From the NCBI GenBank assembly GCA_024336345.1, contig JANFOG010000008.1, positions 620,001-684,000 on the forward strand: 64,000 nt of DNA, in the 5' to 3' direction. A program made the translations under genes and the position numbers. The notes beneath the pieces are model-generated. The model worked only from the letters and a program-made list of their open reading frames with translations, was not told where the DNA came from and searched no databases. The number at the start of each line of letters is the position of its first letter. Within the stretch, counting starts at the first letter, position 1. This DNA is from Mariannaea sp. PMI_226 (Eukaryota > Ascomycota > Sordariomycetes > Hypocreales > Nectriaceae). Of this stretch, positions 1 through 64,000 are shown piece by piece.

Positions 1-440
1 CTATGTTCTGGTAATAAATAATGGAGGTTTGAAAAGCTGGATATTTTTGTTGTAAGGCCACACAAATGCTGCATCTATTCCTATGCTATCCGTCTATTGG
101 TAATTCTTGATGTAGCTTGTTGGTCAATCCTCGACCCGACGCGCGACTCCATGGTTGGTGGTTCCAGAATACACTGATCAAGATCGTTGCCGCGCCACAG
201 TATTCAATCTCAGCCACAAATGCGAAGACGCCCTTGGAAGGACCAGGTGAGGGGTGCGATATTGATAATTAAACATAAGGCAAAAAAATCTATTGGATGA
301 AGTGATATCTATAGCGGACATGTATCGAGCAACAAACTCTTAAGAAAAGGTATAGTCTAGGATAATGAAGAAGCATGACAGGTTAGGAAATCTAAGATTG
401 AGACGGAAACACAATTTCGCCAACTTGAAGCAAGGCCAGA
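1..440. other. Gene-free left edge
   Basis: No open frame of note and no motif I can support. It lies 3' of the short-chain dehydrogenase gene and probably holds its 3' UTR and terminator region. Confidence 0.5.
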
Positions 441-1551
441 TCAGATAAAAGGCCGGACCTGCTCTTCGCACCACTCCCAAAACTGCTTCGCAGTGTCATT
501 GCCGCCATTCACCTCTCTTTTGGCTGCCTTGGCGACCTCTGGAGATAGCTGCCAGAGTCTGCCCCATGGTGCAACTGTTGGTGTTAAAGGTTAGCAGGTT
601 AATCTTTATCAATGATGCACTTGTAATTCAAAGAACTTACTGAAGGTTCCGCTGTTCTCCAAGGTGATCTTGGGCGAAAGTCCGGAGAAGAGCTCAGTGT
701 AGGCACCAAATACCGGCGGGTGCAGGACGGTGTGTCTCAGAAGGAAACTCGTGATAGAGCCCTGTGTACGCCAGAAATCGGAGTCGAGATTGCCTGGATT
801 CAGTGCCACGGACACCACACCGTCGGACTTGTGGCGAGCGGCGTACTCGGTGGCCTGGAAGTAGTTGCCAATCTTGCTAATGCAGTACTTGTGGTAGGAG
901 GACTTGTCCGTCTTGTAGTCCAAATTGTCCATGAAACCCTTGGGGCTGACACCCTCGACGGCCGAGGATGACACCCAGACCACGCGAACTGTGTTTGGCG
1001 CCGACCTCTTGGCTGTTGATGCCAGTGTGGGCGTCAGGAACTTTGTGAACAGAAATGGGCCAACGCAGTTCACGCCAAGCTGTAGCTCGTAGCCCTGGGC
1101 CGACTTGGAGCCCTGCTCCGGGTATCCAACACCCGCGTTGTTGAAGAGCAGATGAAGATCGCGCTCCTTGCTCAGAAACTCTTGAGCCGATGCACGAATG
1201 GTAGATAGGTCAGAGAGGTCAAGGCGAAGGTAGACCATCTCGCCAAGAGACTTTCCGGAGTCGGCAGCCTTGATGCTCTCAATTGCCTGCAAGGTCTTCT
1301 CCTTTGAGCGGGCGGCGAGATAGACCTTTGCATTTTTGGAGTAGAGAATGCGAGCAGTCTCCTTTCCCACTCCGGTGTTAGACCCGGTGACGATGCAGAC
1401 CTTTATTCATTTGCCGGTTAGTTTCTGATAGTGATGGGTCGGATTGAAGAACCAAAACACTCACCTTTCCTTTCAAGTCTGGGACATCCTTCTCGGTGAA
1501 TTGGGGTCGTCCTGGAAACGATTGTCCAATGAGACTCTTAAGTGTAGCCAT
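441..1551 (-). CDS. Short-chain dehydrogenase/reductase (SDR, WW-oxidoreductase/retinol-dehydrogenase-like)
   Basis: NAD(P)-dependent oxidoreductase predicted to act on a small alcohol or carbonyl substrate that I cannot name. Three exons fit: 1465-1551, 641-1400 and 441-574, with GTGAGT and GTAAGT donors and a CTAAC branch site in the first intron; together they give 326 residues in one frame. The start MATLKSLIGQSF lies just before the Rossmann fold. Visible motifs are the cofactor loop TGSNTGVG (about residues 34-41), the NNAG motif (116-119), a Ser-rich catalytic strand VSSS (about 173) and the YCISK catalytic Tyr/Lys pair (201/205). The last exon supplies a C-terminal tail ending in RPFI. 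It shares strand with an MFS transporter and a GMC oxidoreductase further right, which suggests but does not prove a common pathway. Family certain, substrate unknown. Confidence 0.9.
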
Positions 1552-2660
1552 TGCGGTGTTGGTGGAAATGGATGAGGAGTTAGAGCTATAGTTGGATTAA
1601 AGTGAGTCGAGGAAGAGGTGTTAAAGTGTCGGAAAACTGTCGACTGGATGATTGGTTGTTTTCTGGGTGGTTTGTGATATTCTGTGAAAATACGCCCGAG
1701 TTGGAGCGCATTATATACCAAATCGTCATGCATATTGTGCTTGTGTGAATGGCTGTTGGTGGCAAGGTTGTGTGGTGAATTCCGCGGGATTCGCATCGGA
1801 GTCGATGGCGCCACGGGTTTCGTGCACATTGAGCTGGAACCCGCGGTGGATTTTACCATGACGACAGAGGCTGCAACAAAGGGGATGATTTACACGCGAT
1901 TAATCCAGTAATCTTAAACAAAGGAAACTCCGATCGGAAAGCCGATGAACGTTTTTCTCCTGATCTTCTTTTTCTTCGTTGTGGTCAGTGATTTCCCTCC
2001 ATTGGACAAATAAAGGCGCACCTTCGGCTCCTCGTCACCACGGATTTGATGGTACTGAGACTGATCAGATCACTGGTTGCAATTTTTTGTGACTTATTCG
2101 TCAGACCAAATGAAATCATCCAGTCGGACATTCGTCGCTCGTGTATGGAACAATATCGTCGTGTTATGTGGGAGAAGTGCGCGCCTTGATTTGGTGGGGC
2201 TAGGTGAAATCCGGTGAGTTCAAGTTCAATTGCATCTTACAAGTCTGCTTCTTTATTACTTTACACCCCTATCAAAAGATATCTCATTAGGATAGATACC
2301 TAATCATCGACATACCTACGTACCAAGTACATTTGGGATTCAAATGGTGTCCTCATGCACAAATTACGTGTGCATGGCGTTGGCCTTTCTCTTCATCATT
2401 TTCGTCATTCTGATTGGCCAGAAATGCCGAGAAAGCAGAGTGCAATACTCAATAGCTATTGGCCGAGAACTCCCGTCACAATCTCGCCTCTGCCCTCGTA
2501 GTCGGCCTTTACCAGATGGTGAGTCCAAATGCCCATCGCTGGCATGGTTCAGCAGTTTACCTTGAAGTCCTCTGGGTGGTAATTTGCTTGGTAGAGTATT
2601 CATTCTTGAAAATTGAATCGGTTAAAACCTGCTTCAGCCTCTCTCTCTCTCTCTCGGCCA
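1552..2660. other. Intergenic region between SDR and MFS genes
   Basis: About 1.1 kb holding the 5' flank of the SDR gene and the 3' flank of the MFS gene. A CT dinucleotide run sits near 2637-2655, just past the MFS stop. Short open frames here have no recognisable product. Confidence 0.5.
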
Positions 2661-4097
2661 TCATCGTTTACTCCCTCTTGCTAGTTGCACACAGGTATGC
2701 CAGCATAGAATCACAGCTGCAGCCAACGCCGAAGACACTCCAGTGAATATGACGACGCCGTCATATCTTCCGGCGGCATACTGATGCTCGCTGATCGGCT
2801 TTGATGCTGTCAAAGCCGCACTAATCGGGCTCACCAAGATGTTCCCCACGCCTTGCAGGAAAACATAGATCGCGTATGATGCAAAGACTGTGGAGGGGTC
2901 GTCACTGACTGCTCGCCCCATAGCAACTCGCAAGGTTCCAAAACCAAACCCGAAGAAGCCGTAGATTATGCTGAATGCGATTAACAATCCCATAGACTTG
3001 CCAAGTCCCCACAGCACAAGCACAGATGCCGCTGCAGCAACACAACACACTGTGGCAAGAAGGCTGACAGAAAGCTTCTTATCCGACAGGTACCCCAAGA
3101 CAAACTGACCAACAACTTGAGCGACAGACATGACTGCCAGTAGTAATGCGCCTTGGATGGAAGGGATGCCCAATGCTGACGCGTATGAGGGCAGGAAGAC
3201 GGGGGGGAAGAAGAATCCCAACCCTTGCACAAGAATCGAGAAGCCAAACACCCAAAAAAGCGGCTTTTTTATAAAGTTCCAGTTGGTCTTCGCCAGTGCA
3301 GCTTCTTCAGAAGCAGGCAAGCGACCACGAAACAGTGGGATGAGTGGTCCGGTAAAGACCATGGCAACTGCGCAAGCTCGCAGCGTAGTCCTGTGACCAT
3401 ACGCATCCAGGAGCTCCTGAAGAATGAACGGCATGACAGCACCCGTAGCGCCAGACGCAGCGGAAATAAGGCCAAACGCCATCCCTTTGCGAGCCACCCA
3501 CCACTCATTGATCATGCTGATGATGGGATACGTGAGAGTGACAAACCCGATACCATACAGAAGACCTTGTGTGGCGATGAGACCATTGACTGACGATGCA
3601 AAGGATGCACACAGCAAGCCGAGAATGCACAGGGGCCAACCAAGCCAAATCTGTTGTCGCTGGTACTTGGGGAAGCGTTTGGTCAAGAGAGCCGAGAAGG
3701 GTGCGCCGAGGTAGTAGAGGCCCTGGGCCAGGGTACCAATGAGGGCGATCCTGTCGGCGTCATCTTTGAACTCTTCAATGTTGGAGTAGTAGTTTTGGAA
3801 TACTCCAAAGCTCTGTGGGAATCCTACGCGGTGGGTATGTCAGTCATTTTTTACGTAGCTCACAAGCACACTAAGTTTAGATATGTCGAGAGCAGAAAAC
3901 GTACCCCAGAATAGCGCTTCGAAGACAAAGCCAGCGATGAGGACCGTCCAGGCGTCTCGCCCACGATCGGCAGGCTTCAATTCTTGTGGCAGTCCTCGGT
4001 GGGAGTCGAGCTGTCTGTCAGTAGAGTCGCCGTGCTCGTCAGGTGTGTCGGTTTGCAGCTCAATCGAGACTGCCGGCTGTTGATGCGAAGTACTCAT
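2661..4097 (-). CDS. MFS transporter, monocarboxylate-permease-like
   Basis: Plasma-membrane transporter of the major facilitator superfamily, of the fungal monocarboxylate/riboflavin (MCT/Mch-like) branch; the substrate cannot be read from sequence. Two exons, 3905-4097 and 2661-3823, give 451 residues, normal for the family. The intron has a GTACGT donor and a GCGTAG acceptor, and splicing rebuilds the family's typical first-helix segment FWGFPQSFGVFQNYY. A hydrophilic, acidic N-tail of about 50 residues precedes the first helix, and about twelve hydrophobic segments follow. Helix 4/5 carries the GATGAVMPF stretch common in this branch. The gene is on the same strand as the SDR and GMC oxidoreductase genes, so it could move a substrate or product of those enzymes; that link is inference. 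Confidence 0.88.
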
Positions 4098-5479
4098 GTC
4101 GATGACACTGATCGGGCTAGTACCAACATGTGAGCCTGATAGAGGAGAAGGTAATGACAGGCTGCCAGGAACCAAAAGTCGTGGGGGGTGATCAAGATCT
4201 CGGAAAACAAGGATGTTTGGCCGGCTTTGTACTCGAATCCAGTAGCATTCCAGAATAACCAAAGATGGGACTTTACTTATTATTTACTGAAGAAATTCTA
4301 ATCAAGACTTGAGTTTGCGAGAAAGCCGAGAGAAGCCGCTTTGGAGAGCGAGATCTGATCGCTGTCATTGGCTCCAATTTCCGAGCAGCTACAGCTACAA
4401 TTCGCCGTAACCCATAGGGGACCCGTTATTATCAGAATAAGTTCATCTGACGGCTGTCTATTTCGACTGCAATTTATCTTCATATAGCCTTGATATCCGT
4501 CATAGAGCCAGTGGCCTCTGGTCTCCATGGGTATATTTCACCGTATATGTGAATAGCCAGCAGATATCAAGACATTACTTTTTGTTGAGGCTTGATTATA
4601 GCATATGGAGAAGTCCCTCATGTGGGAAAATATCATGCTTCCTGAGTTCGTATAGAGGATCAGTTGTTGCTCTGAGAACTTGAATCACATACACTATTCC
4701 CTTCCAATAATTTGTCTCTAACTCAGGACCTGGGGAATTCATGGTGCCATGTCATTCAATTTCATAGAAAGCTCGAAAAGGTCAATCAAAAATCCCTCAG
4801 CTGGGACCGGGCGATATCCCTCGTTCACCCCTGTAGGGTATGTGCCACCACATTGAAATGCCATCACTCCATGATTGAATTGCCTGCCTGCAGTTCATGT
4901 GAGACCCAATATCTTATGAAGAAATAAATAGATTCCACGAGCGAGGCAACACTACACATTTTGCGGTATTAAAATCAATCTGCGTGGCATTATTTGGTCC
5001 AACTTGAATCAGAGTACCGCATCACCCAGTGTTCGGCTGCAAGAATGACTGGTTAGTAACTGAACTCTGAGTAGCAATCAAATGGAGGATTCAGGACCAC
5101 CTGAGATTCAGGCCAGACTTTGGGCAATATTTTCATTCGCAAATTGCCGTTTTGGGGGGCTTCATTGAAGAATGAATGCAGCTGAAGGCACCACAAAAAA
5201 TGCATCACTACTCATGCCACGAGATATAATGGATTCAAGCTATATATTACAATGATGAGATCGTATCTTGCCCTAACTAGGGCGATCACAAATACACCCA
5301 AGTCTTGAAAATATTTACGCGAGGTCGAAAGCATCAATCGCTTTTACTCTCCCCAACACAGTCCCTAGTACAAAGGTACAGAAATCGAGTTGTTGTTCAT
5401 CTGGGCAGAACGAAACGTTTGATTGTCATACAAGTATATATGCTAAAAACGTAATAGTCTATGTCTTGAACTTCCTACT
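4098..5479. other. Intergenic region, no gene seen
   Basis: About 1.4 kb of AT-rich sequence between the MFS start and the GMC oxidoreductase stop. Only short, unconvincing frames occur. It should contain the MFS promoter and the 3' UTR of the GMC gene. Confidence 0.5.
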
Positions 5480-7554
5480 CTATTTGGCATCTTCCAGAAT
5501 CATGTGCGCCCCCTTCTCCGCAATGGCATAGATGGTGGCCTGGATGTGCGCACTGATCTGCAGTGGCATCACACTGGCATCGACAACACGCAGGCCCTTC
5601 ACTCCGTACACTCGCAGACGCTCATCGACAACGCCGCCCTTAATGCCGGCTCGGCCGCCCATGCCGCAAGTGCCCACGGGGTGCCAGTCAGTGATGGTGT
5701 TTTGCACGATCCACTCACGGAGACTGTCCTTGTCACCGAGGGTGGCTGCAGAAGGTGACGCCGGGGCCCGGATGATGCTGGCCAGAGGCTCGGTTTTTGA
5801 AATCTTCTCGAGGAAGTGCGCGCACTCCTCCATTATGTCTACGTCCAGGGCACCGTGGGCGCCGCCGTAGTATTGTGGATCGATCTTGGGGTGATCGTCC
5901 ACGGTGGTGGAGTGATCGTCGGTGGCTCCGATGTGGATGGAGCCCACGGAGAAGGGAAACTGCAGGATCTGCAACATGGTCGCGAACTTTTTACCCTCGC
6001 CGCCTGGGAAGAAGTGGTTCCAGTTGCCTAGGTCAAAGATGTACTCAATGTTGCCCAATGTCTTGCGGCCATCCAGGCGCTGCTTCATAATGGTGGTCTT
6101 TTTCGCATCAAAAGCGGTCAAAGCCTCGGCCTTGTCGTGAAGGGTGGCCAGAGCCTCGGTGGTAGCGATGTGGGCGAGGGGCACATAGCAAAGTGAAACA
6201 GGGAGGACGGTCAGGGGACCGGTCTTATCCTTGGCATACTGCTCCCGAGCTGCCGCTGAGAGCTTCTCATCATTTCGGATATCAGTCCGACTGTTGAGAG
6301 AAGGATCAACCTCAAAGATAAAGGCCAGCACTGGAAATCATTATCATGTTAGCACGAACCAGCCACAAAATAACTAGAGGAGAGGGAAGATAGAGGGGAA
6401 GATAAGGTTATAAGGAACAGTCGAGTTGGTGAAAAGACTTACTCAGGTGGTCCTGCAGGTTCTCTCCCACCATTGGGCTGTCCACCTTGACGGGGATGTT
6501 AGCCTTGCTCAGCACATTGGGATTGCCAATGCCGGAGAGCTCTAGGATCTGAGGTGACATGACGCTACCAGCAGACAAGATAACCTCACGGGACACAGAC
6601 ACAACATGCTCCTTGCCCTGGCAGACAAAGCGAACGCCAGTGGCCACACTCTGACCATCTACATCCTGAACGACAATCTCTTGCACCCTGGCATGAGTGA
6701 GAATGTGAAGGTTGGGAGCGCCAGGCGAGCAGTAGTCGATAGCATAGGATCGGCTAGCAGATTTGGGCTCTACTGCGTTCACACAAGTCCAGACACCAAC
6801 GTTTGAGCCTCCAACATGGGCAGGGTTGGTAGGAACGCCGAGGGCATTCAGGGTAGGATGCCAGAAACGATGGGTGGGCGAGTAGTCAGTCGGATAGGAG
6901 ATCTGGATGGGACCCGACTGACCGAACAGGTCCGGGTTGTGAGAGACATCGTGTTCCTGTGCCAGTTCATGACTCGGTGGGTGGAATGTCTCCGATTTCT
7001 TGAAGAATGGTCTAATGAGCGCAAGATGAAAGGTGGTCAGCACTACCTGAGCTGGGCTTGGCTTATCGGGGAACAAGTCCTCTCTCGTCGAAGCAATGAC
7101 AACGAGAATATTACGGTACAGCACCAAAAAAAAACACACGCACTTACAGGAGATCATCCCAACCCCAGCCAGGATTTCCCAAGGCCTCCCATGCATCATA
7201 GTCTTCCCTACTAGCGCGATTCCAGGCCATGTAGTTCAGGGCACTGGTGCCCCCGAGGACCTTGCCTCGCGGCCAGGGCAGTGCACGTCCACCGAGGCCC
7301 GGCTGCGGAACCGTCTCGAGACGCCAATCATGAGGACCGCCCAGCGATCGCGCGTAGTGGCCTGGGATGTCGACATCTTCATCGCCCTCGACAACGCCAC
7401 CGGCCTCGAGCACGCCGACGGTAAAGGATGCATCAGCCGCAGCCAGACGGGACGCGACGGCAAGGCCAGCCGTTCCGCCGCCGATGACAACAAAGTCAAA
7501 GGCACGGCGGCTGAACTCGTCGGCGTCGTTGCTGGTTACTGGAGTGGGCGTCAT
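5480..7554 (-). CDS. GMC-family FAD oxidoreductase (choline/aryl-alcohol/glucose oxidase-like)
   Basis: Flavoenzyme of the glucose-methanol-choline family, oxidising an alcohol with FAD. Three exons, 7148-7554, 6443-7011 and 5480-6330, give 608 residues, typical of the family. The first intron (136 bp) joins DDLL to PFFKKSE, and the second rebuilds the [15 protein letters not shown] core. Visible motifs: [14 protein letters not shown]-binding loop near the N-terminus, [11 protein letters not shown] signature, [15 protein letters not shown] second signature, the catalytic-histidine segment [11 protein letters not shown], and a second active-site His in [14 protein letters not shown] near the C-terminus. 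I chose the start MTPTPV because it sits about 20 residues before the FAD motif; a longer upstream in-frame start at 7689 looks less natural. No clear signal peptide, so probably intracellular. Substrate unknown; the SDR and MFS neighbours on the same strand may share its pathway. Confidence 0.92.
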
Positions 7555-8333
7555 GGCGGAGGTGCGGAAAGGCAATTTCAGTTGACCGGCCGTTTCTATA
7601 GGGCAGCCCTGGTGCCGATTGCTGGAAGACGTATTATTATTATATATATTACAGCGAGAGAGCGGTGCGGGAAGTGCCACGCTTGGCAAAATGATAGCGC
7701 GTGGAGTGCACTGTGCCGTAGCAAATCAAACGGGTTTGCCTCTCAACGACGCCCCGAGGGCTGACCAATCGTGACTTAGCCAGAGGAGCAGAGGAGGGGG
7801 GGACCAGTTGGGTCTCTCGAACGACCACTCGCTCTCTCAACCATTTTTTCGTGCCAGGTACGGTAACTCACTCATGCAGGTCGTCGGGTCTCTGCGGTGA
7901 CTACACACGCAAGGGTCAATTGCCTAGTTCAACTATGGCATGTGCTATGTATGCAACACGTTGGGGACCAACCAGGCCTTGGGTGCGCCCTAGACCTTAC
8001 GATGACAGCTACGGAGAGCGGAGGACTCCATCTTGACAGGGTTTGATAGGGCCACTTTAGAGAAAGAGAAATTGGTCCACGAGGATGTCTTAAACGCACG
8101 TTTTTTTTCTTGTTGGTGCATGCATCTGCATGTGCAAATTATAGTAGCTAATTCATCCTTCGAGCTTGCGCCTTTCCTGGTATACGGCATACCGGCAACC
8201 TGGTAATGAGGACAAGGCTGGGTCAGTGACAGGGATGAGTGACATCAATAGTGTTTTGGTATTTACCTACCCTAAACCCGCGAGTTCTGGTATCCGAGGC
8301 AGAGATTATATGTGGGCTTCTCAGGACGTTGAT

Positions 8334-8378
8334 GAATACATACATACATACACAGTGCATACATACATACATACATAG
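8334..8378. repeat. CATA/TACA tetranucleotide microsatellite
   Basis: Two runs of tandem CATA units broken by a short CACAGTG interruption. Confidence 0.9.
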
Positions 8379-8878
8379 AGGCAGAGATTACATATCTTCT
8401 TATCTAAGACATTTTTATTTATATATCTGTTCTTCTACTTTTGGCTAGTACTCCGTATTCCGTGAGGCAAAGAGGCGAAAAAGAGAAAAGAAAGGAAAGT
8501 GGCGTTATTTGAATCAACAGTGATGACAACCTGTTGAAAGTGCTTACTCCTTATGTCATCGGGGATTAGTTCCAGGAACCGCTTCATTTCTCGCGATATC
8601 CATTGGTGGTAACTTTTGTCCGTACAGTCTTTCTTTTTCAGGAAGGCAACAAAAAAACAAATCAGTTATTATCGTTAGTTCTCTTTCAACCCACTCCGGT
8701 GGTGCTACAATACGTAGTATGTTCTTCTGTTTCTGTATGTATACACGAAGTACAGTACGAGGTAGGTAATCTGAAGGTGCTTGTGAGATTGAGCTTAGAG
8801 ATTGAACCAGCATCTTAGCTCTCAGGCAGAAAGCCGAAATGGAACTTCGACGCCCCACGCCCGGAGCTACATATAAAC

Positions 8879-8903
8879 GGGGGGGGGGGGGGGGGGGGGG
8901 GGG
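8879..8903. repeat. G25 homopolymer (C25 on the minus strand)
   Basis: An uninterrupted run of 25 G on the plus strand in the gene-poor region. Its exact length may be a sequencing or assembly estimate. Confidence 0.9.
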
Positions 8904-10039
8904 CAGCCCCACGACTCGGCAGCCGGCGATGTGGGTAATAGAACAATCATCTCGAGATCGAATTATTGGTAACGTCCCCCCATGCATCTACGCAGGAGAC
9001 TCATTGGCACAATAGCCAATACATTTTTCCACACGCATATTACATCAATTGGAATTATAGGCGTCCATACTAGGATATTCGGCATGTAGGCAAGGATAGT
9101 TCTCTTCTCACCTGAGTTCTCAGGAAGGGGGGTTTCTTCCATGGTTTTCACCGAGGGTAAGGTGTGTGGGAGAGAGACAGAGACGCTGGATTCACAATCT
9201 GCGCATAAATACGGATTGCACAATGTATACCACAATGCGTACAAACAGACAGGGTGATCGACAAGGGTGTTTTGTCCGTGGCGTCTTTAGCCTGCTCAGG
9301 TCAACACCACCGGGTGGTGGACTTGCATCCGCGAAAGATGGCTGAGATGGATGGAATATTAGTGTCGGTACCTTGTGGCTACAGCGTCCACCAGCAAAAA
9401 TTTCGGTCACCACCTAAGGAATGGAGGGAAACGAAGAAGCCGACCCGATTGACCCGAAAACGCCGAAGGGGGACGGACAAAGATGATCATCATCAGGAAA
9501 AAGCCGTTACGTTGCTATCGATAACATGCTTGAGTCAATCGTCAGTGGCTTTTACCTTTTTCTTTGCTTTTTTGTTTCGCCTTTTGATTCATGATAGCTT
9601 CGGATGAGGGACCTCCCGGATGATGCAGGAACTATGCATGCGTAGTAAAACAGTAGAGACACCAAGGATATTCTGTGATGAGACGATGAGACCACTTGAA
9701 ATCTTCAACAAACCCCCCACTGGGACAAAGCAATACTACCACAGCATGCGATCTGTACGGTGAAAGGAGAACGTGAAAGAGAGAAGCTTGCGAATGCTAC
9801 GTAACCACAGGCGATTGATCTTTGCTCCAATCGAACCACCCTGTCCACTCTGTCCACCCTGGACCCTCCTCCTGGGCCAAGCAAAAAGGGCTAGTCCCGT
9901 AGTTTAAGTCCCGAGTTTCGACGAACCAACAAAGGGCCGCCCACCGACGCCCAAGGAGGGACGGCAATAAAAACGCCTAAACTGGGTGTTCAGGGCCGCG
10001 CGTAATACTCACCAACCAACCGACCCAAAAACCAGCACT

Positions 10040-10402
10040 ATGGTATGTCGAACTGTCCCCCCCCGTCATATCCTTCCCTTGCCCCTGGCTAGAAGCTTTC
10101 TTATGCCTTTAACTGGATCGCCTGAAGATGACGGGGGGGTCCTGTCGCAAATAATTTCTTCAATGCAGTAGCGAATCTATTAGTTCATGGGTCGGTATTC
10201 TTTCCTTCTTGTTTTGCCTTGGTTTTCCAATTGTTTGACTACACAGTATTCTCCGCTGAAATTCCCCCCTCCCACCCCCAGAGATGTTGAACGGGACGAG
10301 AAAGAGGGGTGGAGCTTGATACGATTCAAATCCCGAAATCTGGCCCGAAAGGGCCTGAGGATCAGCGGGAGAATTACTTGGCTGGGGAGTAGTCTGATTT
10401 AG
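10040..10402 (+). other. Possible spliced micro-ORF or upstream ORF (52 residues)
   Basis: An ATG at 10040-10042 is followed directly by a perfect GTATGT donor, an arrangement common in fungal genes with tiny first exons. An acceptor at 10244-10246 (TTTGACTACACAG, with a branch-like TTTGAC) would join it to an open frame 10247-10402 beginning MYSPLKFPPPTPRDVE and ending GSSLI. No family is recognised. It could be a small gene, an upstream ORF in a long leader of the gene at 12363, or chance. Confidence 0.2.
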
Positions 10403-12362
10403 TCATAGAGCGAAATGGAGTTGTTTGAAGTGGATATGCGAAGATAAGCAAGGGTCTTCGGGGGTATCATAATTTTTTTTTTGCTGATGGAGCAACTTTA
10501 AGAGGGGACAGAGGGGAAGGGAGAGACGAAAGAGAAGAAAAAAGAAAATAAAATCAAAAAGGCGACGTAGGAAAAAAAAAGAAAAAAAAATTGAGGAAGA
10601 GCGAAAACCCCAGTCTGCAAAAAGCATGGAGCAGTTTGTTCCAGACTTCTTTAACCATGTCAAAAAACGGTTGTCACATCACCTTTGGGTCTCGCTTCTT
10701 CACCACGCCGCACCCATTGTCCTGGGTCAGTCTCACGACCCAGGACGTGATGACAGCCTGCTGCACGCAACCAAAAACCCGTCAAACCCGACAACCCGTT
10801 TACCCGTCAACCCTTTCAAACTGGCCTACCATAGTATGGCGTCGGTGGGCGCGTCAAAAGCCTCAGGGGCAAGCGTATTGTCTGTGGCACAGCGGGCTTT
10901 TTTTGTTGGCTAGGTAAGGACCTAGTCTACTTGCTACTTGCTAACCCCCCCTAGCCGCCTAGATATTTTGCCCTGGCATGATAGGCTAAGCGGTCGCCTC
11001 TTGAAGAGGCACCAAGTGTGAGTTTCCTATTTTGATCCGCTCCATTTGCCGATTTGAGGCAAAAACCATCTCGATCCAGCCTCAGAACGCCTCTGAGATC
11101 CAGTGTGCAACGATACTGTGCCACAGGAAATATGTGAACATGGCATTCCCAACAGCCTGGTTGACAGGTCGCACTCGGTAGCCCGATGAAAACGCCATGC
11201 CCCATCATCCGCCGCCGGTCAGCACTCAGATATATATTATGGATGCAGGCAGTAAGTTGTCATTTAATTTACGCCTGGCGCGGGAAAATCGCTCGTATCG
11301 CATCGACGCACATTGAAGATTTCGGAAAAAGGAAGAAAAGAGAGAAGAACGCGAGCTGGGGACAAGGTTTCTGCCAGACGAGGAGAGCCCAGCTTTGCTT
11401 GTTATCTCACCACCGGTCAATGGCACGACGGCCCATCCTTGGCCTTGCTTAGCATTACTTAGCTCCCCCGCCCAGTCTTACCATCACCGCGGGGGAGAAC
11501 AAGGGGACCTGGGAGCTGGAAGGGCACTCGGAAACGGGCCGCACGACCGCAGCCCCTCTGTCTGTTCTCTCAGCGAGCCCACACCCCCCTAATCTGGCGC
11601 TACCACACACACTACCACACACACTACGACGACGGTGTGTACTGCGACGGTGGCTACGAAGCACGTAGAGTAGGTAGGTACCCTGACAAGGTACGGTGCG
11701 GCACTGCCGTACGGGCTGTGCGTAGCCAGGCCAGAGGGGCCGTAAAACAATGGGCTTTGGGCTGTGTTCGAAGTCCTCAACTGTAAATTGTGAACCCCCG
11801 CGTTAATCCCAAAACAGTTCGCTTGGGAATCCAACTTGGAAAGGAATCAGACCCTTGTCCGCAATCCCTATCTCTCCGTTCTGCAGGTCCAGTGTAAAAC
11901 TCGGCCGCCACAAAAAAAGAAAACAACGCCAACCAGAAATGAACGAGAAACCTCCTACGCAGAAGGGTATGGTCTTATGTACGGTGCGGGAGTGGTCCAA
12001 TGTCCCGCAGTGGGAGCTGAAAGCTTGAGCAGTAATTATGGAATCGCTAATGCCAGGGCTAGAAATCAAACCACCGAGAACTGGTGTTCCATAGTTATTA
12101 TTTTTTTTTTCCTTTCCTTCTCTTCGTTGGCGCAATGATTTCCCCCCCCTGACTATCGTGATCCTTCCTCCCCCTTCCACCCCTCCCCCCCCACGCCCAG
12201 ACCAGCTCCTGTTCGTTCCAGCCATTCGGGATTCTTCAAGTTAACTTAAAGAAAAAGGCTCTGGCTCTACATTCTCTTGTTCGAGATTTCCCTTTCCCTC
12301 TTCTTGTGAGTCCGTGTGTAGGGAAAGCAAAAAGAGAGTTGCCATTCTTTTCGACCATCATC

Positions 12363-13963
12363 ATGGAGTTCACGACGAAGCTGGAGATCGAGTCATGGGT
12401 TCTCTATGTGCTGGGCGTGATTGTTGTTATCATGCGACTGTAAGTGATGATGAACGAATGTTCCTTTTCCTTTCCACTCTGCCTCTTGCGATGTTCGAAT
12501 CCGGGTTATGGGGGTGGACACACGACCACATACACGCTGTGGTAACTATTCCGAAAGGACTGCGCTGACGCTTTTTTGACTTTTGCAGAATATCCCGACG
12601 CATGAAGCTTGGTAATTGGAACTCTCTCGCACCTGAAGACTATATCGTCGTTTTCGCTCTCGTGCGTGTGCTCTCCTTTGAAGCCCTTAAAGATAAACAT
12701 GGAACTAATGTCCGCTCGTTCTTTCTTTCGCCTAACAGATTAACTTCACCGGTGTTGTCGTCTCTATCAACGAAGTCGCAAAGAATGGAAGTAATTACAT
12801 GCCCGAGGAGGTGGCTCTGCACCTGACGCCGGCCCAGAGGGATCAGGCCATTTTCGGTAGCAAGATGACTTTTGTCCTCGAGATTTTCACCCTCACAGCG
12901 ACATGGAGCATCAAGATTTGCCTTTTGCTCATGTACAACCGCTTGACCGAGGGTACTTCAGTTCGCCATCGTTGGGTGGTCCGATTCGTCAGCGGTTACT
13001 GTGCCTTCACCTATCTTCTCGTCGTATTTATGTTTGTTTTCTACTGGTGCCATCCAACCTATGAGTACTGGGCGGTGCCAGTCCGTATTGGTAAGTTATA
13101 TCGGTGGTCGAAAAAAAAAATATCAAGAGAAGGGATTAGCTTTGTGCGGGACAAACCGACTAACGAGGCCTCGTGAAAAACAGAACAATGTGCAACCTAC
13201 TATCACCACCTGATTTTCGCGACAGCCTGCAACATTTCTTCTGATCTGATGCTGCTCGTCATTCCTATTCCCATCATTTACCGAATTCGACTACCATTGA
13301 AGAGGTTCGTCCTATTTGACCTAGCGAGGATTTTGCGCTGTTGAACATCATCACTAACTCCTTATTATAGAAAAGTCGGTCTCTGCGCTGTCTTCAGCCT
13401 GGGTATCTTCAACGTAAGAGCAAATATGTATCCTTTTTTTTTCTCGTAGAACTCGCTTGCTGACCCTCTTTCGCGTCTAGATTCTGGCTGCTATTCTGAA
13501 CCGATACTACAATTTCAGCAACCCCAACTCCTACGTCTTCCTTTACTGGTACGTCGCTGAAGTCGGCATCGCCATGTACGTCGGTAACCTGCCGCTTTGC
13601 TGGCCCGTCATCCGTCTCGTGCTTGGCAGCAAGGGCGACTCGTCGAACCCATCGTACCCGAACCCCTCGTACGGCGATAACTCGTCTCGCCGCAAGACCA
13701 ACGGCACCAGTCGCCACCCGCTGGCTAGCAAGGCGTCTGTGTGGGCCAAGCTGGAGGATGAGGAGGGCATGCGCACCGACGTTTCCCCCGACCACGGCAG
13801 TGAAATCGAGCTGGTTGACCAGAAGGGACCAGACTTGGTAAACCAGCCATATAGAACGGAAGCTGAGGTGACCAGCGACCCGCAACAACACAGACAACGA
13901 AACAAGAACAGCACGTCGAACAACATCACGGTGACGACCAAGGTGGACATCACCACGGACTAA
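12363..13963 (+). CDS. Fungal rhodopsin-like seven-helix integral membrane protein
   Basis: Predicted integral membrane protein of the fungal rhodopsin-like/Pth11-related superfamily, without a CFEM domain. Six exons: 12363-12439, 12589-12661, 12739-13090, 13184-13304, 13371-13413 and 13481-13963, giving 382 residues in one frame. Seven hydrophobic segments are visible, starting with VLYVLGVIVVIM near the N-terminus and ending with a helix containing YVGNLPLCWPVI. The middle helices carry the family-typical IFTLTATWSIKICLLLMY and SSDLMLLVIPIPIIYR. The tail of about 110 residues is hydrophilic and rich in Ser, Asn, Asp and Thr, as expected for a cytosolic signalling or regulatory tail. Ligand and partner unknown. 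The start MEFTTKLEIES immediately precedes helix 1. An unusually long upstream intergenic region suggests elaborate regulation. Confidence 0.85.
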
Positions 13964-15832
13964 AAACGAACAAAAAGAAAATCATCGGCAGCATGACACT
14001 CGCAAGCGATACACGGGCGGAGCGAGAAAAAGGAAAAAAAAAGAAGATACCCAGAATCATTGCGAATGAGAACTGGTTTTACTCGGATGGGATTTGCTCG
14101 TGCAGGAATCAAAGCTGCACTACTAGAGTGTAAAGGTGTTATGGGAAATGGGATCAGGACCGGGAGCTTTGCTGACAAGAAAAAAGCAATGACTTTCCGA
14201 TAGCCTGCCGCGGGACTACGTAATTCACTTGTATATGTATATCCAATGCTTTCTTTTTTTTCCTTTCTTTTTTTACTTCTTATGTTTGTTTTTTATACTA
14301 CGTATGCACAAATGCTCTGAGGTTTTATAGACTGCAGCGTGCTAAGCGTTTTAGGTACATAGTAGTTATTTCAGCTTAGTGGAAATGAGACAAGATGCCA
14401 ACGAGCTGCAGATGACTGACTCTAACCATCTCCTTCATAGGCTACTTTCACATCGACCCCTGAGGTGGCAGTGGCGAATAGCAAGTCGATTTTTGGGATG
14501 GCTTAACCCAAGAAGGGAGAGTTGATTCGTGTTGGTTTTTTCTTCCTTTTCTTTTTTTTTGCCAATATTTTTTATTTTCATTAGTTGGCGTCTATTAGCT
14601 CGAGCAAAGAGCCCTGTCTAAGAATGGAAGAGACCCGTAACGAGAAACAATCCCCGAAGAGAAGATGAGGAGAGAGTGCGATGGCAAGATGAGCGTCCCA
14701 GATTAACTCCGTCGGGAGTAGTTGGCCCAAGTTGGACCCAAGTCGGACCCAAGTCGGGCCCTAGCGAGACCCAGAGACCTTTTCCCCTTGCGAAGGTTCT
14801 TGTAGAGGTTTTAAACGAATGGGGACTACCCCCGGCACATACATGATTGCCACCCACACCACCCTTTGGCTCCCGCGTTAATATGGCACCCCCCCTCGTC
14901 AACTATCCCGGCTTCCGCGCAAAACTTGGCTCCCGCTGGAACCGCCGTCTCGTGTTGGCTCAATGATGAGCGCTCGTCTAAGCTTAAGACGGTTATAGCG
15001 GATAAGCCGGGGCGGCTTCGAGGGCCCCCAGTTTCCCGCAGTAGCGTCTCAAGCAAATGTGAAGCTAATGCACTGGTGAAAGGGCCCAGGGCCCAGGGCC
15101 CCCCCCTCTACCCTCCTACCCTCCCTCCCTCCCCTCGACCCTTGTAATTGTTCTTCCCAACTCGCCTCTCTATCTTGTCTCGCCTCCGCCCCCCTCCAAA
15201 CGAGACAAGGGACAGCGAACGGACAAGGATCTTGAATGGAATCTCTCACTCTCTTGTCTGGGTTGAGTAAGTAAGCCATGTGGTGGTGGCCTGCCAAGGC
15301 TCTCATTGATGGGGAATGCGGAAAAAAAAATCGATAATAGTATGAGCTCCGTCAGCTTGGATAAATTGCGCATGATGTTTTATTGCCTTAACGACGCTAG
15401 ACGACCAAACCCGGCTTGCACCAAGGCTTCGGCACCTCGTCGCCGTGCATACGCAACCTTGACCCAGGGGCCCCATGATCGCGTGGTAATTGCTGGATCT
15501 GCAGTTCTTGTTGCAAACAAAACTCCAGTTTCTTCCTTTCCACATACGTCGAGACCTTGCTCCTGCAACCCAGCTCCCTCGTTTTCTCCCCCAGTCTTGC
15601 ATTGGGCGATCTGACTTCTGAGACTCTGTCCTGCTTCCTCGGCTGGGTCTTATCTGTGTCATGCTGTAAGCTGTCACACAAACGGTCTTATCCTCAATCT
15701 CAACCCCCCCTCCTCAAGTCATTGGGTTCAATTTATTTGACTGCTACTCTATCTATACCCTTTTAATTAATAACCTTTTGTTTTTTTCTTCCATATCTGC
15801 AACTCACCAAAAAAACAAAAAACAAAGCAACG
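13964..15832. other. Intergenic region, promoter of the permease gene
   Basis: About 1.9 kb without a supported gene. The distal part is the 3' flank of the rhodopsin-like gene; the proximal 500 bp is strongly pyrimidine-rich, ending in T- and A-rich tracts directly before the permease start, as is common for well-expressed fungal genes. Confidence 0.5.
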
Positions 15833-17627
15833 ATGGCGTCGACAACTCATGATGTCGAGCTCGCTACCGAGAAGGGTGCTACCGTCAGCTCAACTCCCTC
15901 GGCTGCCGATGACAACACAACCGTTGACCAGCCTGTAACTACTGCTGCACGCGAGGGTTTCTCATGGAGGGCCCTCAATGAGCGCATCGAGAGCCTCGCC
16001 GGCATCGAGTCGAGAGGTATCGACCGCGTTCCCACCGAAGAGCGCCAGCCTTCTTCTCATGCCGCCGATCTCCAGGTCGCGGTCCTGTGGTTCAGCGCTA
16101 ACTTGTCTCTCAACAACTTGGCCACCGGTCTCTTCGGTCCCCTGATCTTCGGTTTGGGCTTCTTGGACAGCGCGCTGCTCGCTGTCTTTGGTACGATCCT
16201 TGGTGCCGCCTCAACGGCCTACATGGCCACCTGGGGCCCTGCTTCCGGTAACAGAACTATGGTCAGTCAAGAATTGAAAGAACAGCAACGCGTTGTTTTG
16301 TTTTTTTGCACTTCTACTTCTGTTCAGTTGGCTAACATGCGATCCTAAATTTAGGTTGTCTTGCGCTACTTCTTCGGTTTCTGGCCTTCTAAGTTGCCTG
16401 CTTTTCTCAACGTTGTTCTAATGGTTGGATATACTACTATTGACTGCATCATTGGTGGCCAAGTTCTTTCTGCCGTGAGTGGCGGACATATGTCCATCCT
16501 GGTGGGAGTCTTCGTCGTTGCCATTGTCACTTTGACCATTGCGGTATTTGGTATGGCTATTTTCCACAAATACGAGCGGTATGTGTTTCATCCCTTGCAT
16601 GATGATGAGAATAAAAAAACTAAACAAATGTTTCAGGTACGCTTGGATCCCTCAGGTCATTGCTCTCGCAGTCCTCATTGGCGTTGCTGGTCCCTACTTT
16701 GATGCTTCAGCTAAGCCCACCGTGTCGGGATCCACCCTTGCTGCCAACCGTCTATCGTTCTTTACCCTTTGCTTCTACGTGCCCAACTCGTGGGCCGCCG
16801 CCGCCTCCGATTTCTACGTCTACTATCCCGAGCGCACTTCCAAGGTCAAGATCTTCTTGCTGACCGTCACTGGTCTTACCTTCGCCTTCAACCTGGTTTA
16901 CCTGATTGCCATCGGACTGGCCACTGGTATCGTCAACAACACCGCCTGGAATGACGCCAACCTCATCAGCACCGGCGCTCTAATCGTCGCCGCCTACGAG
17001 CCCCTCCATGGCTTCGGACGATGCTGCTCCGTTATTGTTGCCCTTGGTGTCATTGCCAACAGTACCCCATCTATCTACTCTGCTGCTCTGGGCTGCCAGG
17101 TGCTCGGTCGCTATGGCAAGGCCGTCCCTCGCTGGACCTGGTCTGTTGTCCTGACCATCATTGCCATGATTCTCGCCATGGCTGGTCGTGAGCATCTGCT
17201 CGTTATCTTCCAGAACTTTGTGGCTCTGGTAAGTGCTTTCTCACCTACCTCCTTAACTCTTTGAGTTTATCTTGTTTTGATATATATAAATTATGATACA
17301 TATTTCTAACAACTTTTATAGATGGGATACTGGGTCATGTTGTTCATCTGCATCGTCGCCATGGAGCACAAGATGTTCCGTGGTCGTCAGGCTTTCGACT
17401 GGACTGCCTGGAACGATAAGTCCTATCTCCCCGTTGGTTATGCCGCTATGGCTGCCTTCTTAATCGGCTGGGTTGGTGCCATCGTCGGCATGTCCCAGGT
17501 TTGGTATATTGGTCCCGTCTCCGTGGCGGCCTCCAATGCCGATCTTGGTATGTGGCTCGGCTGCGCCTTTGCCCTTGTGTTCTTCCCTCCCATGAGATAT
17601 ATTGAGCTCAAGATGGTTGGACGATAA
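15833..17627 (+). CDS. Purine-cytosine permease (NCS1 family, Fcy type)
   Basis: Plasma-membrane nucleobase:proton symporter of the Fcy branch of NCS1, predicted to take up cytosine and/or purines. Four exons, 15833-16261, 16355-16578, 16637-17228 and 17322-17627, give 516 residues, a usual length for fungal Fcy permeases. The N-tail is hydrophilic and carries GIESRGIDRVPTEER, typical just before helix 1. Family features include the WFSANLSLNNLATG helix, MATWGPASGNRTM followed after splicing by VVLRYFFGFWPSKLP, and the NSWAAAASDFYVYYPERTS loop. About twelve hydrophobic segments are present. The C-tail is very short, ending RYIELKMVGR. Which nucleobase it prefers cannot be read here, and several Fcy paralogues usually exist per genome, so no symbol is given. 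Confidence 0.93.
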
Positions 17628-18827
17628 GGAATGAAAGGAAAGAAAAAGGAGGAATCAAAAGTTGCGTGTTCGATAATACTACCAAATATTAGCAAAGATT
17701 GCTATATTGTTTTTACCGTAAACTTCTTCGACTGTCCCTCTCCGCGAGTGCCTCTCCCAGCTGCACCGGGTCTTAATATTACTGTACTGATAATGAACAG
17801 AACTTTTATAATTTTAATAGAAGATCTGAACTCCCATAGAACCTAGGGAGAAAAAAAACTAGACCTTGATAATATCTCTATTCAATTTTCTATAGAGCTG
17901 TTTGGGAGTGAGGCGAGTGGGTATGGGTATGTGCGTGCATGACAGGACGTGACATGCTTGAGAAGGATTGTTCAATGTTTGCTCTAGTTCGCTCTACTGC
18001 TACGCCTCAGCCACGCATGGAAACGGTCTCGACGGTTCGTCTTTATTTGGCACACCAAACCAAACGGACTGTAAACTATTGTTCTTAGTGAAATATTGGC
18101 CGACTTGTAGTTTCATTCAACCTACAGCGCATGCATGGCCGCTGTCACTCTTGAAAACCAACCAGAAAGAAAAAAAGCAAAAATGAAGAGTTGGGTTGCA
18201 TTTGAGGAACGCCCTGGTTGTTGACTATTCCTTCGTGCATCACACGTAGTTTGCAATTTTTGAATTGATGTTGACGCCTGTTTAGGAAGCTGAGATACTT
18301 ATGTACCTATGTACCTATCCAAAAAGTCATGTTGATACTTGAAACAACAGATTGGAATATGGAGAGAAATTGATTCTTTCCTGGTTCCTGGGTGTGTGAG
18401 ATAGAGTGGCGCATAAGTAAAACAACAAGCCACTCTCTCCCAAGCCAAGATGTCATCATTTGGTTGGTGAAGCTGCTGACACACATGAACCCCACGGGAT
18501 TCAGCCAACAAGAGACACCATCTACAAGGCGGGGTTCATTCTTACCCATGTTTGCACCATCTCTATTCGCAGCTCGATCCACGTTCAGAGAGCCAACAGC
18601 CATCAAAGGTGTAATGCAGGGCCCCGGAAATCCTGGGACGTCGTCAAACCCCTTCCCCGCGGGATTTCTCGTTCGCATAGCCCTTTCATTACTCGCGATT
18701 CCTGCTCACTGGTCTGCGCTGTGCACCCACGTATCCGCTTCAAGGCTCCCTCCCCCCTCCAAACCCGCGGACCGTCTCACATAGCGCGTTCCGCAACATC
18801 CCGTGTCGGACAACGCTTACCCGAGCG
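17628..18827. other. Intergenic region, no gene seen
   Basis: 1.2 kb between the permease stop and the Zn2Cys6 regulator start. An open frame runs into the regulator from 18460 but has no recognisable protein character before the true exon, so I treat it as non-coding leader. Confidence 0.5.
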
Positions 18828-21141
18828 ATGGATTCCTCCGGCTCCCTCCCGCTGGCCCCTCTGGAACCATTCGCACCAGCGCCATACGGCCGCGCATGCG
18901 TGGGATGCTCTCGAGCCAAGTGCAAGTGCTTTTACCGGACTGACGGATCTGGTTGTGAACGGTACGGACGAGCCTTTGTGTTGCCTGCCCACCTACTTTG
19001 AGTTATTTGCTTGCACCCACTCCTCAAGTCCCGCGGGTTTCGTTCCGCTCTTGTTTGAGAAGCTTGTATTGAGGAGGCGAGGCTATGCGCATGCTAATGA
19101 AACTGAACCATGTAGATGTCATCGTCTGGGCAAAGCTTGCGAGCAGCCGGCCCCGGTTAGGAAGCGGAGGACCAAGAGGCAGCTCCCAGTTAGGCCAGCG
19201 GTGTCTCGCAACACCTTGGAGGATAAGCTTGATGATATCGCGGCGCTGCTGCGCTCGCAGGTCGCAGACAAGCAATCATCAGCGGATAGTGCCCAGACGG
19301 CTAGCTCGAGATCTGGCACAATCCCCTCGACTTCGGATAAACCTTGTGATTCTTCAAGCTCAATGTTTTCGTCCCCGAATCGCGATCCAGATGTAGTAAT
19401 TGACACCACCGAGGGCGTGGTTCACCTCCTTCGCCCTGCCGAATCTTTGAATGACTCGCCCTTTGATCAATATACAACCCACTCACCAATTGCAGACGAT
19501 GTGTCTGTTCACTGCATCCCAGATGTAGAGGCAGAAGACCAACTCAACACGTTCCGCCGGGCATTCATCACCCTCTTTCCGTTTGTGCATCTCCCTCTCA
19601 CAATCAGGGCATCGGACTTGCGACGTGATAAGCCATTTCTATGGCTTGTGATTATGGCACTAACGACGAAAGTTGTGTCAAAGCAATATGAGTTGGCTGG
19701 TACCATTTGGAAGATTGTATCCCAGCGATTTGTATGCGAGCATCACGCAGACTTGGATCTCCTCTTGGGATTGATCTGCTTTGCATCCTGGTATGCAACA
19801 TCCTTCTCTCTCATCATCCCAAAATGCGGCGACGTCACGACCATGGCTTACTGAACTGATTCTATAGGTCTCACCAGTTCAAGCTGGATAAGCCTTTCAT
19901 GAACAAACTTGCTCAACTTGCCGTGTCACTCGGGTACGACATGGACCTACATAAAGACGGACCTCCGCTTCCCACACGGCATAGCCAAACCGCTCATGTT
20001 CAAGCTCAGCAGACTACTGTTGAGTATTCTCGGACTTTGGAAGAGCGACGGACATTCCTTGCTCTATTCCAAATGACGTCTAGGTCAGTACCTCTTCGTA
20101 TTTCATTGTCAGCGTTCTACTTTTTATCATTGCTTCCTAGCTATCATGAACCCCATGAAGTAGATCTGCACGACAATTTTCACAACATCGCTAACCATCA
20201 TGATCAGTTCTTGGCAAGCATACAGAAAAGCACCACCGATGGCTTGGACGCCTTACGTATCAGAGTGCGTCAGCATTTTGAGTGAAGGGAGTGAAACACA
20301 CTTGGATTCGGTTCTCGCAGCTCAAGTCAAGTGCCACCTTATTACAAACCAGTTATCATCGCCAAGCAGCCGTGAGTCTAGCGGTCCAGCCCCGCTGTCC
20401 AGAATCCTATTCTTGGCTTTGCTTGGACAGTTGGAAGATATTCGAAAAAGCTTGCCAATAGCTCTTCAGTCAGAAAGTAAGCAAGAGAACCAACCGACCG
20501 GTTGAAGAACAGGCTGACTTTCTCAAGGGACGATACAAATGTATCTGAAGAGCACGGAACTGAGAATCAGAGATGCTTTCCTCAACGGAGTCGCAACATA
20601 TGGGCAACAGAATGGTACACAATTCCAAAGGCTCCAAGACCTTGAGTCAACACTGAGTAGTGCGGAGCGTTTTTTCCTTGTGATGTCGGAATTGCCACTC
20701 AGCGATTGGATTGGCATTAATGTCGACAACTTCAATCAGCTTTGCCACGGCTTTGTTGTACTCTTCAAGCTCAACACCCTCAATGAGGTTGGCTGGGATG
20801 TAGAAGAAGTCGCGCAGCGAGCCAATGTGTTCGATATTCTGGACCAATACTGCGAAAAGGCCGGAGAAGCCTCGATTGTGACTGGTATCCAGGAGACACA
20901 AGGGCGCAGAGGAATTTTGACCAAGGCCATCCCCATACTGAAGACTATCAAAGCATTGATGTTGGCGGAGCTGCAACCGTCGCAACCGTTAGTGCCGGAC
21001 CAAAACAACACCCAGGCTATTGAGGGGGATCCCTTGTCCGGACTTTTTTATGATGCCGATATATCTGATGACCTCATTGCGAGCCTGAGGCAAGAGCAGT
21101 GGTTAAACGACATGATGGAGTATTCATGGGATTTGGTCTAG
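18828..21141 (+). CDS. Zn2Cys6 fungal transcription factor
   Basis: Nuclear DNA-binding regulator. Five exons: 18828-18961, 19116-19790, 19868-20083, 20208-20476 and 20528-21141, giving 635 residues. The zinc cluster is split by the first intron and rebuilt by splicing: Cys 24, 27, 34, 43, 46 and 53 (C-x2-C-x6-C-x8-C-x2-C-x6-C), followed by a basic linker RKRRTKRQ. The fungal-specific regulatory domain follows, with a Cys/Trp-containing segment near residue 270 and the typical RKAPPMAWTPYVSEC stretch. The third intron was set at 20084-20207 (124 bp) because it restores that stretch; a shorter 57-bp intron ending at 20140 is also possible but leads to a stop at about 20285. An acidic C-terminal tail could activate transcription. 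It lies beside an FAD monooxygenase on the same strand, a plausible target. The resemblance is to War1-like regulators; targets unknown. Confidence 0.88.
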
Positions 21142-22071
21142 CTAAGCGTGATTTTCATATACCCAATGCAACCATAGTAATAATGATGTCCCTCTTGGGC
21201 TATGGTTACTGAACCAAGACTATCTGCCAGGATTAACAGGCTACGTTAGGACTAGGACTGTTGTCCTCTTAAGGAGCTCAATGGGTCTTTTTCAGTCCAT
21301 TTGGATCCTACCAGATATTTCTATTGATTGAAAGGAGTCATATGTCCTTTTTTCCTGGCGGGGTTCTCGGCGGGCTTATTTCGCCGCTTCCAGCCCCCTG
21401 CTCAGGTAGATTACCAGCTAGAATCTAGATCGGAGATGAGGATGCGCCACCGTGAGATCGTAGATCTTCCCGTAGATGACGTCAGGAATGAAGAGCAGAG
21501 GTTCTCAAGCAAAACACTTGAGATATGCTCCTGACACAGCCGATAATGGAGCATCATTTTCAATTAATCTGCGGAGGGAAATATCAAAATATTTTGAGGT
21601 GTGAGTATCCGGTAAGTCATCTATTCGAAGCTCATCCTCCCGCGCCGTTTGGAGCCACACATGTAGCAACTCGGGCGTGCAAGCTCTTTTCAGCTTCTCC
21701 TGCATGCCACATCAGCGAGGGATACGTGTGTACTGACCAAATAGCTTCAAGAAGACGTAGGAGTCTTTAATTGGTAGTCGTAAACAATTCTCGGGACCGA
21801 ATAACGAATACGTGTCGGTTCGGGGTCGTCATGTACCCGATGCTAGTGGCCGTGCCTCACGATGGACTTTTTCAAAAGTCCGGGCGGACTATATACGACG
21901 ACGCCAGGTGTGGTATGCTGTATCCTTTTGAAAGAGAACCAGGACAATAAATATTATCATATTGCAAATGAAAACCCATTAGCTCTGATAATAAGTTCAT
22001 CTTTATCTTTCATACCAATTTTTTTTCATTTATTCTATATCTTGTCTGACAGGGTAGTCAACACCACCACA
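21142..22071. other. Intergenic region, promoter of the FAD monooxygenase
   Basis: 930 bp without a supported gene. The frame of the downstream monooxygenase is open back to 21862, but that extension has no similarity to the family and I consider it leader sequence. Confidence 0.5.
21889..21897 (+). promoter_or_regulatory. Possible TATA element of the FAD monooxygenase gene
   Basis: CTATATACG lies about 175 bp before the chosen start. It is a weak match and the only TATA-like element I noticed in the flank. Confidence 0.25.
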
Positions 22072-23625
22072 ATGAGCAAGCTCTTCGACGTGATAATTGC
22101 TGGAGGTGGCCCGGTTGGGCTCTTCCTAGCATGCGAACTAAGACTGGCACAGGCGTCTGTGTTGGTCCTGGAACGCGATCTAGTGCCTGAGTCGCCTTGG
22201 AAAGCCTTGCCACTTGGGCGTCGAACCATGCATACCGTATCCATGGAGATATTTCAACGTCGAGGTTTGCTGAGCAAGTTTGTCGATGTGGAAGAGCGAC
22301 TGGCCTCTCTACAGAAGACCACTGGCTTCAAACATGGTGGCAACTTTGCGGGTATCATGCTTAATGGCAACAAGCTGGACCTGAGTCGCTGGAAATATCA
22401 CCCTCCCGGACCAACCCTAGGTCCCGCAGGCGGCGTCGTTGAGCAAGTAGAGAAAGTCTTAGCTGAGCGAGCTGAGAGTCTCGGCGCGACGATTCTCAGA
22501 GCCCATGAGGTTGAAAAGTTCTTTCAACACGGCGATAGCGTCACAGTGGAGGCAGCAGGAGAGAAGTTCCAGGGCAGATGGCTTATTGGCTGCGATGGTG
22601 GCCGCAGCATGATTCGCAATGCCGCAGGATTTGGCTTCGTTGGTACAGAGGCCAAGTTCACTGGATATGCAGTTCAGTGCGACTTTGACCATCCTGAGAA
22701 GCTGAAGCCTGGATTCCAAGTGACAAAGACAGGCATGTACATTGTGGCGCCAGGCGGCTCGCTGTATCTTGTGGACTTTGACGGTGGTGCTTTTGATCGC
22801 ACGCAGGAGATTACAAAGGAGCACATTCAAGACGTCTTTATTCGCGCGAGCGGTATTACGGACGTGAACATCACCAAGATTCATCTGGCTACTTCATTCA
22901 CCGACAGAACTAAACAAGCGACCAGCTACCGGAAAGGTCGCGTCATTCTCGCTGGTGATGCCGCGCATATTCACTCGGCGGTTGGATCTCAGGGGCTTAA
23001 TCTCGGTCTCGGAGACGCCATGAACCTGGGATGGAAGCTAGGCGCTACCATCCGAAGGGAGTCCGCGGCGGCCACAGCATCTGATATGCCTCCAAGTGAT
23101 TTGTCGCTGCTTGACACGTACGAGACCGAGCGTCACCCTATCGGAGCGGCGGTGCTCGACTTCACACGCGCTCAAGTGTCGTTGATGCAGCCAGACATGC
23201 ACAACGTCCATGCACTCGTTCGCGAAATGGCAAACACGTCCGACGGGGCAAGCGTTCTAATGGAACACGTCTGGGGCATATCGCAACGGTATAATTACGG
23301 GGATACCGGCGCAAAAGTCCACCCGCTCGTCGGCTGCAGCGCCCCTGATTTCGAGCTGAATGACGGCTCATGGCTTGGTCCTAAGATGTCAGAGGGTCGG
23401 GGTTTGCTAGTCAGTTTTGAAGAGGACGCTCTACTTGAGAATTTGATCACTGGAGGAAAGCATGAGGCCTTGGTTGATTACCTTGTCACAGATGTAAAAG
23501 ACAAGCTCGGCATTCGCGCTTTGCTGATTAGACCCGATGGTTATGTTGCCTGGGTTGCTGGGGAAAATGAGACTGCCGACATCAACTCGGCTCGAGTTGC
23601 TTTGGAGAATTGGTTCAGCTTTTAG
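22072..23625 (+). CDS. FAD-dependent aromatic-ring monooxygenase (PheA/TfdB family)
   Basis: Flavoprotein hydroxylase using NAD(P)H and O2 on a phenol-like or polyketide-like substrate. A single exon of 517 residues. Visible motifs: FAD dinucleotide-binding GGGPVG (residues 11-16), the middle WLIGCDGGRSMIRNAAG (DG motif), and RVILAGDAAHIHSAVGSQG with Asp 296 of the GD motif contacting the flavin ribityl. The C-terminal ~110 residues (after HPLVGCSAPDFELNDG) look like the thioredoxin-like domain seen in phenol hydroxylases, ending in IRPDGYVAWVAG. I chose the ATG at 22072 because the FAD motif follows at once. No signal peptide. It lies 0.9 kb downstream of the Zn2Cys6 regulator on the same strand, so co-regulation in detoxification or secondary metabolism is plausible but unproven. 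Confidence 0.92.
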   Translation: MSKLFDVIIAGGGPVGLFLACELRLAQASVLVLERDLVPESPWKALPLGRRTMHTVSMEIFQRRGLLSKFVDVEERLASLQKTTGFKHGGNFAGIMLNGNKLDLSRWKYHPPGPTLGPAGGVVEQVEKVLAERAESLGATILRAHEVEKFFQHGDSVTVEAAGEKFQGRWLIGCDGGRSMIRNAAGFGFVGTEAKFTGYAVQCDFDHPEKLKPGFQVTKTGMYIVAPGGSLYLVDFDGGAFDRTQEITKEHIQDVFIRASGITDVNITKIHLATSFTDRTKQATSYRKGRVILAGDAAHIHSAVGSQGLNLGLGDAMNLGWKLGATIRRESAAATASDMPPSDLSLLDTYETERHPIGAAVLDFTRAQVSLMQPDMHNVHALVREMANTSDGASVLMEHVWGISQRYNYGDTGAKVHPLVGCSAPDFELNDGSWLGPKMSEGRGLLVSFEEDALLENLITGGKHEALVDYLVTDVKDKLGIRALLIRPDGYVAWVAGENETADINSARVALENWFSF

Positions 23626-25852
23626 GTTACGTGGTCCTCCGAGGAATAATGTTCTCAACCTTTTGTTATTTGATAAATATTTCGCAACTCCAGACTATGC
23701 CATCGGAAATCAAAGCGTCTAGCCCTTTCCTTAATCTTCCATTCTAATTCAAAGTCGTAAGTTCATTCTTGTTCGCAGATTTCGGATGGATATCCGAAGT
23801 ACCAATTTTCGTCATCTTATTCGTGCCATTAAGTTCGACAAAAGGGCTCCCTTCAAGAGGCGGTTAGGGAGAATGAGCCAGTAACTGTGGTTTCCAGGGC
23901 TATGGGTATGCATAGTTGCATGGAAAATACTTGCAGTCATATAGTTCGAACCTTTCATTGAGACTGACTGGAAAATAAAGATGAAGCAAACCATGCCCTA
24001 GGGAAAGAAAATATTTTCTTCGCGTAGACAAACTTCAAAGCAGCTATCAAGAACAAGATCGGACGAGTCTATGAGGAATGACAGGCCTCAACTTGCTTCT
24101 ATGGTGGCACTTTTGATCTTGACTCTGTTTTTTCTTCCTTCATTTTAAAGTTTTCAATGTTTTTTTTATACTTCACATTCGCAGATTCTCTGTGAGTGTA
24201 ATCTTAAAGTGCTTGAGGGTTGCATCTGATTGAATATACCCCCCACGACGGCAATCACATGGAGCAGGATCCATCTTGGGCGCCAGCTGGTACATGAACT
24301 ATCTCATATGCATTATCAATATAGTTCTCCCCTGTGCGTAAAAAAATCCGGGCTAATAGCAACAAAGACAGATTTTATTGGACATTATTGGGCCCATTAC
24401 TCCGGCAAAGTTATGTGGCAAACACTCTGCAGGAAAGGGAGCGTCTATTGGTAGCAATGGTTATCAACGTTAGAGCAAAACCTCTCCAGCCACGGCAATC
24501 ACAGCTGGCCTCATCTCAGCATAGCTATCACAGTGCTATATAACGGCCGTGAATGTGAAAGTTTCCTTGCCCAGACCACTCAAAATAGGAAAGGCCATTT
24601 ATGACCCGATAAATTTCCTCGCGCCGCGACAGACGTCGAGGTACCCTGCGAGAACTCGGATTCCTTCGGTAACATTGAATATCTAACTTGGTCCAAGGAA
24701 TTGCAGAGTGACTCTGGAAATATGACCGTAACTAGTCAGCTCTTGGCCAATCTTCTGGACAACGATCTGGTAGGTTCATCTACTCCCTGACCCCTGAGTC
24801 GTGGCCATTTGATATGGACTTGTTCTAACACACTTTTTTCTCTCTTAGCCCACTTGTCTGGAGTTTTCGCCGATAGCGGTTGTCACTGTGCACAGCACTT
24901 AGCTTCTCCTAGACATAATAGTCGCATAACTCGGGTAAATTGAACCCGCGGGGCAGGCTATTTTACTATTTGGACTTCATTTGACATGAATCCATCATGG
25001 TTTCATTAGGTCTCGAACCTAGAATCCTTTGTGCGATAGCCCGTTAATTTAATTACCAGAGCTCCAACTCCTATTTGTGACTTCAGCATTAGGCGGGGTT
25101 ACCGAGTTGAGAATCAAGTCCTGTAGCTGTTATCAAATCCATAAGTAGGCACGGTATGTGTAGGTAATCATGAAAGATCTCAGGAGAAAGAGATTTTTAG
25201 ACCCATATCGTCGGCTGGGTAAACACTGGAAAATAGTTTACGAGGAACGCAATGACACACGTACACCAACTTCCTCACCCTCCGCACCACCTAGCTCCGG
25301 AGTATGACCCTAATAAGCCCGCTAACGAGCCGGCCCTGGCATGGACTGTTAAAAATTGCTTAAAGCCATGTTTACAATAGCTGCATAAGCTACCTAAATT
25401 GAGATTGTGCCTGTGCGCCTTTAGATGAAAGTATGACATGTACGGAGTAGAGCCTAGATCATCATAACGTGTCATCCAAGTACTTCAGTATCTACTAATA
25501 AATAGCTTAGGAAACGACTTGTACCTGTTGTGGGTTGGTAACGAAATTGCTGGCTTATGGATGGGGTAACAATCGGTTCGTAAGTTCATTTGTTACTGGA
25601 AATCTTCGGCGGCTCCTTTAACTATGGCCAGGACTCCGAAACCTTGGCAGTTTAGGATGCACGAACTGCAGGGAACAGTCTTGCTCCCATGATCCACGAG
25701 ACGTTGTGGGATCGGAAGTTCCTAGGGAACATCACAAAGATGGAAGTGTGACGATCTGGGTTCCAGCGTCCTTCAACTCACACATAGCCCTCCTTTCACT
25801 GAAGCAATTCACAGAGTCGTAAAACAAATTACTGTAGAAGAGACGTTGAATT
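23626..25852. other. Intergenic region with possible relic exons
   Basis: 2.2 kb without a gene I can support. Two open pieces have some protein character: 24608-24769 joined to 24849-24902 by a good intron (ending LLDNDL / PTCLEFSPIAVVTVHST), closed upstream by an in-frame stop at 24602; and about 25627-25821, which reads LGCTNCREQSC and on to a stop. Neither matches a family I know. They may be remnants of decayed genes. Confidence 0.3.
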
Positions 25853-27183
25853 TTAATCTCGAAGTATACTTTCTTGGCTAGAATGATGAAAATTATCTCT
25901 CTCCTCAGGCAAATTCGCGTATCCTCTTCCTCTCCTCTCTGGATCCCTAAGTTCGGAAACAATGACTTCTTTGGTTTGTAGAATTCCATCCATGGTGCTC
26001 TTACGTTTTACAGGCTTCATTACGTATGAATTGTTCTCCACATTGGAAGCTGATCTGTGTCCGCCGGAGATGGGTGTGTTGTGTTTATAGTGATGCGGAG
26101 CCCCCGTTCCTTGAGACCGAGATGATGCTGACTTTTCTTGCCTGCGTTTGTTCCAGAGACCGTAGAGTGTAGGTGCATTAACGACGATTGCGGCGGTAAG
26201 TAACTCAGTGCTCGCCCACGTGGTACGATTAACCTGACTGTCCTTGTTGGAGGCATTAATCGGTAGTCGAATAATTGTAATCGCAATGATAAAAACACCA
26301 AGCGTAAAGAGGGCGAGGAGTTGTGCTTTTCTCTGCCAAGCCGTTTTTAAAGTAATGACGACCGGGATTGGAAGGATTAGGAGCATAGTATCGGTTACGA
26401 TGTTGAGGACGCCGACGACAATGAGCTGGAGTTGAGCCTTGGCACATTCGCCTAGAAGAAGGAATAACAGTCAGCTACCAAGCTCCCCAGAAGAAGACAG
26501 GTTTAGGAACTGAAAGAAAAGCATCTCCTTTTACATACCTGGATCTGGAACAACCTGCCAGTAGAGATAAAATGGATTGCATTCGCTAAATGTTGTTACT
26601 TGTATTGCTATGTAGGTGCCAGCAAATACAATGCAGTAAGACCAAACGACTGCATGCTCCCATCTCAAATTCAATATTAGTCTGCGGTAAACATCCATAA
26701 GGACGAGTTTCTGTAACCAGAGACTATTGTAAGGAAGAGGCAGACCTATTAGCTAATTGATGCTCGAAAAGTTTGGCGAGCGTTTTTATGAGCAGGGTGT
26801 TAATTTTTTCATACTTACTAGGAGTTATAAAAAACCCTGTTTACAATTGAGAGTTTACTTCCAATCTCTCGCTGATGAATCTCCTTGCTGGTAAACGTAT
26901 GTGTTTTGCGAATGGCGGCCGAGATATTGTTTGTGCCCCAAGTCAAGACTACATGAATCAAGCCCAGTCTTGTCAACGCACAAACACAGGCAGCCATAGT
27001 CAAGTAGTCTCCGAGATTGAATGGCTGCTTTGCTATTTTTCTCCAAACTAGCCTTACGGCCATCAGGAGCAGGGCCAGGCAGCTGAATAGCCAATGGATC
27101 AAGAGCGTAGGGTCAGTCATGTTCTTGAGCCCTTGAAACAGGGATTCCGATGTCGATACGAAGACATTGGAAAAATTGGACAA
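25853..27183 (-). CDS. Fungal rhodopsin-like integral membrane protein (second copy type)
   Basis: Integral membrane protein of the fungal rhodopsin-like domain family. Three exons, 26819-27183, 26539-26723 and 25853-26451, give 382 residues. The first splice rebuilds VFYNSYLWLQKLVLMDVYRR and the second rebuilds VVPDPGECAKAQLQL, both typical of the family. About seven hydrophobic segments are visible, including HWLFSCLALLLMAVRLVW, VVWSYCIVFAGTYIAI and IVTDTMLLILPIPVVI, followed by AIVVNAPTLYGLW as the last one. The C-tail is hydrophilic with basic and Ser-rich stretches. It differs clearly from the rhodopsin-like protein at 12363 and is not a recent duplicate of it. Ligand and role unknown. 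It is divergent from the secreted hydrolase gene at 27992, with 0.8 kb between them. Confidence 0.83.
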
Positions 27184-27991
27184 AAGTTTGAACAGCTTCT
27201 GCTTCTAGTTATCAAATTTATCTGAGGGCTTTTTTTTTTTTTTATCTTTCCAATCTGCAAGGACTAATCCGAACGAGAGGCTTGAGCGCGAGCCATGCAA
27301 CATGCCTGCAATAATTCCTTCAAACCTATTACGTACAGCAGCAGTGGGCTTAAGCAACAATGAACTTGGCCAAATATCGAATAGAGCGAACTCGACGGAT
27401 GCAAAGCCGGTCGGCGGAACAGGGGCTAACCCCGCCATGTCAAATTCTTGACAGCCCCATCATCACGTCTTTAGCTGCAAAGTTACCCGATACCCGACGG
27501 TCTCGATGCCCAGCTTTCTTCCTCATTGGCTCATTCATGACTTGGCATGATTCATGGATGGGTCGACACGGGGCATACCACGAACAATGCTTCTTCTAAC
27601 TTGGCATTACTGCTGAAGTGGAATTTGCCGGTCAGTCGTAAGCAAATAAGATGTTACACAGTAATATATATGTAGATCGAAGCGTATGAGACCTTGCTCG
27701 TTCATATCCGAGGATGGATCACGACATAATCACTGTCCAATAGTACATTTCAATTACTCATTTTAATAATTATAGATCATCCCCCTTCGCACGGAGGGTG
27801 GATTCGGCTACATGCTTACTCACAGTCTTCAAAGGGTGTCAATCACTACTTAATAAGAGAACCATCTTGACTAAATTAGTTACTCTCATGTTTCACAATC
27901 CTCCAATCCTTCGTGTCGCAGCTCCTCTGGCAATCTAACCTTCTAAGGTGTTGCGTGCTGCGCTTGGTATTGTTGGTACAATTTGCGCCCA
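27184..27991. other. Shared intergenic region of divergent genes
   Basis: About 0.8 kb between the rhodopsin-like gene (minus) and the hydrolase gene (plus), presumably holding both promoters. A T/A run is at 27230-27243. No gene seen. Confidence 0.5.
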
Positions 27992-29204
27992 ATGTATTTC
28001 TTCACTCTTCTTTTGGCGGTGGCCTTAATAGGCACCGTCGCTGCTGCCCCAAGCGACGCAGTCGCCAGCAGCACATCCAGCACATCTAGCTCAGCAGCTT
28101 CATATGTTCGTACCTTCTTTTACGTCGGAGGCAGCTATGTTGATGATGGAGCTGGCGGTCACATCTTCAGAGACCAGATGTACGTTGAGAAGCTAGTCCC
28201 AGCTTATGGAGCTACTCAGGCTGTGCCAATCGTCCTTATTCATGGCCAGGCACAAACAGGCACAGTAAGAGAATCCCACGCTAGTACCCTTTTTTTTTCA
28301 GGATGAGAGTATTAACATGTGCTAGAATTTTCTGAATAAGCCCGACGGTGGTGTTGGTTGGGCCACACTCTTCATCCAGCAAGGCTTCGAGGTGTACATT
28401 ATTGATCAGACTTTCCGTGGTCGTTCTGCTTGGCAGCCTGGGTTCGGTGCCACCAAGCCATCGACCTACTCGGCCGAGATTATACAGCAGCGATTCACTG
28501 CTGGAGAAGACTACAATCTATGGCCTCAGGCCTCCAAGCACACCCAGTGGCCTGGGACTGGCAAGATGGGTGACCCTGTCTTCGATGCATTTTATAGCTC
28601 AAACGTTCAATTTATCAGCAACGCTACGTACCAGCAGACAACGGTCCAGAATGCTGGCGCTGCTCTTCTTGATAGGATTGGCAAACCCGTGGTTCTTATT
28701 GGCCATAGTCAAGGTGGTCTCATGCCTATTCTGATCGCGGATGCCCGTCCTAAATTGACCAAGGCGCTCATCCTCCTTGAGCCTACCGGTCCACCATTCC
28801 AAGAAGCAGTCTTTAGCAACACCTCTTCAAGAGCATGGGGATTAACTGACATCCCAATCACCTATGCTCCAACTGTCACTGATCCCAGCACAGACCTAGT
28901 CAAGGAGACTTACCCCGCACGTGGTGATGGTTACGTTCAGTGCATTCTCCAAGCCGACAGCCCGGCTCCTCGCCAGCTGGTGAATCTAGCGAGCAAGCCC
29001 ATTCTACTTGTGACTTCCGAGTCATCATACCATGTACCATATGATTATTGTACTGTTCAGTTCCTACAGCAGGCAGGTTGCAACCAAACAGAACACCTTG
29101 AACTGAACGAGGCGGGGATTCTTGGAAATGGCCATATGTTTTTCATGGAGAAGAACAGCAACATTATCCAGGGTGTATTGAAAAAATGGATTGCATGCCT
29201 TTAA
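27992..29204 (+). CDS. Secreted alpha/beta hydrolase (esterase/lipase-like)
   Basis: Predicted extracellular serine hydrolase. Two exons, 27992-28264 and 28326-29204, give 383 residues; splicing joins HGQAQTGT to [10 protein letters not shown] signal peptide is visible at the start ([20 protein letters not shown]), followed by a short Ser/Thr-rich linker. The fold markers are [13 protein letters not shown] (oxyanion-loop region), GHSQGG with nucleophile Ser 219, and a late [13 protein letters not shown] that supplies the catalytic His; the acid is probably in the stretch before it. There are several Cys in the last third and Asn-x-Ser/Thr sites, fitting secretion. Substrate unknown. The start is the ATG at 27992, right at the signal peptide. 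Confidence 0.9.
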
Positions 29205-29469
29205 TGCCTCTCTAATGCATCCTGGGTTAGGCACTGTAATATTATAGTCAGATAATTAATAATAAATGCCGAGATTATGGCCCAACTACACCAGCTTTGC
29301 TATAATTATTCCTGAATCAGATGAAGGACATCTATGAGGATGACTTGAATCAGTCATAAGGCATCTGCCACCAGTATCTTGTCCCTTGCAACCTCTTTAT
29401 TCGAGGGAGATGGGTTATTAGTGATTATAATAGCCCGGCAAAACAATTATCCTTAGTACTTACCCTACG
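29205..29469. other. Short AT-rich spacer
   Basis: Nothing recognised. It marks the switch from ordinary genes to the repeat-rich accessory stretch. Confidence 0.4.
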
Positions 29470-30627
29470 ATGTCAAAACGCACAATGCGACAGAATGAGC
29501 AACTTGTTGTCTGGACGGACGGCTCTTATCCTGCCTCGGTCGGGAAGAAGAAGAAGGCTGCAGTTGAGACTGAAGATGAGAAAGACACGCGTGGTCGCAA
29601 AGTAGAAGGTTACTTCTGAACTTATTGATCAAGATGATATCTTGTTAAAGAAAGGGTCAAGGATTCTTAGTCCAGGTGGGAACTTGACTATACATTTCGA
29701 TCGAAATAATTCAGTTCAACATTGAGAATTAGTGGCACTCCCCTCACGAATTTGATGTTTCATCTCCTCAAAGTCAAGAACTCTTACCATGATAACATTG
29801 AGAGACTGAATGTTTCAAAATGGATGGTTCAGCTCTCGGCTGAGATTGGCCTACCACAATGGATGGAGTATGAGGTTATGGAGATATGCATTTGTGAGGC
29901 GATTAAGACTTCTTGGCACCAGCCGCTCAACAGATATAGCTGGATTGTGGAACGGGAGATCAGCAAGTCTGATATGGCCTATCACTCAGATCACGTCGTC
30001 ATGATGGGTCATATGTTCTCCATGCTAGCCCGAGTATTCCCGGATAGCAATGAGCAGGAGCAGAAATTCTGGACCAACAATGTCAACTATATTGTTGAAG
30101 CTGCACGTCGCATCACCGCCCCCAAATCTGGGAAGCTCCAATCTGTTGCACAGGCGGAAAAATGGCTTGCTCTCGATATATCCAAGCTCAAGAAGAAGCT
30201 AATAGCTTTATTTACTGAGCAATGCAAAGGCCTGGGGGTACTCTTTACTCAAGATCCCTCTATCTTCCGTCGAAATGAGCGAATGCGACAGGCCGTCAAG
30301 GATCGTAAGGAGCGCATGAAAAAGTCAGCAGAATTTGTAACCTGTTCCGACGAATCCGAGGGATGGGGAAGCTCTGATGGTGAAGCCTCTGGTGATGAAG
30401 CCTCTGGCGATGGCGAGGTCGATGTTATTGATATCGGTGATGATGCCTCTGAGGAGGCCACTGATAATGAGGTGGAGATGGTTGGGATCGTGGTGAGCAA
30501 GAAAAGGTTGCTAGAGCTCGGCCGAGTCTGGGACGAAGACCACTCCTCCTCCAATCCCTGCCCCAAAGCGACCTAAACGGCCTACTGCAACACCCAAGGC
30601 TAGAAATAAGAAGAATGTCAAAGAATA
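29470..30627 (+). pseudogene. Broken gene of unknown family with acidic, basic-ended tail (copy 1)
   Basis: No family recognised. A first piece starts at 29470 (MSKRTMRQNEQLVVWTDG, lysine-rich) and stops at 29619. A second, longer open piece of 284 codons runs 29722-30576, with a mainly helical, charged protein, a highly acidic Asp/Glu/Ser tract (about residues 205-245) and then a stop. Comparison with a second copy at 31915-32183 shows a 4-base difference near 30520 that shifts the frame: past it a Pro/Lys-rich, nuclear-signal-like tail (PKRPKRPTATPKARNKK) is open in another frame to a stop at about 30627. So copy 1 looks disrupted at least at two places, unless introns that I cannot identify repair it. 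Nuclear, nucleic-acid-related role is only a guess from the tail. Confidence 0.5.
30341..30620 (+). repeat. Direct repeat B, copy 1 (acidic/basic tail block)
   Basis: About 280 bp clearly similar to 31915-32183, beginning CGACGAATCCGAG and ending AAGGCTAGAAATAAGAAGA, with substitutions and small indels throughout. Confidence 0.8.
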
Positions 30628-30879
30628 ATCGGTTTACAAAAAGGGCAGGAGTGCTAAAGGGATTTGATTTCAGAAATTGGAGTGCTTATTCTAAGCTAGC
30701 CAGGTAGTCCACATACTTGCAGTCATTGGGTGATTTAGGTCCCTAACTTGCCACATTATTTTCTGTGTGAAATAGTAAGATCTTCCCATAATCATATCAT
30801 GCTGTCCATAAATTGAAACAGAATCCAGTTAATCTTATTATCGCAAAAACAGCAAGCAAATTTGAGATCAGGGGAAAAA

Positions 30880-31449
30880 TTAGTAGATAATTCAATATCT
30901 ATTCTCGTAGTACTGCAAATTCCTGCCCAGGGGACTGGAATATTGCACCAAATCGTCGTCTTCGAAGGCAACTTTTAGAGAATGCTATTAATAAAGATAA
31001 TGGAATTAGTAAAGAAGATTATCTGGTAAATTTAATAATTTACCATCTTCAACTAATTGAATTTGTGGATAGCATTATCCATAGTTTTGGACTTATTCGC
31101 CCCCTCAAACAAAGCCTTCTTTACTAAGACCAACTCCAATGGATATATCAACATCGCGAAGATCGAAAACAAAAGGAAATTCTTCATGCCATAAGGTTAC
31201 AAGGTCTTATTTTCTATAGGGATGCATCAGGTTCTCAGGCTTGGGGCTTTGGGCAATCATACCAATACCTTCTTGCTGCAATATACGAGTTGAATCTCGA
31301 TTTAGAGGCAATAGCGCATATTACGAAGGAGATCGGAGGGCTTCTTAGACAAGGTGCCGAGAAAGAGAAACGAATAATTATTAGGCATAGCTCCGTTCGC
31401 AATAAGGCAGCCAACTGGCTGGGATCAATTGGGAGGAGCATTCGTTAAT
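30880..31449 (+). pseudogene. Relic coding fragment, unknown family, one internal stop
   Basis: One frame is open over about 570 bp except for a single TAA near 31125. It reads through NRRLRRQLLENAIN, then after the stop WIYQHREDRKQKE and DASGSQAWGFGQSYQYLL, ending in GSIGRSIR and a stop. The second half is matched by an inverted copy at 32366-32513, which shows this was real protein-coding sequence in the past or belongs to a low-copy repeat. Surroundings are AT-rich. Family not recognised. Confidence 0.45.
31194..31341 (+). repeat. Inverted repeat A, left arm
   Basis: About 148 bp, closely similar to the reverse complement of 32366-32513. Both arms encode the same segment (DASGSQAWGFGQSYQYLLAA) on opposite strands. 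Confidence 0.85.
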
Positions 31450-31516
31450 TATCACCAACGAGGGGGGGCCGGGATCAATGGGGAGGAGCATACACATTCA
31501 TTATCACCAACGAGGG
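31421..31516. repeat. Tandem duplication of a ~45-bp unit
   Basis: Copy 31421-31464 and copy 31471-31516 share GGGATCAATKGGGAGGAGCAT and ATTATCACCAACGAGGG, with one small indel between them. Confidence 0.85.
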
Positions 31517-31858
31517 ACAGGCAATAATTAAGCCAAAGTGCTTAAGCATAGGGGCATTGGCTTGCATGCTGCTACGGAGAACTGCTTTTCCACGTGGATT
31601 TGTGATGGGTGCCGTACCACCTTTCTTCCAAGCTGGAGTGAAAACTCCAGTCCGCCCAAAATAACACTCCACCCAATCATCATTTTGCGCGGGAGACCGA
31701 AACTCATGGTCTTCGGGAAATCGAGTAATATCTTCACTGAGTATTCGGATGAAAGTGCGACAAAACTCATTGTAGGATGGCGTTTCCCGATCAGACTGAG
31801 AGATGGGGTTATCGCTCTGGAAGAAAGAGCTGGTCGTATCTGTAAGTGCCGTGATCAA
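31475..31858 (-). pseudogene. Candidate relic reading frame, 127 codons, unknown
   Basis: The minus strand is open here with a protein-like composition (SYNEFCRTFIRIL, GVFTPAWKKGGTAPITNP). The last-named part recurs in a second copy at 32182-32252, but which strand coded originally cannot be settled: repeat C matches as DNA in either reading. No family recognised. Confidence 0.25.
31576..31642. repeat. Direct repeat C, copy 1
   Basis: About 67 bp (AACTGCTTTTCC, TGGATTTGTGATGGGTGCCG, TTCCAAGCTGGAGTG) repeated at 32182-32252. Confidence 0.85.
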
Positions 31859-31914
31859 TGTTGTAGCAAATATTGAGCCACAAGCTCGCCCAATGCTAGG
31901 CGAGTCAGGCCACG

Positions 31915-32183
31915 CTAGGCTACCTTCTGACGAATCCGAGGAATCGGAAAACTCTGATGATAATGCCTCTAATAATGACGACGTCGAGGTTATAGATATA
32001 GATAATGATGATACCTGTGAGGAGTCTTTTGACAGTGAGGTGGAGGCAGCCGGGATCGCGCGAGCAAGAAGAGGGTGCTAGAGCCCGAGTCTGGGACGAA
32101 TATCACTCTTCCAACTACACCCACTCCTGTCCCAAAGCAACCTAATCGGTCTGTTGCAACACCCAAGGCTAGAAATAAGAAGA
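31915..32183 (+). pseudogene. Degenerate second copy of the acidic/basic tail (direct repeat B, copy 2)
   Basis: Diverged partial copy of 30341-30620. It keeps the acidic tract (ESENSDDNASNNDDVEVID) and, without the 4 extra bases of copy 1, the Pro/Lys tail VPKQPNRSVATPKARNKKR, but frames differ along its length and there is no start or body. It runs straight into repeat C, so the junction is chimeric. Probably a decayed duplicate. Confidence 0.6.
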
Positions 32184-32252
32184 GGAACTGCTTTTCCCTG
32201 TGGATTTGTGATGGGTGCCGTACCGCCTGTCTTCCAAGCTGGAGTGGAAACC
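32182..32252. repeat. Direct repeat C, copy 2
   Basis: Matches 31576-31642 with a few substitutions. It abuts the end of repeat B copy 2. Confidence 0.85.
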
Positions 32253-32279
32253 GGACTTGATGTATAATTGGTTGGGACT

Positions 32280-32561
32280 TCAATTCAGGTGGCTGTTTGG
32301 TGTTGAAGTTTTGTGGACGGGCGCCTGCGCCCATCGCCGCTGGAAGTGAGTTAGGGGCATAAAAGGCCCTCCGATCTCCTTCGCAATATGCAATATTGCC
32401 TCTGAATCGAGATTTGACTCGTACATTGCAGCAAGAAGGTATTGGTATGATTGCCCAAAGCCCCAAGCCTGAGAACCTGATGCATCCTCATGGAAAATAA
32501 GGTCTTGTAAACCCATGCCATAACCCTGGTGACAGGCTGGGATTCCTGGCAAAAAGCTCAA
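32280..32561 (-). pseudogene. Relic fragment in inverted orientation
   Basis: The minus strand is open for 93 codons and contains GLQDLIFHEDASGSQAWG and the rest of the segment shared with the plus-strand relic at 31194-31341. Beyond the shared block (toward HFQRRWAQAPVHK) the two differ. A rearranged duplicate; function unknown. Confidence 0.4.
32366..32513 (-). repeat. Inverted repeat A, right arm
   Basis: About 148 bp; its reverse complement matches 31194-31341 with scattered substitutions. Arms are about 1 kb apart. Confidence 0.85.
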
Positions 32562-32735
32562 TCAACTCTCCCTCTGAAACCGCACTTAGCCATGTTTCTT
32601 CCCAAGTCCTTTCAGCAGAAAGTTGAAAGCACAAAAATCTGACAAAAACCAGTCATCAAGGCGAAATCGATTTATGTTGACCCTACAGGCTCCAATAATC
32701 ATGGTATCGGCTTTGATGTCTGTGTATGGGATGGA

Positions 32736-33266
32736 ATGATTGATGGTAGAGGTCTGTTGCTCTTGTATGCGGCTCGGGGTATAAGGAAGGCTGGCATTTT
32801 CGATAGGAGTCCGACTCTAATCTTGTGTATAACTCAATATTTCAAGACTGCCTCGCTGCGTCCGAGTGATAATCGTATCCTCTCGATGAATCGTCTTTAT
32901 GGGCGAGATGATCACACTTATGCAGTTAGCCAAGTGTCGAATACCGTGCTCGGTATCTGTGCCTTGCACTTCACGAGTCTCGAATGGTTATCGGAACTAG
33001 GGGGTGCAGAGGGGCAGTATTCTGATAAAGTTCAAGGTGTGTGTGATAACCAGACTGTGTTCACAACTAGCAATGTGATGATCGAGCTGATAAAGCGCAG
33101 CCATCAATTTATCTGGAGAGGGAAGATAAAAAAGAAGCAGGAAGGGAAGCTCAAGAGTTGCGAGAGAGAGGTATGTATAGTAGTTTCCTGTCACGTGCTT
33201 AGGCACTGGATGGCAGCAGTGACTCGCTCTATTACGCGGCAAGAACTATATCTCGTTCTTTCCTGA
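32736..33266 (+). CDS. Weak candidate gene, 176 codons, unknown
   Basis: Open frame starting MIDGRGLLLLYAARG and ending RQELYLVLS. No domain, signal peptide or family recognised; a Lys-rich patch (GKIKKKQEGK) is in the last third. It sits in the repeat-rich, relic-laden stretch, so chance or decay is as likely as a real gene. Confidence 0.2.
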   Translation: MIDGRGLLLLYAARGIRKAGIFDRSPTLILCITQYFKTASLRPSDNRILSMNRLYGRDDHTYAVSQVSNTVLGICALHFTSLEWLSELGGAEGQYSDKVQGVCDNQTVFTTSNVMIELIKRSHQFIWRGKIKKKQEGKLKSCEREVCIVVSCHVLRHWMAAVTRSITRQELYLVLS

Positions 33267-33871
33267 TGCAAAATCTATATTCTGGATGCCGTATTTGTGG
33301 CAGACACGACCTTTGTTCCTAGTTGAATACTTGCCTTAGGAATCCAAGTATTTTGAACATGGATTACATTCGCCATGGATTTGGCGTTACCGGCTATGAT
33401 CAGGTTGCTGGGGCTGCTCTTCTTTGTGGCATCAAACTCAGGGTTTATTCATCCAAGATTTCCTAGTTTCGTCAATTAGCATTGATAGAAAGGGAGAACT
33501 CTAAGAAGAAGTCCTTGCTGCTAGCTTCCCCAGTGCTCGCTATTGATACCCGAATCTAGCACCCATGTAACGACTGTTCTGCTAGACCTAGAGTCATAAA
33601 TAGAACTGTCAAAACAATAATCTAGTCGATGAGAAACAAGTCAGCTAGATGTCTCTCGTGGAAATACACAACCCCGAAAGGAGAACTTTCGACGAAATGA
33701 TTCGCAACTGCCCAATACCCCGAATTTGGCCCACATGGCTGATAGCCAGCGCAGCTGGAATGGGAATTTGCTAATAACTACCCCTGGTACATCAATCTCT
33801 GCTGTGCCGATGGAGATCCTGCGATGTTGATGGCTGGTACACTGCCATTCGGTTTTGCTCTTCGCGCGCCT
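33267..33871. other. No feature seen
   Basis: 600 bp without a supported gene or repeat in the accessory stretch. Confidence 0.4.
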
Positions 33872-34370
33872 TCAGGTGCGGAACCGGGGGCGTGACTCCG
33901 TCCTCGACCTCTCCTCATCGAGTTCTATGGAGATATTATAGGTCATTGTCCGGGTGATCGGGTTCCCCAAGAGCTTCTCAATGTCACAGTCATCGAGTTC
34001 TGCAGGGAAGACGCGGAAGCTTTTGACCCCAGTGCCCTGCTCTTCGATTATACTCGAGCCACTGAGCTTAAGCTCGCGAATGAGGGAAGTATATTGATCA
34101 CCAAATGCCGTCTTCGATATCATCACAGTAACTTCTGTTGGTGTCGCTGTAAGTCACCATGTGTAGGTAGCTGTAGTTGTGGTCGTCGTGTGCGGGACTG
34201 TGATCAATGTCTTTGTGTGTGTCGACATAGAAGCCACGGTTGGCAAAATTACCAACTGATGGCACTGAAGTCGGTTTCAGTATATTTGTCGAAGTGGATG
34301 TGATCAGAGTGATGGAGGAGATCGGTTTCGTGGTGGAAGTACTGGGAGATATCGGTGCACCAACGTTTCA
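33872..34370 (-). pseudogene. Candidate relic of a Ser/Thr-rich protein
   Basis: On the minus strand a Thr/Ser-rich stretch (SPSTSTTKPISSITLITSTS, then in a shifted frame HTTTTTATYT) leads, again in a shifted frame, into an 84-codon open piece with VMISKTAFGDQYTSLIREL and a Glu/Arg-rich end. The changes of frame between pieces suggest decay, or introns I cannot place. Ser/Thr-rich linkers like this are common in fungal wall or secreted proteins. No family recognised. Confidence 0.3.
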
Positions 34371-34504
34371 CAGTGAAAGGTGGGATAAGTGCAAGCAGAG
34401 ATAATTAATCGAGATACTATATTATGGGGATAATGGTGACATATCTATATAGTATATGTATATAGTAGGCCTGATGTTTCTAGCCACCTTCAGGGCCGGA
34501 TTCC

Positions 34505-35010
34505 CTATTTCAACGGAGAGCCCTTGGGCACTTTCTCAATGTCAAGAGAAGTGGCACCGAGAACATTGCCCACAGAGCAGGCCGCGGTTACCCAATAGTA
34601 GCCGCAAGCAGAAGGACAGTTCTTGATTTTTTCAGCACTACCAAAGAAGAAGAGTTGAGCATCGTATCTAACGGGTCAGAAGGCGTAATAAGTAGAACTT
34701 ACTATGCCCGAACTTCTGCTGCGCTGAGTACTGGCGGAACGTTGCCAGCTCCCGCACACTCGTAACTAAGAAGCGAGACAATTCCATTAGATGTAACGGC
34801 AGAGACGATGGCGTCACCGCCGCCACCGTAGGAAACGCCGTCTTGGTACTGGTTGATGGCGAGCTGGAGGACATTTGCGTTTGCCTGCACGCAGGCGGGC
34901 ATATTACTTCCAATGGGGGTGCATTGTGTGGTGCCCGGAGTATTTGCCGTTAAGGCGACAGAGACGAAAGCAGACAGGATAGCTGCCTTCAAAAAGGTAG
35001 AATAAGCCAT
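34505..35010 (-). CDS. Small secreted cysteine-containing protein
   Basis: Two exons, 34703-35010 and 34505-34637, give 146 residues. The start is followed by a clear signal peptide (MAYSTFLKAAILSAFVSVALTA). The mature part is small, Gly/Ala/Ser-rich, with six cysteines spread along it (in TQC, PAC, YEC, KNC, SAC and AAC contexts), which could form three disulphides. The intron has a GTAAGT donor; I used the acceptor at 34638-34639 because the nearer TTAG acceptor would put a stop at the junction. No domain recognised; such proteins are often effectors or surface proteins, but nothing here proves that. A TATA element lies about 90 bp upstream. A decayed relative of the first exon lies just beyond the promoter, at 35290-35400. 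Confidence 0.75.
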
Positions 35011-35098
35011 TTCGAAAACTTGCCCCCTTAAGTGAGGTTTAGAGAAACAAGTTTGTTGTTGTTGGCTTTACTATCTCCTCAAAAGTCCAAAGCCTGGC

Positions 35099-35114
35099 TA
35101 TTTATATATATCTA
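35099..35114 (-). promoter_or_regulatory. TATA box of the small secreted protein gene
   Basis: TATTTATATATATCTA about 90 bp upstream of the start at 35010, at the distance usual for a fungal TATA element. Confidence 0.6.
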
Positions 35115-35289
35115 TGTTTCCCTGACTTAATTACCACAATCGTAGATTAAAGGGGCAAAAGTCACCTGCACCTATTCTAGCTTTCTGGCTCTGAGAAGTT
35201 GCGTAGTAATGCGGTGAAGCATCGAACCTCGGAAGCTGACGCTCCGGATGAGATAGACGACCTTCCAAATGTGGTACATGAAATAACCT

Positions 35290-35400
35290 AGCTGTTGGTA
35301 TTTCCTTCTGAAAAACAGAGCATTCTACTCTCAATTGGAGTGTACTGTGCAATGCCCAGGGTATTAGCTGCTAAGGGGGCACACAGAGTGTCACAGGCTT
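35290..35400 (-). pseudogene. Decayed duplicate of the small secreted protein (first exon part)
   Basis: On the minus strand the reading LAANTLGIAQYTPIESRM parallels LTANTPGTTQCTPIGSNM of the intact gene, and the DNA aligns over about 80 bp. The signal peptide and the rest of the gene are not preserved and a key Cys is replaced by Tyr. A partial, degenerate copy in the same orientation, about 0.4 kb from the intact one. Confidence 0.6.
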
Positions 35401-36500
35401 TGAGGATTTCTAACGACTCCACAATAGGACTTGGTATTTCCGTCGCCTTCACTACACACCATCTTCTTTCACCTTCCAACTATGGGAAGGCTCTCATTGT
35501 ATTATTGACTATATTCTGGCGCTCATCAGGGCCTGGTCGGCTTCACAAGTAAATGCCAGGACTCATACCCGAGGACTCATAGAATACCTCCTTCTATTCA
35601 TCACCGCCACCAGTACACTGCACTAGGCAGTAGTCTGAAGAGGAAGAGGAAGAGGAAGACAAGGGCATTTCCCCCTCTAATCTTAAACATTTGGTCCGTG
35701 AAGATGGTGAATCCTAATAATGGATATAGTTCCGAGCCAACAACTCCTATATTCTGTTCAACCTTCTCAATAGATACACTTCCATGCTTTTGCAATTCAG
35801 GCTCAAGCCACCGTTACCGAAGCAAAGTTAAGAAGATATAATATCACTGTACAAAGGAGCTTCCCAGAATTCCCTGGATAAATACCTTGCTACCCTACCA
35901 ACATAATGACATGTGCCTAAAAAAGAATCCTGTGTTTGGAAGTGGTCTGTGCTTGCGAACATTTGGAATTGTTTCCAGTCCTGATTAATGAGCGGAATAG
36001 TTTCCGGGCGTTCTACCAAGTTCAAGCTTCAATGGCTATTAGCACAGGCCACTCTTAGAGAGCCATATGCACGTCTTATTTCCATTCAGGTGGTAGTAAG
36101 CAGCTCGTCCACATACCCCGCTTCAGGCAGCACCAAGAACCAGGGCTGTGCAGCTGGCTGAGGGGGAAAATGGTTGAGGAAATGATAAAAGACGCATCTC
36201 CTGTTTGAGCCTCGAAAGCAGTTTCAAGATCTTTCCCTCTCAGACGAAAACATGACCTTGGATTACGCTATACCCTGAGAGATCTCATTTTGCCTGTTGG
36301 TCAAAGCGACGGGTGAGGGTTGCATCCTGTTAGTACCTATTGTAGGACATGTCCGAAAGTCGGTAAGGCTCGGCTGCTGCAGTCAACAGTGGCTTTGCTA
36401 GAAGCCCGCTTCTCCTCATTCAGAAATTTTAAGCTCTAGACAGGCATATCGCATGACCTGGACCTGATCAACGCTTTCCAGTAATGGTATAGCAATTAAA
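35401..36500. other. Gene-free flank of the NLR-like gene
   Basis: About 1.1 kb with only short frames on the minus strand (35601-35795 and 35828-36025) that have no recognisable product. It should contain the promoter of the NLR-like gene. Confidence 0.45.
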
Positions 36501-39500
36501 ATGAGCCATGATCAAGAGATTCGGAGTACCGAACCAGAAATACGGGACTTTGATGCGATATCGAGCTCTGATGAGACTCTGGTAACGCGCCAAACTAGCG
36601 GCTGGACCACGGACCAACTTATATCAAGCACTGAGACCCGCGGCGAGGCAAATGAAGATTACACGATTGGCTGGATATGTGCTTTGCTAGAAGAGCTCGA
36701 GGCGGCTTGCCAGATGCTGGATGACGAATTTGATGGCCCAGAGACGAACGATGTCAACGATGACAACACATACGTGTTTGGCCGGATCGGTAGGCACAAC
36801 GTTGTAATAGGATGTCTGCCGGCCGGCCGCTATGGTATCACTTCCGCCACGAGTGTTGCCAAGGATATGGTCCGATCATTCCCTAACATTCGATTCGCCT
36901 TGATGGTGGGCATCGGCGGAGGCGCTCCATCGCGGAAGAACGACATCAGGCTAGGAGATGTGGTTGTCAGCGTGCCACAGGGAAAGTATGGCGGCGTGGT
37001 GCAGTACGACTTTGGGAAGAGGCTGACGGGTGGCCTATTTCAGCTAACTAGCCAGCTAGATGGCCCCCCTACAGTGTTACTTGGGGCGCTGCAAGATATG
37101 CGGCGGCGTCACGACGACCGAAGGAAGCCAGACAAGATTGCCGAACATATCACGCGGATGGATGACATGTTGGAATTCCGAAAACCAGAGCAGGATCGAC
37201 TGTATTGCGCTGACTACGTACATCAGGGCGGGCCAGACTGCGATAATTGTGGCACGGAGAGGGTGGTGAACCGACCCCAGCGGGCGACTGGTCGTGCCGT
37301 AACAATTCACTATGGCATGATTGCTTCTGCAAACTCGGTTATGAAGGACGCTGTAGAGAGAGATCAATATTCAAATGATCCCGAACTGAATATCTTGTGT
37401 TTCGAGATGGAAGCAGCCGGACTGATGAACTGCTTCCCTTGTTTGGTCATTCGAGGCATATGCGACTACTCGGATTCTCACAAGAATGATGAGTGGCACA
37501 ATTATGCCGCGCTCACAGCGGCAGCATACGCAAGGGAACTTTTACATATCGTGAAAGAGCAAAAAGTCACAAGGTTACCATCATGGGTTGGAAAGTCTCA
37601 ACAGCGTAGGTAGATCTCCTTTAGTAATTCCTCCTATCGTTGTCACTGGATGCACCAGGCGGAAATCACAAACGTGATCGACTATACCGATTTTTATAAG
37701 ACTACAACAGCTACCAATGAAGTTCCAGATTACTAATAACCATGCAGTTCTCTCGAATATGCAGAAAGACGTCGTGGGTGTGTCGCGAGGCATCGGCGAG
37801 CTCCTTCACAAGAAAGAGGAGACGGAGAGTCAAGAGATCCTCAATTGGCTCACGCTCATCGATTATACTTCCCAACAAAACGATCACTTCAGCAGACGTC
37901 AGACAGGCACTGGCCAATGGCTTCTGGACTCTCTGGAGTTTCAGACATGGCTTCGTGGTGTCGAAGAGACTCTATTTTGCCCAGGCATTCCTGGTGCTGG
38001 AAAGACCATACTCACGTCAGTGGTTGTCAACGAGCTGAGGTCACGTTTCGAGGATGATGAGAGTATCGGACTGGCTCAAGTGTACTGTAACTTCGGGCAG
38101 CAGGATGAGCAGAAGGCTGATGATCTGTTGGCGAGTTTGTTACGGCAATTATCTCAGAGGCGACCTGCTCTTCCGGATGCTGTGAAAACCCTCTACAACG
38201 AACACAAACGCAAACTGACGCGACCTTCGATTGACGAACTTTCTAAAACACTACGGTCGGTTGCGTCTCTATACTCAAGAGTCTTCATTATTATAGATGC
38301 ACTGGACGAGTGCCAGACCACGGACAACTGCCTTAGCAACTTCCTGTCCGAAATATTCGCCTTTCGGTCTAGAAGCGGTGCGAACATCTTTGCGACCTCC
38401 AGATTTATGCCCAGTATTATGGCAAAGTTCAATATGTGTCCATGGTTAGAAATTTATGCTACCAAAGAAGATGTGCACAGATATATTGATGGGCACTTGT
38501 CTCAACTGCTCCCGTTCATCATGAAGGATTCACAACTCCAAGAAGAAATTAAAACTGTCATATCTGTGGCTTCGGGTGGGATGTGTGTAACCGATGTATT
38601 TCCCAGAAACCTCAAAGATTGTGCTGATATAATTGATAGGTTTTTACTGGCGAAGCTATATCTCAGCTCGCTCGAGGACCAGGTCACTACAAGGGCTATC
38701 AAGCGGGCGCTGCAGCGGCTTCAGAAACACGATTCAGACTCTGGAGAGGACGATAATCTTCAAGTGCTAAATTCTGCGTATGACAAAGTCATGGAGAGGA
38801 TCAATGGACAAATGACGGGGTTGCGTGTTTTAGCCCTGGAGATTCTGTCGTGGATCACCTGTGCAAGGAGGCTATTGACAACCTCGGAACTCCAGCATGC
38901 CCTGGCCGTGGAAGTTGGCTACACTAAGCTGGGGGACGGCAACTTCCCAGCTATTGAGGCTATGATTTCGGTGTGTGCGGGCTTAGTCACAGTTGACGAG
39001 AAAAGCGAGGTTATTCAGCTGTGTCACCACACGGCCCGGGAGTACTTCATACAAAAGAAGTCGTTTCTAAAGGGACACCACAAGATCGCCGACATTTGCA
39101 CTACTTACCTCACATTTAGCATCTTCGGGTCTGGGTTTTGTCGAACAGATGAAGAGTTTGAGGCGAGGCTTCGGTCGAATCCGTTTTACGAGTACGCAGC
39201 ACGCAACTGGGGACACCACGCCCGCGACATGCAACCCTTGTCTGTTTCTATTCTTCGCTTTCTAAAAAGCGAAGCACAGATAGAATCATCGAGCCAAGTT
39301 GTAATTGCCGTCGAGCAATCTTGGAGAGGCTCAGACTATAGCCAACTCGTCCCGAGACATATGACAGGGTTGCATTTGGCAGCATATTTCGGAATTGGAG
39401 AAGCAGTAAGCATATTGCTTCAATCAACAGCTTCAGGTACCCCACGAGACTCTTATGGCCGAACGCCGCACTGGTGGGCTGCCAGAAATGGCCATGTAGA

Positions 39501-40969
39501 AGTTGTAAAGATCTTGCTCCACGCAGATAGTGCCAGTGCGGATGTAAAGGATGATGTTGATGGTCAAACACCGCTTTCGAAAGCCGCGGAAAATGGCCAC
39601 GAGGCCATCGTAAGTCTATTATGCGATACAGGTGATATCAATATAAACCAGGGATCGTCCAGTGACCGAACGCCGCTATCCTATGCTGCGGCAGGAGGCT
39701 ACGAAGGCATTGTAACCCTTCTGCTTCCTTTCATCACTATAGCTATTAATTTCGAGGACGAGACTGGATGGACGGCCTTGACATATGCTGCAGCCAGAGG
39801 TCATGCTGGCGTAGTGCAACTATTTTTGGCTTTGGGGAGCATATATCCCGACCCGAAGGATGAAGGCGGTCGAACTCCACTATCGTATGCGGCAGAAGAA
39901 GGCCACGCTGAAGTCGTGGGGCTTCTACTACGCAACAACGGTGTTGATCCCGACTCCAGGGCCACAGGCTATTACAGAGAAGGTCGAACACCTCTTTCGT
40001 ACGCTGCCGAGAATGGTCATGAAGACGTTGTGGCATTACTACTGGAAACCCAGAAGGTTGATGTGAACTCATACAACTACTACAGCTGGACACCCATATC
40101 GTACGCGGCTGAAAATGGCCACAAAGGAGTCCTGAGTCTGCTACGAGGCATGGAGGTAGTTGCTACGAGCCCGAGAAATAATGACACATACAGGCCACCA
40201 TCGCCTCCAAAACCCAAGCCGCTGACTGCGCTACGACAGCAGAGAGGGGAATCGGACCTTTTCAGGCACAGTCTCGAGATTCCAAGTTATTTCAGCCAGA
40301 AGGGAGGCGATATGGCTGACTTTTCAGCTCAGGTAAGCCAACGGTTTTCCTGAGACACAATGATGAGAGACGACTAAAATGTAGAGTAGATAGTATGCTT
40401 CCTCTGGTTCGAATCGATCAAGGTCCTTGAGGCTTCTGAAAAGATACGGACGCTTCCGGCAAACTCGCCTATTCCAAAACTTACTTCCCTGGCCGTGCCA
40501 TCAGGCCGATTTACAAATTGGATTCGGTTGCTACTTTCGAACACCCAAATCTCTCAAAATGTTATCGTGGTGGCATTGCTGTTCCTGCACCGCCTCGATG
40601 GGATGAACCCCACCATCAAGGGACGGGTGGGAAGCGAATTCCGCATCTTCCTCGTGGCGATGATGCTCGGGAATAAAGGCGAGTAGCGTACCTTGACTTC
40701 AATGGATGAAGGAGTAAAACCAGGAACAACTCGCTGACACGACAGTAATCCCAGTTCTCGATGACAATACTTATACCAATAAGACTTGGGCGATGGTTTC
40801 AGGCTTTCTAGTTGAGGAGATCCATAAGATGGAGATCGAGTTCGTAGATTCAGTGCGCTACAGCCTATTCGTTTCCAGAGAGCAGTGGGAGGAATGGCTT
40901 AACAAGCTGGGGAAATACTGGGAATATTGTGAGCGAGCGCAACGATCTTCGTCGACTGATGTTGTCTGA
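36501..40969 (+). CDS. NLR-like protein: PNP-UDP domain, NACHT NTPase, ankyrin repeats, C-terminal cyclin box
   Basis: Predicted cytosolic STAND-type receptor. Exons 36501-37609, 37701-40332, 40390-40678 and 40755-40969 keep one frame for 1414 residues. Residues ~50-365: purine nucleoside phosphorylase-like domain (VGIGGGAPS, LGDVVVS, FEMEAAGLMN, RGICDYSDSHK). From ~465: NACHT with Walker A GIPGAGKT (465-472) and Walker B FIIIDALDEC (~564). About 925-1195: eight ankyrin repeats (GRTPLSYAAENGHEDVVALL and relatives). A Pro-rich linker leads, across a 57-bp intron, into a Pho80-type cyclin box (VALLFLHRLDGMNP, GSEFRIFLVAMMLGNK, DDNTYTNKTWAMVSG, MEIEFVDSVRYSLFVSREQW) to residue 1414. The third intron has an AAG/GCGAGT (GC-AG) donor. 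PNP-NACHT-ankyrin is a known fungal layout linked to non-self recognition; the cyclin part is the odd one. If the 57-bp intron is retained, the protein stops 7 codons on, without cyclin. Separate genes remain possible. Confidence 0.8.
40390..40969 (+). other. Cyclin box region within the NLR-like gene model
   Basis: Exons 40390-40678 and 40755-40969 encode most of a PCL/Pho80-type cyclin domain, which in free cyclins binds and activates a cyclin-dependent kinase. Residue pattern from IVCFLWFES through TNWIRLLLSNTQISQNV to LNKLGKYWEY is the full box, with the key VRGRV/GSEFR and NTYTNKTW elements intact (GMNPTIKGRVGSEF here). If independent, its start could be the ATG at 40312 (MADFSAQ before the intron) or lie further up inside the ankyrin gene's last coding stretch; I saw no promoter-like gap between the two. 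Confidence 0.8.
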
Positions 40970-41343
40970 CAGTGTCAACGCCTCAACAATTTATGTAACT
41001 GTTTGAATCACGTAGCGTAAATGTTGTAGTCGAAGTTTGTGCTTTCCATGTGCTTTCCATGTGCTTTCTATCAAGACAGCGGCCTCTGACTTTAAGAGTT
41101 AAGCCTCTGCTTCGCGGCCAGTGGGTATTGTCACAAGTATCATGCTTGAACGTTCTAAAAATTGGAAAATCATGTACAGGAAGATGTCTAAAGTCTTCAG
41201 TAGGAAGACGAATACAAATAAAATGAGGCAAGACTTCCGCCTCGAAATGGAATACTAATACAAAGAAGAAACAAAAAAAATTAAGATTCTACCGCCCAAG
41301 TACTTGTGCATCCCTCATGCAACTGCTAATGAGTACATCCCAA
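40970..41343. other. Convergent 3' flanks
   Basis: 370 bp between the stop of the NLR-like gene and the stop of the secreted protein gene on the other strand. Contains a short direct repeat (GTGCTTTCCATGTGCTTTCCATGTGC at about 41039-41066, given here as units of GTGCTTTCCAT). No gene seen. Confidence 0.5.
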
Positions 41344-42126
41344 TTACAATACAATTTGCTTCTTAGGACCGCATTTGCCTGGGAGAGTAGTTGTGGTGGC
41401 CTCCGCACTCGTCGTTGTGGTAGTGGCGGCAGCGGTGGTGGTCGTGGCCTCTGAAGTCGTAGAAGTCGCTGTGGTGCAAGTCTCGGTTACATGCATAGCA
41501 ATTCCATTGTCGATGAAGACCTTGAAGTCGTTGAAGAAGTTGGGATCGTTAGAGGCGGCTTGGCAGCTGAACACAACCGCAAGACTCCCTGAAGTAGCCG
41601 GGGCAACAAATGAACCCGACAGGGTCTGCCAAGATGACACATCGCCGGCGCTGTAAACATATTGGGTGCCGCCCACCCAAGTTGGGTAGGGGTCATCAAA
41701 CTCCATCCAGATATCGCAGGTCTGTGGGTGGCTCGGTTGTGGACTGGTCAGGGGGTAGAACGGTTTATAGTCGAAGCTGACCTTGTAGGTGGCGTCCTTT
41801 TCTAAGTCCACGGACTGGAAAACAACGATCGACTCACTACCGCCTGTGTACCTTGAGATGGACGTTAGGACCTGTCATTTATGCTGAATGGATGAGAGAT
41901 GATCGACTTACAGAGACTGCTGGCCATCTGTATGTTCATCTGTGCTAATTCCTGAGAAGCCAGTCCAAATGGTCCACGCATCATTGGGGTCACCATTCTC
42001 AAATGATGGGTTGCTGAGCAAATTGCTGCCGTCCTCATTTTCAACACAGGTGACTTGGCCTGCGACAGAGGACGACAGGAATCCTGCAATAAGCAGGATT
42101 CCGCTACTCAAGTGTTGATGCATCAT
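41344..42126 (-). CDS. Secreted Ser/Thr-rich protein with a carbohydrate-binding-like beta domain
   Basis: Two exons, 41912-42126 and 41344-41851, give 240 residues; the intron has GTAAGT and a CCTAAC branch. A signal peptide is visible (HLSSGILLIAGFLSSSVAGQ). The body starts with NLLSNPSFENGDPNDAWTIW, a pattern typical of galactose-binding-like/CBM4-9-like jelly-roll modules, and continues with VFQSVDLEKDATYKVSFDY and SWQTLSGSFVAP, both usual for such folds. The last 50 residues are Thr/Ala-rich (low complexity, likely O-glycosylated) and end KCGPKKQIVL without a hydrophobic GPI signal. Probably secreted or wall-associated and sugar-binding; ligand unknown. A further exon at the 3' end cannot be excluded. 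Confidence 0.75.
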
Positions 42127-43406
42127 TGTCGTGAACTTTGATAGTTGACCAATGCGTCACGAGATACAGAATCAAACATCCAGCTAGAAAAGTAGGGGGC
42201 ATGAGACTTTTAAGTCACGGCAAGGAGGATATTGTTGGACATTTTGCTCCTTTCCTTCGCGTTCCTGGGCTAATCGGGGATTGTCTGATGGTTAGATGGA
42301 GCTATTTAGTGATAGTTTGGATTTTAGAACGAATACCCAACCGAGAGGAGATTAGTATTGTTATCGATCTACCCCGAAAGGAGAGAATCGGCCAGCCAGC
42401 AAGAAAAAATCGATCCACAAGACAAGGATCACAGATCTCACTACCTAACAAAGCTCTCAGCCGCACCAAAACCTTGGCTGTTAGCGCCAGAGAGAATTTT
42501 ACAAGATTCGAGACCCCGTGAAATGAAATCAGCAACACTAATAATAACAGCTTCTAGAACGTAATTAATGAAGGCTACGTGGTAGTGCGGTAGGCAACTA
42601 AGCTATCTGAGAGGGAGGTGGCGATTTTCCAGATACGGCGTTTGTTAGCGAACATGAAGCCACCCATTTGACTGAATCACATCATGGACTGACTGACTGC
42701 AAGCAATCAGTAGCAACACGGGAAAGCTTGCACGCGAAAGTGTGGATACAGAAAACCCCCGGATCTACGGCATAAGGCTGTCCTCCGTATTGCACCATTC
42801 ATCCGATCCATTACACTAGACCCAAGGCAATCCAATGGATCTTTGGTGTCAAGCATCCTTACGGAGAAGACACGATGGGATGGATGCCAGGTCGAGCCGG
42901 TGGCTTGGTACCTGAGCTTGAGCCTGGGCCTGGGGGCCTGGTTGGGCTATCGAATGCCCCACGTTAGAGCTTTTCAGGAGCCGGCCTAGCAAGTCCAGTG
43001 TGGGCACTAAAAGGGTTCATTGAGGAGACGATGCGGCTTTTCCTACATGGGTAATATTAGTTGACGAAATTAACTTCTTGTCTTCTACTAGGTAAGTTTG
43101 TATTCAAAAGCAGACATAAATAATATCTATTCCAGCATAGCGGTTAAAGTTTTGAATAGCATTGTTTAGTATACACATTGACTCGCGAATGACAATGAAA
43201 GAGGGTACAATTTAGGAGTGAGGGATCAAAGACGACAAAAAGCAGTTTTGGGGAAGGTGTACCATGAATGAATATCATTGGGCAGGCCCGTCAGATCAAT
43301 ACATAAGTATTCGCATTTCGATACTCTGGGATATAAATACCAACACTGCACGATATATCCAACGGCATCTCTAGTCTTGGAGCCCTCCCACGCAGCATGT
43401 TCACCT
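42127..43406. other. Intergenic region, no gene seen
   Basis: 1.3 kb. An open frame 42138-42521 on the plus strand is basic and has no recognisable product. It should hold the promoter of the secreted protein gene and the 3' flank of the next gene. Confidence 0.45.
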
Positions 43407-44257
43407 CTAAGGAGCCGTGCTCATGCCAGTCTTCGTGAGGCAGAGCATTAATTCCTTGTATGTCGCATTTTGATTCGGCATGTCATCGTACAGGCATGTC
43501 GTCAGCTTATTCAAGGCATCTTGCGTATCGAATTTGGCGTCGAATCTTTCAGCGAGCTGGTACCTCGAGAACACCGATTCGTCTCGTGAGGCGAGCCACA
43601 ACCACAATATCAAGCCGAAAAGTAGGTACGCAGAAAGGAAATGACCCCCCAGGTATAAGCCGACCCAAAAAGAGGTCGTTTTGTCGTCCTTTTTATCGTC
43701 CTTTTTGGGGGGTTGGGTCCCTGAGTTCTCGGGGGGTTTGTTGGGTTCCTGCGCCGCCGTCACAATACCGATGAGTATCTGGCCAAAATAAGCAAAAGTT
43801 GATTACAGATGCCACAACTCGGGGCAGATATCCAGGAACTTACAAGAGGCAAGAGGGCGAGAGCGTATCCGCTCACTACCAGGAGGAAAGCGAGGAGACT
43901 CAAGGACAGAGGATCGATATTACTCGTGATTATGACTGGTATGCTGACGAAGACGATGGCAATAGGCGCCAGAGTTATGAACGCTCGCAGCCAAGAAGGC
44001 ATCCGCTCTATTCGCCCGGGTTTGCGTTCAACCTCTGGGATGCCAGCATCCTCCAACGCGTTCTCAACCTCATTTTGGGGAACATGCAGTAGGCTGGCTG
44101 TAGAATCGTAGGACGGTGGCGCCGGCTCGGTGCTGGTGGTCGCCATTTGTTCGCGCACGATAGCCCTGACTTCTTCCCGGATGATTCGTGAGATTTCGAT
44201 GCCTTCTGTGCGAGAGACGCCTATGGCCCCGAGTTCGACGTTGTCGTCGGCTCCCAT
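43407..44257 (-). CDS. Orphan multi-pass membrane protein
   Basis: Two exons, 43844-44257 and 43407-43778, give 261 residues; the intron has GTAAGT and TTGGCCAG. The N-terminal ~90 residues are hydrophilic with a helix-forming RIIREEVRAIVREQM stretch. Then come two close hydrophobic segments (FITLAPIAIVFVSIPVII and LSLLAFLLVVSGYALALLPL, running on into ILIGIVTA), a polar Lys/Asp-rich loop (KKDDKKDDK), a further membrane segment (YLLFGLILWLWLA) and a soluble tail with two Cys. No family recognised. Orphan membrane proteins of this kind occur in accessory regions of moulds. A TATA element lies about 85 bp upstream. Confidence 0.65.
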
Positions 44258-44338
44258 TTTGATCTCTTTATTTTTTTTTTTTTGAAAGTATGATGAGTGA
44301 GGCAATTGATCTGACGATTTAAATGATGAGACTGTCGA

Positions 44339-44347
44339 GTATATAAG
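44339..44347 (-). promoter_or_regulatory. TATA box of the orphan membrane protein gene
   Basis: GTATATAAG (reading CTTATATAC on the coding strand) about 85 bp upstream of the start at 44257. Confidence 0.45.
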
Positions 44348-44612
44348 AGGGAGCCCTGAGCGGGGGAATTTCGCCCGGTTTTTATGCAATCTCACTCAGC
44401 CCATCATCAAGGCAGAATCGGTGTCCTAATCGGTCACAGACAGCTCAACTATGCATGCAAGGCAGTTCCTTTCACCAATGAGACGGTTTATACAGTTGAG
44501 AAAAACAAACTGCTTCCAAAAATAATAACAATCAAATCATAATATTGCAGGCAGTTCTATTTTCCAAAGTTACAACGCCCGACTTTGCTCAGGATGAAGG
44601 CTCCCCGTCCGC

Positions 44613-45593
44613 CTAGGCTACAACCTCGCTCTCACTCATAACAAAAACCAATCGTCCACCCTTGTCGCTGTTCCATTCAGTCTCTACATCCGCCAATTTT
44701 GCCTTTCGAATCCCATCCTCGCTCACACCCTCGAGAATTTTCAGCATGTCCGACACCTCCGCATCGAACTCAGCAAAGCTCCATGAGCCCGGCCCTGCGC
44801 CCCGGATGGTCACGTCCCGCTGCCGCAGGGCCGCCGATGCAACAGTCCCAAAATTCCCTGCCAGCGATCCGATGCACACCCATGTGATGGGGGTTCTCGC
44901 CTTAAGAGTAGACCGCGACGTGAAGAAGTTGGTAAAGTAGGGGCCGTAGAGGTAGTCTAGGACAACGTCGGCGTCGGCCGCGCCGCTGAAATCGGTGGAC
45001 TCCGGGGTGTCGTGCAACACGATGATATCGTCGAGACCTGCGAGATTCTTGAGCGCTGCTTCGTTTCGGGCCGCGCCGATGATGCGTGTCGCCCCCATTT
45101 GCCTGGCAACCTTGATGGCGAGCTTCCCACTCATGGTTGTGGCGCCCAGAATGAAGCACGTCCATGGTTTCTGGGTTTCCTGGCGCTGGCCCTTCAGGAA
45201 GTCAACCCTCGTGCGCAGTGCCATCCAACTGCTCATGACCGGATTCACCAGACCCGCTGCCTGGACAGGGTCGACGCCGGAAGGCAGCTCGTAGACATTT
45301 CTTTTAGGCACATTGACAATTTCCGCAAAGGAGCCAGGTCCGTCTATCGCGGTGAAGTAAACAAGCTTTCCGGTGCTGGTATTGATGCCAGTGCCATCGA
45401 TACCCGGCGTGTGCGGGAGCGATGTGGACGTGTAGTGCTTCCCCTCGGCACGGCTCCGGGTGACTTGGTGAAGACCAGCTGCGACGACGCGGATCTGGAC
45501 TTCAGACTCGTCGACGGGGGCAGCTGGGATGGGGACTTGGGTGGCCTTGGGAGCAGAGCCCCATGCGGTGATTTGTGCTGCGAGAGTTGACAT
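44613..45593 (-). CDS. Zinc-free MDR oxidoreductase (quinone-oxidoreductase-like)
   Basis: NADPH-dependent reductase of the medium-chain dehydrogenase/reductase superfamily. A single exon of 326 residues. It has the GroES-like N-domain (VQIRVVAAGLHQVTRSRAEG, HTPGIDGTG) and a Rossmann domain with CFILGATTMSGKLAIKVARQMGATR as nucleotide-binding segment. The Cys/His residues that bind zinc in alcohol dehydrogenases are absent, so a quinone, enone or enoyl substrate is likelier than an alcohol. Start MSTLAAQITAWG fits family N-termini. A TATA element lies about 140 bp upstream. Probably cytosolic; substrate unknown. Confidence 0.88.
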   Translation of the reverse strand: MSTLAAQITAWGSAPKATQVPIPAAPVDESEVQIRVVAAGLHQVTRSRAEGKHYTSTSLPHTPGIDGTGINTSTGKLVYFTAIDGPGSFAEIVNVPKRNVYELPSGVDPVQAAGLVNPVMSSWMALRTRVDFLKGQRQETQKPWTCFILGATTMSGKLAIKVARQMGATRIIGAARNEAALKNLAGLDDIIVLHDTPESTDFSGAADADVVLDYLYGPYFTNFFTSRSTLKARTPITWVCIGSLAGNFGTVASAALRQRDVTIRGAGPGSWSFAEFDAEVSDMLKILEGVSEDGIRKAKLADVETEWNSDKGGRLVFVMSESEVVA

Positions 45594-46643
45594 GTTGAAC
45601 AGTAGATCGAATAAGTATGTTATTTTAGCTCAAAAGGCGATGAATTCGTTTTGTTGTGTTGGGGCTTGGAGTTTGTGGTGATCTTGTCTTGGTTCTCTCG
45701 TTCATTCAGAGGAGAGTTCCTCTGCCTGGCTTTATATATTTTCCCATTTTTTGCGGCTGCCTCCCATTAGCCGGGAATCGATTGAAATGAATTTCATAAT
45801 TGTGTTGCGCGTTGCACTGGCAGACCGGGCCCGGTGTTTATCGTAGATTTCGAAGGCATTGGATTTCTCAATTGGCGATCAGGACTCTAGCAAAACTGCC
45901 CAGTAGCAGAGGTAGTGCTATATTTAGGGGGAGTTTCAACCGGACTTTCCGCAGTGAAGAGAAAGTCCGGCCACTAAATTATGGCCAATCAGGGCATTTT
46001 TGGTGCAGCTGAACGGGCTTTTGTCGGCGATTGTGGCGACCGTCTATCTACAGTACCACGTCTCCGTATCCGTACCTGATTCGACACCGACCAATCAGCT
46101 TTGTCTGATGCATGATGTGTCTGGAGATAGCTTAGCTACGAGAACACATTCTTGACACAGAAAATATTTGCCTTGAGGATTGAGTCGGGAGAGACAGCCA
46201 AGGGATTTGGCATAATGATGCTACGCCTAAAATCATAAAAGCATCCCGAGTGACGTGCTCTGACGGCGAGAGGTTATCCACCATCTCTTGATAACCTTCG
46301 GGTTCTTATCAGAACACGCGTATACATGTACCTTATATCCTCATGGAACAGGGGCCGTCTAAAATAAGAAAGGCAGATATTGTGTATTCTCCTCGCCTAC
46401 CCTATACCGGCGCGGGGAGCTGACACGTGCTGGAGAGGAAACTTGGTGATCGCGGGGAGAAAAGATGCACACAAAATATAGCTTCACTTCGTACTGGAAG
46501 ACTATCTAAAGGTACAGTCTAACACCATATGTTTAGCTCTACATTGCTACTATCAACACGCATTCTTTTTACAGAGAAAATGCTTGGGGCCCATAGGAAT
46601 AATGAGCTGTCAGAAATTTTAATTCTCTTCTTCTTGCTACTCT
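45594..46643. other. Intergenic region
   Basis: 1 kb between the MDR start and the stop of the next minus-strand gene. Only short frames; nothing recognised beyond the TATA element. Confidence 0.5.
45731..45740 (-). promoter_or_regulatory. TATA box of the MDR oxidoreductase gene
   Basis: TTTATATATT (AATATATAAA on the coding strand) about 140 bp upstream of the start at 45593. Confidence 0.55.
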
Positions 46644-47835
46644 TCACTCCAGAGAAACTTTCACACTCGCTGAAAACGTGCTCTGTACTGCAGGGTAGTC
46701 CTCAGCTCGAACATGTAAATCAGCAAAGATGGATTCTGATGCGTCTCCGCCGAGGTGTTTCATTCGGTCCAGGTCATCTTCCTCCAGGTTCTCCAAAACA
46801 TCCTTATTATTTTTCCCTATCTCTTCCTCCCCGTCGTCCGCACGCTCTGTCGCCTTGTCGATACCTGAAGGTTCACCAATGAGAAGGATCTGAGTATTCA
46901 CGTAGTCAAGATGCTCTGGCTTCGAGGGCTTCCAGCGCAGATCACCGAAATCATCACGTATTCTGTCGCTCGAATCAGAAATTGAGCAGTCCTCTTCTAT
47001 CAAGACGTCAAGCAACATGGACTCACTCTTTAGGGTATTCAGGGCCCTTGGGCAACCTTGCATTTGCTGGACCAGGATACTTGGGGTTCTTCGTGCTGAT
47101 GATGAAGCTTCCTTGCTTCCTTAAACCCAGTTCCTGTTGGACTTCATCTAACTTCTCTGGGAGAGTGAGAATATACGCAAAGTGACTCTCCCGTCCGGTC
47201 GAGGTGATGGCGTAGACACCTTCCGCGATTGGGGTAGCTGCAGGCTTATGCCGGGTGCCAGCTGTTTTTGTTTCGTATTCCGATGAAGCTAGGAAATTGT
47301 CCTTGAGACTCTGAAAAGTCACATGGGACATGTCTACAAATGCCATGAATCGATCTTTTGGACTCGTCGGGAATACCTTTTTTGGCAGCGCGACGAGTCT
47401 TGTAGTTCCAGCATCTGCAATCGGTCCTTCGCCAAGCCTCGCATCCTTAGGAATGGGACGGATGAGCATGTAGCTTCGGGCAATATCTTCTACTTTTTCG
47501 GGTTCATCGATGTTAACTCGTCCACGAATGAAAAAGTACACAATGCCCTTCTCTAAAGCGTTTGATGGAACATCGGTCTCCTCGGAAGGCTTCACTGCCC
47601 CGTCTCCGTTCTCGCTCTTCGACTTCTCCTTCTCGGGGGCTTTGATATCCTTAATTTTGGAGCGACTCTGCTCGTTCGGGTCATCCTCATTTTGGGACTT
47701 TTGTTTCTTTGCGTTCCCATTCTCCTCAGTCTTGGTGCGCTTTTTGTCCGGCGATTCATGCTCGATCTGATGTTTCTTTCCCGCCGCCACCTCGTCCTTC
47801 GTATGCTTGTCTGAATCGGACTGTGAAGTTACCAT
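46644..47835 (-). CDS. Conserved fungal protein (some homologues labelled 'BTB domain transcription factor')
   Basis: Two exons, 47027-47835 and 46644-46962, give 375 residues; the intron starts GTGAGT and ends GACAG. The N-terminal ~90 residues are very polar and Lys/Glu/Asp-rich with likely nuclear signals (KKRTKTEENGNAKKQK). The middle (about 95-270) is a folded conserved region with GIVYFFIRGRV, ARSYMLIRPIPKDA, RLVALPKKVFPTSPKDRFM, TRHKPAATPIAEGVYAI and GRESHFAYILTLP, a pattern I associate with a widespread Eurotiales family sometimes annotated as BTB-domain transcription factor, though I see no BTB fold. The C-terminal part has YVNTQILLIGE and an acidic Asp/Glu tract. Likely nuclear; molecular role unknown. 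Confidence 0.8.
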
Positions 47836-50800
47836 TGTTTACAGAGGTGATAGTACTTCAAAATTTGATATAATAAATGGTTGTGATTAATGAGAATACA
47901 CTCAAGACTTTCAAACGTGATGCGATATAACAGACATGATACATCATGACTTCATTTTTTACCTGGCTTCGTGATGTCATCGATTCTGTGGCTTGTGGTA
48001 CATATCCCAATCATCAGTGAGTTCGAACTCAGTTACGTCAAATCGTCAAACTTTCATCATAGCAGACCAAAAGATGACCAGAGGCCCCTGAACATTGGAT
48101 TTCGGGCAAGAATGAGCGTTGCGAGAAGACTCCAGTTTCAAAATAATATTACTTCCAAGACACCCCTAAAAATTTGATATTTGTCAAAGTGGACACCCCA
48201 TACCACCTGGCTACCTATAGTATCTAAGACAATCCTGATGCCTATTTAAGCGCCAATGGACAGTACGGGAAATATTGATTTCTCATCATGCACACTGTTG
48301 ATGTCTCAAAGCGTCCAATAAGAGCTTTACTTGATTGTTCTGGCTCCTTGGGTTCTAAGCTCAGCTTCTGCATGAGTTATTTCGTTGAAGCCACTGATCA
48401 CGGAAGAAGCAAAATCCTGGAAACTGCAATTAAAACGTAGTACGGGCCACCAACTAGCATAATTCGCCGTCTTGTTCTGGCGCGGTAGCTCAGTCATCGC
48501 CACCGCTCGCCACCATGTTGAAATACCTGTTGGAAACTTGGCCTCCGTTTACTCTCCCATTCCTTTTTGACTATGGATACCCGGAGAGGAGACTCTGCTT
48601 TTATATTTAGTAATGAAGACGATGCTCGAGGTTACGAACACTGATCAATCGATTCAAGCTTTGATGATATGGATGGGTATGTGTGGCATGTGAGTCTGTC
48701 CTCTCGCCGGTGGTGGCCCAATGCATGATCGATGAGACATCCTCTGAGCCGAGAAACAATGTCCTTGAGAGAGTAGACTATGAAGGACCATACAAATTAC
48801 ACAATAGGTTGGTTCCCATCCTGGTAACTCCCATCACTAGCCTACCCCAGTCAGCTCATATCAGCCTCACCCACCACTTGGAACTGTAGCTTGCATGCAC
48901 TGGCATCACTGACACACCACAAACAGGTGGGGTCGTAATCTTTCTCCAAGAAAAGTTGGAGGCACCCGGACTCGCCGTGGGCCCCCACACATCCTAGTTT
49001 CTGAGCTCACCGCGTCTCCAAAGGGTGCTTTGGTGAGGACATCTCATGGGGATCTAGACTGCGAGTTATCCAGGTGCGTTGGCTGCTTGTCAGCACACAT
49101 GATGCGATTTAGCTACCTTGGCACTAGGATTATTCCACTTTCGCAAATGGGCCTGGCCAGTCTATTGATTGGAGTTCCGAATGGTTGTTGCAGAAAAGTC
49201 AAGGATGCAATCACCACCTCGTGACTATAGCTGTCAGAGTGGACTGGGGTAGCTATCAATTGACAGCCCCCTCAAATCTATTCAATGATTCTGCGGGGAA
49301 ATGGGACCTTTTTTTATTCCCCTTTCACCGCTTGAGGAAGACCAAAAGGACCAAGAAGGCTTATAAATGAAAATCAAAGTTGATTATTTGCCATCACAAC
49401 ATTCATGGAAGCACATAATTGCTGGGAGTAGTCTGTATAAATTCATTTTTGTGGGTAACTGAGAAGAGGCTTCAAAAAGTTACAGGGGTGCAGACGCACC
49501 AACGAAGTATTCACACGCCCGGGATAGGCTGGTTATAGTTTCAGCGGTGGCAGGTCCTTGGCGTCGAATTGATGGAAACTAATAACGAGGGTGGGCAGCC
49601 ATGTTGTGAAGTTCAACTACTGTCCCTCACGAGGTGTGGACGACAAACGCGGAGCCGAAAATGGTTCGGCGGAGGTCATTGATGCGCTAGACACGTATGG
49701 AGAGTCGTTGCAAATTGTTACTCGCCAATGTGAGAAAAAAGGTGGACTCTACATCTCTATGTCCCTTCGAAGAATGTGCTACGATACAGTATTTTCATGA
49801 AAACGTCAAATGGCGGCTCCTTTGAGTGTGTGACCAGGGTGGCCGGGGCCAATTAAAGAAGTGAAACCCCATGGTACGCACGATCCCCTTCTCAGCTTAG
49901 GGAGGTCGGCGATCCAAATCGCATCAATTTCCCGTGCTGTTAATGGTAGTCTATGACTCCGCTTGCAACCGCATGAGGACCTGCTTCCATGCCATGGTGT
50001 CAGGTGTCGATGGAGGAGCAAGCATGTTGGGTAGAAACACTCCGCATGGGGAGAGGGAGCGAGAGGGCATCTCTGCGGGGGTAGCCCGAAGAGAAGATGG
50101 ATCCAAGTCCTCTGTACCTCGTATCCAATGTGATCTCAGATTGCACGTGGCTGGACGGGAAGAGGAGGAGTGTAAGACAGGCAATGGATCATCGATGAGA
50201 GGACACCAACTCGCACGTAGTTAGGCGATGCGTGTTTCTCAATATGTCTCATGTGTGTCGGTATAGTTTTTGCGTGAGACTTCTTTTTTTTTCTTTGTCA
50301 TGGCCAGCCCTGCGAGGAGGAAGAGCAAGAAAAACTTCCTCCTTGACCTGCCGTCTCAGGAAAGGCTCTGAGGAAAAACAAGCACACCATTGCCAACATA
50401 CGATCTCATTCCGGCAGATAACTTGACCTCCCACTGGCACTGGCGAGCAAGCCCAGGCTTTGGTTAAGTTAGCGGCTAGGCAGACGTATTTTCCTTGGAG
50501 GAGCAGCCCACTGCACTCCATAGCTACTCCATCCAGACTCCTGTGTGGTGCGGGCGTCAATATCATTGGTGCGGCAAGGGTCGTGCTGCGGGAAGACTAG
50601 TCCAGAGGCTCAGAGGGTTCGGGAGTAACTGCCGGTGAAAGCTTGTTATGTGCAGACCGAGATATTGCATCGCACCTATCACGCAAGAAGTGCGAGATGT
50701 GCGGTGTTGTAGCATTGATCTGTCAAATTGCGGCTCTTGTTTTCGAGTGTGGACAAAAGGCATTGGCGATGTGCAAGATCGACCACATTCTCACAGACTA

Positions 50801-51510
50801 CTTTCTCGAAGAAGCAAAAACATTCCCTCTTTGATCAACATCCCATAGAACCATAGCACAACTACTATTATGTACCAACATCAACTAGCACAAACCTGGT
50901 GCCGCCGGGGTGGGACCGGGGGTTCGAATAATAGGAGGGTCGGCCGGCCCACTCGCCGTGACGGGACTCTTGCAGCAGGAATTCTTCTGTTACGTCATAC
51001 GTAGGCAGCAGAATTAACTTAGGCAACCGAATTAAATACCCAGGCAGCAGAATAAAAAATCGATTCAGCCAATGTTGTGCATGCAATTCGCTTAGTAACC
51101 TGGTTTGTGCCTTTGAGATGGAGCTTTTCCCGAACCTCGGGCAGGCCTCGGACACAGGGCCAAGACGGCTGACCCCTGACTATCCTGCCCGTTGGTCTTG
51201 TCTTGAGTCGTTCTGTGCGAAGTACTATTCACTATGCACTATACACTATGCACTATGTCGTGTGGCAGTTGAGCTTGTTGTTCCACCGCTTTAGATTATC
51301 TCCATGCAATTGCGGCCGTTCCGAGATGTTGGTAACCAGAAACGGTCAAAGACTACCCCAAGTCTGACTATTCCCCAAAAAAACCATCTACCAAACGAAC
51401 AATCAAGCACCACCACCACCAACAGACTTCACTCCCAACCATGCAAGACCCAAGATCCGCTCACTTCAACATCCTCTCCCACCCCCCGCCCGACGTCGGA
51501 TGCTTACCCA

Positions 51511-51605
51511 AAAAAGTGGCGACAGAACTGGGGCTCGCCTGACCGTTGCATTTGTCCGGAGTGCTCTACTGTACCCATGGGGAGAGGATTGAGTCGTGGA
51601 GTCGT
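51511..51605. repeat. Promoter duplication, copy 1
   Basis: About 95 bp beginning AAAAGTGGCGACAGAACTGG and ending in GGATTGAGTCGTG, imperfectly repeated at 51699-51800. It contains a CTGGGG motif. Confidence 0.75.
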
Positions 51606-51698
51606 GCCCTGTTTTGGTGGTCAGAGACTTTTTTTCTTCTTCCCCTGCTCAGAGCAAATTTCTCCTCCCAGATCTTCGTTCCACAGTGCTGGATGGAG

Positions 51699-51800
51699 GC
51701 AAAAGTGGCGACAGAACTGGGGCGCGCTTAAGCCGTTATACTGTTTCAATGGAGACTACTGTATGTAGAGAATGGGGAGGGGGAGGGATTGACTCGTGCT
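51699..51800. repeat. Promoter duplication, copy 2
   Basis: Same block 188 bp downstream: AAAAGTGGCGACAGAACTGG, then a more diverged middle with CTACTGTA, then GGGATTGACTCGTG. The CTGGGG motif is kept. Confidence 0.75.
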
Positions 51801-51819
51801 GATCACAACAAAATCCTTA

Positions 51820-51843
51820 CCCCAGAGCGGGGTGAGTCTGGGG
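51820..51843. promoter_or_regulatory. Cluster of CreA/Mig1-type SYGGRG sites
   Basis: Three matches to the carbon-catabolite repressor consensus SYGGRG within 24 bp: CCCCAG (CTGGGG on the other strand) at 51820-51825, GCGGGG at 51827-51832 and CTGGGG at 51838-51843. They lie about 140-160 bp before the sugar transporter start. Closely paired sites of this kind are what CreA needs in Aspergillus promoters. Binding is inferred, not shown. Confidence 0.5.
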
Positions 51844-51867
51844 TTTGATAACTCTCTATGAGCGGAG

Positions 51868-51875
51868 TATATAAG
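51868..51875 (+). promoter_or_regulatory. TATA box of the sugar transporter gene
   Basis: TATATAAG about 112 bp upstream of the start codon, followed by a pyrimidine-rich leader. Confidence 0.65.
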
Positions 51876-51979
51876 TGAGAGATGAAGACGCTTGAATTGA
51901 TTTGTTTTTGATTGTCTCGCACCGCTGTGTCCTTGATTCTCTTTGACTTCGCAAGAACATCCGCTTCGTCAAATTCACA

Positions 51980-54494
51980 ATGGAGAAAACCGCCGCGGGC
52001 AATGCCCAGTACATTCATGATGAGAAGAACATCTCTTCTCAGGATCTGCCCCCTGATTTGCCTGATGGCCGTCGCAAGTCAACTGCTCTCAACATCGTTG
52101 AGAACCCTTTGAGGGTGAGACAAACTCCCCGCGTTCCTCCCTTTCATCCTCCCTTCCTCTCTTCCCCCCGGTTCCCGCCTCCCCACAGTTTTCCAACTCA
52201 TTGATGGTTTTTTTGAACTGAACGCTGATCCTTTCCCCTTTCTTCAACCGCAACAGCGCGTTTCCCAGGAACAAGCGGCCGCTGATGCCAAGGCTTTCGC
52301 CGAGTCTCACGGCATGCCTGAGCATGCCTCTCTCTTCGGAAGAGCCGCCCTGGTCGCCCGTGACCCTCTGAGATTCGAGTCCCTTTCCGAACTGGACGAG
52401 CATGAGCGCAACGCTCTTGTCTATGAGAGAGACCACAAGTGGCACGGTCCTAAGATGCTTTGGTATTCCATTGGTCTCTGTGCCATTGGTGCTGCTACTC
52501 AGGGTTGGGATCAGACTGGTTCCAACGGTGCCAACTTGTCTTTCCCCCAGGAATTCGGAATTGCTGGCAAGGGACGTGATGAATGGATTGTTGGTATTGT
52601 CAACGCTATCATCTTCCTGACTGCTGGTCTCATGTAAGTTTTGCCGTGTTTAAGATTCCGACTCCCCACTCGCGCTTCTAAGTCGTTTCTCCCTTTGATA
52701 TGTCTGCATCCGGCAACTGACAAAAGTGATTTGCACAGTGGAGCTTTCATCGTCGATCCTCTCAACCACTACTTCGGCCGACGAGGCGAGATCTTCATCA
52801 CTGCTTGCTGTCTTACTGCTACTCCCATCGGTTCCGCTTTCGCCAAGTCATGGCAGGGTCTGTTTGCTGCACGATTCGTCATGGGTATCGGTATTGGTGC
52901 CAAGAACGCTACCGTCCCTATCTACTCGGCTGAGATGGCCCCTGCTCGAATTCGAGGTGCTCTCGTCATGTTCTGGCAACTCTGGGTCGTCGTTGGTATG
53001 TATTTGGGCTTCTAAGAGCTATGAAATCTTGAAGTAAAAGAGAAACAAATCAACTAACTCATTACCCCTTCAGGTATCTTCTTGGGTTTCTGCGCCAATG
53101 TTATCGTCAAGGACGTTGGTCCTATCGCCTGGCGTCTTCAGCTCGGATCTGCCTTCATTCCCTCCTTCATCCTCGGTATTGGTATCTTCTTCTGCCCTGA
53201 GTCTCCCCGTTGGCTCATGAAGCACGACCGACACGCCGAGGGATTCCAGTCTATGACCCGTCTCCGAGCCCACCCCATCATTGCCGCCAGAGATTTCTAC
53301 TACTCGTGGGTCATCTACGAGGAGGAGCTCAAGGAGGCCCGTGGCGCTGGCTACTTCTCCCGTCTCTGGGACTGCTTCGCTGTTCCCCGCATTCGCCGTG
53401 CCAACTATGGTGCTTCGACTGTCATGATTGCCCAGCAGATGTGCGGTATCAACAGTATGTCACTTTTTCTTGCTTGTAGCGTTGGTAATTAGCTTGGTTA
53501 CTAACATTGTTTAAAGTTATCTCCTTCTACAGCTCCACCATTTTCGAGAACGTCGGTTACACTGCCACCCAGGCCCTGTACGCCTCTCTGGGTTATGGTG
53601 CTATCCAGGTCGTGTCTACCATCCCCACTCTGTTCCTCATCGATACCAAGGGCCGACGAACTTTGACTCTGATCGTAAGTTGCTTAGCTGAACTACTTCC
53701 CTTGTGGACATGACTAATGGATCTTGAAGACCTTCCCCCTCATGTGTATCTTCCTTCTCGCCGCTGGTCTCTCCCTTCTCAACACCTCCGGCAGCAAGGG
53801 TGCCCAGATCGGTCCCGTTGTTCTGTAAGTTTGCAAAGAAGACTCAATAGCCATGAATTTTAGCTAACAACTCTGCCAGCTTCGTCTACCTCTTCACCAT
53901 CTGCTACTCTTTGGGTGAAGGCCCCGTTGCTTTCCAGTACTCTGCTGAGGTCTTCCCTACCATTCAGCGTGAGCAGGGCATGGCTTGGGCCGTGTGCATC
54001 AACAACACCTTTGGTAAGCACTAGAGACCCTGGATATGTCGAAGATCTCCACTAACAAAGCTTTCTTTAGCTGGTATCCTCAGTTTGACCTTCCCCCGAA
54101 TGAAGACTGTCATGACCCCCACCGGTGCTTGTAAGTGAACCCCACTACCGAATAATTCTCATGGCATTGTATGCTAATTGTAAAATTCAGTCGGTTTCTA
54201 CGCCGGACTTAACCTGATTGCCTGGTTCATGATCTTCTGCTTCGTCCGAGAGACCAAGCAGCTCACCCTGGAGGAGTTGGATCGTAAGTGCCACTGGCGC
54301 CCATTTTTGCCCATGCAAAACAACTACTAACAAAATGCTCTACAGAGGTCTTCTCCGTTCCCACCAAGGACTTCATCTCTTACGAGTTGACTGTGTGGCT
54401 CCCTTACTTCATCAAGCGCCACATCTTCCGCCAGAACATCCCCAAGCCCCCACCCATCATCTCCAAGGCTGAGAGCTCCATCGACTCGCCTTAA
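51980..54494 (+). CDS. MFS sugar/polyol transporter (SP family)
   Basis: Plasma-membrane sugar:proton symporter. Ten exons: 51980-52114, 52257-52633, 52739-52995, 53074-53454, 53517-53674, 53730-53824, 53880-54013, 54071-54130, 54191-54283 and 54346-54494, giving 612 residues. Family signatures: a long polar N-tail, [17 protein letters not shown] in helix 1, [13 protein letters not shown] in the first inner loop, [12 protein letters not shown] after helix 6, QQMCGIN at helix 7, [31 protein letters not shown] and [14 protein letters not shown] after helix 12. About twelve membrane segments. The tail of ~55 residues is cytosolic and Pro/Ser-rich. The branch resembles fungal transporters for hexoses, inositol or other polyols; the substrate cannot be read. 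CreA-type sites and a TATA box upstream suggest glucose-repressed, inducible expression. Confidence 0.92.
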
Positions 54495-55840
54495 GAAGTT
54501 TCAGCCCCCTCCCAACGCTCTATTATCGCAACAGTTGCACGATTTCCGGAAATATCGAAACATTTTTCAAGCGGCCTCATTTTGTTTTAAGCTGTTGCGC
54601 AAATAAATACCAGAAACCTTGCCTTTGGGTTAGATTTCACAGTTGATAGCAACTGAGACTTGAAGAGTATATAACTATAAAGTTTGTTTAATATATATAA
54701 CGCTAGAACTAGTACTTTCTAGTTGGGATCAAAACTTATTGCGTTCCAAAATGGACTGAAACTGGATGAATTGAACAAGTACATGAACTAATTGAGAGAC
54801 ATAGACTATGCTCTCAGATTCCCTGGATACCCTATGTGAGTTGGGCGTTGACTTAACCATCGAAATTCAAGAGATATCTTGATTAATCAGCGCAATAACA
54901 GCCTCTCAGTTAGCATCAGATTTTACTCTCTTATACTGCCTCACTAGTGTTATGACGCCTTGGGGCAGCCAGAGGCTCGGCCCGCGATAAAAATAAAGTG
55001 GAACCTCGATCAGACGCAGACAAACATGGGGAAGCGATCCTTCGGGCCTGTTTATATCTCCGACGGGACTATGGTCATATCCTAGAACTTTTCAGTCCAG
55101 ATGAAATTCAGACTGTTTGGACTTCTGTCAAACAGCTTTCCAGACGCCACTGGCATCAGATTCAGGCATCCTGGATCGCATCCTTCCAGAGCTTCAGTCG
55201 ATGGAACTCTCCCGTCTCGACCTTCTTTCATACTTTTGGTCAAGTCCGGTCAATCATCGAGCTCGCCTCCTGTCAACTGCTGTCTTGGCCAATTGAATGT
55301 TGTGTGGAGTGTTTGGGGAGGCAATGTTTCTCTTGTCCGGTACACGATGCTGTTTTCCTTGTCTTCAAGCTTCTCCAGAATTTCATGTCGCTTGCACATC
55401 TACTTTCGCCAGGTCTGCACGTATGTCCGTAGCACGGCTACACAGGCTATCGCAATCGACAGTATGCACCCTGCCTGGCTCATACTACATGATAAAACCT
55501 ACATCCAGGTGAGCCAAGCAACTTAACCATGTGATCTTTGAGAATCATATTTGTTTGCAATCCAAATGACAGGACCACAGTCGTTTATTTCGGCAATGCG
55601 AAGGTCGTGCAAATTAGAAATTACTGAAGAAGAAATTGCCAGCTTAGGAGAACGATTGCAGCAGGACACCAGCCGAGGCGGAAGGTTTATGGTAGAACAG
55701 AGTGAATGGTGGACCTGGGGATGAGACTGTGGCCCTACATGGGTTTGTTCATGGAGTATGATGTTTTCAATTAAATCAAAGAGAATTCTTTTTATCTAAA
55801 TAGCGCCTCTTGAAGCGTGCCCGAAATAAGATCATCATTG
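54495..55840. other. Intergenic region with a possible relic
   Basis: 1.3 kb between convergent genes. Around 55000-55530 two overlapping plus-strand frames alternate in protein-like quality (NMGKRSFGPVYISDGTM, then FGLLSNSFPDATGIRF, then IYFRQVCTYVRST in other frames), as in a decayed gene, but no family is recognisable. Confidence 0.3.
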
Positions 55841-57232
55841 TCATGAAAAGCTGAGCAAAACAAATGCCCAGAAGCCAAAGTAGGCGGTAGCCGCGACGTA
55901 GCTACTCAGAAGCGGGTCTGTACGACTCGGCGATGAGGCAGATGAAGCAACAAGTGCTTGATTGATAAACGTCAGGCTGTTGAATGTCGAGGGGTAAAGG
56001 TCCTCGTTAAAAGTTGCGTTTAGGGAGACAGCACCGACAACATCGCCCGACTCCAAGCGAATATGGGTGTCAACGGTATAATTAGCGAGCTGTGACTGTG
56101 TGACGACAATCTCGCGTGCACCACGAATCCAGTCGCCGTATCCTCCGTACCCCCCGTGTTGGTTGTAGCACAAGTTGATTCCGTTTCCCTTGGTAGTCAT
56201 TCCCTCTACTTGTGAATCCCACTTGTAACACCAGGTGTTGCCGTGGTCGTGGCCAGAAAAGAGCCCAATAATTCCCCTGACGGAGACTAGAGCTTGCATG
56301 AAGCTGTCATTTTTTTCTTCGTAGCCGCAAGTTTCGTCGGGGTCGTTAAAGCACATTCCAGAGCTCCCCTGGGGCACTGGTTCTTCTTCGTCGATGCCGG
56401 GTTGGCGATTTGGGTCGACACCGTCCTTATTTCGGAGAGACCAGGTGGCGTTGATGGGGATATGAACAAAGGCGAGCGACGGGATCACCTTCTTGTACTC
56501 TTCAACTAGGGCATTGTTGGTCTCATTGAACCACTCGACGACGCTCTTATCGACCCAGTCCGGTTGGGTGTCGCCCTGGTAGTAGTCGCCGCCGCGACTG
56601 TCAAAGAACCACAATATCAACTCTGGGGCACATCGGGCACTTGCAGTGCAGTTCGATGGATAGACAGGGAGGTAGTAATTTGTGATACCGGCCGTGGTCC
56701 CATTGACCATGCTTTTCGTCCGGCTTCCTGTAAACATGTGTTCGCGCTCAAGCAAGTCCTCGCCGTTCAAATTGTAGGCGTGATCATGATTTCCGTATGA
56801 TGATGCCCAGGTCAAGTTACGCTTCACCAAGGGAGTGACGATCTTGTCAAGATACAGCGTGCTGTTATCGCGATGCGTGGTATCTCCATTGATGAGATCG
56901 CCATTGAAAACCACAAGGTCTGGAGGATCATAATCCAAAACCTGACATATAACTTTTTCCGTTTTGCAATCTTGCTCTGGACCTGTACTTGATTCGTCTG
57001 CTTCCCTTGTCAGTAATTCAAAAGAAGTTCGTTATCATTATCCGGGCCAAAGTGGGAGAATAAACTGACCTTGGCCAAAGTGAAGGTCCGAGAACATTGC
57101 TATTTGAAAGGCTCCATCTGAGTTGAAGGTTAATGGAGGAAGATTATCGTTGCTAGCGGCGCGAGGAATGGCAGATTGGTGCGACAATACCAGGAGCGAG
57201 GATATGAGAGCGGCATCTAGTATTCGTCGCAT
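55841..57232 (-). CDS. Secreted calcineurin-like metallophosphoesterase, probably GPI-anchored
   Basis: Extracellular or wall-bound phosphoesterase with a two-metal centre. Two exons, 57070-57232 and 55841-56997, give 439 residues; splicing joins LHFGQ to DESSTGPEQDC. Signal peptide at the start (ALISSLLVLSHQSAIPRA). Metal-ligand motifs in order: FSDLH (Asp 49, His 51), VVFNGD (Asp 88), YGNHDH (123-126), VHIPI (His 233) and SGHDHGN (303-306). Many Asn-x-Ser/Thr sites and several Cys fit secretion. The C-terminus is Ser-rich followed by a hydrophobic segment (YFGFWAFVLLSFS), which looks like a GPI-attachment signal. The family includes purple-acid-phosphatase-like and Dcr2-related enzymes; substrate unknown. 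The true start is the ATG at 57232. Confidence 0.9.
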
Positions 57233-57302
57233 TGTGAAGAGGATATCCAATTGCTATGGCTTTGATGCAGAAAATATTACATTATGTCACCAATACAGCC
57301 TG

Positions 57303-57312
57303 TTATATAAAA
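57303..57312 (-). promoter_or_regulatory. TATA box of the phosphoesterase gene
   Basis: TTATATAAAA on the plus strand (TTTTATATAA on the coding strand) about 72 bp upstream of the start at 57232. Confidence 0.5.
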
Positions 57313-57939
57313 GCCAAGATGAATAGATTCATCGGATTTATGATGCACAGTTGATGCAGAACTCCGACGAGGACCTTGTCTGCCGCGCGTCTTGAGGCTA
57401 TAGTGCTCAAGCAATCATTGACCTGAGGAACCACCGGAAGGAACATCGTCATTCAAACCATGTTTGGCCAATAATGGGTCTCAAAGTGAGCTTGCAACGG
57501 TCCGCTAAGCCACGCAAGCAAGCTGTACCAGTGCTCTATTCGGGCCAATGGTGGTGAACGGAGCGGAAATAAAGTGAGATGATACAAGCCAAGACATGGT
57601 TCCCACGAAGCTGTTTCTCTAGGGTACAACTCAATCGAAGCCATTTGCCAGGGAGGCAGACGACATACATGCCCAATGCGTGGATGGCACTCGACCTAGC
57701 ACGTTTGTGGGCAAAGGTCAAGTGCCCCCTCATCCATGATAATGGGAGCTGGGGCCAAGGACGGGGCTGGAGGCGGCGGAGAGGGAGGACTCGTCATCGG
57801 GACCCGAATATGTTGAAAGAATGATATCTACTAGTCGTCCAGCCTGGTCGAATTTGTTTGTGCCCTCTACGCGTAAAGACATAGCCGCATGTGGGAGTCA
57901 AAGCGGATCCAGTCTCCATCGAATGAGCTGAATTATTTT

Positions 57940-57962
57940 TTTCTTCTTCTTCTTCTTCTTCT
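57940..57962. repeat. TTC/CTT trinucleotide microsatellite
   Basis: About seven tandem TTC units after a T run. Confidence 0.85.
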
Positions 57963-59617
57963 GCTACGATACCGTTACTGAGATACAGTACATGATGACG
58001 AAACGTATGCCAAGAGCTTTTAGTGTCGCCAAGAGCTGTGAGAGTTTGGTGGTTAGTTGATTCTTGCCTCTGTCGAATGAGATTGAAGCATTATCAGCCA
58101 TGGAACATTGGAGACGCCCGCACTTGAGGAGGCTTGATTACACATCCATAAGGCTATTCTAGCAGCTAACTTTCTAGACATGGTGTGGCAACTAAAGTGG
58201 AATGTAGAACATATGTGGATTTATAATCTATGCCGGATGATGGTTTACCGATAGATTAGATCCATAATATGAATTACTTGATGCGTAGATACATAGGGTT
58301 CTCACCCATTACAATGGTGAGGTTGGACACGGGCTTGTCTAAATCCGAACGCCTAACTCCGGAATCAAGCTTAACCCGGGCCTCGCCAAGTCATCCGAGT
58401 CGTGACATGGTACGTTTGAAATATGTATCCGATTATGTATCCGATTATCAAACTGTACCTGAAAAATACCTACATCCCGGGTACTCCCTTGTATTGATCA
58501 ATTGTTCACAGCCCATTGTGCTGTCATGCGAAACCAATCACTGTGAAGTGAACGCAAACGCAAGTCGAACGGTGGAGGGTTTCCCGTCAAGATAAGTGGA
58601 GTGAAATCACGACCTGACAATCAATCAATCACATCAACTGATCGGCGCTAGACTAGCCCTGAATGGAATGAATTAGAGTGCAAGATTGGCTCAAGAGAAT
58701 TGACAAATGGCACGGCTGCACTATGGGGAAGAGAGGGGGCTGTGTTGACTGCGTCCCGACACACCACTCTCTGTGGCTATGTCTTAGAAAAAAATCCAGC
58801 AGCCACTGGTGAGAGAGGAGCTGACGCAAGCATGTTTACAATACTAGCAAACGTATGACTGCTTGACTTGGCATCAGATTCACGACTTCGGCATTCCCTG
58901 TCGGTATTCATGCATTAGCGAGAGGGAGCCAACAATTTCACCGAGATAACTCCCGTCATTTTCTTTTTCACTATGCTCGGCACGTGGTGGTTAGCTTCTG
59001 GGATCAAGAGACAGAATGCTCCAATGAAGCACAGCAGTCGCCATTCGAGTCACCTCGTGACCAGCCTCCCCGCCTTTTTTTTCTACTTCCTTTTTATTTA
59101 TTTTTTTCCTTGACCAAACTTGAAACTGAAAGTTTTGTTTGTTATGCTCATTTTTTAACCCAAAACTGCTCCCTCTCTGGCAGCACTGTAGCCTCGAATG
59201 GCACCTCGTTCGATGGACGAGTGCCAACATGTACTACGAGTGAAGAACCCTGAACTCGAATAAGCATGACTTATTGAGTCCGGCACAGTAAGAGCATATC
59301 AATTATTTAGCTTAGGGCGTCGGGATCTCAGCTTCGAGGCTCCAAATTCATCTCGGAGTACGGACATGGGGAAAATACGAACGCCGTCTAGAATGTTTTT
59401 GAGGTGGAGTCTCTAGACAGTGCCGTCTTTTGGCGCACTGAAGTACACATCTTGCCGTGAGCCTTAACAGCAGCTTGCAAGGGTCGGCGAAAATGACTCA
59501 AAAAACCACCTCTGTCGTTCCACTGTTACCTCTTGTAACTCGACATCTCGCGTCTGCTTGCCCGCTCGCGAAACGCATTGCCGAATAGTGACATTTCAGG
59601 TTGAACAGAGCAAAATC

Positions 59618-60487
59618 ATGTCGAACCCATCCCAGTTTGTGCTGTACGACATACCCAGTCGGGACCCACGACATTGTTGGTCTTGGAACGTTTGGAAGAC
59701 TCGATTTTTGCTCAACTTCAAGGGTCTTGACTATGTGACTGAATGGGTATGCTGGTGGCACCTGCTATCCCCTGCTTTTGAATAGTATTGATAAGTTGGA
59801 CAGACTGAATATCCCGATATTAAACCGAAGCTCGAGAAGCAGTAAGTTCTTCTACTATGAAATTCATATCTTTTCTTTGTATCGGGTGAATTTGTAATAC
59901 CTTTGTTCAGCAACCAACTGACTGCATGTAGCCTCCCAGATGAGACAGAGTTTACAGTTCCAACCGTTCGTTTGCCAGGGGGCGAATACATAATGGAGTC
60001 TCGTAAGATTGCTGATCGAATCGAGGCGGATTATCCTAACCCTCCTGTGCACCTCGACTCCCCTTATGTGGAGAGGCTCATACCTCATCTGCGCGCTGCA
60101 CTCGTCCCGATTCAGGCAATATATATTCGCCTTGTTTTCACCGAGGTTATTAGAGATGAGAGCATCCTCTACTTTGACACGAAGAGGAAAAGAGAGATGG
60201 GTATGACAATAGAACAATTTTACGAAAAGTACAGGGAGAACGCCTGGGAAAAATCAGAGACAGGATTCCATGCTATCACGGCTATGCTCCAGGAAAACGA
60301 AGGGCCTTTCTTCATGGGCCAGACGGTCAGCTATGCCGATTTCATCTATGCAGGGGCACTGCTGTTCCTTAGGCAGCTTGGAGACGATGTATTTTCCAAA
60401 CTGCTAAAGGCAAGCGGAGACGATGGCAAGACTATCCTCGCGCTCTTGGAGGCCGTCGAACCTTGGTCCAAAAGGGACTCTTACTAA
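59618..60487 (+). CDS. Glutathione S-transferase-like protein
   Basis: Cytosolic transferase or glutathione-dependent reductase of the fungal GST superfamily. Three exons, 59618-59746, 59804-59841 and 59932-60487, give 240 residues. The thioredoxin-like N-domain shows FVLYDIPSRDPRHCWSWN followed by KTRFLLNFKGLDYVTEW, and after splicing TEYPDIKPKLEK and the cis-Pro site TVPTVRLPGGEYIMESRKIA (glutathione-contacting ES). The all-helical C-domain has the family N-capping box GQTVSYADFIYAGALLF. An alternative acceptor at 59910 would insert seven residues (NQLTACS) in the same frame; I prefer 59931 because it gives a seamless family match. Such proteins act in detoxification or in secondary metabolism; substrate unknown. 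Confidence 0.9.
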
Positions 60488-61137
60488 TGGGTTTACATGA
60501 TCGGAAATTGCCAGTCAACAGTCTTATTTTAGCTGGCACAGAAGCATCAAGACTGAAATCCTAATGTAGGTAGTGAAGGATGGGGTTGTTTCCGCTGTCA
60601 CACCGCCTTGTGGCCCAACGACAATCGGCTGGAAGTGTCTTGCGCATGACATCAAGCTACAATCAATATAGTTGCAAAGGTGGGTGTTAGACTACCCCTG
60701 TTGTATTTCATTCACAGCGGCCATAGAATTCTCTCTAGGCTGAAGATTTATACCATGAATATTAATTATGCATACGCTTGAAGCCCCTGTTCAATGTTTG
60801 TTATCAAGAAAGTTCGGAGGGCTGTTTCTGTGGGGAGTTTCCCGGAGCTATTATCAGACGGGCTGCGCTCTCTCATGGGCGGTGATTTCCTAGGACTGGC
60901 TGTGTTGCAATGTGAATTTGCGAGTTCTACCTGGATTCTTGAGACTGTAATTGTCAGCATGCGAATAGTCACCTTCCGTTTCTGGCTCTGTTAAGGCCGA
61001 TGGAAAGATACAACAGTGTGGAAGATTCTTATACTGTATCTTAGTCATCCTGTTGCCGTCTCTATTCATTTCTAGGCTATTTTATGGTGGTTTGTTGACA
61101 CTGAATGAGGGCCCAAATTGGCGGGCATCGAAAACAT

Positions 61138-61552
61138 TCAGAATGTATGAAGCTTTAACCTCAACTTTCCAAACTTCCCTAGATAGAGTATGATTCTAAA
61201 ATGAATTGTTCTACTACTGATGGCTTCCGAACGCTGATCGTAGAAATCAGCCAAAACAGCAACAGGACAATGGAAGAGAAGATGACACCTCAAGCACCGG
61301 ATATAGGTATTAGCATAGAAGGATTGACCACAGGTCTGACAGTGCGGATCACGAAGCTTGGAACCTAAGAATAAAAGTAGATGAGGAAAGGGCGGAAATG
61401 CTATTGAGAAAGCTCTCCAGCTGCATCGTGGCGAGCTTGTGTGCGCGTAGTGTGCTCGAATTGCTACGCAACGGCTCCTCGCCAAAATCTGAGCCTCGTA
61501 CCCAATCGCGCCAGCTTGAGTGCTCATTTTCGTTCTGGGTTTTCCCTGTCAC
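61138..61552 (-). other. Possible zinc-finger exon or relic
   Basis: The minus strand encodes C-x2-C-x10-C-x2-C-x3-H-C spacing within HCQTCGQSFYANTYIRCLRC, resembling a small zinc-binding module. A TTCTTAG acceptor stands just before it (GSKLRDPHC follows), and an upstream piece (NSISALSSSTF) ends there in another frame. No stop-free full gene could be built, so this is only a lead. Confidence 0.2.
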
Positions 61553-62933
61553 CCTATTATTGTCTATAGCAGATCTAGCCGTTGTAAGTTATGATAGCGA
61601 GCTCGCAAATCGGAAAGCAGCAGGCAATGTGCAAGGTCCATCAGCAACCCGACCCATGACTAGTACATTCCTCTGTAATTTTTTATTTTACTATAAAGTC
61701 AACATAGGACGGCTAAAATTTGAGAATTACTCAAATTGCCAATACAGGCATGGGAATAATTGGGCGCAGCTCACAAAGGTAATATCCGAGATTCCACTAG
61801 GAGTGTAGATCCGAATAGATCGACTTGGGTATTACTAAACCTACAGGTAATGGATCCTATTAAATCATTTTGTGACCCCCATCAGTTGGTCTGCTGAGAA
61901 AGAGCCTTTACGTGTTGGATCTTGCGACAGCAGAACCGATGAGAGATCCTCAGCCCTGCGTTGATGTCAGTTACGCGTTCCATCTGGCGAATTAGAGGTG
62001 CGTCTTGGACTAGAGTTGCTATGCCCTCGAATTGATTGGAAATGAGAAACTGCCTGAGCCATCCGGGATCATGGACACATCAGATCCTGGGGACGGTTTG
62101 TTCGTCCTGTCCAATATTCGCGTCTGCTGGACATGTACTAAAAGATCTTCTCGCTCGTCTGCGCAGAAGTGAGACAGACTGGCACCAACATCAAGATCAA
62201 GTTTTCCTTTTGGAAGCTGCCCGACGTGGCAATTGGCTTCTTTGCGGTGCAGTCCACACCCTTTCTGTAGATTACTTGACCGTCTAGATGGCTAAGGAAT
62301 TCCTATCGCGTTCACGACAGTGCAACAGTCGGTGGTCTTGAATGTCGACCGGCTCAACATCGATGTCCTCTAGAGTGGGCTGACATCTCTTCATAGGCCA
62401 CCAGAGGAAGAGGGGAGGTTCTATTGACGTAGTTGGAAGTAAATCTGAAGGGAAGACTCAAGGCCATTGCACAGAGCGAAGAAGGGGTCTCGGGAGAGCT
62501 GCTTGGGATCGGGAGGTTGGCGGATGCCGAGAAGGTGTCACGGCGTTACGAATGGACGAAATCTAATCCACCAGCGCCGAAAAAGAAGGATCAGCCGTCT
62601 CTTTTGGGGCAGCTCAGCACCATTCGCTCTCGTCACTGTACTTACATCTTGATGATCGAGTTCAGTTCGGTCTCCATCAGGGTGTCGACCATTCCGGTGT
62701 AGCCACCAAGGTGCGGGTTAGGGGGGTTGGGTGGGTTGGACGGACGGGAAGTTGGTGGCTCAAGCCCTTTCCAACTCTATATCGGCTGTGTGCAATCCAC
62801 CTGAATCGGATCTCGGATGCTCCCTTTGACAGCACCACAATACCGAATCAGACAATGAGATAACTGACTAATCTGTCCACAAACATGCTTTACAAGGGAG
62901 AGGGTTTAGGGGTTCGAGGGCTAGACCATGCTC

Positions 62934-62959
62934 TTTTTTTTTTTTTTTTTTTTTTTTTT
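62934..62959. repeat. T26 homopolymer
   Basis: Run of 26 T on the plus strand. Confidence 0.9.
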
Positions 62960-64000
62960 GCCAATACCCTGCCGTGTTCGTGTTCAATTTACTGCGAGTT
63001 AGCTATCTCATCCCCTAGTAGAGCGTGGAGTCAGGGAGCAAAACAGCCTTAGGCTCCACCGTCCAGGGCTGAGTACAGGGCTCGGGCTGTATCTCTTGGG
63101 TCACATCGATCTAAATCGTCCCACCACAGCTCCCCATCGTTGTGCATGGCTTGCTCATGTGCTTGTCGGAATTATCAATTAATCTATTAATCTACGTGAC
63201 ATGCCCGAAACTGGCTTTCTCTCAAACTCAGGCAAATGATTTAATCGCATCAACAGCTGCATCTGTAGTACATGACGTCCTCCTCGCCTGTCAGTTGCTC
63301 CGCTGGTATGAAAGTCATTGAGTCTACTCCGTATCTGAGTACTGAGTTGCAAAGAGCTGACGCCATGTGCGCCCCATGTTGTTGTGCCGTGCTAAGCAAG
63401 GATCAACCCAGGTTTTTAATCTCAGCCACCATATCATTGACACGAGCCGAATTCTGGGGCTTCATCTATTCCCCATCCTCATTGTAAATTAAAGCATATG
63501 TTGATCGTCTAAGTAGATGATCGTAAATAAATGCACATAGCATACAGGTTTGTCTTCTATGTTACGGCAAAGCCGAGAGCCAACAGCAATAGAGAGCCTG
63601 CAACCCATGCCTGCCAAGCAAATATACCCCGTAAAATGCACGCCTCAATTCGGATCCAACTATTTTCCAATAGTCCGAATAAATGTACCCTAGCAACGCC
63701 ACCTTTTACACAGAATATTGGCCAAGATACGTTAGCTCAGGGGCACACCGGATTGAGGTAATAGGATCGACAAAGGCATTTCAAGCACGAAACGATAAAA
63801 AATAGAACAGAACCACAGAGACATGTACTGCGAGGGAATGGCAATCAGGATAGGAGATGTAATTAGATCCCTCATGGCGGCTACTTTCTACATTACCACT
63901 GTCCTCGATTAATTGTATCGATTTACCTGCATTCAAGATAAGCCGGACTTCTATTACCTCCTGGCCGCAATCCGGAGCAATCATGTTCACAGAAACCAGC

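Follow-up and report, generated by a model that had tools for sequence, protein, structure and literature searches.

One gene in the 64,000-nucleotide stretch of DNA analyzed here (the window) appears, from its predicted exons and domains, to encode an NLR of the PNP-NACHT-WHD-ankyrin type that runs in frame into a C-terminal Pho80/PCL-type cyclin. The sequence-only reading of this DNA had proposed a PNP-NACHT-ankyrin gene continuing in this way, and that core claim is borne out by a five-exon frame and by the domains recognized within it.

Gene structure

The gene lies on the + strand, from a start ATG at 36501 to a stop codon that ends at 40969, and was modeled as five exons comprising 4137 nt including the stop, with 1378 residues and no internal stop (Table 1). 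The GTAAGC donor at 40333, the acceptor before 40390, and the terminal stop are as first proposed; the four exons and 1414 codons given in the sequence-only reading were not reproduced, nor was its unbroken frame from 40390. The frame entered at 40390 hits a TAG at 40684–40686, and an additional intron is therefore needed, which was placed at 40679–40754 from the paralogous cyclin gene on contig C4; left unspliced, it would stop the cyclin early at 40684. Removal of intron 2, a stretch which is itself open in frame in the window gene, restores GGM/FLLAKLY(L). In six NLR paralogue loci, a short run of unrelated sequence likewise lies between these two pieces; it brings a stop or shifts the frame at four of the loci and is open at the other two.

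Table 1. Predicted features of the NLR-cyclin gene and its neighbor. Donor scores are matches out of 9 positions of the consensus MAG/GTRAGT.
Feature	Position	Strand	Splice sites, length, and phase	Donor score	Content
Exon 1	36501..37605	+			Start codon; PNP_UDP_1-like N-terminal effector domain, residues 55–352
Intron 1	37606..37747	+	GTAGGT...CAG, 142 bp	6/9	Placed by frame and splice sites
Exon 2	37748..38582	+			NACHT-type NTPase; Walker A GIPGAGKT, Walker B IIIDALDECQ
Intron 2	38583..38639	+	GTGTGT...TAG, 57 bp	6/9	New relative to the sequence-only reading
Exon 3	38640..40332	+			Winged helix, ankyrin repeats, Pro-rich linker, cyclin N-terminal segment
Cyclin-derived segment RGESDLFRHSLEIPSYFSQKGGDMADFSAQ	40243..40332	+			Within ankyrin exon 3; 15/30 identical to C4 exon
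Intron 3	40333..40389	+	GTAAGC...TAG, 57 bp, phase 0	8/9
Exon 4	40390..40678	+			Cyclin box, part one; PF08613; 47% to C4, E 9e-24
Intron 4	40679..40754	+	GC-AG (AAG/GCGAGT...CCCAG), 76 bp, phase 1	8/9
Exon 5	40755..40969	+			Remaining cyclin box and stop codon; 59% to C4, E 1e-22
Ser/Thr-rich gene of secreted type	41344..42156	-			Neighbor (context), outside the fusion

Domains of the predicted receptor

The domain search that had been proposed for the spliced protein identified NPHP3_N, GPIID_WHD, Ank, and Cyclin PF08613. PNP_UDP_1 (PF01048) was not among the domains listed by the Pfam scan of the whole protein and was found with exon 1 alone (E 1.1e-10, 41.7 bits against a cut-off of 25.1), where the PNP motifs EMEAAG and GICDYSD occur at residues 302 and 319; a PDB search with exon 1 gave no match at E 0.01. 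The NTPase domain was detected by Pfam as NPHP3_N (E 6.4e-38, 131 bits, above cut-off, residues 422–587), with Walker A at residue 448 and Walker B at residue 549, and the PF05729 NACHT profile itself scored 21.3 bits, under its cut-off of 26.7. A winged helix follows (GPIID_WHD, E 3.9e-14, 53.3 bits, above cut-off), as do ankyrin repeats (Ank_2, 176.2 bits, cut-off 27.3). Eight repeats were counted by reading the translation between about 39361 and 40185, the same number as first reported. With an N-terminal PNP, an NTPase plus winged helix, and C-terminal ankyrin repeats, the predicted protein has the composition of a fungal STAND/NLR of the PNP-NACHT-ANK type.

The cyclin module and its relatives

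The C-terminal module (residues 1182–1378) matched Cyclin PF08613 at E 5.7e-10 and 40.2 bits in one scan and at 44.0 bits in another, against a cut-off of 21; the fit begins at profile position 37–38, leaving the first 36 positions unmatched. A genome-wide six-frame PF08613 search, in which exons were searched separately, listed neither this cyclin nor the C4 protein, and an NCBIfam search of the cyclin returned nothing beyond one chance match (E 0.084). Cyclin-Y (9r2i), Pho80 (2pk9), and the C4 protein all belong to the same cyclin family as the module. Upon alignment to 2pk9_B, the residues corresponding to Pho80 R121, K132, D136, E154, and E159 are identical, at an overall identity of only 24/95. 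K132, D136, and E159 are residues which we take to have roles at the kinase or regulator face. The R121–E154 pair is described as a groove salt bridge that binds Pho81 (PMC10511240). The profile score, together with these five kept residues, assigns the predicted module to the PCL/Pho80-type cyclins.

Of the cyclins in this genome, the C4 protein, a stand-alone protein of 690 residues, is the closest to the module (101/195 identical); its 165 residues before and 330 residues after the shared segment are both without counterpart in the window gene. Both cyclin introns (introns 3 and 4) occur at the same position and in the same phase (0 and 1) in the C4 gene, the second being GT-AG in C4 and GC-AG in the window gene. 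The gene as modeled has two features of an NLR with an integrated domain, namely an extra domain within the open frame of a complete NLR and a relative that is a stand-alone host gene.

The ankyrin-cyclin junction

The ankyrin repeats are separated from the cyclin sequence by a Pro-rich linker of about 19 residues (approximately 40186–40242). The last 30 residues of exon 3 match the C4 exon that precedes the first shared intron, indicating that ankyrin and cyclin sequence lie within one exon. The stretch LFRHSLEIPSYFSQ...MADFSAQ had been read as cyclin N-terminal sequence, a reading supported by the half-identity to the C4 exon, by the common intron position and phase, and by an independent search with the 49 residues that precede intron 3. 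Used on their own as a query of the genome, these residues returned four matches, of which the best non-self one is the C4 cyclin exon with the same exon end (E 0.0049). The earlier suggestion that part of a cyclin gene was captured at the 3′ end of the NLR gene is supported by this cyclin-like exon 3 end and the introns shared with C4. Chance splicing as the sole means by which the cyclin is reached was rejected, as the exon before intron 3 is already cyclin-like.

Proposed role of the cyclin

The sequence-only reading suggested an integrated decoy or effector engaging a cyclin-dependent kinase, which is plausible given the five aligned Pho80 residues. The specific proposal that the NLR carries its C-terminal cyclin as a bait or docking site for a Pho85-type kinase system is, in our estimate, about evenly balanced between true and false. 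In this scenario, a cyclin gene of the PCL/Pho80 type, in truncated form, would have been fused to the last exon of an NLR and would have brought in the conserved cyclin core and its two original introns; the long N- and C-terminal tails of the C4 protein are absent. As an integrated domain at the C-terminal, sensing end of the receptor, the cyclin would offer the face at which such cyclins meet Pho85/CDK5-type kinases or regulators; a foreign protein, or an altered kinase complex, could change the state of the receptor via the cyclin, and NACHT oligomerization would then trigger the PNP domain. Members of the PNP_UDP family hydrolyze ATP in immune cell death (PMC12881547). From position and by analogy only, we infer a bait rather than an output.

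Alternatively, and with a somewhat low probability, the cyclin of the same fusion may be an output or adaptor that recruits a Pho85-type kinase. Oligomerization would cluster this kinase and thereby activate or inactivate it, in addition to the PNP effector or in its place. Conservation at the five Pho80-aligned positions exceeds what a pure bait might need, and the CDK5 orthologue Pef1 of Schizosaccharomyces pombe partners with the cyclins Clg1, Pas1, and Psl1 (PMC7828282); however, fungal NLRs are described as having their effectors at the N terminus and their sensing regions at the C terminus (PMC12258605), and the window gene already contains an N-terminal PNP effector. A more speculative idea, which we consider unlikely, is that activation of the NLR arranges its cyclin modules into a ring, which captures a Pho85/CDK5-type kinase, such that immune activation and control of the kinase (nutrient, cell cycle, autophagy) would be one event.

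Possible overlap of two genes

Instead of one fused gene, the region could hold two overlapping genes, an NLR reading into intron 3 and ending at 40353 and a short cyclin of 228 or 174 residues starting from an ATG at 40150 or 40312. The unspliced NLR frame does have a stop at 40354, and both ATGs are in frame with G at −3 and G at +4. However, ankyrin codons would have to accommodate the promoter and 5′ UTR of the cyclin, initiation at 40312 would leave out the conserved SLEIP segment, the NLR would finish with half a cyclin exon, and the donor at 40333 matches eight of nine consensus positions, all of which make this arrangement improbable.

Other copies in the genome and signs of constraint

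A search of the six nearest loci with NLR paralogues yielded no cyclin, and the fusion therefore stands as a single case among the loci examined. Two further candidates were rejected: the L060 alignment extending to residue 1236 as a cyclin tail, since ankyrin sequence was aligned beyond its end, and C24:1434201 as a further cyclin piece, which had E 0.027 with a stop and where TBLASTN with the C4 protein (E 0.01) lists nothing. The 3′ end of the cyclin and the neighboring gene (CBM_4_9 at 22.6 bits, below the cut-off of 25.9) form a segment partly copied on contig C20, where recognizable cyclin amounts to about the last 100 bp. With so short a cyclin remnant, and with nothing convincingly NLR-like in 9 kb upstream (best match at E 1.9), C20 was rejected as a decayed whole cyclin or NLR-cyclin. 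Between the window and C20, the coding tail is identical at 80/99 positions and the intergenic stretch at 197/315 (Fisher p 6e-4), the coding-tail comparison being biased to high identity in that it starts where similarity begins; we consider this moderate evidence for constraint. Against C4, the window cyclin differs at 49/195 second and 121/195 third codon positions (dN 0.40, dS undefined, NG86).

An accidental passenger, i.e., a piece of cyclin that was captured, is read as an extension of the NLR without having a function, and is heading to decay, would fit the GC donor of intron 4, the occurrence of a single case among the loci examined, the truncation of the related C20 fragment, and an open frame that is unsurprising under a slow neutral clock (chance of 197 stop-free codons 0.216 at 0.067 substitutions per site), but is highly improbable given the lower chances at faster clocks (0.068 at 0.134 and 0.011 at 0.268 substitutions per site), the greater likeness of the C20 coding tail than of the intergenic stretch, and the far smaller number of changes at second than at third codon positions, tests whose outcome may stem from selection that predates the fusion or that acted along the C4 branch.

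Comparison with known systems

To our knowledge, the targets detected by fungal NLRs are largely unknown. A domain that can be traced to a host gene family points to a candidate, here a cyclin and its kinase. Should the fusion be real, the host process that the receptor guards or engages could be tested directly, and the kinase system would belong to what the receptor senses or controls.

Pa_3_8560 of Podospora anserina is a fungal PNP_UDP-NACHT-ANK NLR (PMC4986451). NLRs of this type share with the window gene an N-terminal PNP, a NACHT with Walker motifs, and C-terminal ankyrin repeats, and differ in that a cyclin follows the repeats in the window gene. In Sordariales, nine NLRs carry a C-terminal PKinase (CHK2/PRD-4-like), are monophyletic, and were proposed as integrated decoys, and other NLRs have zinc-finger or SPRY domains as C-terminal extras (PMC12258605). 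Like the window gene, the PKinase NLRs combine a complete tripartite NLR with a C-terminal domain related to a stand-alone gene; the Sordariales cases involve a kinase or binding domain, with nine PKinase examples, whereas the window fusion involves a cyclin in one genome.

The earlier statement that a C-terminal cyclin lies outside known layouts holds for the main texts of four fungal NLR papers, including PMC12258605, PMC4986451, and PMC12881547, in which the word "cyclin" occurs 0 times (the matching word in PMC6709784 and PMC7145615 is "cycling"); it needs qualification in view of the published fungal C-terminal extra domains and of plant NLR fusions with Cyclin_N/Cyclin_C in E. grandis and M. 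truncatula (PMC4759884). The plant proteins resemble the window gene in joining an NLR to a cyclin and differ in being of the NB-LRR type with Cyclin_N/Cyclin_C families, and a common origin is not implied. Convergence on the same host machinery is a testable idea, and, if rings of cyclin modules do capture the kinase, the fungal and plant fusions together would suggest that cyclin-CDK complexes come under attack in two kingdoms.

Gene model and splice sites

In the five-exon model, the gene opens with an ATG at 36501 and comprises 4137 nt including the stop, encoding 1378 residues. The sequence-only reading was partly confirmed by this model: its donor at 40333, acceptor at 40390, and stop at 40969 were all correct, while its count of four exons and 1414 codons was not reproduced. 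The cyclin part requires an intron of its own because the frame running from 40390 meets a TAG at 40684. This second cyclin intron uses a GC donor (AAG/GCGAGT) that matches the consensus at eight of nine positions; GC donors are functional where the remainder of the splice site is strong. The equivalent intron of the cyclin paralogue on contig C4 of the same genome has the donor T/GTAAGT. Intron 2 keeps the frame open and has a length divisible by three; its retention would insert 19 residues behind the NACHT core with the frame intact, and its equivalent is likewise open in two of six paralogues.

Coordinates of the gene model and of associated features (window positions unless a contig is named)
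Feature	Position	Strand
Exon 1	36501-37605
Exon 2	37748-38582
Intron 2	38583-38639
Exon 3	38640-40332
Exon 4	40390-40678
Exon 5	40755-40969
Repeated stretch	34367-34517
Small ORF	34702-35067	-
Secreted-type gene	41344-42156	-
Duplicate of secreted-type gene	G000:C20:2646759-2647630
Paralogue L062	G000:C19:4083001-4092000
Paralogue L063	C16:18001-27000

Origin of the cyclin

The nearest cyclin detected in the searched genome (42 Mb, 25 contigs) is the C4 paralogue, a stand-alone protein of 690 residues in a three-exon model, which also matches PF08613. Gene structure and NLR content mark the genome as probably fungal. Across the segment shared by the window and C4 cyclins 101 of 195 residues are identical, and both introns within it have identical position and phase. 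The fused cyclin consists of the conserved core only, the C4 tails of 165 and 330 residues being absent. When the 49 residues preceding intron 3 were used alone as a query against the genome, four matches were returned: the window itself, the C4 cyclin exon (E 0.0049), and two others (E 0.037 and 0.28). The C4 match stops at the exon end, bearing out the earlier suggestion of cyclin N-terminal sequence ahead of the intron. The ankyrin exon thus holds cyclin sequence itself, with 15 of 30 residues identical to C4, and this is strong evidence that the two parts form a single gene. A real single-gene NLR-cyclin fusion is very probable.

Tests for selection on the cyclin

Between the window and C4 cyclins, 72, 49, and 121 of 195 codons differ at positions 1, 2, and 3, respectively (dN 0.40; dS undefined), and part of the constraint in this comparison is attributable to the C4 branch. 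Contig C20 carries a copy of the last cyclin stretch, the intergenic region, and the neighboring gene. Identity to C20 is 80/99 (9 gap columns) in the cyclin tail; the intergenic stretch, at 197/315 with 88 gap columns, is less alike (Fisher p = 6e-4). The tail comparison begins where similarity starts and is thus biased toward high tail identity. In a neutral simulation of 197 codons, the probability of no stop was 0.011 at 0.268 substitutions per site; halving this divergence raised it to 0.068, and reducing the divergence to a quarter raised it to 0.216. The cyclin thus appears, with moderate confidence, to be under constraint, the timing of which relative to the fusion is not fixed by the C20 and simulation tests. 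The neighboring gene is secreted-type and Ser/Thr-rich, with a carbohydrate-binding match under cut-off; it recurs on C20 along with the 3' end of the cyclin at ~70% DNA identity, which makes this a partial segmental duplication.

Uniqueness in the genome

The NACHT region has 47 matches in the same genome, and the six best-scoring other loci (L060-L065) were inspected over 8-9 kb each. Cyclin was absent from all six (best match E 0.35), and L064 alone among them had no ankyrin match behind the winged helix. None of 12 cyclin and eight PF08613 matches genome-wide adjoins these loci, the PF08613 search treating exons separately and missing even the window and C4 cyclins. L062 and L063 are highly similar NACHT-ankyrin paralogues, one of them on a 44-kb contig, and their ankyrin repeats resemble one another within each array. 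Upstream of the window gene, a stretch of ~150 bp has eight more copies or part-copies (71-86% identity) on six contigs and is possibly a dispersed repeat; a small ORF nearby has a signal-like start.

Receptor domains and proposed role of the cyclin

In the whole protein, NPHP3_N, GPIID_WHD, ankyrin families, and PF08613 Cyclin scored above Pfam cut-offs and PF05729 NACHT under its own. PNP_UDP_1 was absent from this listing and exceeded its cut-off when exon 1 was scanned alone; the top NCBIfam model for exon 1, MTA/SAH nucleosidase, fell far under cut-off (46.7 versus 169 bits). Walker A, Walker B, EMEAAG, and GICDYSD motifs were found, which we take to be catalytically significant.

The window cyclin matches yeast Pho80 (2pk9_B) with E 0.017 (24/95 identical) and Cyclin-Y (9r2i_D) better, with E 0.0011. 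Pho80 residues R121, K132, D136, E154, and E159 are the same in the aligned window cyclin; K132, D136, and E159 presumably have roles in CDK contact. The R121-E154 groove salt bridge of Pho80 is reported as required for Pho81 binding (PMC10511240). This pattern fits a cyclin that could meet a Pho85-type kinase or regulators of that kinase.

The C-terminal position of the cyclin, beyond the repeats, and published precedents favor a role as the sensing or bait part of the receptor, with the PNP domain as effector; PNP_UDP family members are reported to have hydrolase activity on ATP in immune cell death (PMC12881547). The main rival is that the cyclin is an output part recruiting a kinase. A single NLR-cyclin gene with the cyclin as bait is given about an even chance, an estimate combining the fusion with a divided view on role.

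Comparison with known NLRs

The literature covered yielded nothing joining a cyclin domain and NACHT in fungi, nor joining cyclin, ankyrin repeat, NLR, Aspergillus, and heterokaryon incompatibility. The word "cyclin" occurs zero times in the main texts, without supplements, of PMC12258605, PMC9815663, PMC4986451, and PMC12881547; 185 non-canonical domains are listed in supplements, outside this count. Within this literature, a cyclin in a fungal NLR appears to be new. The extra-domain kind of NLR is already known, since C-terminal kinase domains of nine NLRs have been proposed as integrated decoys (PMC12258605) and two plant species are reported to have NLR fusions with, among other domains, Cyclin_N and Cyclin_C (PMC4759884).
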